From IMG/VR virus record IMGVR_UViG_3300029624_000204, positions 1 to 41,980 of that record: a stretch of 41,980 nt of DNA; one strand, given 5' to 3'. The DNA is from a virus. Of this stretch, positions 1 to 41,980 are shown piece by piece; the stretch's first letter is position 1; each line of letters opens with the position of its first letter. Position numbers and translations under genes: made by a program. The notes beneath the pieces were generated by a model. It did no database searches and had not been told where the DNA came from. It saw nothing but the letters and a program-made list of their open reading frames with translations.

Positions 1-321
1 TCACTTAATCTGATGGGTGGTATTAACCTCTGCGTAATCTGGCTCTAAAACGCCAGTTAATTTTGCAATTTTCGTCTCGGCGCGCGCAATCATGTCATTG
101 GTTTGCTTCCAAAGACTCACACCACCAATTGCACCAATCAAAAGCGCCGACAGCGCACCAAATATTCCAATATATTTGGCGGCAAAATCAAGAAATGGCC
201 GTCCCTCAGGCCAAAATGGTTCAGCTTTTATCGGTTCTTTTTTGGTTCCTGCTATCGCGGCCTCAACCGCATCAAGTCTTTCTACAATTTTTTTTTCATC
301 TGAATTAGGATCTTCGCTCAT
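1..321 (-). CDS. small single-pass membrane protein, accessory operon
   Basis: A complete 106-aa protein whose TGA stop lies exactly at the window edge. It has an acidic, lysine-rich N-terminus with a short amphipathic stretch (residues 8-25), one strong hydrophobic segment at about 48-70, and a charged helix-like segment (75-90). A good Shine-Dalgarno (GGAAGGGG) sits about 7 nt before the ATG. The layout of cytoplasmic helix, one membrane pass and short tail resembles small phage membrane proteins, but I recognise no family. It is 212 nt downstream of the Beta-family gene on the same strand and may have its own promoter (see 425-430). A role in the ImmA/Beta accessory module is only inferred from position. 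Confidence 0.7.
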   Translation of the reverse strand: MSEDPNSDEKKIVERLDAVEAAIAGTKKEPIKAEPFWPEGRPFLDFAAKYIGIFGALSALLIGAIGGVSLWKQTNDMIARAETKIAKLTGVLEPDYAEVNTTHQIK

Positions 322-533
322 TTTTTTGCCCCTTCCCTAGATGGCGGAGACAACTTTAAGTAACGCAAAAGCTTCCTTCAACCCTGAACGCACGACAGAA
401 ACCACACCTATGTTCCACGAGTGAATTATATCGAGTCGGACGTGCGATTAAGTTATCGAAGACCGGCAATGATCCTAGCCGAATAAGGCTTGAATGAGTT
501 GAATTGCAAACAAGAGCTCTCGAATGCGACGCA
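322..533 (-). promoter_or_regulatory. intergenic leader with a perfect -10 hexamer
   Basis: This 212-nt non-coding gap before the small membrane gene contains a perfect TATAAT on the minus strand (plus-strand positions 425-430), about 95 nt upstream of the ATG. I see no good -35 element at 16-18 nt. It may be a weak or activator-dependent promoter that uncouples the downstream gene from the Beta operon, or the -10 match may be chance. Confidence 0.3.
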
Positions 534-1616
534 CTAAAGATCGTCGCTCCATTCTTCGTCCAGAGACTCAGGCGGAGGCAGATGCCCGTAAAAGGCTTGC
601 CTATGAAGATGGATATTGATCCTCGCTGCATACATCTTTTGCATTGAGTCGATAGCGAAGGGCTGACCGTCCGCCGTGTCCTCAATCATTTGTTCACCCC
701 AGATCCCCAATCCGCCATCCCAATATTGGCTGCTAACAACTCTCTCAGCAGCAACTCTAAGGTCGACAGACTCGGCCTGGTCTCGAGCAATTGCCCAGGA
801 TGTATCAGTAGGATAATCAATCCTGTGTTTGGGTTGCCTAGCATGTCCGTACGAACGCGGACGTGTGGTTCCCCAATCTCCAAAAATTAATCTAGGATGG
901 TTTGTGACCTGACGAATTTGGCCAAGGAGGTCGCGGTTTCCAAATCCGCAGTTTGACAGACCGTCAAATTCAGTAAAATCCTTAGGGAAAGAGGTACAAG
1001 AAATCCCGATTGGAATTTCGGTAGATACCTCTCTTAGCAAAGTCTGAAGGTAACCTGTCGCTACTGCGGCCAAAAGAAGTGGGTTCTGAACCCATCCAAA
1101 TTCTAGGACAACCAAAAAGTCGACGGCGCCTTCGGCAACCAGCTCATCAACGAGTATTTGCATCCAAGGCGGCATTCCAGAACCAATTCCTTCTGCAAAG
1201 TTCAACCTAATGCAAAAAGATCGGCCTTTCTCGCGAGCCCAAGCGATTTGAGCACGAGCTGACTCGATGGTCTGCTCTGCCATCAACAAGCAAGGCTGGG
1301 CATTTGGATATTCGTCAATTACTGACCACCAGGTTTCCAAATGCGCAGGTTTCGCGGCAATACGAGCCCACTGTTCCTTTGCTTCAGTCACATTGTCGTT
1401 GACTTGGTAGTAGGTATCCACATCCACAAGATATGGACGGCCTGGATATACCTCCTCGAACTTGTCGAGGGCCCGCGTTAGTGGCGATGTAGACAACCAA
1501 GGGGCAAGCAAAATCAGTGGTGTAAGTGCGTCTTTTGTCCCCCCGGGCAACTCCTTGATGGCGTTAAGTTCGGCAGGGCGGATGCACAACGTTGCTAAGT
1601 ATTCTTGGACATCCAT
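534..1616 (-). CDS. Beta-family protein (PF14350-like)
   Basis: A 360-aa soluble protein without signal peptide or membrane segment. Overall pattern (alternating strand/helix, MPPWMQILVDEL region, FGDWGTTRPR motif near residue 245, YWDGGLGIWGEQMI near 300) matches the Beta_protein family, named after a T4 protein and common in prophage and defence-associated bacterial loci. Biochemical function is unknown. It starts 11 nt after the ImmA/IrrE stop, and its ribosome site (AAGTGAG) overlaps the end of that gene, so the two are probably co-translated. The pairing with a metalloprotease and a membrane protein suggests a multi-component accessory system (defence, exclusion or regulation). The family call is from memory of the pattern; the function is not established. 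Confidence 0.65.
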   Translation of the reverse strand: MDVQEYLATLCIRPAELNAIKELPGGTKDALTPLILLAPWLSTSPLTRALDKFEEVYPGRPYLVDVDTYYQVNDNVTEAKEQWARIAAKPAHLETWWSVIDEYPNAQPCLLMAEQTIESARAQIAWAREKGRSFCIRLNFAEGIGSGMPPWMQILVDELVAEGAVDFLVVLEFGWVQNPLLLAAVATGYLQTLLREVSTEIPIGISCTSFPKDFTEFDGLSNCGFGNRDLLGQIRQVTNHPRLIFGDWGTTRPRSYGHARQPKHRIDYPTDTSWAIARDQAESVDLRVAAERVVSSQYWDGGLGIWGEQMIEDTADGQPFAIDSMQKMYAARINIHLHRQAFYGHLPPPESLDEEWSDDL

Positions 1617-1627
1617 ATAAATCTCAC

Positions 1628-2176
1628 TTAATTCATTTGAAGTTTAATTTCCATTGCAGCCGTTGACACTCCAAATCTTTTAGCAAGATCTTCAATCATC
1701 TCACTAGTAATTGGGCCAACGTAGTCACGCGTCGCTTCGAAAAGTTTATCGGATGGAATAACAAGATCTGAAGCCAACCTATTTGCTTCAAATTCAATAT
1801 TGGCTGGCTGGCCAGACCTCAGCAGCACATTCTCAGACCAGCCTCCAGATGCAATGATCCTATCTTGGTGAAGCAAGAAATGAGCGATTTCATGAGCTAG
1901 AGTGAAGCGTTGCCTGTATTTTGCTTCATGTCGGTTGATCTTAATAACAAATTGGCCGTCTTCTTGCCCAATTTGACCCGACACACCTCTTGGCAGTGTA
2001 GAAACAAGCACACGAACTCCAAGAGCCTTAGCTAAAGCACCAAGCCTCACAGGGTATTCTTTTAAAAAATCATCAATTATTTTTCGCGTATGGTCTGGGA
2101 GATTCGAAAACTCCCGAGAAGGAGCTTTTACTTCCCAATCACCAGATTGAGTTTTGAGATCTACCGCTCCATACAT
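1628..2176 (-). CDS. ImmA/IrrE family metallopeptidase
   Basis: A 182-aa Zn-dependent protease. The HEIAH motif at residues 95-99 gives two zinc ligands and the catalytic Glu; the downstream IEFEANRLASDLVIP motif (128-142) supplies the third ligand (probably E130). The C-terminus (LAKRFGVSTAAMEIKLQ) is the usual HTH-like tail of the family. Family members cleave repressors: ImmA cuts ImmR in ICEBs1, IrrE cuts DdrO in Deinococcus. There is no XRE repressor next to it; the only recognised one is the S24 phage repressor 31 kb away. The neighbours are a two-TM protein upstream (24-nt gap) and a Beta protein downstream. Its ATG follows an AGGTG ribosome site at 5 nt. Substrate unknown; the neighbouring proteins or a host regulator are candidates. 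Confidence 0.9.
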   Translation of the reverse strand: MYGAVDLKTQSGDWEVKAPSREFSNLPDHTRKIIDDFLKEYPVRLGALAKALGVRVLVSTLPRGVSGQIGQEDGQFVIKINRHEAKYRQRFTLAHEIAHFLLHQDRIIASGGWSENVLLRSGQPANIEFEANRLASDLVIPSDKLFEATRDYVGPITSEMIEDLAKRFGVSTAAMEIKLQMN

Positions 2177-2200
2177 GAGACACCTATGAGTTTGTTAAAC

Positions 2201-2725
2201 TTATTCGTCGTCGCCATTTAACTGTTCGGGATCGGAAATTCCACCGCCAGTTTGCATTCGTACAACAACTCGTTCCAACACTTCATCCAGCGCGCCAGAC
2301 TTAGCCATGTCGCTCAGAATTCTATGACCCGTCTGCTCATCAATTAATGCCGTTTTCAAAGCGGGTGGCAATATGGCTTCTACATTCACCCTTACGCTTG
2401 GCGCCAGTTCCGTCTCCATGGTCTCCGCAATCTTGTCTGCGGCAGCTGCCTTGGCCGACGTCGCTGCTTCGGACTTTATTTCTCGCAACGTTTTAAGCGC
2501 GACCAGACCGATTACAAGTGCGCCAACGGTCACGGCTAAACCTATGCCGCCCAAAAAGATCGTCACGACCGTAAGGATCAAATCCACATAGTCAGCGCGC
2601 GACGGCTCCAAGTAGGACAACTGCCCTCTTGTCTCCAACCCCCAGCCGAAGACGACCATAATTAGGACAACTGCAGCAAGCCCACCAACTACGGCGCCAA
2701 AGATCAATGAGGCAATTTTACCCAT
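2201..2725 (-). CDS. two-TM membrane protein with long cytoplasmic tail
   Basis: A 174-aa protein with two hydrophobic segments (about 4-27 and 46-76), followed by an Ala/Lys/Glu-rich helical stretch (80-110) and an acidic C-terminus. No family recognised. It is the first gene of the ImmA/Beta operon and lies directly behind the promoter-like sequence and LexA box at 2771-2814. The architecture (membrane anchor plus coiled tail) would suit a sensor, anchor or pore component partnered with the protease. Its ribosome site is weak (GGTTGG). Confidence 0.75.
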   Translation of the reverse strand: MGKIASLIFGAVVGGLAAVVLIMVVFGWGLETRGQLSYLEPSRADYVDLILTVVTIFLGGIGLAVTVGALVIGLVALKTLREIKSEAATSAKAAAADKIAETMETELAPSVRVNVEAILPPALKTALIDEQTGHRILSDMAKSGALDEVLERVVVRMQTGGGISDPEQLNGDDE

Positions 2726-2770
2726 CCAACCACATAATTGCTGCCACGCAATTCTCCGAATCGGTCTTCA

Positions 2771-2785
2771 GAACATTACAGGAAC
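2771..2785 (-). promoter_or_regulatory. LexA box (GAAC-N7-GAAC)
   Basis: The plus strand reads GAACATTACAGGAAC (minus strand GTTC-N7-GTTC), an exact match to the alphaproteobacterial LexA operator consensus. It abuts the putative -10 (2786-2791) and lies 46 nt upstream of the two-TM gene start, where a repressor would block transcription. Eight fixed bases would occur by chance about once in a window this size, so the position, not the match alone, is the argument. Confidence 0.6.
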
Positions 2786-2814
2786 ATGTTAACGAATTTT
2801 GCTGCAGAGCTCAA
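2786..2814 (-). promoter_or_regulatory. putative sigma70 promoter of the ImmA/Beta operon
   Basis: On the minus strand TTGAGC (2814-2809) is followed, after exactly 17 nt, by TAACAT (2791-2786). Each matches consensus at 4 of 6 positions. It lies in the 109-nt gap after the lysis cassette and just upstream of the LexA box. This would allow expression from the lysogen independent of late transcription. Confidence 0.35.
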
Positions 2815-2834
2815 TTAGAGCGAGCGTAGCTGCG

Positions 2835-3086
2835 TTAAGGCCACTTGACACCGGACAGCAACTTGTAAAGTCCAGCCAACGCTAATGCCCCCACAACGGT
2901 GTTGATCATCTTGCCCTTGACGCTCGATGTTCCTTTCCGCAAGTCACGCAGAAAGTGCATGTCTTTCTGCGCTTCAATGGTGTTGTCGATATCAACACCG
3001 AGCGCTTTGAGCACTTCTTGGGCCGCTTCCCGGCCGCCTTCTTTGCCACCTTCGCGGGCTATCTCCCGCCACTGATCTTCGTTCAA
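2835..3086 (-). CDS. small lysis-region membrane protein (DUF6127-like)
   Basis: An 83-aa protein with a charged N-terminal helix (Gly/Glu/Arg-rich), a central LRDLRKG motif and one C-terminal hydrophobic segment (about 60-78, MINTVVGALALAGLYKLL). This resembles the DUF6127-type proteins found in lysis regions of alphaproteobacterial prophages. The start is TTG, forming a TTGA overlap with the Rz1 stop, so it is translationally coupled to the spanin. It might be a second holin, an antiholin or a spanin accessory; the sequence does not decide. Confidence 0.65.
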   Translation of the reverse strand: MNEDQWREIAREGGKEGGREAAQEVLKALGVDIDNTIEAQKDMHFLRDLRKGTSSVKGKMINTVVGALALAGLYKLLSGVKWP

Positions 3087-3385
3087 TTTGCGCGCCCCGC
3101 GAAGCCAGTTCGAATTTCGTCATACCACCGGCCGCAACGCAAGACGAGAGCATTGGCGCGGCCAAGAGCCTGGTCTGTTCGGATCAAAGCAACGTCCAGT
3201 GGCTCACCCATGCGAACGCCGGAGCGTTCGTGCCGCCGGCAATCGGCTGGATAGTCTGGCAGCGTCTTTGCCGCTTCGGTTCGGCCGGCTTGCTCAGCCG
3301 CCGCCCGCAGGCGATCGTCAGCGGTTGCGCAAGCGCTCAATAAGACCAGGCTGCACAGTGCAACCGTCTTCCACGGTCGAAACAT
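3083..3385 (-). CDS. Rz1-like o-spanin lipoprotein
   Basis: A 100-aa protein. The start is placed at the ATG at 3385 because it opens directly into a lipoprotein signal (MFRPWKTVALCSLVLLSAC); a longer frame upstream would bury it. The lipobox LSAC puts the acylated Cys at residue 19, giving an outer-membrane lipoprotein. Two further Cys (about 69 and 84) may form a disulfide. Its 5' part overlaps the 3' end of the Rz-like gene by 68 nt in another frame, the classic nested Rz/Rz1 layout. Function: with the inner-membrane partner it bridges and fuses the two membranes in the last step of lysis. Confidence 0.8.
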   Translation of the reverse strand: MFRPWKTVALCSLVLLSACATADDRLRAAAEQAGRTEAAKTLPDYPADCRRHERSGVRMGEPLDVALIRTDQALGRANALVLRCGRWYDEIRTGFAGRAN

Positions 3386-3671
3386 AGTGTTCCAAATCCT
3401 CTGCTGCGGCTTGCGCTTCTGCGGTCGCCTTATCGATTTCTGTTTGAAGGCGGCGCCTTGCGCCATCGGCAACAGCCCGGCGTCGCTGCAACTCCGCAAG
3501 CTGGACGCGCGCGGCCGTCAGCTCAGTTTCGGCCACGTATTCAGCGACCGCCCGGTGAACCGCGCTGCCTTTGTCGACCTGGTGCCAAATGAAAATGCCG
3601 CCCAGAACGGCGGCAATTGCGAGTGCAGAGCAGGCGGCGCGGCTCTGGAGTGTCCAAGTAAGCACGGGCAT
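3318..3671 (-). CDS. Rz-like i-spanin
   Basis: A 117-aa inner-membrane protein with an N-terminal signal-anchor (about 13-30) and a periplasmic helical domain rich in Ala, Glu, Arg and Gln (35-95), predicted coiled coil, then a C-terminal GCTVQPGLIERLRNR tail. The Cys-x3-Pro and LRNR ending is typical of alphaproteobacterial phage Rz proteins. The ATG overlaps the endolysin stop (TAATG). The 3' end overlaps the Rz1 gene in a different frame. It forms the i-spanin half of the spanin complex. Confidence 0.8.
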   Translation of the reverse strand: MPVLTWTLQSRAACSALAIAAVLGGIFIWHQVDKGSAVHRAVAEYVAETELTAARVQLAELQRRRAVADGARRRLQTEIDKATAEAQAAAEDLEHYVSTVEDGCTVQPGLIERLRNR

Positions 3672-4135
3672 TACCTAAGCCCCTCCAGGCATAGCTTGTG
3701 CTCAGCAGCGCGCCGGTTCACCAGCCCCCGGATCTTGCGGCCGCCGGCTTTGTTGAACCAGGTTGCCGCGTCACAGGCGCCGCGAACGTCCCTGCGGTCG
3801 AGGCGCTTGCGTGCGGTCGATCGGCAGAAGGCCCCAACGCCAATGTTGTAGGTAAGGCTCACAAAGGCGACATAGGACTTTGCTGGAATGGCGTCTGGCC
3901 GCTTGAGGCACTTCCGCATCCCGCGCTCGTGTTTCTTGAGCGAGGCCAGCAGCATTGCGTCACACTCGGCCTTCGTGTGCTTGTCGCCCAACTTCGCTCC
4001 GTAGGTTTCGCCGTAGCAAACCGTTGGCACGCCGACGACATCACGATAGGCGGTCAGGCGCAGGCCTTCCCAGGCACCGACAAGCGCGATCGCTGCCGCG
4101 CCGGCCGCGCCGACCAGGCGGGTTTTACGTCTCAT
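3671..4135 (-). CDS. GH24 endolysin, SAR type
   Basis: A 154-aa phage lysozyme (N-acetylmuramidase) that cleaves peptidoglycan during lysis. The catalytic triad follows the T4-lysozyme spacing: E23, D32, T38 (in WEGLRLTAYRDVVGVPT). The N-terminus is weakly hydrophobic and Ala/Gly-rich (residues 7-22), typical of a signal-anchor-release domain, so the enzyme would be exported by Sec, stay membrane-tethered and be freed when the holin collapses the membrane potential. I chose the ATG at 4135 over a TTG two codons upstream because the AAGGA ribosome site is 8 nt from the ATG and only about 3 nt from the TTG. It overlaps the holin gene by 11 nt. Confidence 0.92.
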   Translation of the reverse strand: MRRKTRLVGAAGAAAIALVGAWEGLRLTAYRDVVGVPTVCYGETYGAKLGDKHTKAECDAMLLASLKKHERGMRKCLKRPDAIPAKSYVAFVSLTYNIGVGAFCRSTARKRLDRRDVRGACDAATWFNKAGGRKIRGLVNRRAAEHKLCLEGLR

Positions 4136-4340
4136 GCTCAAAATCCTTTTGTGCGAGAATGCGGGCGACGAAAGCGCCGGCAGTTGAAAGGCCGGATAGT
4201 GCGGCCAGGTATCCCGGCTCTATGAAGTCCCCCAGGAAGGGCAATGCGACTTCTGCCGCGGAGAGAACCGCAGCAAGAACCATGAGCCGCACGCTCCACG
4301 CTCTGCGCAGAACGCTGCGCCAATCGGCAGTCAGCTTCAA
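4125..4340 (-). CDS. holin (DUF7940-like)
   Basis: A 71-aa membrane protein starting MKLTADWRSVLRRAWSVR, with two hydrophobic segments (about 16-40 and 42-62) and a short charged tail. The pattern of a Trp-containing basic N-terminus followed by two TMs matches the small holins next to endolysins in proteobacterial prophages. The start is TTG at 4340, chosen because AAAGGA lies 8 nt upstream and homologues begin here; the longer frame would read back through the terminator at 4362-4384. The TTG may keep holin synthesis low and delay lysis. It is first in the lysis cassette. Confidence 0.75.
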   Translation of the reverse strand: MKLTADWRSVLRRAWSVRLMVLAAVLSAAEVALPFLGDFIEPGYLAALSGLSTAGAFVARILAQKDFEHET

Positions 4341-4361
4341 AATTGAGATCCTTTCAGGCAC

Positions 4362-4384
4362 AAAAAAACCGCCTCGAGGGCGGT
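4362..4384 (-). terminator. rho-independent terminator before the lysis cassette
   Basis: On the minus strand, stem ACCGCC/GGCGGT with a 5-nt loop is followed by seven Ts. It lies after the fibre accessory gene (stop at 4412) and 22 nt before the holin TTG. Lysis expression must come from read-through, antitermination or an undetected promoter. Confidence 0.8.
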
Positions 4385-4411
4385 GCGTGTTTCTGTGTTG
4401 TCGGCGGCTGC

Positions 4412-4840
4412 CTAGATCGTTTGGAAAAATCCCCAAAGATCGTCCACAACCTCAGGCGTGAGACCAAGGGCAGCGCTTATCTGGATCACCAGAGGGTGCA
4501 ACCGCTCATACTCGTTTGCGGTCCGCCAGTCGATACTAGCTCGTTTACGCTCGTCTACGTCGGGTATCGCGGCAATGATCGCTTCAACGTCTTCCTCGTC
4601 CGTTTGGACGGATAGAAGACCGTGACGAAGTTGCCGCGCGCTCACTGTCGACATTTGCTCGCGCAATTCATCCAGCGTCGGGGGAAAATGAACCCATTCT
4701 CCATCAATCCATTCGTAGTGATCGCCGGGCTTGAGCGGAACAATTATGGTCCCTGCCGGGTACGAAGCCAGGATATGCGCCGCCGGCTCGTTGGTGGTTT
4801 GCCAATAGCCGCGATCAGGATGGTAGAAGCCTTGTTCCAT
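4412..4840 (-). CDS. tail fibre accessory/assembly protein
   Basis: A 142-aa soluble protein. The start is the ATG at 4840 (GAGG ribosome site 5 nt away), two nt after the fibre stop. The N-terminus (about 1-60) is aromatic and Gly/Pro-rich (GFYHPDRGYWQT...), and the C-terminal half is helical (DERKRASIDWRTANEYERLHPLV...LGLTPEVVDDLWGF), a module I associate with proteins encoded directly behind fibres in many tailed phages. By position it is probably a chaperone or small tip protein for the collagen-like fibre. Not confidently assigned to a family. Confidence 0.6.
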   Translation of the reverse strand: MEQGFYHPDRGYWQTTNEPAAHILASYPAGTIIVPLKPGDHYEWIDGEWVHFPPTLDELREQMSTVSARQLRHGLLSVQTDEEDVEAIIAAIPDVDERKRASIDWRTANEYERLHPLVIQISAALGLTPEVVDDLWGFFQTI

Positions 4841-4842
4841 TG

Positions 4843-6939
4843 TTACCTCAGTTCGTACCACATGATTTTGGATCCGCCGGAGCACCTGTAGTAAAGGCCA
4901 TCAGGGACAATGAAGCTGCTTGTACCGACGTGCGAGTTTCCGCCGGCCCGGCCCCGGGTGTACCAAGACGAGTTATTGGTCGAGACCTGAAAGCTTGTCG
5001 GGCTCCGGTCGCCGGCAGCAACCGCAATCATGATTGGGCGACCGGTGGTGTTCTGGTAGCTGGTGTTGAAGCTCCGAGATGGGGCCTGCCAAGTCTGCTT
5101 GGAAAACCCGCCACCAACGGCAACATAGTTTCCGTTGTTCTCCTCCAACATGAATTCATTCCGGCTATCGTCCCATCCAAACGTTCGCCAAGTATTTGAG
5201 TTGTCGTCGTAAAAGTGGATCCAACTGTCACCACCACCATTCTTACCCACATAGATGATGTCATAGGCATAGAATTGGTTCGCATAGACACGGGAGTTCG
5301 CGGCACCTTTGTAATTGGTGTCAGAGCAAAAGTGCCATGCGTTGCCACCGTCGTCATGCCAGATGTGGTCTACGTTGGTTGATGTTTTGATGTCAGCGTA
5401 TGAGCCGCCATCATCCGCCGCGAAGACACCATTTCCGGACACGACGTCCATTCCAATGTTGCCTGTAGTCGGACCGGCAACCCCTTGAGGCCCCTGCGGT
5501 CCGGTCGCTCCAACCGCGCCAGTATCACCTTTGGACGCCAGCAATCCCCAATCATCCGGCGAATTGCTTGGGTTCTTCCCCACATTGACAGTCAACGAGA
5601 TGTACGAAGAGCCATTATAGGTCACCGTCTCATCTGAGTTGTACGTATCGCCAGAGGACCATAGACCGCGGTAGATCAAGCCGGGGTCGCCCTGCGGGCC
5701 TTGTGCACCCTGCGCACCTGTCGGCCCTTGTGCGCCTGTATCGCCTTTCGGTCCTTGAATGCCTTCTGGCCCTTGCGCCCCCTGCGGCCCCTCTGGTCCC
5801 TGAATACCTTGCTGCCCCTGCAGGCCCCGTTCACCACGAGAGGCAACAATGTCCCATTCGGCCGCGGCATCTTCCGGAGTGACGCCGGTATTGTCCGCAA
5901 CGCAGATGAAATAGGAGCCATCGTGAAAAACGGTGTCTCGCACGATATAGGCGTTGGAGTTGTTCCAGGTTCCCTTATGGTTCATCCCGACCGGACCGGC
6001 CGGACCCTGCAATCCCTGCGGACCCTGCAGGCCTTGAGGGCCACGCCCAAAAGGAACACCGGCCGACCAGGTGCCCACTTCGTTGGAAAGCTTGAAATAG
6101 ACCGTGCCGGTTTCCACGTCGAGAAACGAGAAATTGGCCGGCTCCGCATTGTAGGCGTCTCGGTCCGCGGTCAGGCCGGACGCGTCCGGATCAAAGGACT
6201 TGCCAATTGGCCCCTCCGGACCCTGAGGCCCCTGAACGCCGATCGGACCTTGTGCGCCTGTCGGCCCCGCCGGCCCTTCTGGACCGCGCGGCCCTTCCGG
6301 TCCCTGCAGGCCTGTCGGCCCCCTTGGGCCTTCATAGCCGACCGGTCCGCGTTCGCCCTGCGGCCCCTGCGGCCCTTCCGGACCTTGGGCGCCAATTGGA
6401 CCAACCGGCCCTTGATCGCCAACCGGGCCTTTCGGTCCCTGTGCGCCCGGCAGGTTCGCAATTTCGAGCACCTGTTGAAGGGTTGGAATATCCGCGTTGT
6501 CCGCAGCTTCAATTCCATTGATCACGCGCCGGCCGGCCAGATTAAAGCCGCCGTCCCTTTCCATCAGCGCTCGAGTAGCCACCGACTGCATATTGATTGC
6601 AGTGCGGTCCATTGCCCGTTCCATTACAGCCGGGTCAATCTCTCCACCTGCCAGGCTGTAAGGCTGCTCAAAATCACTGACCAAAAGGACTGTGAGCATT
6701 TCCCCTGTCTGCAAGGATATTGGATCGAAGAAAACTGTTCCGGTCGCAAAGCTTCCGCCCGAGAAGTACCAGTTCCCCGGGCTTTGCTGGAAAGTCCAGA
6801 TAGTGTTCACGCCTTCGGCGTTTGTGTGAACGACCTGCAAATTTGTCTGGTCGACAAACTGAAAAGGCAGGTCGACACGGTCCGTCATGCCGTCGCCCAG
6901 GATTTGGACACGGCCTGCGGTCAAGGCTGCTACTGTCAT
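4843..6939 (-). CDS. collagen-like tail fibre with two CBM5/12-type modules
   Basis: A 698-aa receptor-binding protein. Residues 1-164: T7-fibre-like tail-attachment region. Then four Gly-X-Y collagen-like blocks at about 165-246, 298-318, 369-420 and 471-490. Between blocks lie a 45-residue connector (250-297, ending in AGVPFGRG) and two modules at 323-368 and 423-470 with the W...Y..D/E.V.Y/H.G.SY......N.G..P......W pattern of chitin-binding CBM5/12 domains. Residues 491-698 are an aromatic, Asn/Gly-rich C-terminal knob, the probable receptor-binding tip. Collagen blocks would form trimeric rods. The low-complexity repeats make this gene prone to recombination and domain exchange. It sits after the ejection-protein gene and before the accessory protein, as gp17 does in T7. 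Confidence 0.85.
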   Translation of the reverse strand: MTVAALTAGRVQILGDGMTDRVDLPFQFVDQTNLQVVHTNAEGVNTIWTFQQSPGNWYFSGGSFATGTVFFDPISLQTGEMLTVLLVSDFEQPYSLAGGEIDPAVMERAMDRTAINMQSVATRALMERDGGFNLAGRRVINGIEAADNADIPTLQQVLEIANLPGAQGPKGPVGDQGPVGPIGAQGPEGPQGPQGERGPVGYEGPRGPTGLQGPEGPRGPEGPAGPTGAQGPIGVQGPQGPEGPIGKSFDPDASGLTADRDAYNAEPANFSFLDVETGTVYFKLSNEVGTWSAGVPFGRGPQGLQGPQGLQGPAGPVGMNHKGTWNNSNAYIVRDTVFHDGSYFICVADNTGVTPEDAAAEWDIVASRGERGLQGQQGIQGPEGPQGAQGPEGIQGPKGDTGAQGPTGAQGAQGPQGDPGLIYRGLWSSGDTYNSDETVTYNGSSYISLTVNVGKNPSNSPDDWGLLASKGDTGAVGATGPQGPQGVAGPTTGNIGMDVVSGNGVFAADDGGSYADIKTSTNVDHIWHDDGGNAWHFCSDTNYKGAANSRVYANQFYAYDIIYVGKNGGGDSWIHFYDDNSNTWRTFGWDDSRNEFMLEENNGNYVAVGGGFSKQTWQAPSRSFNTSYQNTTGRPIMIAVAAGDRSPTSFQVSTNNSSWYTRGRAGGNSHVGTSSFIVPDGLYYRCSGGSKIMWYELR

Positions 6940-6950
6940 GGGTAAACCCG

Positions 6951-9900
6951 TCAGTTGGCGGCGTTTTCAAGCGCCGGTTTGACTGTCGTTTGAATAAGCG
7001 TTCGGACGCCAGGCAGAGTTCCGAACGGAATTTGTCGCGTGATGGCGCGAGCGCCTTCGCTGTTGATGTCACGATTTGCGACCTGTGACCCAATCGTGAC
7101 CAGGTCTTGAATAGTGCCTACTGTCGGCCCAAAGAACGCACCGAGCGCGTTCCGGCTTGCGAACCGAGACACATCTGCTCCGCGATCCTCATCACCCGCC
7201 AACATCTGCGCGGCCGATTTGACACCGAAGGGCATATCGAGTTTTTCGCCGATGTTGGAGACTTCCATAAGCACCGTTGCAATGCCGGTCCGATCGAAAC
7301 CGTCAGCAATCCAAAGGCCCGGGTTGTCAGCCAAGCGCTCTGCCGCCTCAAAGTCCCCTCGCTCAATGAACTTGAGATAAGAGACCATCATTCCGAGCGC
7401 GGTCCCAAACACCAGGAACTCTGCCAGATGCTTTTGCCGCCCCTGCAGCCGGGAAAGCAAAATGCGCTGGTGCGCAGCAAGGCCAAAGCTCTTGAACTGC
7501 ATTGCCAGCTTTCCGGTATTGGAACGCGCCCAAAGCGGCTTGTCCGCGATGCCTGGCGTGACAACGCCGCCGTCAGCTTCTTTCGCCAAGGCCGCACCTA
7601 TGACGCGCCGCGCCTCTTTGTCGTCCCAGGCCCGAAGGTTCAGCCCCCAGATGCCGTTTTCTTCCAGGCCGTATTTGTCGACCTGGTCAGCAATCCGGGT
7701 TGCCATGTTTTCGTCAATGCCGAGCTTGCCCAGATAGCCGCGCTCATGTTTTGACAGCTTGGCGAAGGAAGCCTGTCTGCCAACAACACCCCATTTGTCA
7801 GGCAAGTCCGCCAAACTGCCGCGCGTCAACCGAGCGATCTTGTTGCCAGCCTGCAGCGTGACGATTGTCTTCATGGTGTCGTTCCAGCGATCCAAGAACG
7901 TCAGCCGAGAGAAAACAGAGGTGACATTGCCCATAAGCCTGTCTGCAACCGTGCCGGCCGCGTATGGGTCATGAAGCTCTGCCAACTCTGCCAGCCGGGT
8001 TTGCAGCACCGTTTCGGTGACTGCGCCCCATTCCCGAGCATCACGCTTGGCGATCTTCGCCGCCTTCGTGGACGAGACCAAGCCGGTCAAACCGTCATCC
8101 ATGAACGACCGGAGCCCTTGACGCGTCATGACGTTGGCAATATCCGGAAGACTGGACAGCGTCACGCCACCCAGTAACCGAATAAAGTTCCAACTGAGTG
8201 CCAGGCGCGTCATGGCCGCCCAGTTGGGATGCTTTCGCTCTTCCGCCGCCCGATAAGTGCCGCGGAGCATGTCGCGGAATGCCTCTATATGCGCAACATC
8301 CGCTCTTTCCCGGGCATCCAACTTCCGCAACTCCTTGGCGTCGGAAGTGTTGGCCCGCAGTTGCGCATAGTCGTCCTGGATTTCCTTGATCTGGTCTTTC
8401 ATATCGGCCCGGCCGAACGCTCGGGTTAGCTCGACTTCGGAAGACATTTGCCGGACGTAACGACGGGCAATCATCTCCATGTCGTTCACCAGAAACTCTT
8501 CAACCATTTCGTCTGGAATGTGGAGTGTGCGCCCCTTCAAAGGCCCCTGGGAGACCGGCACCATCCAGTCGGGAACATCTTCAACCTGTTTGCCCATGAT
8601 CTTGTCAAAGGTTCCGGCCACAATTTCATCAACGTAGCCGTCAAGGTCTGCAACGTCCCCAAAGTCCAACTCTTCGGCCCGGTCCTTTGGCAGCATCGGC
8701 TTAAGTTTCTCAACCTTCGCCTTTGCTCTGGTAACGCGCTCAGCCACCTTGTTCCGGTCCGCACGAAGAGCCCGCAATTCGGCGCGCAAATCTTCGATAG
8801 ACTGGAAATCTGGCCCGCCGGATGTTATCTTGGCGTTTGCCGATGAACGGAAGGATTGCTGTTTTCCGTTGGCGACTGCCTCAGAACCACGTAGACCCTG
8901 AGTCGCATCGGCCTGTCCCTTCCCTTTCTTCTCAAAAGCAGTGAGCAGCCAGGTTTTCTGCTTGCCATCAAATTCCAACCGGACGACAGCGGAATATTGA
9001 TCGTTGCCCAACCGCACCCGGTTTTCGCTTTTGGAGACAACCTTAGTGCTTGCGAGGATTGACGGCAGATCATCTACGACTTCCGGGTGCTTTTGCAGGA
9101 TCTTTGCCAGGCCGTGACCGTTTTGTGTGACCGGGTCATAGCTGCCCCAGGTCAGATCGATCGGGCCAATGTCGCTGTGCTGCAGAGCGCCGTGTGCTTC
9201 TCCATCCTCCAGCGATCGTAGCCGCTCAATCAGTAGCCGCCAGTTGCCCTTATAGGCTTTGGCGTTAATGATCGGACCAAAGTCACCGCTTCCGACAATA
9301 TCACCGTCAGGAAACTGTGCCTCTGTCTCTGAAATCGCGCGTTCGATTGCCTCAATTCGGTTTTCTACGCGGGCTTGATCGTATCGCCCCTTTCCGTAGG
9401 CTTTCCGTGCGTCGGCATAGTCGACAAGGATTTTCACCTGCGGCGAAGCATTGGCGAACTGCCGGACCTCATTAATCTTGGCCTCTAGCTCGTTCAGGTC
9501 ATCCGCAAATTTGTTCGCCGCTGCTTCCGCTATGACGCGTTCGTTGGCGATCTTGTCCGTTGCCCGGTCTAACTCTTCCAGTTCACCGGCCATGCGCCCA
9601 ATTGATTGGTCAAGGCCGGAGAGCTTTCCCTCATTCCGTAACGCCCGGTCTAAGTGCTCTCTCACTTCCTTTGCTGTCGCGTTCGCCGGCAGGCCCATTT
9701 CAGAAAGCCAGTTTTCAACGTTGGCTTCCAAGACATCGCGCGCCGCCTCTGCCCCGAGTTCGTCATCCGTCCGGATCGGAACGCCCGCCATTTCGTCACG
9801 GATCGCAGCCAATATCTCATCTGGATCCGCATAGCCGTTTTGGTCAGTCTGGAACCGGGCCAAAAGCTCATGTTCCCGTGCAACCAGGTTGTCAACGGCC

Positions 9901-11681
9901 GAAAGCTGACCCGTCTTGCTCTGGACGCCCGGCGCGGTGCGCGGTGTCACACCCATGTTGCGCAATTCTTGGTCCAGGTAGGACCCAACTTTCACGCCGC
10001 CCATTTGTTTCAAGAGGCCCAGCACAGGCCGCTTAGGACCGGCCTTTGCCGGTCGCGAAACCTCTTTCACCGAACGCACCATGACATCGTCGTCACGCGC
10101 CTGCTTTGCGGCGGCAATCACGCTTTCAGGCACTCGGCCGCGGAGAAGGTCAAAGCGCTGACTTTCCTTCCGCTCTATGGCAGCCAGTTTGCCGGCGCGG
10201 ACCTGGCCGCGCTTGTCCAATCTCGTCTCAATTGTCCCAAGGCGGTCTTGTGCCTGGCTCAGTTCCTCTTCCAGATCCGTTGCCCGATTGATCTTCTTGG
10301 CAATCTCGATTTCTTCTTGCCTTGCAATCGCCCGGTCAACTTCGCTCCTGATATAGCGCTTGAGCACTCCACGAAATCGGCCCTCGCCCGCCAGGATCTT
10401 GCCGCGGTCATACATGCGGTAAAGATAGCTGGGCGCCGTCGTGACCTTGACGCCTTCCGGCAATAGACGGACGTCAACTGCTTCGTCTTTCAGCGGATTG
10501 GCAACGTCATTTCGCCAGGACTGCGCAACGGTCGTCACAAATTCGTTGCCGTCCGGATCAACGTCACCCCGCCGAGTAGCGCGGGCCACCGCCGCGTCAA
10601 AGTCCGGAAGTTTCCCTTTGAACCCAGCATTGCGAGCCTGCTTGAACGCTTCCCGCCGCTTGGCAATGAAGGTGGCCAGGTTGCCCGAATAGCGTTTCAT
10701 GGCCGTTTCGGCCGCCGGCCCAAGCGTCCGGCCTTCCAGCTCCCCGGCTGTGCCAACGTGGTTTTCAGCCAGGCGCAAGAATGTGCTCCGTGACTTCATG
10801 GACGGGCTGGTCAAAAGCTCCAAGCCGGGATTGAGGCGCACGGCGGCCGTTGCGTGGGCAATCGCCTTTGCAGCGCGCGTCCCGCCGATTTCAAGCTCTT
10901 TCTCCCAATCAATCGCGTCAATATCATCTTTGGACGCGGCGCCGGCACTGCGGAGCTTCCGCACGATCTGTTGGCTGACTTGAGACGGGTGCGGCGTATC
11001 GTCGGCCAGATCTTCTTCAATGGCACGGCTGAATTTCGCCCAATCGCCACGGCTGAAGAGTTGAGCCCCGCCCGCCCCGAGCAGTCCGCCCAGGATGATT
11101 GAGCCGCCAACAACATAGGCGCTTTCGCCCAGGTCGCGGGTCTGCTGCACGGAATGCAAAGCCCCTTCCTGCAGCAGTGCACCACCGCCAGCGGCCGCAC
11201 CAACCGAGATTGCAGAGCGGAGACCGCTATAGCCTACCTTGCCAGACTTCACCAAAGCGCCACCAGGCAGCAGAGTTGTCGGGCTGGCTACACTTGCAAA
11301 AACATCTGTTGCAATACCGGTCCAGCCAGCCGCTTCCACTGTTTCCCGATCACGCTTTTCTCTGTCGATGTCGGCCTTGATCGCTTCAACGACTGTGGCG
11401 TTTTGGGCTTCAATGAAGCGGTCCGCGTGTTCCTCATAACCCTCAAGGTCACCATTTGCGAAAGGGTTATAGTCCGGGTCTACGCGGAAATACTCGCGCT
11501 TTTCAAGATTGAGCGCCTCCGACGCAATCACTGCGCCGGCCTCATTTTCTGAGCGGAAAGAAGCACCCGCGGCCTCAAGAATGCCAGGGTGGTCAGCTCG
11601 ATCGCCGACCCTGATATTCAAATCCCACGGGGAATAAGCCCCCGTCTCGCTGGAAACGGGGCTGTTTCTGTCAAGCGGCAT
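6951..11681 (-). CDS. giant virion ejection protein with embedded PBECR-type nuclease domain
   Basis: A 1576-aa protein in the T7 gp16 position, probably part of the internal core ejected into the host envelope. The start is the ATG at 11681 (AAGG ribosome site, homologous-looking MPLDRN), not the further upstream frame that overlaps the lysozyme gene. It has hydrophobic helices near residues 120-200, coiled coils (about 450-515 and 700-760), and a C-terminal gp16-like region (about 1150-1576, including SWNFIRLLGGVTLSSLPDIA). At about 797-955 lies a module with FGPI, GEAHGALQH, IGPIDLTWG, HGLAKILQKHPEV, VRLGNDQYSAVVRLEF and WLLTAFEKK. This is the signature of barnase/EndoU/colicin-E5/RelE-like nucleases (PBECR group) seen in phage polyvalent proteins. 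I infer RNase activity delivered with the genome; it is untested. Confidence 0.8.
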   Translation of the reverse strand: MPLDRNSPVSSETGAYSPWDLNIRVGDRADHPGILEAAGASFRSENEAGAVIASEALNLEKREYFRVDPDYNPFANGDLEGYEEHADRFIEAQNATVVEAIKADIDREKRDRETVEAAGWTGIATDVFASVASPTTLLPGGALVKSGKVGYSGLRSAISVGAAAGGGALLQEGALHSVQQTRDLGESAYVVGGSIILGGLLGAGGAQLFSRGDWAKFSRAIEEDLADDTPHPSQVSQQIVRKLRSAGAASKDDIDAIDWEKELEIGGTRAAKAIAHATAAVRLNPGLELLTSPSMKSRSTFLRLAENHVGTAGELEGRTLGPAAETAMKRYSGNLATFIAKRREAFKQARNAGFKGKLPDFDAAVARATRRGDVDPDGNEFVTTVAQSWRNDVANPLKDEAVDVRLLPEGVKVTTAPSYLYRMYDRGKILAGEGRFRGVLKRYIRSEVDRAIARQEEIEIAKKINRATDLEEELSQAQDRLGTIETRLDKRGQVRAGKLAAIERKESQRFDLLRGRVPESVIAAAKQARDDDVMVRSVKEVSRPAKAGPKRPVLGLLKQMGGVKVGSYLDQELRNMGVTPRTAPGVQSKTGQLSAVDNLVAREHELLARFQTDQNGYADPDEILAAIRDEMAGVPIRTDDELGAEAARDVLEANVENWLSEMGLPANATAKEVREHLDRALRNEGKLSGLDQSIGRMAGELEELDRATDKIANERVIAEAAANKFADDLNELEAKINEVRQFANASPQVKILVDYADARKAYGKGRYDQARVENRIEAIERAISETEAQFPDGDIVGSGDFGPIINAKAYKGNWRLLIERLRSLEDGEAHGALQHSDIGPIDLTWGSYDPVTQNGHGLAKILQKHPEVVDDLPSILASTKVVSKSENRVRLGNDQYSAVVRLEFDGKQKTWLLTAFEKKGKGQADATQGLRGSEAVANGKQQSFRSSANAKITSGGPDFQSIEDLRAELRALRADRNKVAERVTRAKAKVEKLKPMLPKDRAEELDFGDVADLDGYVDEIVAGTFDKIMGKQVEDVPDWMVPVSQGPLKGRTLHIPDEMVEEFLVNDMEMIARRYVRQMSSEVELTRAFGRADMKDQIKEIQDDYAQLRANTSDAKELRKLDARERADVAHIEAFRDMLRGTYRAAEERKHPNWAAMTRLALSWNFIRLLGGVTLSSLPDIANVMTRQGLRSFMDDGLTGLVSSTKAAKIAKRDAREWGAVTETVLQTRLAELAELHDPYAAGTVADRLMGNVTSVFSRLTFLDRWNDTMKTIVTLQAGNKIARLTRGSLADLPDKWGVVGRQASFAKLSKHERGYLGKLGIDENMATRIADQVDKYGLEENGIWGLNLRAWDDKEARRVIGAALAKEADGGVVTPGIADKPLWARSNTGKLAMQFKSFGLAAHQRILLSRLQGRQKHLAEFLVFGTALGMMVSYLKFIERGDFEAAERLADNPGLWIADGFDRTGIATVLMEVSNIGEKLDMPFGVKSAAQMLAGDEDRGADVSRFASRNALGAFFGPTVGTIQDLVTIGSQVANRDINSEGARAITRQIPFGTLPGVRTLIQTTVKPALENAAN

Positions 11682-11695
11682 CGTTTGCCTGCCTT

Positions 11696-14209
11696 CTAAA
11701 GCTTGTTGAACTCTTCTACTGCCTGGCGCATTGCGTCGAGCGGTGCGCCGCCGGACATTTCGGAAGGCCTCAGACTGTCGCCCAAGGCCTTGCGTTTCAG
11801 AGCGTCTTCGCGCTCCTGCAGGTAACGTTCGCCGTTCTTTTCCCAATCGGCCGCCTTGCGAGCTTCTTCCGTTGCGATAGCTGCGGCGACATCAAAGCTC
11901 GATGCGAATTGTAGCTGCTGCCGCAACCCGGTTTTCGGATCGTCGTAAACAACTGTCATTCTGGGAGCTCTTCCAGTTCGGTAGTCTTGCAAGGTATATT
12001 CTTCATTCCCGACGACGAAGAAACGCGCGTATTCCTTGCCCTCTTCCTGCAATATCTGTTCAGCTTCTTTCCGGATGTACTCGTACCCACCTTCTCCGAC
12101 AGGCGGATATAGCTTTTCAACCGGGTATTTCAGCACCACGCGTGAGCCGTGTGGAGAAAATTCGGAAGTCCCCCAAGTGCGCGACATCCGGGCAAACGCC
12201 AACTCTTCGGCCGCATCTAAATCGCCGCCGACTTCACCCAAACTTTCCCGGAAGAGCTGTTTGTATTCCACTACGGCCAGCGCGCGCCCCTTTTCGGACG
12301 CCCCTAGGGCCGGCGCAAAGCCCGGTAGCCAGGCGTCATCAAACAGTCCCTCGACATGATCAGCATCAATGTCCTTCAACCGGTCCTTTACTGGCTGGCT
12401 TTCCAGGAGCGCTTCACGCTGTTTGATCGATTCCGGACTATTCAACTCCGTCAAGCGCCTCCCGGCCTCTTCGCCAGTAAGTCCCATGCTTTCCGTGTAG
12501 AACCGCCACTTGGTCGCAGCATCCTCAATTTCATTTCCATTCTCCGCACCACCCACCGCTTTTGGGTAGAGCTGGAATGTGGCTGCGGCCCGCCTATAGG
12601 CCAACTCAACCTCTTCCGCGTTCCGACTGCGAAGCCCATTGCGCATTAAGTTGACATACGACTTGGGCAATACCCCCTTGCCGGCTGCGATTGAATTTGC
12701 AGCCTGATCGGGAGAGGCACCGTCCTCAACAGAGGCCGAATAGACCAATTCTGCGTTCCTCCGATCGCCGGCATCCATCGGGTTTCCGTTGCCCGAAGTA
12801 TTGGCCCAATCCACGGCTTTACGCGCCTTTTCGCCTTCCTTTAGCGCGCCGTTGAGCGAATTAATCAGAGTCGCCTTCTGGCCATCATCAAGCAGCGGAT
12901 CGTCAAGGATTTGTTGCCGACCAACGGTTAGCGGGTCAGTGGCAATGTCCAGTTTAAAGGCTTCCTGCCGATCTGCCGCCACAGAAACAAGATCACGTTG
13001 CGCCTGATCGTTGAGCTTGACTTGGTCCTCATAGCTCAGCCGCTCCAATCGCTCTTGCACTTCCGGTGGCGCATTGGGAATTGAAGCTTTGCCGCGGATA
13101 ATGTCGGCCTCTTCCTGGCGCCGGCCGCTGTTCACGCCGCCGTTGTCACCCTTCAATCCCTCGACGGCCGCGGCGATCTGTTCAGCGTCACCGGATCGGA
13201 CCGCGGCATGAAGGCGTTCAGGCAACTCACCATAGTTGTAAGTGATCGACGTAAGGGCAGCTTGCGCCCGAGGTGGCAAACGCTGCCATGCATCGGCCCC
13301 AACTTGTTTGATTGCGATGGCCTGGAACTCAGCAATGCGGCGTTCCAGATCGCGTTCGGCATCAGCCCGGGTAACAACGGTGTCTTTCGTGACGCGGACA
13401 ACTGTCCCGTCTGCCTTTGTCACGGTGTCGGAGCCATAGCCGGCGCGCCACCCTGAAAACTGCTTGCCGTCCGGCCCGCCCGTGTCCGCATATGCCTTGG
13501 TACGAAAACTCTCTTTCGCGCGGATCAGGGACCCAGCGTCGACCGACGAAGGACCAAACAGCCTGGCGCGCTCCGTTGCAGGAAGCGTTTCCGCCCAGGC
13601 AAGGGAGGCCATCCTTTCCCAGGACTGCAATGCGCTCTGTTTTTCGATTTCAGGCAGGCCGCTTTCATTGATCAACTGCCGGCCGTGCTCCAGCGCTTCG
13701 TCATAGCTGATCGGATTTGCACGGATCCCCTTGGTAAGCTGGTCAGATCCTTCAGCAATGCCTTGCCGAAAGTAGCGTGTGCGCTCTTGTAGCTCGGTCT
13801 TTGAAAACCGATCGGCATAACGGTTCCGAAGGTTCGCAACGTCAAGCTCAGCTTGCGCCCGCACGCTTTCCGGCAGGCCTTCAATGAACTTGCCGGCGTC
13901 CGTGTTGAATTGTTCCAACATGCTTTCGGTATAACCGGCCGCGCCTGGCTGCAGGTTCGTTTGTGCTTCAAGTTCCTTTTGAGCAAACTGCCCCTCGAAA
14001 TCCAGCCAACCCTTTTTCCGCTGGAAATCGTCAATCTCATGCCGGCGTTTTTGGATCGTTTGCGCAAGGTGGCCCACCTGTCCGGCGGAATGCTGGATCT
14101 GGCGGCCCAGGGCCTCAGTTGCTTGCCCCACCGCAGTGTCAGCCACGACCGTTGGGCGCCGCACACCAGGAAGGGTTTGCGCGCCTGTAAATTTCTCAAA
14201 CCTTGCCAT
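11696..14209 (-). CDS. virion core protein with internal GH24-type lysozyme domain
   Basis: An 837-aa protein in the T7 gp15 position. A lysozyme-like domain spans about 224-375: E233 and D242 have the 9-residue spacing of the T4 lysozyme Glu/Asp pair, followed by WRAGYGSDT and a RAQAALTSITYNYG helix. The remaining sequence (1-220 and 380-837) is helical, charged and low in hydrophobics, as in other podovirus internal proteins. I infer local peptidoglycan cleavage during genome entry, a job done in T7 by the transglycosylase domain of gp16. It lies 11 nt behind the gp14-like gene and 14 nt ahead of the giant protein gene. Ribosome site weak (GACGGTG). Confidence 0.8.
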   Translation of the reverse strand: MARFEKFTGAQTLPGVRRPTVVADTAVGQATEALGRQIQHSAGQVGHLAQTIQKRRHEIDDFQRKKGWLDFEGQFAQKELEAQTNLQPGAAGYTESMLEQFNTDAGKFIEGLPESVRAQAELDVANLRNRYADRFSKTELQERTRYFRQGIAEGSDQLTKGIRANPISYDEALEHGRQLINESGLPEIEKQSALQSWERMASLAWAETLPATERARLFGPSSVDAGSLIRAKESFRTKAYADTGGPDGKQFSGWRAGYGSDTVTKADGTVVRVTKDTVVTRADAERDLERRIAEFQAIAIKQVGADAWQRLPPRAQAALTSITYNYGELPERLHAAVRSGDAEQIAAAVEGLKGDNGGVNSGRRQEEADIIRGKASIPNAPPEVQERLERLSYEDQVKLNDQAQRDLVSVAADRQEAFKLDIATDPLTVGRQQILDDPLLDDGQKATLINSLNGALKEGEKARKAVDWANTSGNGNPMDAGDRRNAELVYSASVEDGASPDQAANSIAAGKGVLPKSYVNLMRNGLRSRNAEEVELAYRRAAATFQLYPKAVGGAENGNEIEDAATKWRFYTESMGLTGEEAGRRLTELNSPESIKQREALLESQPVKDRLKDIDADHVEGLFDDAWLPGFAPALGASEKGRALAVVEYKQLFRESLGEVGGDLDAAEELAFARMSRTWGTSEFSPHGSRVVLKYPVEKLYPPVGEGGYEYIRKEAEQILQEEGKEYARFFVVGNEEYTLQDYRTGRAPRMTVVYDDPKTGLRQQLQFASSFDVAAAIATEEARKAADWEKNGERYLQEREDALKRKALGDSLRPSEMSGGAPLDAMRQAVEEFNKL

Positions 14210-14220
14210 TCAATGCACCG

Positions 14221-14724
14221 TCAAGTCGTTAAGGGACGCTGATACCAGGCGTTCCCCAAAGAGGTGGCCGCCCCGGTAAATCCACCGAGCATCGCGCCCC
14301 TTGCGCCAATGCGGCCTGCTTCCCTGTGAGAGCTTGCGCGCTCCCTGGCAGTGACCGCTTCAAATTTCAGGTTGCCGCGCTCGCCTTCTGCGCCGTACCG
14401 GATCGCCTCTAGTTCGTGCGCCGCTTCCGCCTCGCTGTCGTTCATGACGTCGACCAACGAGCCTGTTTCTGAAAGCCCCCTTTCGGCGCCTGCCGCCCGG
14501 TTGTTCCCGATGATCCGTTGCAGGCGATCGTTGACCCTTCGCCTTTCAAACGAAGCTTGCGTTTGGTTGACTTCCTTTTGGCGCTCAGCCAGTTCAGCGC
14601 GCCGCTCTTCCGCCTTGGCGTTTGCTTCCGCCTGTTGGCGGATGCCCTGTGCTTGCACAGCACTGCCGGCGAGCGTTCCCACGGCCGAAACCGCGGAAAC
14701 GATCAATGTAACCGGATCACACAT
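14221..14724 (-). CDS. T7 gp14-like virion core protein
   Basis: A 167-aa protein starting MCDPVTLIVSAVSAVGTLAG, the hallmark start of T7 gp14-family internal virion proteins: a hydrophobic N-terminal segment, a long charged coiled coil (about 25-130) and a small-residue-rich C-terminus (GARGAMLGGFTGAATSLG). The start at 14724 is preceded by GGGGA at 9 nt and immediately follows the nozzle stop. In T7, gp14 forms the outer-membrane part of the ejection channel. It is followed by the gp15-like and gp16-like genes, completing an ejectosome set. Confidence 0.85.
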   Translation of the reverse strand: MCDPVTLIVSAVSAVGTLAGSAVQAQGIRQQAEANAKAEERRAELAERQKEVNQTQASFERRRVNDRLQRIIGNNRAAGAERGLSETGSLVDVMNDSEAEAAHELEAIRYGAEGERGNLKFEAVTARERASSHREAGRIGARGAMLGGFTGAATSLGNAWYQRPLTT

Positions 14725-14725
14725 T

Positions 14726-17158
14726 TTACGGTTCCCCGCTTCGTCCAAAGTTGATGGCAAGAACGGTGCTCGGCTTTCCACCTTGGGCAACAAGCGTTAG
14801 CTTCCCGCCGGCTTCCCAACGGGTTTCAATGCTCTGCTCCAAGACACCAGAACGGAGAGGCGCCGGCTTTCCTGCTGGATCGCCAGCCCGGTAATAGACC
14901 AGCTCGTCTAGGTGCGTTGCCTCATCCCCCACCTTGAGCGTGCCCGTTTCCATGACCGCAATTTTGCAATCGTCAATCTGCATCTTCCGGCCCAACCCAG
15001 AGCCGTCTTGCGCATTGATCGGGTACGGCAGCGTTTTCGCCTTGGCTCTCACGTCCAGGCCAACCAGGACTTTCCCCGCCGTCTGGCTATTGGGCAAACT
15101 GACTTCACCACCCGAGACAGTTGCCGGATAATCCGTGCCGTCCGCGTACATGATCACGTCTTGCCCTTCCAGGTGGCTCAAGCCCGCAATGGTGTTGGCG
15201 GAAGCGCCCGAATACAGAGCCGCGCAGTCAAGGTGCCAGGCGTCCTCAATTTGGCCGCCCAGGAACGGCCTTTGCATGATTTCAATGTATCGCTTCACCT
15301 GGCCGTTGATCGTTCGCTTGACGATCATCCAAACCTCATCAGACGTGGCGCCTGGCAAGTCAGCCAAGCATTCCACCACGCCGCCGAAGTCGTGACGCTG
15401 CATTCCATAGACTTGCTGCTGTCGCTCGTAGGTGAACCCAATGGCCCGGCCGGCGGTGTCCCAAGCCCAAATGATGCTGTCCGGATACTGCTGATAGCAG
15501 GCCCCCAGGATACCCGGCCGGAAAAGGTGCGATTGCACTTCACTGACCGATTGCGACACCCGGCCGTCAGCCCCGAAATCATAAGCCATTTCTCTCATGT
15601 CGGTCCCGTAAGGGCCGAAATAGAGCAGCACCGAACCCACCTTGATTGGGCTCACGCCATTTGAGCCAAAGTTGGTTTCGGGGCTTTGGTCGACGTTCTC
15701 CGGCCCGTATGGGTCTTGATCCGTTGCCTTGCCGACAGAACGCACCGCCTTGGAGGTGCCAACTATCAGGTCATTGTCATCCACGAGCCATTGAATGCGG
15801 TTCACCTGGCCAGAAAGCACGCCGACTGTCACAGCGTCCGAAGCTTCCAGCACATGCGAGACGCCCATGTTGGAAAAGTCTTCCGTCTGGCTTTCCCAGA
15901 CCTTTTGCGGCTCTTCCAGTGTCCCGGCAAAGGCCAGCCTGCTCTTGTGCCAACCAACCGTTTCCGGCCACCCCGTCGTGCCCGACCAGGCGCCGAGCCG
16001 CCAGGAGGTTTGCGCCTTTGTGTCAAGAAGCGCCTGGCCATAGAGTTGGACCTTGACCACCTTTGTGGAGCTTCGGCTTGTGATCTTGAACCAGCGCCAA
16101 AAGCCGTCCGATCCCCGAAAACGAATATGCCGGCCGACATCTGAGCTTTGAAACCCCGCCCCGCCATTAATCCCTGCTGCGCTGGACGCTGTCAGGTTGA
16201 ACGGGCTTTGGTCCTGGCCGGCTTGGTGAAAGACAATTTGGCCGATCGCCGAGTTATCACCGTCCGGTCCGCCGCCTTGCTTGAAGCTCAGCCGGTAATA
16301 GGTGAAGGCGGTTTCATTGTGGAACGCGTATTGCCGCCACTCATTTGACGCCCATGTGTCCTGGCCGTCCTGCGTGTCCAAGATGGTCCAGTTAGAGCCA
16401 TCGTTTGACGCCTCGATATTCCATTGCCAGGGCATTTCATCGTTCTGGCTGTTGTCGTCAGGCGCCTGCAGCATGTAGGCATCAATGACCTTTGCAGACG
16501 TGAAGCGATACTGCACCCATCCGGTTGCCCCGCTTGAGAGAACCACTTTCCCCTCAGAACGGTTGAACACCTGCCAGGCCGAAGCGCTGCTGTTTGATGC
16601 GCTCACTGTGCCGCTTGGAGCGGTATTTGAGGTCATATCCGGCACGGGATTACCAAGGCCGGACGGCTTCAAGTTCGTTGGCGAAATGTTGACGTCCAGA
16701 TAAGGGCCGTCTTTGAACTGCATAGGCCCGATCGACCAAGACGTTTCGCTGTGTCGCTTCAATTCCTGCGGGGCGACACCGCCGCCGGCAATAAACAGCG
16801 TGTCAGTGGATTGCACGAATTTCAGCTTTGGCAGATCCGAAAGCGTGTATGGGGTCGGCACTTCGACCGTGCCGACGCGACCGCCGCTTGTGAACACTCG
16901 GAAATAGCCGTTGCCAAATTCGAGCATGTAGAACTGACCAGCGCCGAACTCAAAGGGGATCAGCCAGCCGCCTTGGCTGCTGTTCTTCAACTCGGCGACA
17001 AACCGAGTTCCACCGCGCCGGCGCAGGCCGCCCCGCTTGAGAGTGATGAAATTCTCGCACTCGGCAAGCGACGAGCGGAAAAGCTCAAGGTCAGAACGAT
17101 AGATAAGCTCGGGGTCAAGTTCGCCGCGGCTGAATGTCGATTGGAGTTGATAGCTCAT
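14726..17158 (-). CDS. tail nozzle protein (T7 gp12-like) with discoidin-type insert
   Basis: An 810-aa protein. The N-terminus (FSRGELDPELIYRSDLELFRSSLAEC...GGLRRRGGTRFV) is the conserved start of podoviral nozzle/tail tubular B proteins. An inserted domain at about 175-314 (NRSEGKVVLSSGATGWVQYRF... NIEASNDGSNWTILDTQ... EWRQYAF... YYRLSF) has the F5/8 type C (discoidin, galactose-binding-like) pattern. It could bind surface glycans or stabilise the nozzle. The C-terminal two thirds are beta-rich. The ATG overlaps the gp11-like stop (ATGA). It forms the distal tail tube through which DNA leaves. Confidence 0.85.
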   Translation of the reverse strand: MSYQLQSTFSRGELDPELIYRSDLELFRSSLAECENFITLKRGGLRRRGGTRFVAELKNSSQGGWLIPFEFGAGQFYMLEFGNGYFRVFTSGGRVGTVEVPTPYTLSDLPKLKFVQSTDTLFIAGGGVAPQELKRHSETSWSIGPMQFKDGPYLDVNISPTNLKPSGLGNPVPDMTSNTAPSGTVSASNSSASAWQVFNRSEGKVVLSSGATGWVQYRFTSAKVIDAYMLQAPDDNSQNDEMPWQWNIEASNDGSNWTILDTQDGQDTWASNEWRQYAFHNETAFTYYRLSFKQGGGPDGDNSAIGQIVFHQAGQDQSPFNLTASSAAGINGGAGFQSSDVGRHIRFRGSDGFWRWFKITSRSSTKVVKVQLYGQALLDTKAQTSWRLGAWSGTTGWPETVGWHKSRLAFAGTLEEPQKVWESQTEDFSNMGVSHVLEASDAVTVGVLSGQVNRIQWLVDDNDLIVGTSKAVRSVGKATDQDPYGPENVDQSPETNFGSNGVSPIKVGSVLLYFGPYGTDMREMAYDFGADGRVSQSVSEVQSHLFRPGILGACYQQYPDSIIWAWDTAGRAIGFTYERQQQVYGMQRHDFGGVVECLADLPGATSDEVWMIVKRTINGQVKRYIEIMQRPFLGGQIEDAWHLDCAALYSGASANTIAGLSHLEGQDVIMYADGTDYPATVSGGEVSLPNSQTAGKVLVGLDVRAKAKTLPYPINAQDGSGLGRKMQIDDCKIAVMETGTLKVGDEATHLDELVYYRAGDPAGKPAPLRSGVLEQSIETRWEAGGKLTLVAQGGKPSTVLAINFGRSGEP

Positions 17159-17742
17159 CGGTCTGTAATGATGTCCAGGTCAACAATTGGCAGCGGTGTG
17201 CCCTGCATAGCGTCGGTGACGCCGGCTTGTTCGAAGGCTTCTGTTGCCGCCTGGCGCAGCGCTTCGGCCCGGCTGTTCTTGCCGGTGATCACATGTGCGC
17301 AACCAGAGGCCAGAAAGAGCCCGAAACCATGTACAAAGAGCGGCGAAAACTCGCTTTCGCGGGTCACACGCTTGATGTACCGGAGCGGAAACGGCGGGTC
17401 CTGGTCAGCCATGATCCACTGACCTACCAACTCATGAGGGATGATCTTGCCATCCGGCCGGCCGTTTTCGGTTTGCTGCGGCAGCCGCACCAGGTCATTG
17501 GGTTTTCGGTACCGGTATGACCAGCGAAAAGGCGGCTTTGCTGCATCGGCCGGCAGGCGAACAAGCTCCGTTGCAAAATCCCAATCGTGCATTCCAATAA
17601 ATGCATCACGATGGGCCGCGTAATGGTTCCGCATCCAGCGGGAGGCAACAGACGAAAAATCGAAGTCCCTAATTGGTGCCTCTTTGAGGTGCGCGAGGGC
17701 GAGGTTTGCCATTTCAACAGAGGTGTTGACCGTGCCGGACAT
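17155..17742 (-). CDS. tail adaptor (T7 gp11-like tail tubular protein A)
   Basis: A 195-aa protein with the gp11-family N-terminus (VEMANLALAHLKEAPIRDF), then RWMRNHYAAHRDAFIGMHDWDFATELVRL and a central ..RYRKPNDLVRL.. segment. It joins the portal to the nozzle and closes the head-tail connector. Strong ribosome site (AGAAGGCGG). It overlaps the nozzle gene by 4 nt. Confidence 0.88.
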   Translation of the reverse strand: MSGTVNTSVEMANLALAHLKEAPIRDFDFSSVASRWMRNHYAAHRDAFIGMHDWDFATELVRLPADAAKPPFRWSYRYRKPNDLVRLPQQTENGRPDGKIIPHELVGQWIMADQDPPFPLRYIKRVTRESEFSPLFVHGFGLFLASGCAHVITGKNSRAEALRQAATEAFEQAGVTDAMQGTPLPIVDLDIITDR

Positions 17743-17765
17743 GCTAAGCCGCCTTCTCTTGGGGT

Positions 17766-18113
17766 TTATTCGGCCGCGCTGTCGACCAACGAAGCCTCAT
17801 AGGTCTCCAAGACCTGCAGGCTTTCTTCCTTTTTCTTGGTTTCAACACCGGCATATTCGGAGGCCATAGCCTGCAGCGTCTTCCAATGGGCGTTGCGCCA
17901 GCCTTCCGGCAACGGCTTGCCCTGCTCAGGCGCCTTTGCGGGCGCGGCGGCTTTCTGTTTCGCGTTCCAGTCGGCCGAAATCGTGTTGCTCAGCCGCTCA
18001 TGGCGCTTTTGAGCGATGCTCTGACCGGTGTCGAAGCGCTCTTTGAAGTCGGTGGAGTGGTTCTTTTCCAGCCGCTTCAAATGCGCTTGCCGGCGCTTGT
18101 CTCTTTCATCCAT
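17766..18113 (-). CDS. charged hypothetical virion-region protein
   Basis: A 115-aa soluble, highly charged protein (MDERDKRRQAHLKRLEKNH...), rich in Lys, Glu, Gln and Ala, largely helical. The start is the ATG at 18113 with AGAGG 8 nt upstream; the frame upstream of it runs through the terminator at 18133-18165 and is not used. It lies between capsid and adaptor. Not recognised; could be a decoration, connector or assembly factor. Confidence 0.65.
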   Translation of the reverse strand: MDERDKRRQAHLKRLEKNHSTDFKERFDTGQSIAQKRHERLSNTISADWNAKQKAAAPAKAPEQGKPLPEGWRNAHWKTLQAMASEYAGVETKKKEESLQVLETYEASLVDSAAE

Positions 18114-18132
18114 GCGGATACCTCTTCCTGAA

Positions 18133-18165
18133 AAGAGAAAGGGCGGCCGAAGCCGCCCATTTCTC
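18133..18165 (-). terminator. terminator after the major capsid gene
   Basis: A hairpin with a 7-bp GGGCGGC/GCCGCCC stem (18141-18147 with 18152-18158), a TTCG-type tetraloop on the minus strand and an A/T extension giving about 13 bp with one bulge, followed by TTTCTCTTTT. It sits 23 nt after the capsid stop, the same place as T-phi after T7 gene 10. It probably raises capsid transcript relative to downstream genes. Confidence 0.75.
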
Positions 18166-18187
18166 TCAAGTTTCACCGTGCAAGGCC

Positions 18188-19225
18188 TTAGATGTTCACC
18201 TTGAGGCAGGCGAACTTGACGTTCTTCCGGTTGAACTTGCGGTCCCAGTTGGCGGCGTCGCGGAGCTCGGCCAGGGCCGCCCCCTGAGTTTTCGTGATAG
18301 ACGACGCGGTGAAATCCATACCGGCCGGGTGGATCAGCTCATGACGGCGGGTGGTCAGGTAGTCCGCGCCGCCGCCGTCGCCAATATCCGGGTCACGGGT
18401 GATTTCCGTGCCTTCGTTACCGTAGATCGTCGACCGGCTCGGAACTTCGTCAATGTGCATGAAGGCCCCCGGAGCGAACAGGAAGCAGGAATATTCGTCC
18501 GAATTGGCCCCGGCAGTGACCGGCATCATTTCCGAATGAATGACCATCATGCCGGCGTAGTACGGAACCTCAAACGGCGCTTCGGACGGCTTCTTGAACT
18601 CAATCTTTTCATCGTCCAGCAGCGTGCCGTAGACAAAGCTGTGCATGGCAATCACGCGCAGATCGTCCAGGTTCTCGCCCATGGTCAGCCGGGCGCGGTT
18701 GATCGCCTGGTAGCTGATACGGTTGGCCGCGGTCGGGGAGCCCACGTCGGAATAGATCGAATAGACCATGTCGCCGGCATCGTTGGCCACATTGTCGGCA
18801 ATGACGCCCTCTGCGGTGGCAATGATGCGCTCTTCCTTGCGCCGGCCCCAATATGCGCCGATACGCTCAGCAACACGGTTCATTGCGCTGTCGCCCCGGC
18901 CGGTGGCCGCGTAGCTGGCAACGGTCTTGGCGCCGTGCTTCTTGGCCAGGCGGTGCTTGTAGGCCTTCATGTCGCTGGCGGTGATTTTCGAAACCGAAAT
19001 CTTGTTGTCGCTGTCGTCAACAATGGTCGGTTCGGTGTCGTCCAGATCTTCCCAATAGGGCACTTCGATCTGGTTGCCGCCGGAGTTGAAACGCTTGGCG
19101 ATGTCTGGAGCCGGGCCGGCGAGAATGCCGGACTTTTCGAGCATGATGACTTTGGCCGGCTTGTTCTCAGACATGTATGGCGTGAAGACGCGCGGCACGA
19201 CGATGTCAGAAATATTGGTGGTCAT
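18188..19225 (-). CDS. major capsid protein
   Basis: A 345-aa protein with the sequence style of HK97-fold coat proteins of temperate podoviruses (gp13-like major capsid group): an N-terminal VVPRVFTPYM and SGGNQIEVPYWEDLDD, a helical RGDSAMNRVAERIGAYWGRR spine region, VIAMHSFVYGTLL, and a TTRRHELIHPAGMDF C-terminal domain. A strong ribosome site (AAAAGGG) is 6 nt away. It follows the scaffold gene by 20 nt and is followed by a strong terminator, as expected for the most abundant product. Confidence 0.9.
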   Translation of the reverse strand: MTTNISDIVVPRVFTPYMSENKPAKVIMLEKSGILAGPAPDIAKRFNSGGNQIEVPYWEDLDDTEPTIVDDSDNKISVSKITASDMKAYKHRLAKKHGAKTVASYAATGRGDSAMNRVAERIGAYWGRRKEERIIATAEGVIADNVANDAGDMVYSIYSDVGSPTAANRISYQAINRARLTMGENLDDLRVIAMHSFVYGTLLDDEKIEFKKPSEAPFEVPYYAGMMVIHSEMMPVTAGANSDEYSCFLFAPGAFMHIDEVPSRSTIYGNEGTEITRDPDIGDGGGADYLTTRRHELIHPAGMDFTASSITKTQGAALAELRDAANWDRKFNRKNVKFACLKVNI

Positions 19226-19245
19226 GTTTTACCCTTTTCGAGTGA

Positions 19246-20130
19246 TTACAGGCCGAAGAGCGCCGGGTTGCGGCCGGCAGCTTCAATGAGCTGCTTTGCC
19301 CGCGCGGGGCTGCTGTCCAGCAATTGGCTTTGCTTCGCCAGGTCCGGCTTATCCTTGTCGAAGGGATTGGACCCGTTGCCGCCCTCGCCCAGATCGTTCA
19401 GGCCGTCTTCGGCAAAAGCTTTGTCATGGATGAATGCCAGTAGCTTGACCGCCTTGGGGTCAGTCACTTGGCGCAGGCCCTTGTCATCCGCTTCCGTCAG
19501 AATGCCTTTTTCAGCAAACCAGTCCGAAAGGTCGACGCCCGCGTTTTTGAGCCCATCAAGGGCACGGTCAGCTTTGGCGACAACATTTTGATAGCCGTCG
19601 CTCGAGGGATCGCCGTATTCCGTCACAAGCTCCCGGTGTGCGTTCTCCACCGCTTCTGCCTGCTTCGTTGCGGCCTCAGTGGCGGATTGCTCACTCTGGG
19701 TGAACTGTTCCGCCATTTTGCCAACCCACTTGTCATGCAACGCTTGCGCAGCAGACGGATGCAGGCCGGCCTCCTGAAACCAGGTGCCCGCCTCTTTGGC
19801 AAAGTCCTGGTCATAGGGAAAATTCTCCGGAATGTTCTCCGGCATGTTGAACTGATAGCCCTCTTTGGGCGTCCAGCTCGCAGAAACGCGGCTGTAGAAC
19901 TCGGCGCGCTGTTCCGGAGTTGCCTCCTGGCCGGGCAGCTCCACAGCGTTGGAGAGCTTTCCTTTCAGATCGGAATAGCCCTGAAAGACGCCGCCCAGGT
20001 TTTGAAAACCGTTTTCCGTGGCAATGGCCCGCTGATCATCGTTCAGCGTTGCGAGAAACTCGGCATTGCCAACGCTGCCGCCGTTTGCACCTTCTGCCCC
20101 GCTCTGTGCGGAGTCGGTCCCATCGGACAT
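19246..20130 (-). CDS. capsid scaffolding protein
   Basis: A 294-aa acidic, helical protein with Gln/Glu/Ala-rich composition, a Pro-rich middle (PENIPENFPYDQDF) and a charged C-terminus (AKQLIEAAGRNPALFGL). It is directly upstream of the capsid gene. It would form the internal scaffold for procapsid assembly. The ATG at 20130 is preferred over a TTG two codons earlier, because the AAGGA site is 9 nt from the ATG. The start overlaps the Bbp19 stop region (TGAGCATG). The initiation context is nearly the same as at the endolysin. Confidence 0.85.
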   Translation of the reverse strand: MSDGTDSAQSGAEGANGGSVGNAEFLATLNDDQRAIATENGFQNLGGVFQGYSDLKGKLSNAVELPGQEATPEQRAEFYSRVSASWTPKEGYQFNMPENIPENFPYDQDFAKEAGTWFQEAGLHPSAAQALHDKWVGKMAEQFTQSEQSATEAATKQAEAVENAHRELVTEYGDPSSDGYQNVVAKADRALDGLKNAGVDLSDWFAEKGILTEADDKGLRQVTDPKAVKLLAFIHDKAFAEDGLNDLGEGGNGSNPFDKDKPDLAKQSQLLDSSPARAKQLIEAAGRNPALFGL

Positions 20131-20132
20131 GC

Positions 20133-20447
20133 TCAAAATTCCTTTTCGTGGTTGAAGTCAGGCAGGGTTTCCAGCCGGGCCGCTTCCTGCAATGCAGCGT
20201 GCTCTTCCGGCGGAATACGGATCATGGATAGGATGCGAGCGAACATTGCCTTGCGGCCGTCCAGATAGCCGCTTTGCCGCGTGTCGAGCGCAACGGGCGG
20301 CGCCTGGTAAATGCCGCATTCAGCGGCCAGGTCCGCCAACACCGCTTCACCTTCCGGACACAAAAAAACGGACCGATAGGTCCGCTCTAATTCCCTTCCA
20401 CGATGTTTGCGTGTGGGCGCTAGTCGCCGGAGGCTACGCCAGACCAT
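20133..20447 (-). CDS. Bbp19-like structural-region protein
   Basis: A 104-aa protein matching the Bbp19 phage family pattern: YRSVFLCPEGEAVLADLAAECG (23-45) and DTRQSGYLDGRKAMFARILSMI (55-77). Homologues lie between portal and scaffold in temperate podoviruses such as BPP-1; function unknown. The ATG at 20447 overlaps the portal stop by 14 nt, with AGGGGGG as ribosome site. The conserved YRSVFL codons form a full terminator-like hairpin (20362-20384), so the family motif is encoded by the hairpin itself. A shorter start downstream of the hairpin is possible but would remove the conserved N-terminus. Confidence 0.7.
   Translation of the reverse strand: MVWRSLRRLAPTRKHRGRELERTYRSVFLCPEGEAVLADLAAECGIYQAPPVALDTRQSGYLDGRKAMFARILSMIRIPPEEHAALQEAARLETLPDFNHEKEF
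20362..20384 (-). terminator. terminator-like hairpin inside the Bbp19 coding region
   Basis: On the minus strand, stem CGGACC/GGTCCG with a 4-nt loop is followed directly by seven Ts. It has textbook intrinsic-terminator form but lies within codons for residues 21-29 of the Bbp19-like protein. Translation through it may suppress termination, coupling scaffold/capsid transcription to ribosome flow. Confidence 0.6.
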
Positions 20448-22137
20448 TGCCGCCCCCCTGATCCTGCAGAGCCTTCAAGAGTGGAGCTCCGTCCTTTGCC
20501 ATACGGGCCATACTTTCGCCGGTAGCAAGCTGTTGCTCTTGCTCCTGCTGCCCGGCTCGCTCTTGCCGGATCTTGGCAACCTCTTCGTCAGAGCGCCGCA
20601 GTTTCGCCGGCAGGCCGAGAGCACGGCGGGTAAGCTCGTATTCCTCTTCCCGGTCATGCAGATCCATGATCGACGGATCAGCCTGCGCAGCCGCGCCCAG
20701 GTACTCTTGAAAGCCCATAATCGCCTCAAAGTGGCCAGCTTCGCGCATCTGGTCTATCGGCGCCGTAGATGTAAGCGTTACCTCACTGTCAGCCAGGCTT
20801 TCCGGCGGCGCCAAAGGAGAGCCCGGCGCGAAGGCACCGCGGCGGCCGAGAATGCCAATTTCACGCTCAAACAGGTTTTCGTTGCCGGCCATCACGTTCG
20901 TTGAGAATGGTCCGATCATGTCGGCCATTTCCTTGCGACGAATGTTGGCCTCTGTCGCCGTGCGGCCGTTGCCTTCCAGGAGCGTTTGCCAGAGATCGCC
21001 ATAGAGCCCCACCCGCAGCTTTTCACGGATGTTTTCAATCTGGTTGTCCGCTGCACCCGGGTTCACCGTGTCAATCATTGGCCGGAAGAGCGGCCGGCCC
21101 TGCTCATCAATCAAGCCCGGGTTTGTCCGACCTGGATTAAGGTCAAGCTGACGCTCTTCCCGGTGCGTGGCGATCGGCGGCCGCACAGCCTGAGAACTGG
21201 CAATCAGGCTGTCACGCGCCAAGCTCTGCAAGCTCTTGATGTCCCCCATCAACTTTGCCTGAGGTGGCGAGCCATAAGGTGAAAGGCCATCCCGGTCCCA
21301 TCGGCTGACAACCAGAGGATACTCAAAGAAGGCCCCGCGCCGGCAAATGTGCTTTGTCTCTTCCTCGAAATGCAGGCTTTCGTAACGCGACTTTTTGGCG
21401 TCGACCGCGTCTTTATAGCCGCCGTCTCGCATGAAGCAGGCGTGCACGAAGGAATGCTCATTGTCCTTCCGCTTCGGATCGTTCGCGTCGGCCTGCACCT
21501 TGTCGGAAACCTTGCCGGCATATTCCCTAACTGCCTGCCAGGCCTTGAGCCGACGGACCCGGAAGAACCCGCAGTCATTGCCTTGTGCGTCCACGATCAA
21601 GAACATTTCATAGAGCGGGACATAGCGGTAATGAACCGGTGTCCGGACATCGACCAAGTTGCCCTCATTCTCGACCGGATAGAGAATGCCGGTTCCGAGC
21701 TTCACCGTGGACAGCAGCCGAGACCGGTTGGCGAGCGCGAAACCAGATCGCCCGGAATACCGAATACGGAAAAGATGGTCTCTTGTGCGCTCGAAGAACT
21801 CTTCCTCTGCCTGTGACGGCTCAGGCGCAAAGGGATCGCCGTAACCGATACCGTGCCAATGGAAGCCTTCCGGCATGGTCAGCGAGCCAATGCCCGACGC
21901 AAGACGATCCAGGAGCCAAACCGCAGTTGGGTCAAATAACTTTCTAGACCGGTCCTTTGCCGCAGACTGACGAAATGCCGACATGCCATCACGGGCAACC
22001 ACACCGCCTGGCGTATTAAAGGCCCTTTCCATGTCCGGAGCCGTGTAGGTCACATAGTCGAGCCAGTCATTTTCATAGAAAAGACGGTCTGACCGGGCCG
22101 CCTGCAGCTCTGTTTTCAAGTCATCTACAATGGTCAT
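20434..22137 (-). CDS. portal / head-tail connector (T7 gp8-like)
   Basis: A 567-aa portal protein of the head-tail connector family (PF12236-like): LKTELQAARSDRLFYENDW N-terminus, TPGGVVARDGMSAFRQSAAKDRSRKLFDPTAVWLLDRLASGIGSLTMPEGFHWHG, RTATEANIRRKEM in the stem region, and a C-terminal Gln-rich tail. It forms the dodecameric ring for DNA packaging and tail attachment. The ATG at 22137 is preferred; a TTG ten codons upstream has no good ribosome site. Confidence 0.92.
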   Translation of the reverse strand: MTIVDDLKTELQAARSDRLFYENDWLDYVTYTAPDMERAFNTPGGVVARDGMSAFRQSAAKDRSRKLFDPTAVWLLDRLASGIGSLTMPEGFHWHGIGYGDPFAPEPSQAEEEFFERTRDHLFRIRYSGRSGFALANRSRLLSTVKLGTGILYPVENEGNLVDVRTPVHYRYVPLYEMFLIVDAQGNDCGFFRVRRLKAWQAVREYAGKVSDKVQADANDPKRKDNEHSFVHACFMRDGGYKDAVDAKKSRYESLHFEEETKHICRRGAFFEYPLVVSRWDRDGLSPYGSPPQAKLMGDIKSLQSLARDSLIASSQAVRPPIATHREERQLDLNPGRTNPGLIDEQGRPLFRPMIDTVNPGAADNQIENIREKLRVGLYGDLWQTLLEGNGRTATEANIRRKEMADMIGPFSTNVMAGNENLFEREIGILGRRGAFAPGSPLAPPESLADSEVTLTSTAPIDQMREAGHFEAIMGFQEYLGAAAQADPSIMDLHDREEEYELTRRALGLPAKLRRSDEEVAKIRQERAGQQEQEQQLATGESMARMAKDGAPLLKALQDQGGGNGLA

Positions 22138-22270
22138 ATCAGTACTTTTTCCAATTTTTATGCCCAACCTTGTTGACGACCCCTATATTTAGTTGACCGT
22201 TCACGAGCACTGCCCCACCATGCGCAGCAGCAGCAGCCACACCCCTAATTTTTGCTAGGAGGTGTATGGA

Positions 22271-22450
22271 ATGAAGTCGCTGGACCCCAACAAAACTTTG
22301 CTGATTTTGGCGATTATCGCCGTGTGTCTGATTGCCGTATTCAGCGGCAGAGACTTGGAGCTCGGGCCAGATGGCTTGAAACTTCAGAGGGCCCCTGCTG
22401 AACAGCGTCAGGCCTTAAGCCCGCCCCAGAAGAGTGACACCCGGCCGTGA
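22271..22450 (+). CDS. small membrane protein on the opposite strand
   Basis: A 59-aa protein with one strong TM (about 8-29, LLILAIIAVCLIAVFSG) and a short polar tail. The start is set by an excellent ribosome site (AGGAGGTG) 6 nt before the ATG. It is on the plus strand inside an otherwise minus-strand structural operon, and its 3' end overlaps the Pro-rich minus-strand gene by 36 nt. This fits a moron-type insertion between portal and packaging genes. No clear promoter seen. Confidence 0.55.
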   Translation: MKSLDPNKTLLILAIIAVCLIAVFSGRDLELGPDGLKLQRAPAEQRQALSPPQKSDTRP

Positions 22451-22645
22451 AGCGCTGCCGTAGTTCGAAACACCAAGCGGACTTGTCAGCGTGGTTGCCC
22501 TTGTACTGTAGGCAGCTGCCCGGCGGCGCTTGCTGTTCTCTTGCAGGTTTTTGGTCTGCCGCTGCGGATCTGGGTCACGCGGCGGTGGTGGTGTCGGCTC
22601 CGGTTCTGGCTGCTTTTTGCTTCCCCCGCCTCCAAACATGCACAT
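22415..22645 (-). CDS. small Pro-rich protein upstream of the portal
   Basis: A 76-aa protein starting MCMFGGGGSKKQ, followed by a Pro/Glu stretch and a basic, Ser/Thr/Arg-rich C-terminus (LTSPLGVSNYG...). Short proteins of this type (MCFGGG..., Pro-rich) occur between terminase and portal in temperate podoviruses. The position matches T7 gp6.7/gp7.3, small virion/tail-assembly proteins, but homology is not visible. The ATG at 22645 has GAGGTG 5 nt upstream; an ATG two codons later is possible. Confidence 0.65.
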   Translation of the reverse strand: MCMFGGGGSKKQPEPEPTPPPPRDPDPQRQTKNLQENSKRRRAAAYSTRATTLTSPLGVSNYGSASRPGVTLLGRA

Positions 22646-22733
22646 TCTGCACCTCGTCTCTTTTGTGATTGACAAACTAAAGCGGACAACTCATGCCGTT
22701 GCGGCAACCTCTACCGGAACCTATATCCGCAGT

Positions 22734-23009
22734 ATGAAACATCGAATTGTTAGCGCCCTGAGCGTCGTTGCCGCGTTCATTTCCTTGATCTCCGACGCCT
22801 CAACGAACTCTGAACAGGTTGCGGCGAATGCCGCATTCGCCATCGAATTGGGCGAAGGGAGCCATGCTCGTTTCGAAAAAACACCAAAGGAACCTGATCA
22901 GTCTGACAAACCCGACGACGGATTGGGGCGCAAAGTAGTCAGACCAAGCGGAATTGCATCTACAGCTGCGATTGGCGAGTTAAGCGTGAGTGTTGGACTG
23001 TCGAGTTAA
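22734..23009 (+). CDS. possible exported small protein on the plus strand
   Basis: A 91-aa frame starting MKHRIVSALSVVAAFISLISDA, which resembles a signal peptide or TM, followed by a polar, acidic/basic region. It fills a 334-nt stretch with no minus-strand gene, and its end overlaps the gp13-like gene by 30 nt. A TTGACA hexamer is at 22668-22673 but no clear -10; the ribosome site is poor. It may pair with the plus-strand 59-aa gene as a second cargo gene, or be non-coding. Confidence 0.35.
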   Translation: MKHRIVSALSVVAAFISLISDASTNSEQVAANAAFAIELGEGSHARFEKTPKEPDQSDKPDDGLGRKVVRPSGIASTAAIGELSVSVGLSS

Positions 23010-23555
23010 CGTCCAGCTGTACACATAGAAATCTTCACCACTCCGACCGTAGGACCGCAGCAACCCCTCACGCTCAGCACCCAAGGCTTCTACCCATTTG
23101 TGCGCTATGTCGTGCTCTGAGTGCGAAATGACCTGCAGGCGCCGGCAATCGCGTTCAACGATTGGTCGAATACTGTTTAAGTGCCGTGTGATCATCGGAA
23201 CGCAGCGCTTGAAACGATCGGTCCCGAACGCCCAGGCCTGCCAATGCTCCGGATCGAATGCCGCCGCATAGCTGAACCCATAGGCCGCCGCCGGCTGGCC
23301 ATCATAGTAGATCGCCCAAGCCATCCCTGGCACTGAAGCTTGCACCGCGGCTATGCCGAGCGTACGACGATCGAACCGCTCCCAAAGGCACGCAATCTCT
23401 GCAAAGTCCTGGGGCCTAATGTTTGCGGCAATGTAGGAGGCATCACGAACGCACAGGTCTTTGATTAGAAGTCGGCGAGAGGATCGACCAACGGCGCGCT
23501 CTGGCGGCTGCTTTGCGCGTTCATCACCTGTTTCAATACAGCCGCCTCTTTCCAT
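22980..23555 (-). CDS. gp13-like (DUF2833) GNAT-fold phage protein
   Basis: About 160 conserved residues (IKDLCVRDASYIAANIRPQDFAEIACLW... GMAWAIYYDGQPAAAYGF... AWAFGTDRFKRCVPMITRH... RRLQVISHSEHDIAHKWVEALGAEREGLLRSYGRSGEDFYVY) match the T7 gp13/DUF2833 group, a GNAT-like fold found between packaging and capsid genes. In T7, gp13 is needed for proper core assembly. No ATG/GTG/TTG occurs near the expected N-terminus at the terminase stop. The nearest is the ATG at 23555, which overlaps the terminase gene by 91 nt and adds a poorly conserved 30-residue extension; a rare start near 23460 is the alternative. Confidence 0.7.
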   Translation of the reverse strand: MERGGCIETGDERAKQPPERAVGRSSRRLLIKDLCVRDASYIAANIRPQDFAEIACLWERFDRRTLGIAAVQASVPGMAWAIYYDGQPAAAYGFSYAAAFDPEHWQAWAFGTDRFKRCVPMITRHLNSIRPIVERDCRRLQVISHSEHDIAHKWVEALGAEREGLLRSYGRSGEDFYVYSWTLTRQSNTHA

Positions 23556-25045
23556 CCTAGTGCCATCACCACGCCGTCAGCCTCATCCGGTGATGAGCCC
23601 GTGCGGGCTTTGATGTCCTCTTTGCTTTCAATCAGGATCTTGCCGCCCTTCATTTTCCAACGATGGGCGGTCAACTGCGCTTTGAGCGTGGCCGAGCGCT
23701 TCAACGCCAGGCCGAGGCCGCTTTTGGGATGCAGCGCCTCACGAAGCCGCCAATAAAGCTGCGCACGCAGGTTATAGAATGGGATGCGGCTATCTTTGGC
23801 GCTCTCGCCGGATTGAGCCGAGAACACGCATTTTTCGGTGGCAATGCTGTTTTCTCGTGTGAGAAACCCAACAGTGTCGCCACCCCACCCACCGGTGCAA
23901 TCAACGACGATCAGCGCGTTATCCCGGCGCTCTTTGATGATCAGCGCCCCCACGTCTGCACCGTCTTTGGTATCCACCCCTTTGCGGATTACAGGAGTTT
24001 CAAACCGGCGGCCATGGAGAGGTTGCAAAACAGTCTTGTCTTTGCCGCCTTGCGCCACGTCCGCGGCCAGCACGTCCATAGGGGAGCCGGCATCAACGCC
24101 ATTGTCATAGCGTTCAAATGCAAGCTCTATCCACTCGGATGGGATCACCTGCCATTCGTGATCTTGGCGCGCGGCTTGAAAGTCCCCAGTCTTAAGCGCG
24201 GTGCGCATCGGTTCCGGCATCTGGTCAAGCTGTGCGTCATAGTCCTGGCCTAGGAACTTGTTGTCCTTCCGGAAGGCCGGAATGAATGTCCGGCTCTTGG
24301 GTGTTCTGACTTCCCCCTCAATTTCAACCGGCTCCGGCCCGTCCACCCAGACAGTGCGGATCGCGTCACCGTCATCAATGAACACCGCATGGAGCAGTTC
24401 CCCGGGCTTAACCGTTCCGTAAAGCGGGTGGAGCGGATCTAGCCAGGGCGCAAACCATTCCAGGAGGAAGTCACCCTGGCCGCCTAGTGGCGGGTTGGTG
24501 GCGATCAGCCCCCGGCAGCGCTGACCCGGTCGCGTCGATCGAAGCCACCCCAGAACGAAAATGATTTTGCGAGGATCTAGCTGCGCGCCTTCGTCAAAAG
24601 CCTTCAAGTCATGGTCACGGCCCTGCCAATCTTCCTCAGAACCAGGCACACCCAGGTGGCCGAACTCAATCATGCGCTCATCTGGACCGACCCACCGCGG
24701 AGGGTTGCCGGTAACTTTCCCCATGCCCGATTGCCGCATAATCGCGTTCATGCGCTCAATGAGGCCCTTTAGGGATTTGAGGGAGTTCCGGAAAATCGCG
24801 ACCTTGTGGTGCGCAAATAGGGACAAGCCGGCAATCAGATCTGTTTTCCCACCGCCGGCCGCACCGCCGTAGAGCGTCAAGTCTGCCTGAGTGAAATAGC
24901 CCTCAGTTTGCGGACCTGGCTGCGGGCGCCAGTGCTCAAACTGATCCAACACCCCCGCTTCGTCCAACTGCCTTTGAAGAGCAACGCGCTCTTTCGGCCC
25001 CATAGCGTCAATCTTATCAATCAGCGCTTCCAGTGCCGTCGCCAT
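23465..25045 (-). CDS. terminase large subunit
   Basis: A 526-aa packaging motor. The ATPase has Walker A GGAAGGGKT (60-68) and Walker B LKAFDEG (148-153, D151/E152), with a coupling-type IATNPP at 181-186. The RNase-H-like nuclease has D329 (LAADVAQGG), D382 (VVDCTGGWGGD) and D487/D490 (SSPDEADGVVMAL). It cuts and pumps concatemeric DNA into the prohead through the portal. The ATG at 25045 overlaps the TerS gene by 29 nt, suggesting coupled synthesis. Confidence 0.95.
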   Translation of the reverse strand: MATALEALIDKIDAMGPKERVALQRQLDEAGVLDQFEHWRPQPGPQTEGYFTQADLTLYGGAAGGGKTDLIAGLSLFAHHKVAIFRNSLKSLKGLIERMNAIMRQSGMGKVTGNPPRWVGPDERMIEFGHLGVPGSEEDWQGRDHDLKAFDEGAQLDPRKIIFVLGWLRSTRPGQRCRGLIATNPPLGGQGDFLLEWFAPWLDPLHPLYGTVKPGELLHAVFIDDGDAIRTVWVDGPEPVEIEGEVRTPKSRTFIPAFRKDNKFLGQDYDAQLDQMPEPMRTALKTGDFQAARQDHEWQVIPSEWIELAFERYDNGVDAGSPMDVLAADVAQGGKDKTVLQPLHGRRFETPVIRKGVDTKDGADVGALIIKERRDNALIVVDCTGGWGGDTVGFLTRENSIATEKCVFSAQSGESAKDSRIPFYNLRAQLYWRLREALHPKSGLGLALKRSATLKAQLTAHRWKMKGGKILIESKEDIKARTGSSPDEADGVVMALGWKEAAVLKQVMNAQSSRQSAPLVDPLADF

Positions 25046-25499
25046 CTTCCGCTGTGTCCTGTCCGGTCAATAGTGCCATCACGCCAAGCGCAATCTCGGT
25101 AGAGCTGCGTGGCTTCAGAGCTTCAATTTTCTTTGCTTCATCTGGGCCGCCAAAGATGCCCCTGGCGTCCACCTCAGAGCGATCGCGCCACCCTGCCCGG
25201 TTTTTCATGTTGAAGATCCAGGAGGCAGAATTGAAACCTTGTATCTCCCCCTTGGCGCCCTTCTTTCCGATCTCTTCCCATTCGAGCAAACCGCGCCTGG
25301 CGGCCTCTTCCAACTTTTCGGGTGGGAAATCTTCAGGAAATTGCTCGGCGTAATAGCGGATCGTCTTCCGGTCCGCGTCAGGAAAGCTCTCTATTGAGTA
25401 ACCTTCAGCAATGTGCAGGCAGAACCTTTCACATGCGTCTTGGCGTGCGGAAGGTGTAGGCCACTTCATCGCATAGGAGTTGCCCTTTGGCGCGGCCAT
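25017..25499 (-). CDS. terminase small subunit
   Basis: A 160-aa protein beginning MAAPKGNSYAMKWPT, a common TerS opening, followed by a helical DNA-recognition region (SARQDACERFCLHIAEGYSIESF) and an SASWIFNMKNRAGWRDRSE segment typical of phage DNA-packaging small subunits. It binds the pac/cos site and brings the DNA to TerL. The ATG at 25499 has GAGG at 5 nt; a start ten codons upstream is less likely. Overlaps terL. Confidence 0.85.
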   Translation of the reverse strand: MAAPKGNSYAMKWPTPSARQDACERFCLHIAEGYSIESFPDADRKTIRYYAEQFPEDFPPEKLEEAARRGLLEWEEIGKKGAKGEIQGFNSASWIFNMKNRAGWRDRSEVDARGIFGGPDEAKKIEALKPRSSTEIALGVMALLTGQDTAEDGDGTGSAD

Positions 25500-25525
25500 G
25501 CTCACCTCTTCAAATTTTGAATAAT

Positions 25526-25750
25526 TCAACGCGGATGCACCGTCAGCTGCGCTTGATGCCGACCGCAGCGCGTGCAGGCCAACGAGCGACGAAAGCCTTC
25601 GTTCCCGCCCTCCACAAATTCAGCGCCCAGGAGATCAATGAGCATATCCAGGTTCATCCAATCGGATCGGCCACAGAAGTTGCAGTAGGCCGACAGCCTG
25701 TAGCGGCTTACCTCTATTTCATGCAACTTGGTGATCGAGACTTGTCGCAT
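25526..25750 (-). CDS. zinc-ribbon protein heading the late operon
   Basis: A 74-aa protein with four cysteines in two CxxC pairs (C23/C26 and C59/C62), a zinc-ribbon arrangement. It is the first gene before TerS, 26 nt away, and so probably the first gene of the late operon. Zinc ribbons at this position could bind DNA at the packaging site or act in transcription; the sequence does not tell which. The ATG at 25750 follows a weak ribosome site. Confidence 0.65.
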   Translation of the reverse strand: MRQVSITKLHEIEVSRYRLSAYCNFCGRSDWMNLDMLIDLLGAEFVEGGNEGFRRSLACTRCGRHQAQLTVHPR

Positions 25751-26255
25751 CTTGCATTGGCCCGACACCGGCGCAGACTATGTTGTAGCCAACAGGGTTA
25801 GAATTCGTTGCGGGTTCGCGGCTATAGTGAGCCCTTGGGCTTTTTGAGGTGTGCAATTTGTTGCGGGCAAAAGACTGCTCCTTCTGCTTGCTCTATTGCT
25901 ATTTTTGCCAGGCAATATACTGTCAGTGAAAATTTAATAAAATCAACTACTTACACACATGTAGTTACAAATCAGCGTACCCAATTCGGATTCGATACGA
26001 GTCAAGGTATCTGTGCCAATATATTTTTTAAAAACGTCATTTTTGACTGTAACAACTCACAATAAGGCAAAAAGTCATTGCGGTAAAAAGCATTTGCTAC
26101 TCCTCACACAACTACCCAAATGTCTTAACTCAAGCTCCAAGAACGTTGGTTTCACAGAAAAGAGCTTGTGCCCGTTAGATGGTTTCTCGAAAACGCATTA
26201 TGATCAGCGAGTTGCAGACAAAGAGTACCGCAACACCTCAGAGAAAGGAGGCGCA
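25751..26255. other. non-coding late-promoter region
   Basis: About 505 nt, AT-rich from 25900, with no convincing gene. It should hold the promoter for the leftward late operon and one for the rightward 30-aa gene (TATGAT -10-like at about 26199). An inverted repeat (AGCCC/GGGCT) lies near 25830. A CTCACTATAG decamer, identical to the core of T7-type promoters, is on the minus strand (plus positions 25822-25831), 72 nt before the zinc-ribbon start; I treat it as probably coincidental. Confidence 0.5.
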
Positions 26256-26348
26256 ATGAACGAGGATGTAGGATTGATTTTGCAGCTTCTGCAGTTGTGG
26301 GTCGCAGTCGAAGTGCTGCTACTCATGCAGCAGCACTCCAACCACTAA
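26256..26348 (+). CDS. 30-aa hydrophobic peptide with strong ribosome site
   Basis: MNEDVGLILQLLQLWVAVEV followed by LLLMQQHSNH: an acidic N-terminus, one hydrophobic helix (7-24) and a polar end. AAAGGAGG lies 5-6 nt upstream of the ATG, the best Shine-Dalgarno in this region. An imperfect 11-bp hairpin (26355-26392) follows the stop. Size and form resemble type I toxin or small regulatory membrane peptides. No antisense RNA can be read from the sequence alone. Confidence 0.5.
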   Translation: MNEDVGLILQLLQLWVAVEVLLLMQQHSNH

Positions 26349-26767
26349 CCAAGTCCTCTTCCGGCAAAGTTTAGCAGCAGCGCCGGAAGGGGCCAGCTTC
26401 AAAATCGTAATTCAAATGCCCCCACCGTGACAACTAAAAAGCCCACACCAATAGCAATACGCCGGGCGCCGCTTGCAGTTCTCCTAGTCGTTATCCAAAA
26501 ACTTTTCCACGCATCCAAGGTGGCTCTCCAGTCACGCCAACATGCGTTGGCCACTTTGTATTGAAGGTGTTCCCCTCTGGTGCTGGCATCGACCTACCTT
26601 TTATGCCCGTTCGCAGCGTGTTTATCCCTGAAATCTCTTCTTTGGCCACCTTGACCGATGCAGCTCTTAAATCCTCAAGCCTACTGCTGCACTTCCATAT
26701 TACTGTTCAAAGTTGTACTGTTTCGAAGCGCCCTTTTTAGTGATGCTTTTATGAACCGGAAAATAAT
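26349..26767. other. region with no confident gene; hairpin and short minus-strand frames
   Basis: About 420 nt. It starts with a hairpin (CTTCCGGC 26358-26365 / GCCGGAAG 26382-26389, extended to about 11 bp with one G-T pair). On the minus strand a 32-codon frame (26491-26589) begins MPAPEGNTFNTKWPT behind AAGG and resembles the TerS N-terminus. A second overlapping frame ends in a possible TM (RRIAIGVGFLVVTVGAFEL). Either could be a gene remnant. Confidence 0.35.
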
Positions 26768-27229
26768 ATGAATGAACTTATCAAGTTTTTGCCGGATGTC
26801 GTCAACGCAGTAAAAGACAACCAATTCGGCTTAATTATAGCCGCTGTATTTGTCATCGCCTTGGTTGTCATTACCCTTGCCAAAGGTGGGCAGTTATTCA
26901 TAAGAATTGTCGGAATGATACTTGTTTTTTTATCTGCGATTAGCTTATCGGCAATTGTATTGTTCCAAAATTCGACTGACTCCCAAACTGGCCAGAATGG
27001 TTCATTCTGCATACAGGGCAGCGACTGCATTTCAGGTGAATGTTACCCAGGCCCACATCCCAAGCCGAACGGTTCCGGCAAAAACTATTGCGTCGCGCGG
27101 GATCGAAACTGCGCTTTACCGGGATTTGACGGGGTTGATGAAGGCACAAGCGTCTACATGCATGGCTCAAAGTTGACGTGTGTCAATCCAGGCGATGGGT
27201 TCAGTTTGCAACTTGTCGGCGGCGTTTGA
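26768..27229 (+). CDS. two-TM protein with Cys-rich exported domain
   Basis: A 153-aa protein with a short N-terminal helix, two TM segments (about 20-38 and 43-66) and a C-terminal domain with six cysteines (81, 87, 92, 108, 115, 138). The even number and spacing suggest three disulfides in the periplasm. The pattern C-x5-C-x4-C (CIQGSDCISGEC) resembles small Cys-knot-like modules. No family recognised. It is an isolated plus-strand gene in the AT-rich island. An envelope-modifying or exclusion role is inferred only from location and topology. Confidence 0.65.
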   Translation: MNELIKFLPDVVNAVKDNQFGLIIAAVFVIALVVITLAKGGQLFIRIVGMILVFLSAISLSAIVLFQNSTDSQTGQNGSFCIQGSDCISGECYPGPHPKPNGSGKNYCVARDRNCALPGFDGVDEGTSVYMHGSKLTCVNPGDGFSLQLVGGV

Positions 27230-27413
27230 GGCGACTAAGAACTAAAAGACAGGCAATGTACCCGCGTTACAGTCTCCAAATTTTGTAAGTCGCGCGTTGA
27301 AAAAGCCCGCTTTGGCGAGCCTAGCAAATCATCTATCTTGCCGAGCGTTGGCCCCACCAACGTTGACGTATGGCCCATGTCAAACGACCCGGCGAATGTC
27401 TCTGAAAAGATGT

Positions 27414-27452
27414 CTTGAAGGTTGCGCCCTGTGTTGGGCGCAGTTCTTCAAG
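27414..27452. other. two-tier hairpin
   Basis: CTTGAAG (27414-27420) pairs with CTTCAAG (27446-27452), and TGCGCCC (27423-27429) pairs with GGGCGCA (27436-27442), with small internal loops. It lies in the 270-nt gap between the Cys-rich gene and the DUF6362-like gene. It lacks a U-tract, so it is not a standard terminator; a structured RNA element or protein site is possible. Confidence 0.4.
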
Positions 27453-27500
27453 GTATCTCTATGGGGCTGCTTTTAGGCCCATTCTGTGAAACCTGTCCAG

Positions 27501-27905
27501 CTACGCCGCTTCTCTAGAAATACTTCCTAGGGCAAGTTTTTCAGATAGCTTTTTCAAAACAACACGATTGCGTTTAAGCACCGTTGAGCGTTCCCACCCA
27601 TATTTTTTGCAAACCTGGGTGAATTTGCCCCCACCCGCCTTGCACATAACTTCGTATTGGAGAGCCCGGCGTGCGTCGACGTCATCAATCAGAGCCCACC
27701 AGGTCATTGCCTCTTCTGCCCTGGCAATCTCCTGCGCGCTGCAGGTCCGTTGGCGCTTTACCTTCCTGATCATGTTTGGATCCGGCCAAGTTGCCCAGGC
27801 TGTGCGCGGGCCATCCCCTTTGCCAACCACGGCAATCACTTCAACGGCCTCGACCAGGCGGGTCAATATCAATTCAGATGCAACGAGTTTCAGGCCTTTT
27901 TGCAA
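27501..27905 (-). CDS. DUF6362-like HTH protein, candidate late regulator
   Basis: A 134-aa protein with GPRTAWATWPDP, AEEAMTWWALIDDVDARRALQYEVMCKAG and a C-terminal helix-turn-helix (FTQVCKKYGWERSTVLKRNRVVLKKL). This matches the DUF6362-type proteins commonly encoded just upstream of packaging genes in alphaproteobacterial prophages, with a sigma-region-4-like HTH. The start is TTG at 27905, supported by AGGAG 8 nt upstream. It lies upstream of the late operon on the same strand. A role in activating late transcription is inferred. Confidence 0.65.
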   Translation of the reverse strand: MQKGLKLVASELILTRLVEAVEVIAVVGKGDGPRTAWATWPDPNMIRKVKRQRTCSAQEIARAEEAMTWWALIDDVDARRALQYEVMCKAGGGKFTQVCKKYGWERSTVLKRNRVVLKKLSEKLALGSISREAA

Positions 27906-28164
27906 TCTAATCGCTCCTGTTCATCACGAATCTTGGTTTCCAACATTAGTTGACTCAGCAAGTCTCAGAGTATCGAAAACTCCGTAGTCATACCTTCGAC
28001 AGCACGTATCCAATACGCTTCATTTGAAAGTGAAGCTGATTTTGCCACCATAGATTTGAATCAAAAAGGACTATCCTTTAGAATTGCATAAAATAGATCA
28101 TGCTGATAATTTTAGCACTCATACGCAATAATTTTTGACAGATTCGAACAATTGGATTCATATA

Positions 28165-28422
28165 ATGCCGACATCAGACGAAGAATTATCAGCAAAAAGA
28201 CAACAATATATATTTTGGTTAGTCTATTTTGGATTTGCGGTAGGAGGTATAATCGCTATTGGCGTGATAGGTAGCGTAATTTACCTATCCATTTTTGGAG
28301 ATTATGATCCCGAAAACAAGAGAGTTATACCTGAGATCCTTCAAAACTGGGGTGGTATAATTGTTGGATTTTTCTTCGGAACTTTTGCAGGACTGATCAA
28401 AGACTTCATAAAATCTGGTTAG
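28165..28422 (+). CDS. small two-TM protein
   Basis: An 85-aa protein with TM segments at about 16-42 (FWLVYFGFAVGGIIAIGVIG...) and 61-80 (WGGIIVGFFFGTFAGLI). The ATG at 28165 is chosen over an upstream TTG; neither has a clear ribosome site. Base composition is AT-rich, unlike the phage core. Convergent with the secreted protein gene, 6 nt apart. Function unknown; possible holin-like or exclusion protein. Confidence 0.55.
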   Translation: MPTSDEELSAKRQQYIFWLVYFGFAVGGIIAIGVIGSVIYLSIFGDYDPENKRVIPEILQNWGGIIVGFFFGTFAGLIKDFIKSG

Positions 28423-28428
28423 CAACAA

Positions 28429-29175
28429 TTAGAATGAAACTTTTTTCAGCTTAACTCCATAAACCAAAGGGTTTCCCTTAACCCGAAAACCTCGACCTTT
28501 AATGTCTTCCACCTCATTAGAACGAAAGAAATATTTTAGAATCCCCCTAAAATCAATTTTCTCTAACGGTGGAGTAGCTCTGTTATAATAGAATTCATAA
28601 TCAACAGAAAACAAGATTGTCGACATAACAACATACGCATTTCCAGTTGCAACATTTCCTTGAATCGTCTTTCGGCATTTAGGACCTATTTCTCTTGTCA
28701 CCAAATCAAAACCATCAGAGAATAAATAGTATTCTGTTAACTCCCCTATATTAACGACGACTTGATTTGTGTTTTTTGAAAGAGAATTACTTCCGAATCT
28801 CGATATTTCTTTGATTAAACGGTTTCCAACATATTCAAATCGCGTTTTGAGCGTCCAAAAGAGACCTTGGTTAATAACTCGGGACTGGTATACTTCATAT
28901 CCTTCTCTCTGTCGGAAAGTTGAAAATTCGGGCGTACACAAGAACCCAAACACTCTCTTACCGTTTTGCTTAGTGCCACCCCCCCTCTTAAAATAAACAT
29001 ACGAGCCTGGTGTAATAGATCTATTTTTACTCTTTGGCAAATAGTCTATCAAAATATGATCTTGATCATTTACTATTTTCTGAACAGCCACTCTTGCTTC
29101 TTCTGTAAAAGCATTAGCATTACTAGAGAACGAAAATAGACATAGCAACAAAGTCAAAAATTGATTGCATTTCAT
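28429..29175 (-). CDS. secreted protein of unknown function
   Basis: A 248-aa protein. The ATG at 29175 opens into a clear signal peptide (MKCNQFLTLLLCLFSFSSNA, cleavage likely after ANA). The mature part is beta-rich (YVYFKRGGGTKQNGKRVFGFLC, two Cys near 80 and 165) with a basic C-terminus. No family recognised. Strongly AT-rich and codon use unlike the structural genes, pointing to recent acquisition. With the exported nuclease next to it, it makes a pair of secreted cargo products. Confidence 0.7.
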   Translation of the reverse strand: MKCNQFLTLLLCLFSFSSNANAFTEEARVAVQKIVNDQDHILIDYLPKSKNRSITPGSYVYFKRGGGTKQNGKRVFGFLCTPEFSTFRQREGYEVYQSRVINQGLFWTLKTRFEYVGNRLIKEISRFGSNSLSKNTNQVVVNIGELTEYYLFSDGFDLVTREIGPKCRKTIQGNVATGNAYVVMSTILFSVDYEFYYNRATPPLEKIDFRGILKYFFRSNEVEDIKGRGFRVKGNPLVYGVKLKKVSF

Positions 29176-29360
29176 GACACCCAGCCCTTTTGATTGAAAA
29201 AAGCTAAAATGAATTGGCCTTAACTTCAAGGCGAATTTTTCACCTTAAAATCTCAGAATGTGAAACAGGTGCAATCAAGAGGTCGACCCGAATGACATTC
29301 CACCGCGCCTCTTCACTTCCATACAGAAACACTCAAACTAATACGGCTTAGGTTGTTGAT

Positions 29361-29822
29361 TTAACGTCGTAAACAATCAGCGTTTCGAGTGTAGTGCTGT
29401 CCCGAATATCGCTCCCAGGCGCAGGCATGGCCCGCTTTCACCAGCTTCATTGCAACGTCGTTTCCATCGACAAAGCACTGTGCCACAAAACGTTCGCCGG
29501 ACTTCTTGCGTGAACGCCCGTCGCAAGGCGTCCCCTCACCCACCGTGCGACATTGCACCGTTTTGCCGGCAACTAAGTCTTTCACGAAATCGCCAGCCTC
29601 TTTGAAGCCTGGCTTGCCACGTTCCGGAGCGTCGATGCCGCATAGGCGTATCCGAACTATCGGCCGGCTTAACTGGAACGTATCGCCATCGACCACATAG
29701 GACACTTTGCTTGTCCATTCATCGGCTCGGGGACTTGCTGCTTCTGCTGAATAGAAAGCAGCAGATAAGCAAACGACAATGGCGGCACTGTAAACTGACC
29801 CTGGGTGCCTTAATGGTTGCAT
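29361..29822 (-). CDS. exported thermonuclease-family protein
   Basis: A 153-aa SNase-like protein with a signal peptide (1-29, AAFYSAEAA). Motifs: VDGDTF (44-49), RIRLCGIDAPERGKPGFKEA (57-76), ERFVAQCFVDGNDVAMKLVKAGHACA (110-135). These cover the metal-binding Asp and active-site Arg/Glu region of the family, with extra cysteines for disulfides. It would cut DNA or RNA in the periplasm or outside. A ribosome site (AAGGA, 8 nt) supports the start. In a prophage it could attack incoming DNA, scavenge nutrients or simply be cargo. Confidence 0.85.
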   Translation of the reverse strand: MQPLRHPGSVYSAAIVVCLSAAFYSAEAASPRADEWTSKVSYVVDGDTFQLSRPIVRIRLCGIDAPERGKPGFKEAGDFVKDLVAGKTVQCRTVGEGTPCDGRSRKKSGERFVAQCFVDGNDVAMKLVKAGHACAWERYSGQHYTRNADCLRR

Positions 29823-29904
29823 AATGCATCCTTAGGAATATTTTTTTGGATCATATCAGAAAAATTCAGTACTCTCCAATATAAAATTGAACACGGACAG
29901 AAAA

Positions 29905-30879
29905 ATGGCTGACAAATATTCAATCCAAAAGCTAAAACCCGCAATTATATTAATATCTATTAGCTTGATTTCGATATCTTTTTCAATATTAATCGCGCTA
30001 TATGCAGAAAATTACTACTATGTTTACACTACATACGAATCTGATTTTTACTTCCTAATTACAGCAGCGTGTTTGACGATAATATTCTTCACCGCTGCAA
30101 CGTTGTATTTTTTCAGAACTCCTGAAGAAGCACCCACGCTCAAACTAACTTCAGTTGAAACTATCGATCATCAAATCAATAATCTTAGTCGACAAAAATT
30201 TCTGCTCGCTTGTGTAAGTATCGCACTTGGAGTCTATGCGATTTATGTAGCTACCCGTGGTATCGAGGTTGCAAAATCAACCGTTCCGTCTCGAGAGGCT
30301 TATAGCCTGGACAAAACCATATCCCTAGCAAATCGACAGCTCGAACAACTTTTGGATACAGTTCCAACTATCGATGGAAATACGCAAGAATTTCAATTGA
30401 AGAGACTGGAAAAAACGGAGAAAATACTTTCTGAAATCGAAATTCAACAAACCGAACGAAATAGAATACTCAACCAAATAGAGAGTGGAAGCATTTCCGG
30501 AACTTTCCTATTCGAGTTTTTTTCGAACATTCTAGTTCGGATCGGCACAATCGCGATAACTCTTACTCTATGGGGCTTTTGCTTTGGATTGTATCGAAGG
30601 TGTGACATCAGAATAAATGAGCTCAAATCGACGTTGCTTGCTCTTAAACTAGTCGAAAGTAGGACTGAACTTGAGCAATTCAAAATTGCCCGAGACGCTG
30701 TTATTATAATCGATGAGCCAAAGAAACTGACTGCGACATCAGTTGAAAACGTTCTTTCAAACCACGTCGCGAAGCAGCATGAGCAGTTTTTTCAAACGTT
30801 TCCAGAGTTTCTCAAAAACATTTCTCAATTTATCCGGTTAGACGACGACAAGAAATCTTCGAGCAAGCAAGAACCATGA
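29905..30879 (+). CDS. four-TM membrane protein with coiled coil
   Basis: A 324-aa protein with TM segments at about 13-35, 48-70, 98-117 and 200-229. A helical loop (130-198, Gln/Glu/Arg-rich, KRLEKTEKILSEIEIQQTERN) lies between TM3 and TM4, and a cytoplasmic C-terminus of about 95 residues ends in a charged tail. The ATG at 29905 is used; a TTG six codons upstream is possible. AT-rich. Its stop abuts the convergent gene at 30880 with no gap. No family recognised; a membrane sensor or superinfection-exclusion protein is possible. Confidence 0.65.
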   Translation: MADKYSIQKLKPAIILISISLISISFSILIALYAENYYYVYTTYESDFYFLITAACLTIIFFTAATLYFFRTPEEAPTLKLTSVETIDHQINNLSRQKFLLACVSIALGVYAIYVATRGIEVAKSTVPSREAYSLDKTISLANRQLEQLLDTVPTIDGNTQEFQLKRLEKTEKILSEIEIQQTERNRILNQIESGSISGTFLFEFFSNILVRIGTIAITLTLWGFCFGLYRRCDIRINELKSTLLALKLVESRTELEQFKIARDAVIIIDEPKKLTATSVENVLSNHVAKQHEQFFQTFPEFLKNISQFIRLDDDKKSSSKQEP

Positions 30880-31296
30880 TCATGCTGCTTGTTCCTTCTC
30901 TTGAACCGAAATTGACCGGTCCATCTCATAAGCGAGTAACACCCTCATAGTAACAGTTGGAGCGATCGGGTTTGCTCTCTTGGCACTCTTCAAGAGTGTA
31001 TCCAAGTCCAGTTGGTCGAAAAGGTCCAGGAAGTCGCTTCGCTTGACGAGCTCCGGCTTGTTTAGCACCAACCAGGAAACAGCCGTAAAACAGGCCGCCA
31101 TCCAATTCCCCCGGTTCTTCGTCGTGTTGATCAACCCGAACACAAGCCGTAGGTGCTCCGGCCCGTGCTTCTTCAGGATCGTCTGGCACGTTCGCCGGGC
31201 GCGGCTTTCATGCCTGCCACGCGGTTTAATCGTGTGGTCCACAAAGTGAACGCCGAACTCGGCGGCGATGCGGTCTACATGCCCTCCGGAAGCCAT
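30880..31296 (-). CDS. hypothetical early-operon protein
   Basis: A 138-aa soluble protein: RARRTCQTILKKHGPEHLRLVFGLINTTKNRGNWMAACFTAVSWLVLNKPEL, then an acidic DLFDQLDLDTLL helix. I have seen this layout in early regions of alphaproteobacterial prophages near DUF1376 genes, but its function is unknown. It appears to be the last gene of the leftward early operon. Confidence 0.65.
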   Translation of the reverse strand: MASGGHVDRIAAEFGVHFVDHTIKPRGRHESRARRTCQTILKKHGPEHLRLVFGLINTTKNRGNWMAACFTAVSWLVLNKPELVKRSDFLDLFDQLDLDTLLKSAKRANPIAPTVTMRVLLAYEMDRSISVQEKEQAA

Positions 31297-31350
31297 CAGG
31301 AGCCTACTTTCTGAAGCGATGCGAAGGCTGCTTCTGCTCTGTCTTTTGCA

Positions 31351-31575
31351 CTACGGGGTTTGGCCACTGGCGCCTGTGCCGCCTGCCCCTCTCGCGGGCT
31401 TCTTCTGCAGACGCACGATCTTGCTCAGGACGCGGTTTTCCAGCGTCAGGAGCCAGTTTCTTGCGCACTGCAGGCGCAACTCATCTTCAATTGTCGCATT
31501 CGGCCTGGTTGCCGCTCTCTGGCGGATTTCGACCTGCCTCTGGGCTTCTTTAATCTGCTCTTTCAGGTGATCCAT
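31351..31575 (-). CDS. small helical hypothetical protein
   Basis: A 74-aa, strongly charged, mostly helical protein (MDHLKEQIKEAQRQVEIRQR... RLQCARNWLLTLENRVLSKI) with a basic, Gly/Pro-rich tail. The second of two close ATGs (31575) is preferred because AAAGGGG lies 8 nt upstream of it. Early-operon location; no family recognised. Confidence 0.6.
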   Translation of the reverse strand: MDHLKEQIKEAQRQVEIRQRAATRPNATIEDELRLQCARNWLLTLENRVLSKIVRLQKKPARGAGGTGASGQTP

Positions 31576-31618
31576 TGTCATTGCCCCTTTCTTGTTTTTG
31601 TTTTGTTCTGACAGCGGT

Positions 31619-32143
31619 TTACGCCTGCCCTATCGACTTCCAGAATGCGATGGTCTGGCTTATCCGATCTTCCATGTCCGGCGCGTAGCAGATGAACGGT
31701 AGCCCCAAGTCCTGGAATCCTTTCCGTCTTTGCTGGTGAAGCTTCAAAACCGCGTCGTACTTCACCGGGTCTTTGGCCTTGAACACGATCCGCGGGCCGC
31801 AGACGCCGAAGTCCATCAGCCGCCGCTGGAACTCCGCAGCCTCGTCGATCAGTTCTTGCAGGAACTCGTGAACCTCGGCGATGGCCGGGGCGAACTTGCG
31901 GCCCTTCGGAATGCCGTTGACCGGGCAAGCGGCGATCAACCCGGCTTCCACCGGATAGCTTTGGAACACCGCAGACATGCCGGCAGCAAACGTCTTCGGG
32001 TCGTGCAGGTCCGAAGCCCGGTAGAGCCCAATCAATCCCCGTGCCATGGAGGAAGCCTGCTCAGCCATCGGCCTGCCCTCGCCCTTCAGAGCTGCCGAAA
32101 AAGCTCTCAAGGTCAAGAACTGGTCCGGCGTGGGCTGAACCAT
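31619..32143 (-). CDS. replication-region protein downstream of DUF1376 gene
   Basis: A 174-aa protein starting MVQPTPDQFLTLRAFSAALKGEG, then SSMARGLIGLYRASDLHDPKTFAAGMSAVFQSYP and a helical region with KFAPAIAEVHEFLQELIDEA. The start at 32143 (GGGGTGA site) places it in an 83-nt overlap with the DUF1376 gene. By position it resembles the partner of an initiator-like protein (helicase-loader-type role), but no AAA+ motifs are present, so I do not assign a function. Confidence 0.6.
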   Translation of the reverse strand: MVQPTPDQFLTLRAFSAALKGEGRPMAEQASSMARGLIGLYRASDLHDPKTFAAGMSAVFQSYPVEAGLIAACPVNGIPKGRKFAPAIAEVHEFLQELIDEAAEFQRRLMDFGVCGPRIVFKAKDPVKYDAVLKLHQQRRKGFQDLGLPFICYAPDMEDRISQTIAFWKSIGQA

Positions 32144-32918
32144 CGTCACCCCAAGGGTCCGGGCCATCTTCAGCAGCCCGGATCTCCCGCTGCAGCTCGT
32201 CAAAAGCGTTTGCAAGCTTTTCGCCGTTTGATCGATTGCCCACCGGTTGGCCACGGCCTGAGGGCTTTCGCTCCGCTGTATTGCGGCACCAGTTGCGCCA
32301 TGTCGCATCCCAATCGAGCTTGGAAGCTTTGCCTCCAGTTGCTGAAATCCAGTAGTCCCGGAATTTGTTGGCCTCATGCCGCACCTCGTCCGTTGTCAGG
32401 CCGCAAGCCTGAGCGTCTTGGATGTTTCGATTTGATAGGGTCCAGTCAGGGGGAAGCCGGGTTCCCCTTTTTTGGGAACCTTTAGGTTCCTTTTTTACAT
32501 CTGAACTCTGACCTTGCTTTGGCAAAACGGATGGCAAAGTAGGTGGCAAACCGCTAGCATTTGCCAGACCCGTCTTGTTGTTTTTCAATGCCTTAGCCGC
32601 GCCTCCACGTGCACCGGCTGTGCTCCGCTTCTCGGACTTGGCAAGCGCTTTTTCGTGCTCAAATTCGAGCCGTTTATTCGTAATTTCGTCGCCCCGCTCG
32701 ACAAAGAACCGGCTGATTTCAGACCAGATCGCAGACCACTTGCGCGGGCTCACACGAGCGATACGCGCAAGCTTTTTGCCGTCGTTGGGAAGCCTTGCCC
32801 CGTGGCGCCACATGGTGATGAGCAGAAGCAAATACGCGCCGTGCTCCTCAGTCGAAAGATCCTGCGTATCTGCCAGATAATCGGCAACATAGAGCTGCAT
32901 GAAGGGGGTGCTACTCAC
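32061..32918 (-). CDS. DUF1376 (YdaU-like) replication initiator-like protein
   Basis: A 285-aa protein. The N-terminal DUF1376 domain (about 5-85: FMQLYVADYLADTQDLSTEEHGAYLLLL... RIARVSPRKWSAIW) is a winged-helix-type domain found in phage O-like proteins. A basic, low-complexity linker (90-155) is followed by a DnaT-like LPPDWTLSNRNIQDAQACGLTTDEVRHEANKFRDYWI... WDATWRNWCRN domain (about 155-215). It is likely to bind the phage origin and recruit the host helicase. Middle of the leftward early operon. Confidence 0.8.
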   Translation of the reverse strand: MSSTPFMQLYVADYLADTQDLSTEEHGAYLLLLITMWRHGARLPNDGKKLARIARVSPRKWSAIWSEISRFFVERGDEITNKRLEFEHEKALAKSEKRSTAGARGGAAKALKNNKTGLANASGLPPTLPSVLPKQGQSSDVKKEPKGSQKRGTRLPPDWTLSNRNIQDAQACGLTTDEVRHEANKFRDYWISATGGKASKLDWDATWRNWCRNTAERKPSGRGQPVGNRSNGEKLANAFDELQREIRAAEDGPDPWGDDGSAHAGPVLDLESFFGSSEGRGQADG

Positions 32919-32961
32919 ACTGCACTCCTAGGCTGGACCGACAAGCAGGGTTGCGGCTCTT

Positions 32962-33444
32962 TCATCCCTCCACCCTCTCCCCGCGCAGGATCACCAGCGT
33001 CCGCGCTGCCTGATCCAGCAGCGCATCAAGCCGCTTGATGCATTCCTCCTGCTCTTCTGCGGTCAGTTTTCCATCCGCATAGGCATCCATGACGGAGCCC
33101 GTGGCCTCGCCGAAGGATTTCATCAGGTCTGAGAGAGACGAGAGTGTGCTGGTATCGCCCCGGCAGGCGGTCCTACGGACAAGATCAAACCCTGCCATAT
33201 CGGCCAGAACTTTGGTGACCGGCGGAACGCGGCCGCTTTCGACAACGTCAGCTTCAAGCTCCGCGATTGCCTTGACCGGAAGAAAGCGGCGGTCCTGCCC
33301 TTCAATCGTTGTGCAACGCTGGATTTGGTAGGCCTGCTTGTAACCGGTGATCTCAAGCGCCCTCACCGGCCCTCCTGCCAGTTTCACAAGGTCTTTGCTT
33401 GCAAGCGACAGGCGGTCGTATTCTTCGCGGCTCAGATAGTCCAT
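32962..33444 (-). CDS. CII-like phage regulatory protein
   Basis: A 160-aa protein. An N-terminal HTH-like region (KDLVKLAGGPVRALEIT... QIQRCTTIEGQDRRFLPVKAIAELE, about 16-65) and the PPVTKVLADMAGFDLV segment match the CII/CP76-type regulators of temperate phages; the rest is helical (EEQEECIKRLDALLDQAARTL). It is among the first genes downstream of the operator-controlled leftward promoter, as cII follows cro in lambda. A role in the lysis-lysogeny choice is inferred from position and weak motif similarity. Confidence 0.6.
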   Translation of the reverse strand: MDYLSREEYDRLSLASKDLVKLAGGPVRALEITGYKQAYQIQRCTTIEGQDRRFLPVKAIAELEADVVESGRVPPVTKVLADMAGFDLVRRTACRGDTSTLSSLSDLMKSFGEATGSVMDAYADGKLTAEEQEECIKRLDALLDQAARTLVILRGERVEG

Positions 33445-33451
33445 GGTTCTG

Positions 33452-33622
33452 TTATTCCATCCTCACAACCGTGAAGGTCTTGTCTGGTGTTGCTAAATCC
33501 GGGGCATGGATGAGAAACAAACACCCCGAAGCGTCAGGCTTGTTGCCTCTGGAACCCGGCGCCCCGATGGCCTTGCTGAAAGGCTGAGGAAGCGTCGGAT
33601 CAGGTTGGTTTGGAGCGCTCAA
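33452..33622 (-). CDS. possible 56-aa first gene of the leftward early transcript
   Basis: A Pro/Gly-rich frame starting MSAPNQPDPTLPQPFSKAIG from a TTG and ending just before the CII-like gene (its TAA is 8 nt before that ATG). It fills most of the leader where cro would be expected, but has no HTH and no good ribosome site. It may be real, or an untranslated leader. Confidence 0.3.
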   Translation of the reverse strand: MSAPNQPDPTLPQPFSKAIGAPGSRGNKPDASGCLFLIHAPDLATPDKTFTVVRME

Positions 33623-33710
33623 ACTGGAACAAGCGGCACCGCTAGCGGTTTAAGTCTGCCGAAAGCTGCGCCTTTGGGAAACGCCGCTGACAATGCAAAA
33701 CCACAAAAAT

Positions 33711-33743
33711 CAACATTATTTATGTCAACATGATTTATGTCGT
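33711..33743. promoter_or_regulatory. repressor operator block A (left early promoter)
   Basis: Two tandem inverted-repeat sites ACAT-N5-ATGT at 33713-33725 and 33728-33740, 15 bp centre to centre, between the repressor and the leftward early genes. A 33-nt stretch here matches the reverse complement of block B (38396-38428) at about 28 positions. A degenerate third site and TTGAC hexamers lie toward the repressor start. Two spaced palindromes at both early promoters are what a dimeric CI-type repressor would use. Confidence 0.75.
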
Positions 33744-33764
33744 AAATATGTCTAAGTCAACACA

Positions 33765-34487
33765 ATGGCTGTTGACAACATGAAATCAATTGGGGACCGT
33801 TTGCGAGAAGCGCGCATAGCTGCCGGATACCGGAGCATGACCGCTGCGGCTGAGCGTGTGGGCATGACGGCATCGACCTACCGGGCGCACGAAAACGGAC
33901 AGAACGATTTTGATCGCCAACAAGCGAAGCACTATGCGGACGCATTCGGTGTCTCCGCTGACTGGCTCCTGTTCGGTGGCGACAAGGATTTCAAGAGTTG
34001 GTCTCTGTCCAAGAACGGCAGAGAACCATTAGGCTCCCAACTCCCTGCTTTAAAATTTGCGGGCGATGTAGCTGCCGGCTTATGGCTTGAAGCAGATCTA
34101 TTTGAAAATGAAAAGACTGAACTCTCAACTATGGTTGGCGGTGATCAGCGCTTCCCTTTGAGTTTCCAGTACCTATTCAACATCAAGGGCGAGAGCTTGA
34201 ACCGCATCGCCCTGGATGGCGATCAGATCCTGTGCGTCGACTACGCACAGGCTGGGATTGATCTGAAATCAGGTGACTTGGTTGTTGTCGAGCGATCGAG
34301 GGATGGCGGACAGACAATCGAAAGAACAGCAAAACGCATTGTAAGGCACAACGGTGAGATTGAGTTACGCCCCGAAAGCACTGATCCTCGATTTCAAGAA
34401 CCAGTCATCTTCAACGAACACAGCGAAGAGGCCACTGAAGTGCGGATAATCGCTAAGGTTCTAAAAATCATTCGAGAGATTGCGTAG
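33765..34487 (+). CDS. S24 (CI/LexA-type) phage repressor
   Basis: A 240-aa protein with an N-terminal XRE-type HTH (about 6-68: IGDRLREARIAAGYRSMTAAAERVGMTASTYRAHENG) and a C-terminal S24 peptidase domain. The catalytic dyad is S144 (KGESLNRI) and K190 (ERTAKRIV), and an Ala-Gly bond at 104-105 (DVAAGLW) is the likely self-cleavage site. RecA filaments would trigger cleavage and induction. No ribosome site precedes the ATG, so the message may be leaderless like lambda cI from PRM. The start lies 22 nt from operator block A, allowing autoregulation. Confidence 0.9.
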   Translation: MAVDNMKSIGDRLREARIAAGYRSMTAAAERVGMTASTYRAHENGQNDFDRQQAKHYADAFGVSADWLLFGGDKDFKSWSLSKNGREPLGSQLPALKFAGDVAAGLWLEADLFENEKTELSTMVGGDQRFPLSFQYLFNIKGESLNRIALDGDQILCVDYAQAGIDLKSGDLVVVERSRDGGQTIERTAKRIVRHNGEIELRPESTDPRFQEPVIFNEHSEEATEVRIIAKVLKIIREIA

Positions 34488-35050
34488 GCTTGAGCAAGAA
34501 CGGCTAGATATTGCTAGATCGCCGAGTCCAAATTGCGTCCGCTTCGCGCGCCCAAAATCTGCCTTTCAATGCCCTAAGGTAACACCATAGAAGCCGACAT
34601 TTGTCGTGGACGCAGTGAATTCACAGGTTGGGCGGGGAGCGGTCGTATGTTGCGATCTGGGCGAATGGCAGGAACGGGGCCGAAAGCGTAGACAAGGCAC
34701 CCGACAAGTCCTGGATTGGCACGCTGCGCCGCCGCAAGTCCGCTTCGAGCCCGAACTGACCAATGCTGCGGTCAGCACCAATGTCGGCGATGCGCAGATT
34801 GCGACATTTGCAAAGTCATCGGAACTGACTTGATAACGAACAACCTGTTCCGAATGGGCACTTGAATAAGCTGACCTTCGCTGCAAGTGCGACAATAGGG
34901 CGGGCCTGTTGAGCGCTTACTCAAAGGTCGGCAAATGATATGAACGTTCTCCGCAAATTGGCGGTAGCGGGTTCAGAGCGTTGTTTCTTGCGGATAACCA
35001 GTGTGACTGTCCACTCGCAGAACCGGATCATTCATCGAAGCACAACAAGA
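34488..35050. other. non-coding spacer with repeat copy 1
   Basis: About 560 nt between the repressor and the phosphatase terminator. No credible gene on either strand: open frames are short and lack ribosome sites. It contains the first copy of the 76-bp direct repeat (34677-34752). GC-rich, host-intergenic style sequence, unlike the phage genes on either side. Confidence 0.6.
34677..34752 (+). repeat. 76-bp direct repeat, copy 1
   Basis: Begins GGGCCGAAAGCG and ends CGCTTCGAGCCC. It matches copy 2 at 37476-37551 at 74 of 76 positions in the same orientation. The pair brackets the PAP2 phosphatase gene with its terminator and upstream region. Probably a dispersed host repeat rather than an IS end: no inverted repeats or transposase seen. 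Confidence 0.9.
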
Positions 35051-35077
35051 AACGGGCGTGCATTTTGCACGCCCGTT
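35051..35077 (-). terminator. hairpin terminator of the PAP2 gene
   Basis: A perfect 11-bp stem (AACGGGCGTGC/GCACGCCCGTT) with a 5-nt loop, 26 nt after the phosphatase stop, followed on the minus strand by TCTTGTTGTG, only partly U-rich. Confidence 0.7.
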
Positions 35078-35103
35078 CGACGGAACTTGGCCAACCTCTA
35101 CGT

Positions 35104-37173
35104 TTAGCCTGCAACAGTCACGATGACCTTGTTGCCCTCCATACGTGCGGTGCCTTCGGCGCCAAACAGGAGAATTTCGTCAAAGCTGCCGGTGATCGCT
35201 GCGGCATCAAGAACGGTGATCTCGTGACCTGCCGGGACATTGGTCAGATCTACTTCGAGGGAACCGCCTTCGATATCCAAGGCACCTTTCAGGGAAAGAC
35301 CTGCTTCCCCAACAGAAATCGCACCCGCTTTGATCAGGACATCGCCGTTGCCGAACGCAGTATTGGTCGCAGCTCTGAGCGTACCACCCTCGATCAGAAC
35401 GCCACCGCCAAAGCTATTGTTACCCGCCAGCGTCAGCGTACCGTCGCCTGCCAGTGTGAGCATACCGGGACCGGAGATATCGTTGCTCCAGACGTCGGCC
35501 GCGTTGAAATACCCTTTGGATGCATCCAGGGTGACAGCAACGTCACCTGCAAATGCGCCATAGCCATTGCCTGCTGCAACGAGGTTCAGGCGCCCCCAGC
35601 CGTTGGTTTTGTCTAGCAGCGGATAGCCAGAGTCGAGCGAGGTGGTCGCCAGAACGGCACGGCGCTGCATTGGGCTCAGATAGGGCAGACGGCTCGCCAG
35701 CAAGGCCTCAGCCCCCTCAGGAACGATCGCGGGCAGGCCCTTTTCGCCTGTCTGTGGCAAACCATAGGTCAGGCGGAAAGTATAGTCGGCTTCCACCTGC
35801 TTCAGGTCGTCAAAGCGATTGTTGTTGAACACGTCAACATTCAGCACTTCGACACCATCTTGCATCGTGCGCAGACCATGATCGGTTTCAGCCGGGCGGT
35901 TGGCATAGGCCAGCAGGGACAGTCCCGCAGCTTCGGCTTGGGGGGTAAAATGCGCCCGTGTCTGGCGATAGGCCAGATCTGCAGCCAACGGGTGTTCATT
36001 GAGCGCGGCCGCTGCGATCATCGTCGCCTGTACCCGGCCACCGATCACATCCACCGGCGAATGCATCCCGGACACAACCCGGCTTTCGCCCAGGTCCACG
36101 CCGCGCGCAACCAATTGGGTGAAGCGCTCGGGCATGGCGTAGGCATAGGCCAACGACGCCAGGATGCCCGCATTGGTGTGGCCTGACGGGTAGCCATTGT
36201 CTTTGCGACGGTTCTCTGTTTCGGGCGTGTACAAACCCTTTTCCTCGTGGCTGGAGGAATGCGAACGTCGGCCACAGGTCAGGCCCGGAATGATCTGGAC
36301 TGAGGTCTCATACAGGTCAAGGCGGACCTCTTTGGTGGAGCGGTCGTCGCTGAAACCATCGACACAGTCCTTGGTCTCAACACCCTGAAATACAACTTCG
36401 CCTGCGTCATTCATCCGCCAGGGGCGCGGCGTGCCATACAGGTATTTCGGACCCGAGGTCGAAGCGTGATTGTTCCGGAAGATTGACGCCAGATTGGCCA
36501 CATGGTTCAGCGGTGCATAAACAACATTGCCGCCATAGGTGGAGAAGCTATCGTTGTGGCCGGGCTTGTAATTCGTGTTGTCCAGAACGTCGGACACCAG
36601 TATTGTTTGGAAGGATGCATAAGCACCGGTATTTTGCGCGACGTCCTCTGTAAGCGGACCGAAACCGTCTATGACAGAGTAGTTCTTCGAGCGCACATCA
36701 TCCAGAAATGCATAGAGCGCTTCGTCATCGGAGCGCGCGGCTGTGCGCTTTACCACATAGGCGATGTTGGCTTCCCAAGTGGCGGCGTCTTTGATTTCGG
36801 TGCCTGGCTCCACGTAGTCGCTTGGCTGCCCGTTCGGTGCACCTGCCGGATTGGGGCCATCACCGGCCTTGTAGCCGACTTCATCGCGGCGATAATCGCC
36901 GGCGGACGTTTGCCATTTCTCAGTCGTGCCCAGCCAGACATCATTGATGCCGCGCAGTACATAGATCACAGGATTTGTATCGCGATAGAAGCGCCCGTTG
37001 CCTTCATTGCGCTCAAGGTACTCAAGTGCGGGTAGCGGCGCTTCGACGGCTGGCAACGGGACGATTTGCTCAGATCCGGTGCCTTGGGGTGCGGCCGAAA
37101 CAAGCGAAACAGTGAGCGCGCTGGCGCAAACACTGGCCATGAGAACTTTACTGTAAAAGGAGCGGTTTAGCAT
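35104..37173 (-). CDS. exported PAP2-family acid phosphatase with autotransporter-type repeat
   Basis: A 689-aa protein with a signal peptide (about 1-28, SLVSAA). The three PAP2/haloperoxidase motifs are intact: K243-x6-R250-P251, P329-S-G-H332, and S364-R365-x5-H371-x3-D375. These predict phosphomonoesterase (or vanadate haloperoxidase-like) activity. A beta-strand Gly-rich segment at about 568-640 (LAGDGTLTLAGNNSFGGGVLIEGGTL) matches the autotransporter-associated repeat, but no C-terminal barrel follows. Ribosome site CAGGA. A weak Pho-box-like CTGTTTC-ATGA-GTGACAT lies about 100 nt upstream (37273-37290). It is transcribed against the repressor gene and sits between the two operators as independent cargo. 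Confidence 0.88.
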   Translation of the reverse strand: MLNRSFYSKVLMASVCASALTVSLVSAAPQGTGSEQIVPLPAVEAPLPALEYLERNEGNGRFYRDTNPVIYVLRGINDVWLGTTEKWQTSAGDYRRDEVGYKAGDGPNPAGAPNGQPSDYVEPGTEIKDAATWEANIAYVVKRTAARSDDEALYAFLDDVRSKNYSVIDGFGPLTEDVAQNTGAYASFQTILVSDVLDNTNYKPGHNDSFSTYGGNVVYAPLNHVANLASIFRNNHASTSGPKYLYGTPRPWRMNDAGEVVFQGVETKDCVDGFSDDRSTKEVRLDLYETSVQIIPGLTCGRRSHSSSHEEKGLYTPETENRRKDNGYPSGHTNAGILASLAYAYAMPERFTQLVARGVDLGESRVVSGMHSPVDVIGGRVQATMIAAAALNEHPLAADLAYRQTRAHFTPQAEAAGLSLLAYANRPAETDHGLRTMQDGVEVLNVDVFNNNRFDDLKQVEADYTFRLTYGLPQTGEKGLPAIVPEGAEALLASRLPYLSPMQRRAVLATTSLDSGYPLLDKTNGWGRLNLVAAGNGYGAFAGDVAVTLDASKGYFNAADVWSNDISGPGMLTLAGDGTLTLAGNNSFGGGVLIEGGTLRAATNTAFGNGDVLIKAGAISVGEAGLSLKGALDIEGGSLEVDLTNVPAGHEITVLDAAAITGSFDEILLFGAEGTARMEGNKVIVTVAG

Positions 37174-37617
37174 GAAATATCCTGAGACTGAGGGTTGATC
37201 GGATTGGCAAGAACAGGCCTTGTGACCACGAACTGGCGTCTCCGGGCACTAAAAGCCTCAGGTTACGGAATGATGTCACTCATGAAACAGTTTCACAAAC
37301 TCTTGCACAGAGTTCTGCTGAAGCTGTCAGATTTGAGATTGCCTCCAGAACGGCTGCTTTCTGGAGGATCGTCGGGTTCTTTGCAGTTGCAGAGTAGCCC
37401 ATGCTGCGCTCTTCTTGAAGGTCGTAGAAGGGCCGGGAGCGGGCCTTCGCTTCGCCCGACCCGAGTATCAGCTATGGGCCGAAAGCGTCGACAAGGCACC
37501 CGACAGGTCCTGGATTGGCACGCTGCGCCGCCGCAAGTCCGCTTCGAGCCCATGTTGACCGTCAAAGTACCTGCTCCTACCATTGGCCAATGTAGCTACT
37601 TTCTTTTGGAGCGCCAT
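37174..37617. other. intergenic region of the PAP2/VOC cassette
   Basis: About 440 nt between the divergent PAP2 and VOC genes. It should hold both promoters. Contents: the weak Pho-box-like sequence (37273-37290) and copy 2 of the 76-bp repeat (37476-37551). A frame open through it toward the VOC gene is probably fortuitous. Confidence 0.5.
37476..37551 (+). repeat. 76-bp direct repeat, copy 2
   Basis: Same orientation as copy 1 at 34677-34752, with two mismatches. The repeat copies are 2799 bp apart; recombination between them would delete the phosphatase gene precisely. Confidence 0.9.
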
Positions 37618-37998
37618 GTGTTTGATCACGTCGAGTATTCCGTAAGCGATTTCTCAGCTGCTCACCGGTTTTATGTCCCCATTTTCGAAGCGATTGGCGC
37701 GCGGGTGGCGTTCTTGGACGAGAATGTCGGCGAACTAGGTATAGAAATGCAGGGTATCGTTCAGTTCTTGATCACCACGGGCGAGCCTACCCAGCCTAAA
37801 CTTCATATTTGTTTCAAGGCGTTGAACAAGGACGCCGTTCAGAAAGCCTATAATGGCGCCATTGCGGGAGGCGGTATTTGCAACGGTAAGCCGGGTTATC
37901 GTGACCACTATGCACCAGGCTACTACGCTGCGTTCGTGCTTGATCCGGATGGGCACAATGTCGAAATACTCTTTCGAGAGAAGTTGCAGTCAACCTAG
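37618..37998 (+). CDS. VOC-superfamily (glyoxalase/dioxygenase-like) protein
   Basis: A 126-aa protein. The GTG start at 37618 opens directly into the fold (FDHVEYSVSDFSAAHRFYVPIFEAIGA) and has GGAG 6 nt upstream. Second half: HICFKALNKDAVQKAYNGAIAGGG, PGYRDHYAPGYYAAFVLDPDGHNVEILF. This is the two beta-alpha-beta3 modules of VOC proteins, with H4, E-type and C-terminal Glu metal ligands plausible (H4, H80s, E in HNVE). Substrate unknown; roles in the family range from methylglyoxal detoxification to antibiotic resistance. Likely host-derived cargo. Confidence 0.82.
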   Translation: MFDHVEYSVSDFSAAHRFYVPIFEAIGARVAFLDENVGELGIEMQGIVQFLITTGEPTQPKLHICFKALNKDAVQKAYNGAIAGGGICNGKPGYRDHYAPGYYAAFVLDPDGHNVEILFREKLQST

Positions 37999-38395
37999 TG
38001 CCTACTGACTAGTCACAATCGGGCGCATCCACAACATCCGATGGAAACGAGGATGTCGGCTAAGTCCGCATTGCCGACTTTGCCGCGTGTCCTGCTTTAG
38101 CAGTTGCCGCGAACGTCTCCTTCGACTGGCCGCACCGCAGCGACATCGAGTTGGATGAGCGGCAGCTCCGGGCCGGAAGCCACAGTGCGCCTGCTCTGTG
38201 CGAATGTCCGCTACAAATGATTTTGCGGACAAAATCGGAAAGTCCGCAGACGGCTCCCTTAGTTTCCCTATCCCCTATGCAAAATTTCAGACCGATGTCC
38301 CGCCCAAAAAGCAGGCTGCTAACAAAGCCGCAACCTGTGAGAGGGCCTACGTTACAAGCCAAATTGAATGGACTCGTTCTACCAAAAACTTTGAT
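37999..38395. other. non-coding spacer before operator block B
   Basis: About 400 nt of GC-rich sequence with no credible gene on either strand. It ends at the AT-rich early promoter region, and the composition switch near 38390 probably marks the edge of the inserted cargo. Confidence 0.5.
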
Positions 38396-38428
38396 ATGAC
38401 ATATTTCATGTTGACATAATTCATGTTG
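38396..38428. promoter_or_regulatory. repressor operator block B (right early promoter)
   Basis: Two ACAT-N5-ATGT sites at 38399-38411 and 38414-38426 with the same 15-bp period as block A, in mirror orientation. A promoter overlaps: TTGATA (38391-38396), 18 nt, CATAAT (5 of 6 matches) near 38415-38420, or alternatively TTGACA (38411-38416) with TAGATT downstream. It faces the RecET operon, equivalent to OL/PL of lambda. Confidence 0.75.
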
Positions 38429-38512
38429 TTTTCTAGATTCCTCTCATCAGCGACCAACTTACGAAGTTCACATCGCAACGTCGTCTGTGCGCATTTCAGA
38501 GGAAAACGGCCC

Positions 38513-38821
38513 ATGTCTCTCAACACCGACACCACCTTCTATTCAATCATCTGCACCGTCGGTCAGGTGGTCGTATCTCATGAAGTCGACCTGGAAGACA
38601 TGCGGTTCAACAAGATCGTTGAGGACATCCGCGACGGCCAGATTGAAGACGTGGTTGCCGTCTTCGAGTTCAATCCTGCAGAGGGTTGGAGCAAGGACGT
38701 TACCGCCGACGTGATGGCCGCAGCCCTCCCCGAGCAGGACCAAGACGACGATTACAGCGACTACCGTGCTGAGCGCGTTTCCGGCGCTGTGGCAGGTGTC
38801 GAACATCGGTTGGCGGCATGA
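38513..38821 (+). CDS. acidic hypothetical protein, first gene of the right early operon
   Basis: A 102-aa protein (MSLNTDTTFYSIICTVGQVV...), acidic, with a DQDDDYSDYRAERVSG C-terminal patch. Ribosome site AGAGGA about 10 nt upstream. It follows the operator-controlled promoter by about 85 nt, the place of N or kil-type genes in lambdoid phages. No recognised domain; its acidity would fit a DNA mimic or an inhibitor, but that is speculative. Confidence 0.65.
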   Translation: MSLNTDTTFYSIICTVGQVVVSHEVDLEDMRFNKIVEDIRDGQIEDVVAVFEFNPAEGWSKDVTADVMAAALPEQDQDDDYSDYRAERVSGAVAGVEHRLAA

Positions 38822-38958
38822 ACCGCCTCCCTTTACCGCCGCAGCGCCGCGGCGTTTCCTACAAAATTGAGAACGTCTTATTCAAAGTTTGGGGCCGGGC
38901 TCTTATTGGCGCTGTTCTCTGCCTCGCACTGGCAGTCTTGAGCCACTACCGACACTGA
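38818..38958 (+). CDS. 46-aa single-TM protein
   Basis: Starts ATG overlapping the previous stop (ATGA), so translationally coupled. Basic, Pro-rich N-terminus (MNRLPLPPQRRGVSYKIEN) and one TM (about 26-42, ALIGAVLCLALAVLS). Unknown function. Confidence 0.55.
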   Translation: MNRLPLPPQRRGVSYKIENVLFKVWGRALIGAVLCLALAVLSHYRH

Positions 38959-38997
38959 CCGAATTGCAGCGGGTGTTTCCTCCCTGCTGCAGTCCCT

Positions 38998-39030
38998 CCC
39001 CCGGCTGGATAATGCGGCGCCAGCCGGGGG
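38998..39030 (+). other. strong 11-bp hairpin in the early leader
   Basis: CCCCCGGCTGG (38998-39008) pairs perfectly with CCAGCCGGGGG (39020-39030) around an 11-nt loop. There is no U-tract. It lies 47 nt before the terminator at 39077. The pair of stem-loops recalls processive-antitermination RNA elements (HK022 put), but there is no sequence match to support that. Confidence 0.5.
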
Positions 39031-39076
39031 CAACGAAAAGCCCGATACAGGGCACTGACCATCCTCCCCACTAACT

Positions 39077-39100
39077 GGCCGGATCTTCCGGCCCCTTTTT
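39077..39100 (+). terminator. rho-independent terminator before recE
   Basis: Stem GGCCGGA/TCCGGCC (39077-39083 with 39087-39093), 3-nt loop, then CCTTTTT. It lies in the early operon between the 46-aa and 58-aa genes, so recombination genes need read-through or antitermination, as with lambda tL1. Confidence 0.8.
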
Positions 39101-39145
39101 CAAACTGCCTCTGGCGGTTTCAACAAGGCGACTCCGGAGTTCCCC

Positions 39146-39322
39146 ATGGATTTCAATATGGTCTTGACGACAGACGACGGCGAGCAGCGCCGCTTCCAAT
39201 GCGCCAACGGCTTTGTGTCCCGTGTCGTGGCGGCTGTGTTCGCCGAGAACCGGGCCGACGCTGAACGGGTCTGCAAGATCCTGAATGAGTATGCGCAGCG
39301 CTGCGAGCGGTCCAATGATTGA
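39146..39322 (+). CDS. 58-aa early protein
   Basis: MDFNMVLTTDDGEQRRFQCA..., with a helical second half (VVAAVFAENRADAERVCKILNEYAQRC). GGAG lies 6 nt upstream. It overlaps the exonuclease start by 8 nt. Small proteins in this position sometimes modulate RecE/RecT, but no family recognised. Confidence 0.6.
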   Translation: MDFNMVLTTDDGEQRRFQCANGFVSRVVAAVFAENRADAERVCKILNEYAQRCERSND

Positions 39323-40271
39323 AGCGATCCAGTGGGATGGCTCAACAATCACCGAGCCCGGCGTCTATACCGGCATCGATCTGGTCGACTATCACGGCAA
39401 GCTGGATCTGCTGGATGCACCGAGCGTTTCCAAGTCGTCCCTGAAGCATCTGTTTCCAGCCCTTGGCGGCAGTCCGAAGCAATTCTGGCATCTATGGAAA
39501 CACAATCCGAACCACATCACGCTCAAGCCCACAAAGGCGCTCAATATGGGCCGGGCCGTTCATTCGCTCATGCTCAATGACGAGGTCTTTGCCGAGAACT
39601 TTTCAGTTCAGCCGGAGACCTATGAGGACATCAAGACCGGTGCGGAAAAGCCGTGGAGCAACAACGCCAAGTTTTGCAAGGCATGGACCGAGGCACAGGA
39701 GGCGGCCGGAAAAGCCGTTGTCACCCTTGAGCAGATCGAAAAGATCAAACGGATGGCGGAAGATGCCTCCCGCGATCCCATGGTGCAGCAAGGCATTCTG
39801 AACGGCTCTGTTGAGCGCTCGATGTTCTTCAAGGATGCAAAGACCGGTCTTTGGTTCAAGTCCCGCCCGGACAACGTGGCGATAGACGGCTTTTACGCCG
39901 ACCTCAAAACAACCTCTTCCATGGATGAGCGGTTCATCCGCCGTCAGATCAAGGACAATGGCTACTTCGTTCAGGGCGGCGGCGTAAGGCGCGCGGCCCG
40001 GGAGCTTGGCCTGCCCTTCGACAGCTTCTGGAATGTCTACGTCTCCACCGGCGACACACCGGACACGCAGTCCGTCGAACTTGCCCCAGAAGATCTGGAG
40101 CTTGGCGAAGCTGTCATTCGCAAGGGCCTCGACACGATTGCCGAGTGCATGGCGTCCGGCTTCTGGCCGGGAGCCCGCCCCTATGAGGCCCGGCCCGTCC
40201 GCATTGGCGATTGGGACCGCGAGGCCATTGAGCAAGACCTTCAAACCCCGCAACTGGAGCAAGCCGCATGA
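39315..40271 (+). CDS. RecE-like exonuclease (PDDEXK, exodeoxyribonuclease VIII type)
   Basis: A 318-aa protein with the conserved MGRAVHSLML (H83), WFKSRPDNVAIDGFYADLKTT (D186, D196, K198) of the PDDEXK nucleases in the DUF3799/RecE group, and a Tyr/Gln-containing YFVQGGGV helix. It is about the size of the RecE catalytic domain. Function: 5'-to-3' resection of dsDNA ends, making 3' single strands for RecT. The ATG at 39315 is used. The stop overlaps recT (ATGA). Confidence 0.88.
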   Translation: MIEAIQWDGSTITEPGVYTGIDLVDYHGKLDLLDAPSVSKSSLKHLFPALGGSPKQFWHLWKHNPNHITLKPTKALNMGRAVHSLMLNDEVFAENFSVQPETYEDIKTGAEKPWSNNAKFCKAWTEAQEAAGKAVVTLEQIEKIKRMAEDASRDPMVQQGILNGSVERSMFFKDAKTGLWFKSRPDNVAIDGFYADLKTTSSMDERFIRRQIKDNGYFVQGGGVRRAARELGLPFDSFWNVYVSTGDTPDTQSVELAPEDLELGEAVIRKGLDTIAECMASGFWPGARPYEARPVRIGDWDREAIEQDLQTPQLEQAA

Positions 40272-41014
40272 GCCAGACTTCACAGCTACAGCAATACAGC
40301 ACATCCGCCGCACAGGTTGGCATTGCGTCCGACCAGGGCGCAAAGATCGCCCCGCAGAACCTTTCCGAGGTTGTCCGGTTCGCCGAGGTCATGTGCCGGG
40401 CTGATATCGCCCTGCCGAAGCATCTTCGCGGCAATGCCGGTGCCTGCATGGCGGTCGCCCTTCAGGCCATGGAGTGGGACATGTCGCCCTTTGCGGTCGC
40501 CTCCAAGTCCTATGCGGTAAACGGACAGATTGCATATGAGGCTCAGCTCATCGCCGCCGTGGTCAACACCCGGTCGGGCATTCAGGGCCGCTTGCGCTAT
40601 GCCTTCGAAGGTGAAGGCAACAAGCTCACCTGTACCGTGTCCGGAACACTGGACGGGGAAGAGTACAGCTATCATTCGCCCCCGGTCGGCGCGATCACCA
40701 TCAAGAACTCACCCCTGTGGAAGACAGACCCACACCAGCAGCTTGGCTACTACTCCGCCCGGGCATGGGCGCGCAGATACACCCCCGAGGTTCTGCTTGG
40801 CGTCTATGACCGGGAAGAGGTTCAGAGCTTTCAGGGGGCTGATAACGCGCTGGATGTCACCCCAAGCGGTGCGGAGCGCCTCGCAGCGAAGCGCGCCGAG
40901 CTGGCTGAGCAGCAACAGCCGACCGAGCCCGAGGAAGGCTTCAATCTGGATTTGGTGGAATGGGTCGCCTCAGAAGCAGCGAAGGACAACGAGAGCCCGG
41001 AGAACAAATCATGA
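40268..41014 (+). CDS. recT: RecT single-strand annealing protein
   Basis: A 248-aa RecT-family protein: LPKHLRGNAGACMAVALQAMEWDMSPFAVASKSYAVNGQIAYEAQLIAAVV (about 45-95), and PHQQLGYYSARAWARRYTPEVLLGVYDREE (about 155-185), followed by an acidic, variable tail. It anneals homologous strands in phage recombination and replication. Start overlaps the exonuclease stop by 4 nt. Reliably a RecE/RecT pair. Confidence 0.92.
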   Translation: MSQTSQLQQYSTSAAQVGIASDQGAKIAPQNLSEVVRFAEVMCRADIALPKHLRGNAGACMAVALQAMEWDMSPFAVASKSYAVNGQIAYEAQLIAAVVNTRSGIQGRLRYAFEGEGNKLTCTVSGTLDGEEYSYHSPPVGAITIKNSPLWKTDPHQQLGYYSARAWARRYTPEVLLGVYDREEVQSFQGADNALDVTPSGAERLAAKRAELAEQQQPTEPEEGFNLDLVEWVASEAAKDNESPENKS

Positions 41015-41193
41015 ATCGCAACATCGTTCTGTGCCCTGGCACCAAGCGCTCCCGGCCCATCGTGATCAAGACCGAGACAAGAACGGCGCTTGACCACCGC
41101 TGCAAAAAGGCCTCGTGGAAGAACCGTCAAGGCGGACAGCAAGTCAAAATCACCCTGCCCCGCATCGATGCATTGAAGAGAAAGCAAGGCTGA
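41011..41193 (+). CDS. small basic early protein
   Basis: A 60-aa, strongly basic protein (MNRNIVLCPGTKRSRPIVIK..., C-terminal KITLPRIDALKRKQG), probably nucleic-acid binding. Coupled at both ends: ATGA with recT, TGATG with the HNH-like gene. GGAG 8 nt upstream. Confidence 0.65.
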   Translation: MNRNIVLCPGTKRSRPIVIKTETRTALDHRCKKASWKNRQGGQQVKITLPRIDALKRKQG

Positions 41194-41609
41194 TGGCGTT
41201 CCAGTTCATCAATCCCCACGCACAGACAGCGTTCACGCTGGACCCGAGCGGCAAAGCCCACAAGCGGATCAAAGATGAAGCGCATCTGGCTTTCATCCGG
41301 CAACTGCCAAGCCTGATATCGGGCATTGAGGGCTGTGAGGCCTGTCATGTCCGCTACGGCGATCCGCGCCACCGCAAGCCGAGAACAGGCAAAGGGGTGA
41401 AGCCGGATGATGCCTGGACAGTTCCCCTGTCACCGGACGAACACCGCAGCCAGCATGCGACCAATGAGCAAGCCTTCTGGAACGCCTTCGGTATCGATCC
41501 GCTTGAGGTCGCCGTCCAGCTCTACGCCGTGTCGGGAGACATTGAGGCGGGGCGTGAAATCATTCGGAAGGCGCGCGCCAGCACCAACATCGTCGAGGTG
41601 CACGCATGA
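41193..41609 (+). CDS. DUF968/HNH-like nuclease
   Basis: A 138-aa protein with the CEACHVRYGDPRHRKP motif (C48, C51, H52) and PDEHRSQHATNEQAFWNAFGIDP (H84, H88), typical of the DUF968/HNH-type proteins next to RecET in phages, sometimes in place of RusA-like resolvases. The usual second Cys before the His pair is not seen (LSPDEH). Possible Holliday-junction or structure-specific nuclease. Confidence 0.75.
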   Translation: MAFQFINPHAQTAFTLDPSGKAHKRIKDEAHLAFIRQLPSLISGIEGCEACHVRYGDPRHRKPRTGKGVKPDDAWTVPLSPDEHRSQHATNEQAFWNAFGIDPLEVAVQLYAVSGDIEAGREIIRKARASTNIVEVHA

Positions 41610-41980
41610 CGGCGGTCTTGAAGTTTGATGCAATCGAAAAGGCATTGACCGGCAAAGCCCTCAATGATGCTGACCTCGAAGCCTTGCAGGGATGCTTGAA
41701 GGACTACCGCACCCGCATTCGGCTCGGCAACGGCTTCCATGTCACCTATGACGACCTCCTGCTCGCCTTCAAGATCATCTATGACGACATAGACTTCATG
41801 ACCGCACGGCGCAGAGAACACGCGATCAAGCTTTTGATCCGGACCGGAGCGCGTGGTTACCGGCACGATGAAACTCACGTCTCTGCCAAGCACCCAACAA
41901 TCACGGACAGGTCCGCAGACGGCTACCGCGTGCCTGTCACCGACAACGAAAAAACAGATGCAATGCAGGAAGCTTGTTGA
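41606..41980 (+). CDS. hypothetical early protein
   Basis: A complete 124-aa protein whose TGA is the last codon of the window. Helical N-terminus (FDAIEKALTGKALNDADLEALQGCLKDYRTRIRLGNGFH), DDLLLAFKIIYDD and a basic RRREHAIKLLI stretch. It overlaps the HNH-like stop (ATGA-type). Not recognised; the operon probably continues beyond the window. Confidence 0.6.
   Translation: MTAVLKFDAIEKALTGKALNDADLEALQGCLKDYRTRIRLGNGFHVTYDDLLLAFKIIYDDIDFMTARRREHAIKLLIRTGARGYRHDETHVSAKHPTITDRSADGYRVPVTDNEKTDAMQEAC

Follow-up and report, generated by a model that had tools for sequence, protein, structure and literature searches.

A candidate host LexA operator at the promoter of a prophage-borne membrane protein–M78 peptidase–Beta module

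An exact GTTC-N7-GTTC direct repeat lies at the promoter of a three-gene operon in a phage genome, and we conclude that it is very probably a host LexA operator serving a mobile membrane protein (TM)-M78-Beta module in an exchangeable cargo slot of the prophage. GTTCN7GTTC is the published LexA motif of Caulobacter (PMC12700426; PMC9578287), and the same motif recurs in front of related modules across alphaproteobacterial genomes far more often than expected by chance. The module is best read as related to the gop-beta-cII operon and to PD-lambda-2.

Results

The window analysed here, meaning the whole stretch of DNA, is a virus record of 41,980 bases (IMG/VR IMGVR_UViG_3300029624_000204, positions 1 to 41,980). 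It encodes a head-tail connector protein, terminase, endolysin, spanin, RecT, exonuclease and HTH-S24 repressor, and this set of structural, lysis, recombination and repressor genes identifies a tailed, probably temperate phage. Megablast comparison of 24 kb of the window with phages returned no match. The endolysin has its best matches in phages of Rhizobium, Sinorhizobium and Rhodobacter, the closest relatives of the module are alphaproteobacterial, and RecT resembles enterobacterial phages, a likeness that is uninformative on the host. Judging from these sequence relationships, the host of the prophage is most likely an alphaproteobacterium. Two frames elsewhere in the window drew our attention: a 689-aa frame (35104-37173, minus strand) combines a PAP2 phosphatase domain with an autotransporter-type passenger repeat, an unusual phage cargo with no PHROG match, and a 267-aa frame among the phage early genes (37195-37998, plus strand) carries a glyoxalase/bleomycin-resistance domain (5e-6).

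The operon is read from the minus strand, and the box, which reads GAACATTACAGGAAC on the plus strand (2771-2785), begins at the base right after the -10-like hexamer with no gap, overlapping the core promoter 45 bp before the first gene, whose ATG stands at 2725 (Table 1). The initial annotation had described a GAAC-N7-GAAC box at this place, abutting a sigma70-like promoter with four of six matches in each hexamer and 17-nt spacing upstream of the operon; its coordinates and description of the box proved exact, and the promoter arrangement is confirmed in the sequence. A simple promoter scanner reported nothing for this promoter because its threshold is 9 of 12. With the flanks shuffled around a fixed box, an equally good promoter overlapped the box in 0.5% of 200 trials. 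The window by itself makes a weak case for the box, which is no more than chance would give: the 42-kb window holds 3 exact matches against 1.58 expected and 24 of 100 shuffles reach 3; the other two matches (234-248 and 5969-5983) fall within reading frames. It is the position at the promoter, together with conservation in relatives, that raises this box above chance.

Table 1. Features of the module, its promoter and the cargo boundary in the window
Feature	Position	Strand	Basis
Cargo boundary	2815..2841	.	blastn of L252 against the window: shared DNA (78.5% identity) ends at 2841, 27 bp upstream of the -35
-35-like TTGAGC	2809..2814	-	sequence, 4/6
Spacer, 17 nt	2792-2808	-	sequence
-10-like TAACAT	2786..2791	-	sequence, 4/6
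Candidate LexA box GTTCCTGTAATGTTC (GTTC-N7-GTTC)	2771..2785	-	exact 8/8 match; covers the predicted transcription start
Gene 1, 174-aa membrane protein, two hydrophobic segments	2201..2725	-	translation
Gene 2, 182-aa M78 (ImmA/IrrE) zinc metallopeptidase	1628..2176	-	Pfam PF06114, 69.7 bits
Gene 3, 360-aa Beta protein	534..1616	-	Pfam PF14350, 149 bits (cut-off 27)

The operon had been annotated as an accessory protease module, an ImmA/Beta operon. The M78 peptidase and the Beta protein are indeed both present, but the module comprises three genes, a membrane protein included, and is not a protease alone. Gene 1 has no Pfam family above cut-off, and profile comparison groups it as a single family with the genes in first place in the related alpha- and gammaproteobacterial modules (probability 98.9%). 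Homology of gene 1 to Gop of satellite P4 was considered and none was detected, with no phmmer match and a profile-comparison probability of 0.3%. The M78 protein has capP as its best PADLOC match (5e-29), keeps H95-E96-I-A-H99 (HExxH) and E128 invariant in an alignment of 22 relatives, and matches four PDB entries, structures of IrrE and CapP (7t5t) among them. Gene 3 matches 'beta' and PD-Lambda-2_C in PADLOC and the beta gene of satellite P4 by tblastn (2e-10). Searching by sequence found no solved structure for Beta; its AlphaFold model (pLDDT 85.5) is TIM-barrel-like (best Z 13.8), with invariant charged residues in the predicted barrel, and since the match is to a generic TIM barrel the fold does not indicate a function. 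We found no HTH domain in the three module genes or the neighbours tested, and no cII homologue in the first 8 kb of the window, where only 533 bp lie beyond Beta before the record ends. Scans of viral contigs found no relative with the Beta or membrane protein queries and four loci with the M78 query.

Conservation of the box upstream of homologous operons, which the initial annotation had put forward as a check, was examined among M78 relatives from genome contigs and among loci encoding Beta, the latter drawn from about 1,430 alphaproteobacterial genomes, with duplicates removed. This sample, which is not phylogenetically balanced, contained 38 alphaproteobacterial loci with the order TM-M78-Beta, as well as 12 gammaproteobacterial-type loci of the same order (11 in gammaproteobacterial genomes, the twelfth on a virus contig that groups with them). 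A locus was scored as positive when an exact GTTC-N7-GTTC, pointing either way, lay within the 250 bp from -150 to +100 around the annotated first-gene start. The exact box is present in 18 of the 38 alphaproteobacterial loci, namely the window and 17 others, against an average shuffle expectation of 0.24 loci (300 dinucleotide shuffles, maximum of 2 in either group); the reading thus withstood the refuting condition set in the initial annotation, homologous loci without the box. It is absent from the remaining 20, one of them a Micavibrio bin, placed by the tree tool under Bdellovibrionota. Furthermore, the spacing is specific, with 18 loci at N7 and 0-2 loci at any of the remaining spacers between 3 and 12 in the same regions, where the reversed motif at N7 occurs in no locus; averaged over every locus collected to that point, the background rate of exact matches was 0.015 per 250 bp. 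No exact box was found in the 12 gammaproteobacterial-type loci or in 9 HTH-M78-Beta (PD-lambda-2-like) loci, which have a longer protein before Beta. A search before the gammaproteobacterial loci for the LexA box of that class (CTGT-N8-ACAG, at most one mismatch) gave one weak match, 77 bases behind the annotated start.

Where the box occurs, it tends to sit on a promoter in one of two geometries. In six loci (L009, L028, L066, L085, L098 and L121) it is nested within the 17-bp spacer, and in seven (the window, L030, L031, L039, L070, L071 and L081) it overlaps the -10 or lies just behind it. Both placements are positions where a repressor would block RNA polymerase. The mean promoter score of the 18 box loci is 6.08 compared to 5.31 after shuffling, and none of 200 shuffles reaches 6.08. 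In some loci the box falls within the longest open frame, and a later start codon then lies behind the box (sequences read by eye). One locus, L031, has a second exact box, GTTCTTTATTTGTTC, at position 4573, about 950 bp upstream of the module's own. In another (L013, G011:C1:4042700-4046489) the Beta gene is in three pieces, though an exact box stands upstream. An inverse link between the box and cII among the alphaproteobacterial loci looked attractive, with the box in 16 of 29 loci lacking cII and in 2 of 9 possessing it, but is not significant (Fisher p = 0.13, uncorrected for kinship).

As the box occurs in both orientations among the loci and its presence requires 7 changes on a tree of 50 M78 proteins (at least 5 of these changes forced by well-supported branches), it has been gained or lost repeatedly, and such gain, loss and flipping of one motif at one promoter favours selection on the motif. 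The window's own clade of five illustrates this turnover: the exact box is found in the window, L071 and L121, L107 has a 7/8 version and L075 has none, so that two of the four nearest relatives are without an exact box. L107 is the nearest of them (77% identity in the M78 protein), and its 7/8 box lies at -61, compared to -60 in the window.

Among genomes whose module bears the box, 11 of 14 have the exact motif upstream of recA; where the module is boxless, 6 of 14 do. The region of the phage S24 repressor (33700-33790) contains different repeats, TCAACATnATTTATG, which makes the box look unlike an operator of the phage itself. The initial annotation had proposed a tie to the host SOS response separate from the phage repressor, and the conservation in relatives, the recA motif and the differing repressor repeats all support it. 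We consider LexA control of the module promoter highly probable on these sequence grounds; LexA would be expected to bind the box and DNA damage to induce the operon. In the openly licensed literature, mostly represented by titles and abstract openings, we found no report of LexA control of any Beta-type module.

The module follows the lysis genes and is encoded on the minus strand. The phage terminase is common to eight virus records at 81-87% identity, and the nearest sister prophage, record G1428, has an endolysin of 88% identity. Comparison with this sister (L252, G1428:C1:1-7000) places the end of shared DNA so close upstream of the -35 that the module can be regarded as exchangeable cargo with its own promoter. 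Beyond the boundary L252 contains unrelated genes, three of them unknown, one an SRAP gene and one an HNH gene with matches to models of type IV restriction; some of these may be host DNA already. The L252 slot is a candidate for a survey of defence genes. Across flanks of 13-20 kb, the relatives examined have only the module genes in common with the window, apart from weak matches, and the full module is also found on a plasmid (L009).

Discussion

Two known systems frame the likely function of the module. The gop-beta-cII operon of satellite P4 protects against lambda and P1, and gop is toxic without beta (PMC9122126). The window module shares with it a homologous Beta, a small membrane-like protein encoded upstream and residence as mobile-element cargo (PMC9122126), and cII homologues stand convergent behind Beta in every one of the 12 relatives of gammaproteobacterial type and in 9 of the 38 alphaproteobacterial ones. 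The window module differs in that gene 1 is not detectably Gop-related, an M78 gene lies between gene 1 and Beta, no cII is seen in the window, and the promoter has a LexA box. PD-lambda-2 includes an HTH-peptidase and a P4-antitoxin-like third component, and its Beta-like PD-lambda-2C is required for defence (PMC9519451). Both encode an M78-type peptidase domain and, after it, a Beta protein (PADLOC PD-Lambda-2_B and _C), whereas the B protein of PD-lambda-2 fuses an Xre HTH to the peptidase and comes with a first gene that is HigB-like, and the window has a stand-alone M78 peptidase with a membrane protein. The CapP match likewise recalls CapH-CapP, a CBASS regulator, from which the window departs in that no CapH-type HTH gene was found beside its M78 gene among the genes tested.

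For the control itself there is a parallel in LexA-controlled higBA of Caulobacter, reportedly (Kirkpatrick, 2016) an alphaproteobacterial toxin-antitoxin module induced by DNA damage, as we would expect of the window module; higBA encodes other proteins and is chromosomal, whereas the window module is prophage cargo. LexA-controlled higBA of Caulobacter also appears in PMC13384398.

Because the same site arose repeatedly before related alphaproteobacterial modules, the damage alarm probably arms the module, and the most economical account of the locus is an abortive-infection module armed by SOS. As long as the lysogen is undamaged, host LexA sitting just behind the -10 over the transcription start would keep expression low. 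Following damage, or superinfection by a damaging phage, RecA filaments on single-stranded DNA would stimulate LexA self-cleavage and the operon would be expressed. Its products most likely form an abortive-infection or toxin-antitoxin-like module, in which the membrane protein would be the likely toxic effector, Beta its partner or antitoxin, and the M78 peptidase a trigger or regulator. The toxic role for gene 1 is an analogy, there being no detectable kinship with Gop. Antiphage defence by the module, suggested by its homologues, strikes us as moderately likely, and LexA control is better supported than the defence function. That LexA control was recruited repeatedly and independently to TM-M78-Beta modules across alphaproteobacteria, such that a Beta-type abortive infection would be armed only in SOS and prophage cargo would read the host alarm in parallel to its own repressor, is a tentative proposal that may well be true but that we stop short of calling probable.

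The box might be a genuine LexA site and the module nonetheless serve the lysis-lysogeny decision, with the SOS-induced M78 peptidase cleaving the phage repressor and so giving induction a second route. In mobile elements, M78 peptidases are known to act as antirepressors, with examples in ICEs such as ImmA, which cleaves ImmR in ICEBs1, and this prophage does have an HTH-S24 repressor. That repressor, however, is of the S24 type with a cleavage domain of its own; the boxed module also occurs outside this phage, where the flanks of its nearest relatives share the three genes and little else beyond weak matches, and on plasmid L009; and Beta, which belongs to defence systems, follows M78 in the 38 compared loci. 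We regard such a role as unlikely.

The remaining doubts concern the box. It could be inert in the window, a chance match or a decayed relic, even if it works in other loci: three exact sites against 1.58 expected, the boxless close relative L075 and hexamers of only 4/6 each point that way. Set against this are an exact 8/8 match at the very base after the -10 at a background of 0.015 matches per 250 bp, boxes in the close relatives L071 and L121 and the 7/8 version at the same distance in L107, making an inert box very unlikely. That the direct repeat serves some other repressor, belonging to the module or to the phage, and matches GTTC-N7-GTTC by coincidence is likewise highly improbable. 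The module is more widely distributed than the box, and HTH repressors often accompany M78 proteins, but the three-gene module has no HTH domain that we could find, the repeats at the phage repressor are different, and the motif stands before recA in module genomes and is missing in gammaproteobacteria, where LexA has a different motif.

A host LexA operator on the module promoter thus remains the preferred reading, and it bears on the open question of how defence modules spare their own host. Many of the known answers are regulators encoded by the module, and the window module seems to use the host SOS repressor instead, through an operator that was acquired or lost several times within a single bacterial class. 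Relatives that have the box and relatives that lack it form ready-made comparison pairs, which makes it testable whether DNA damage arms prophage-borne defence. Beta proteins, whose role is poorly understood, would thereby be linked to the SOS response.
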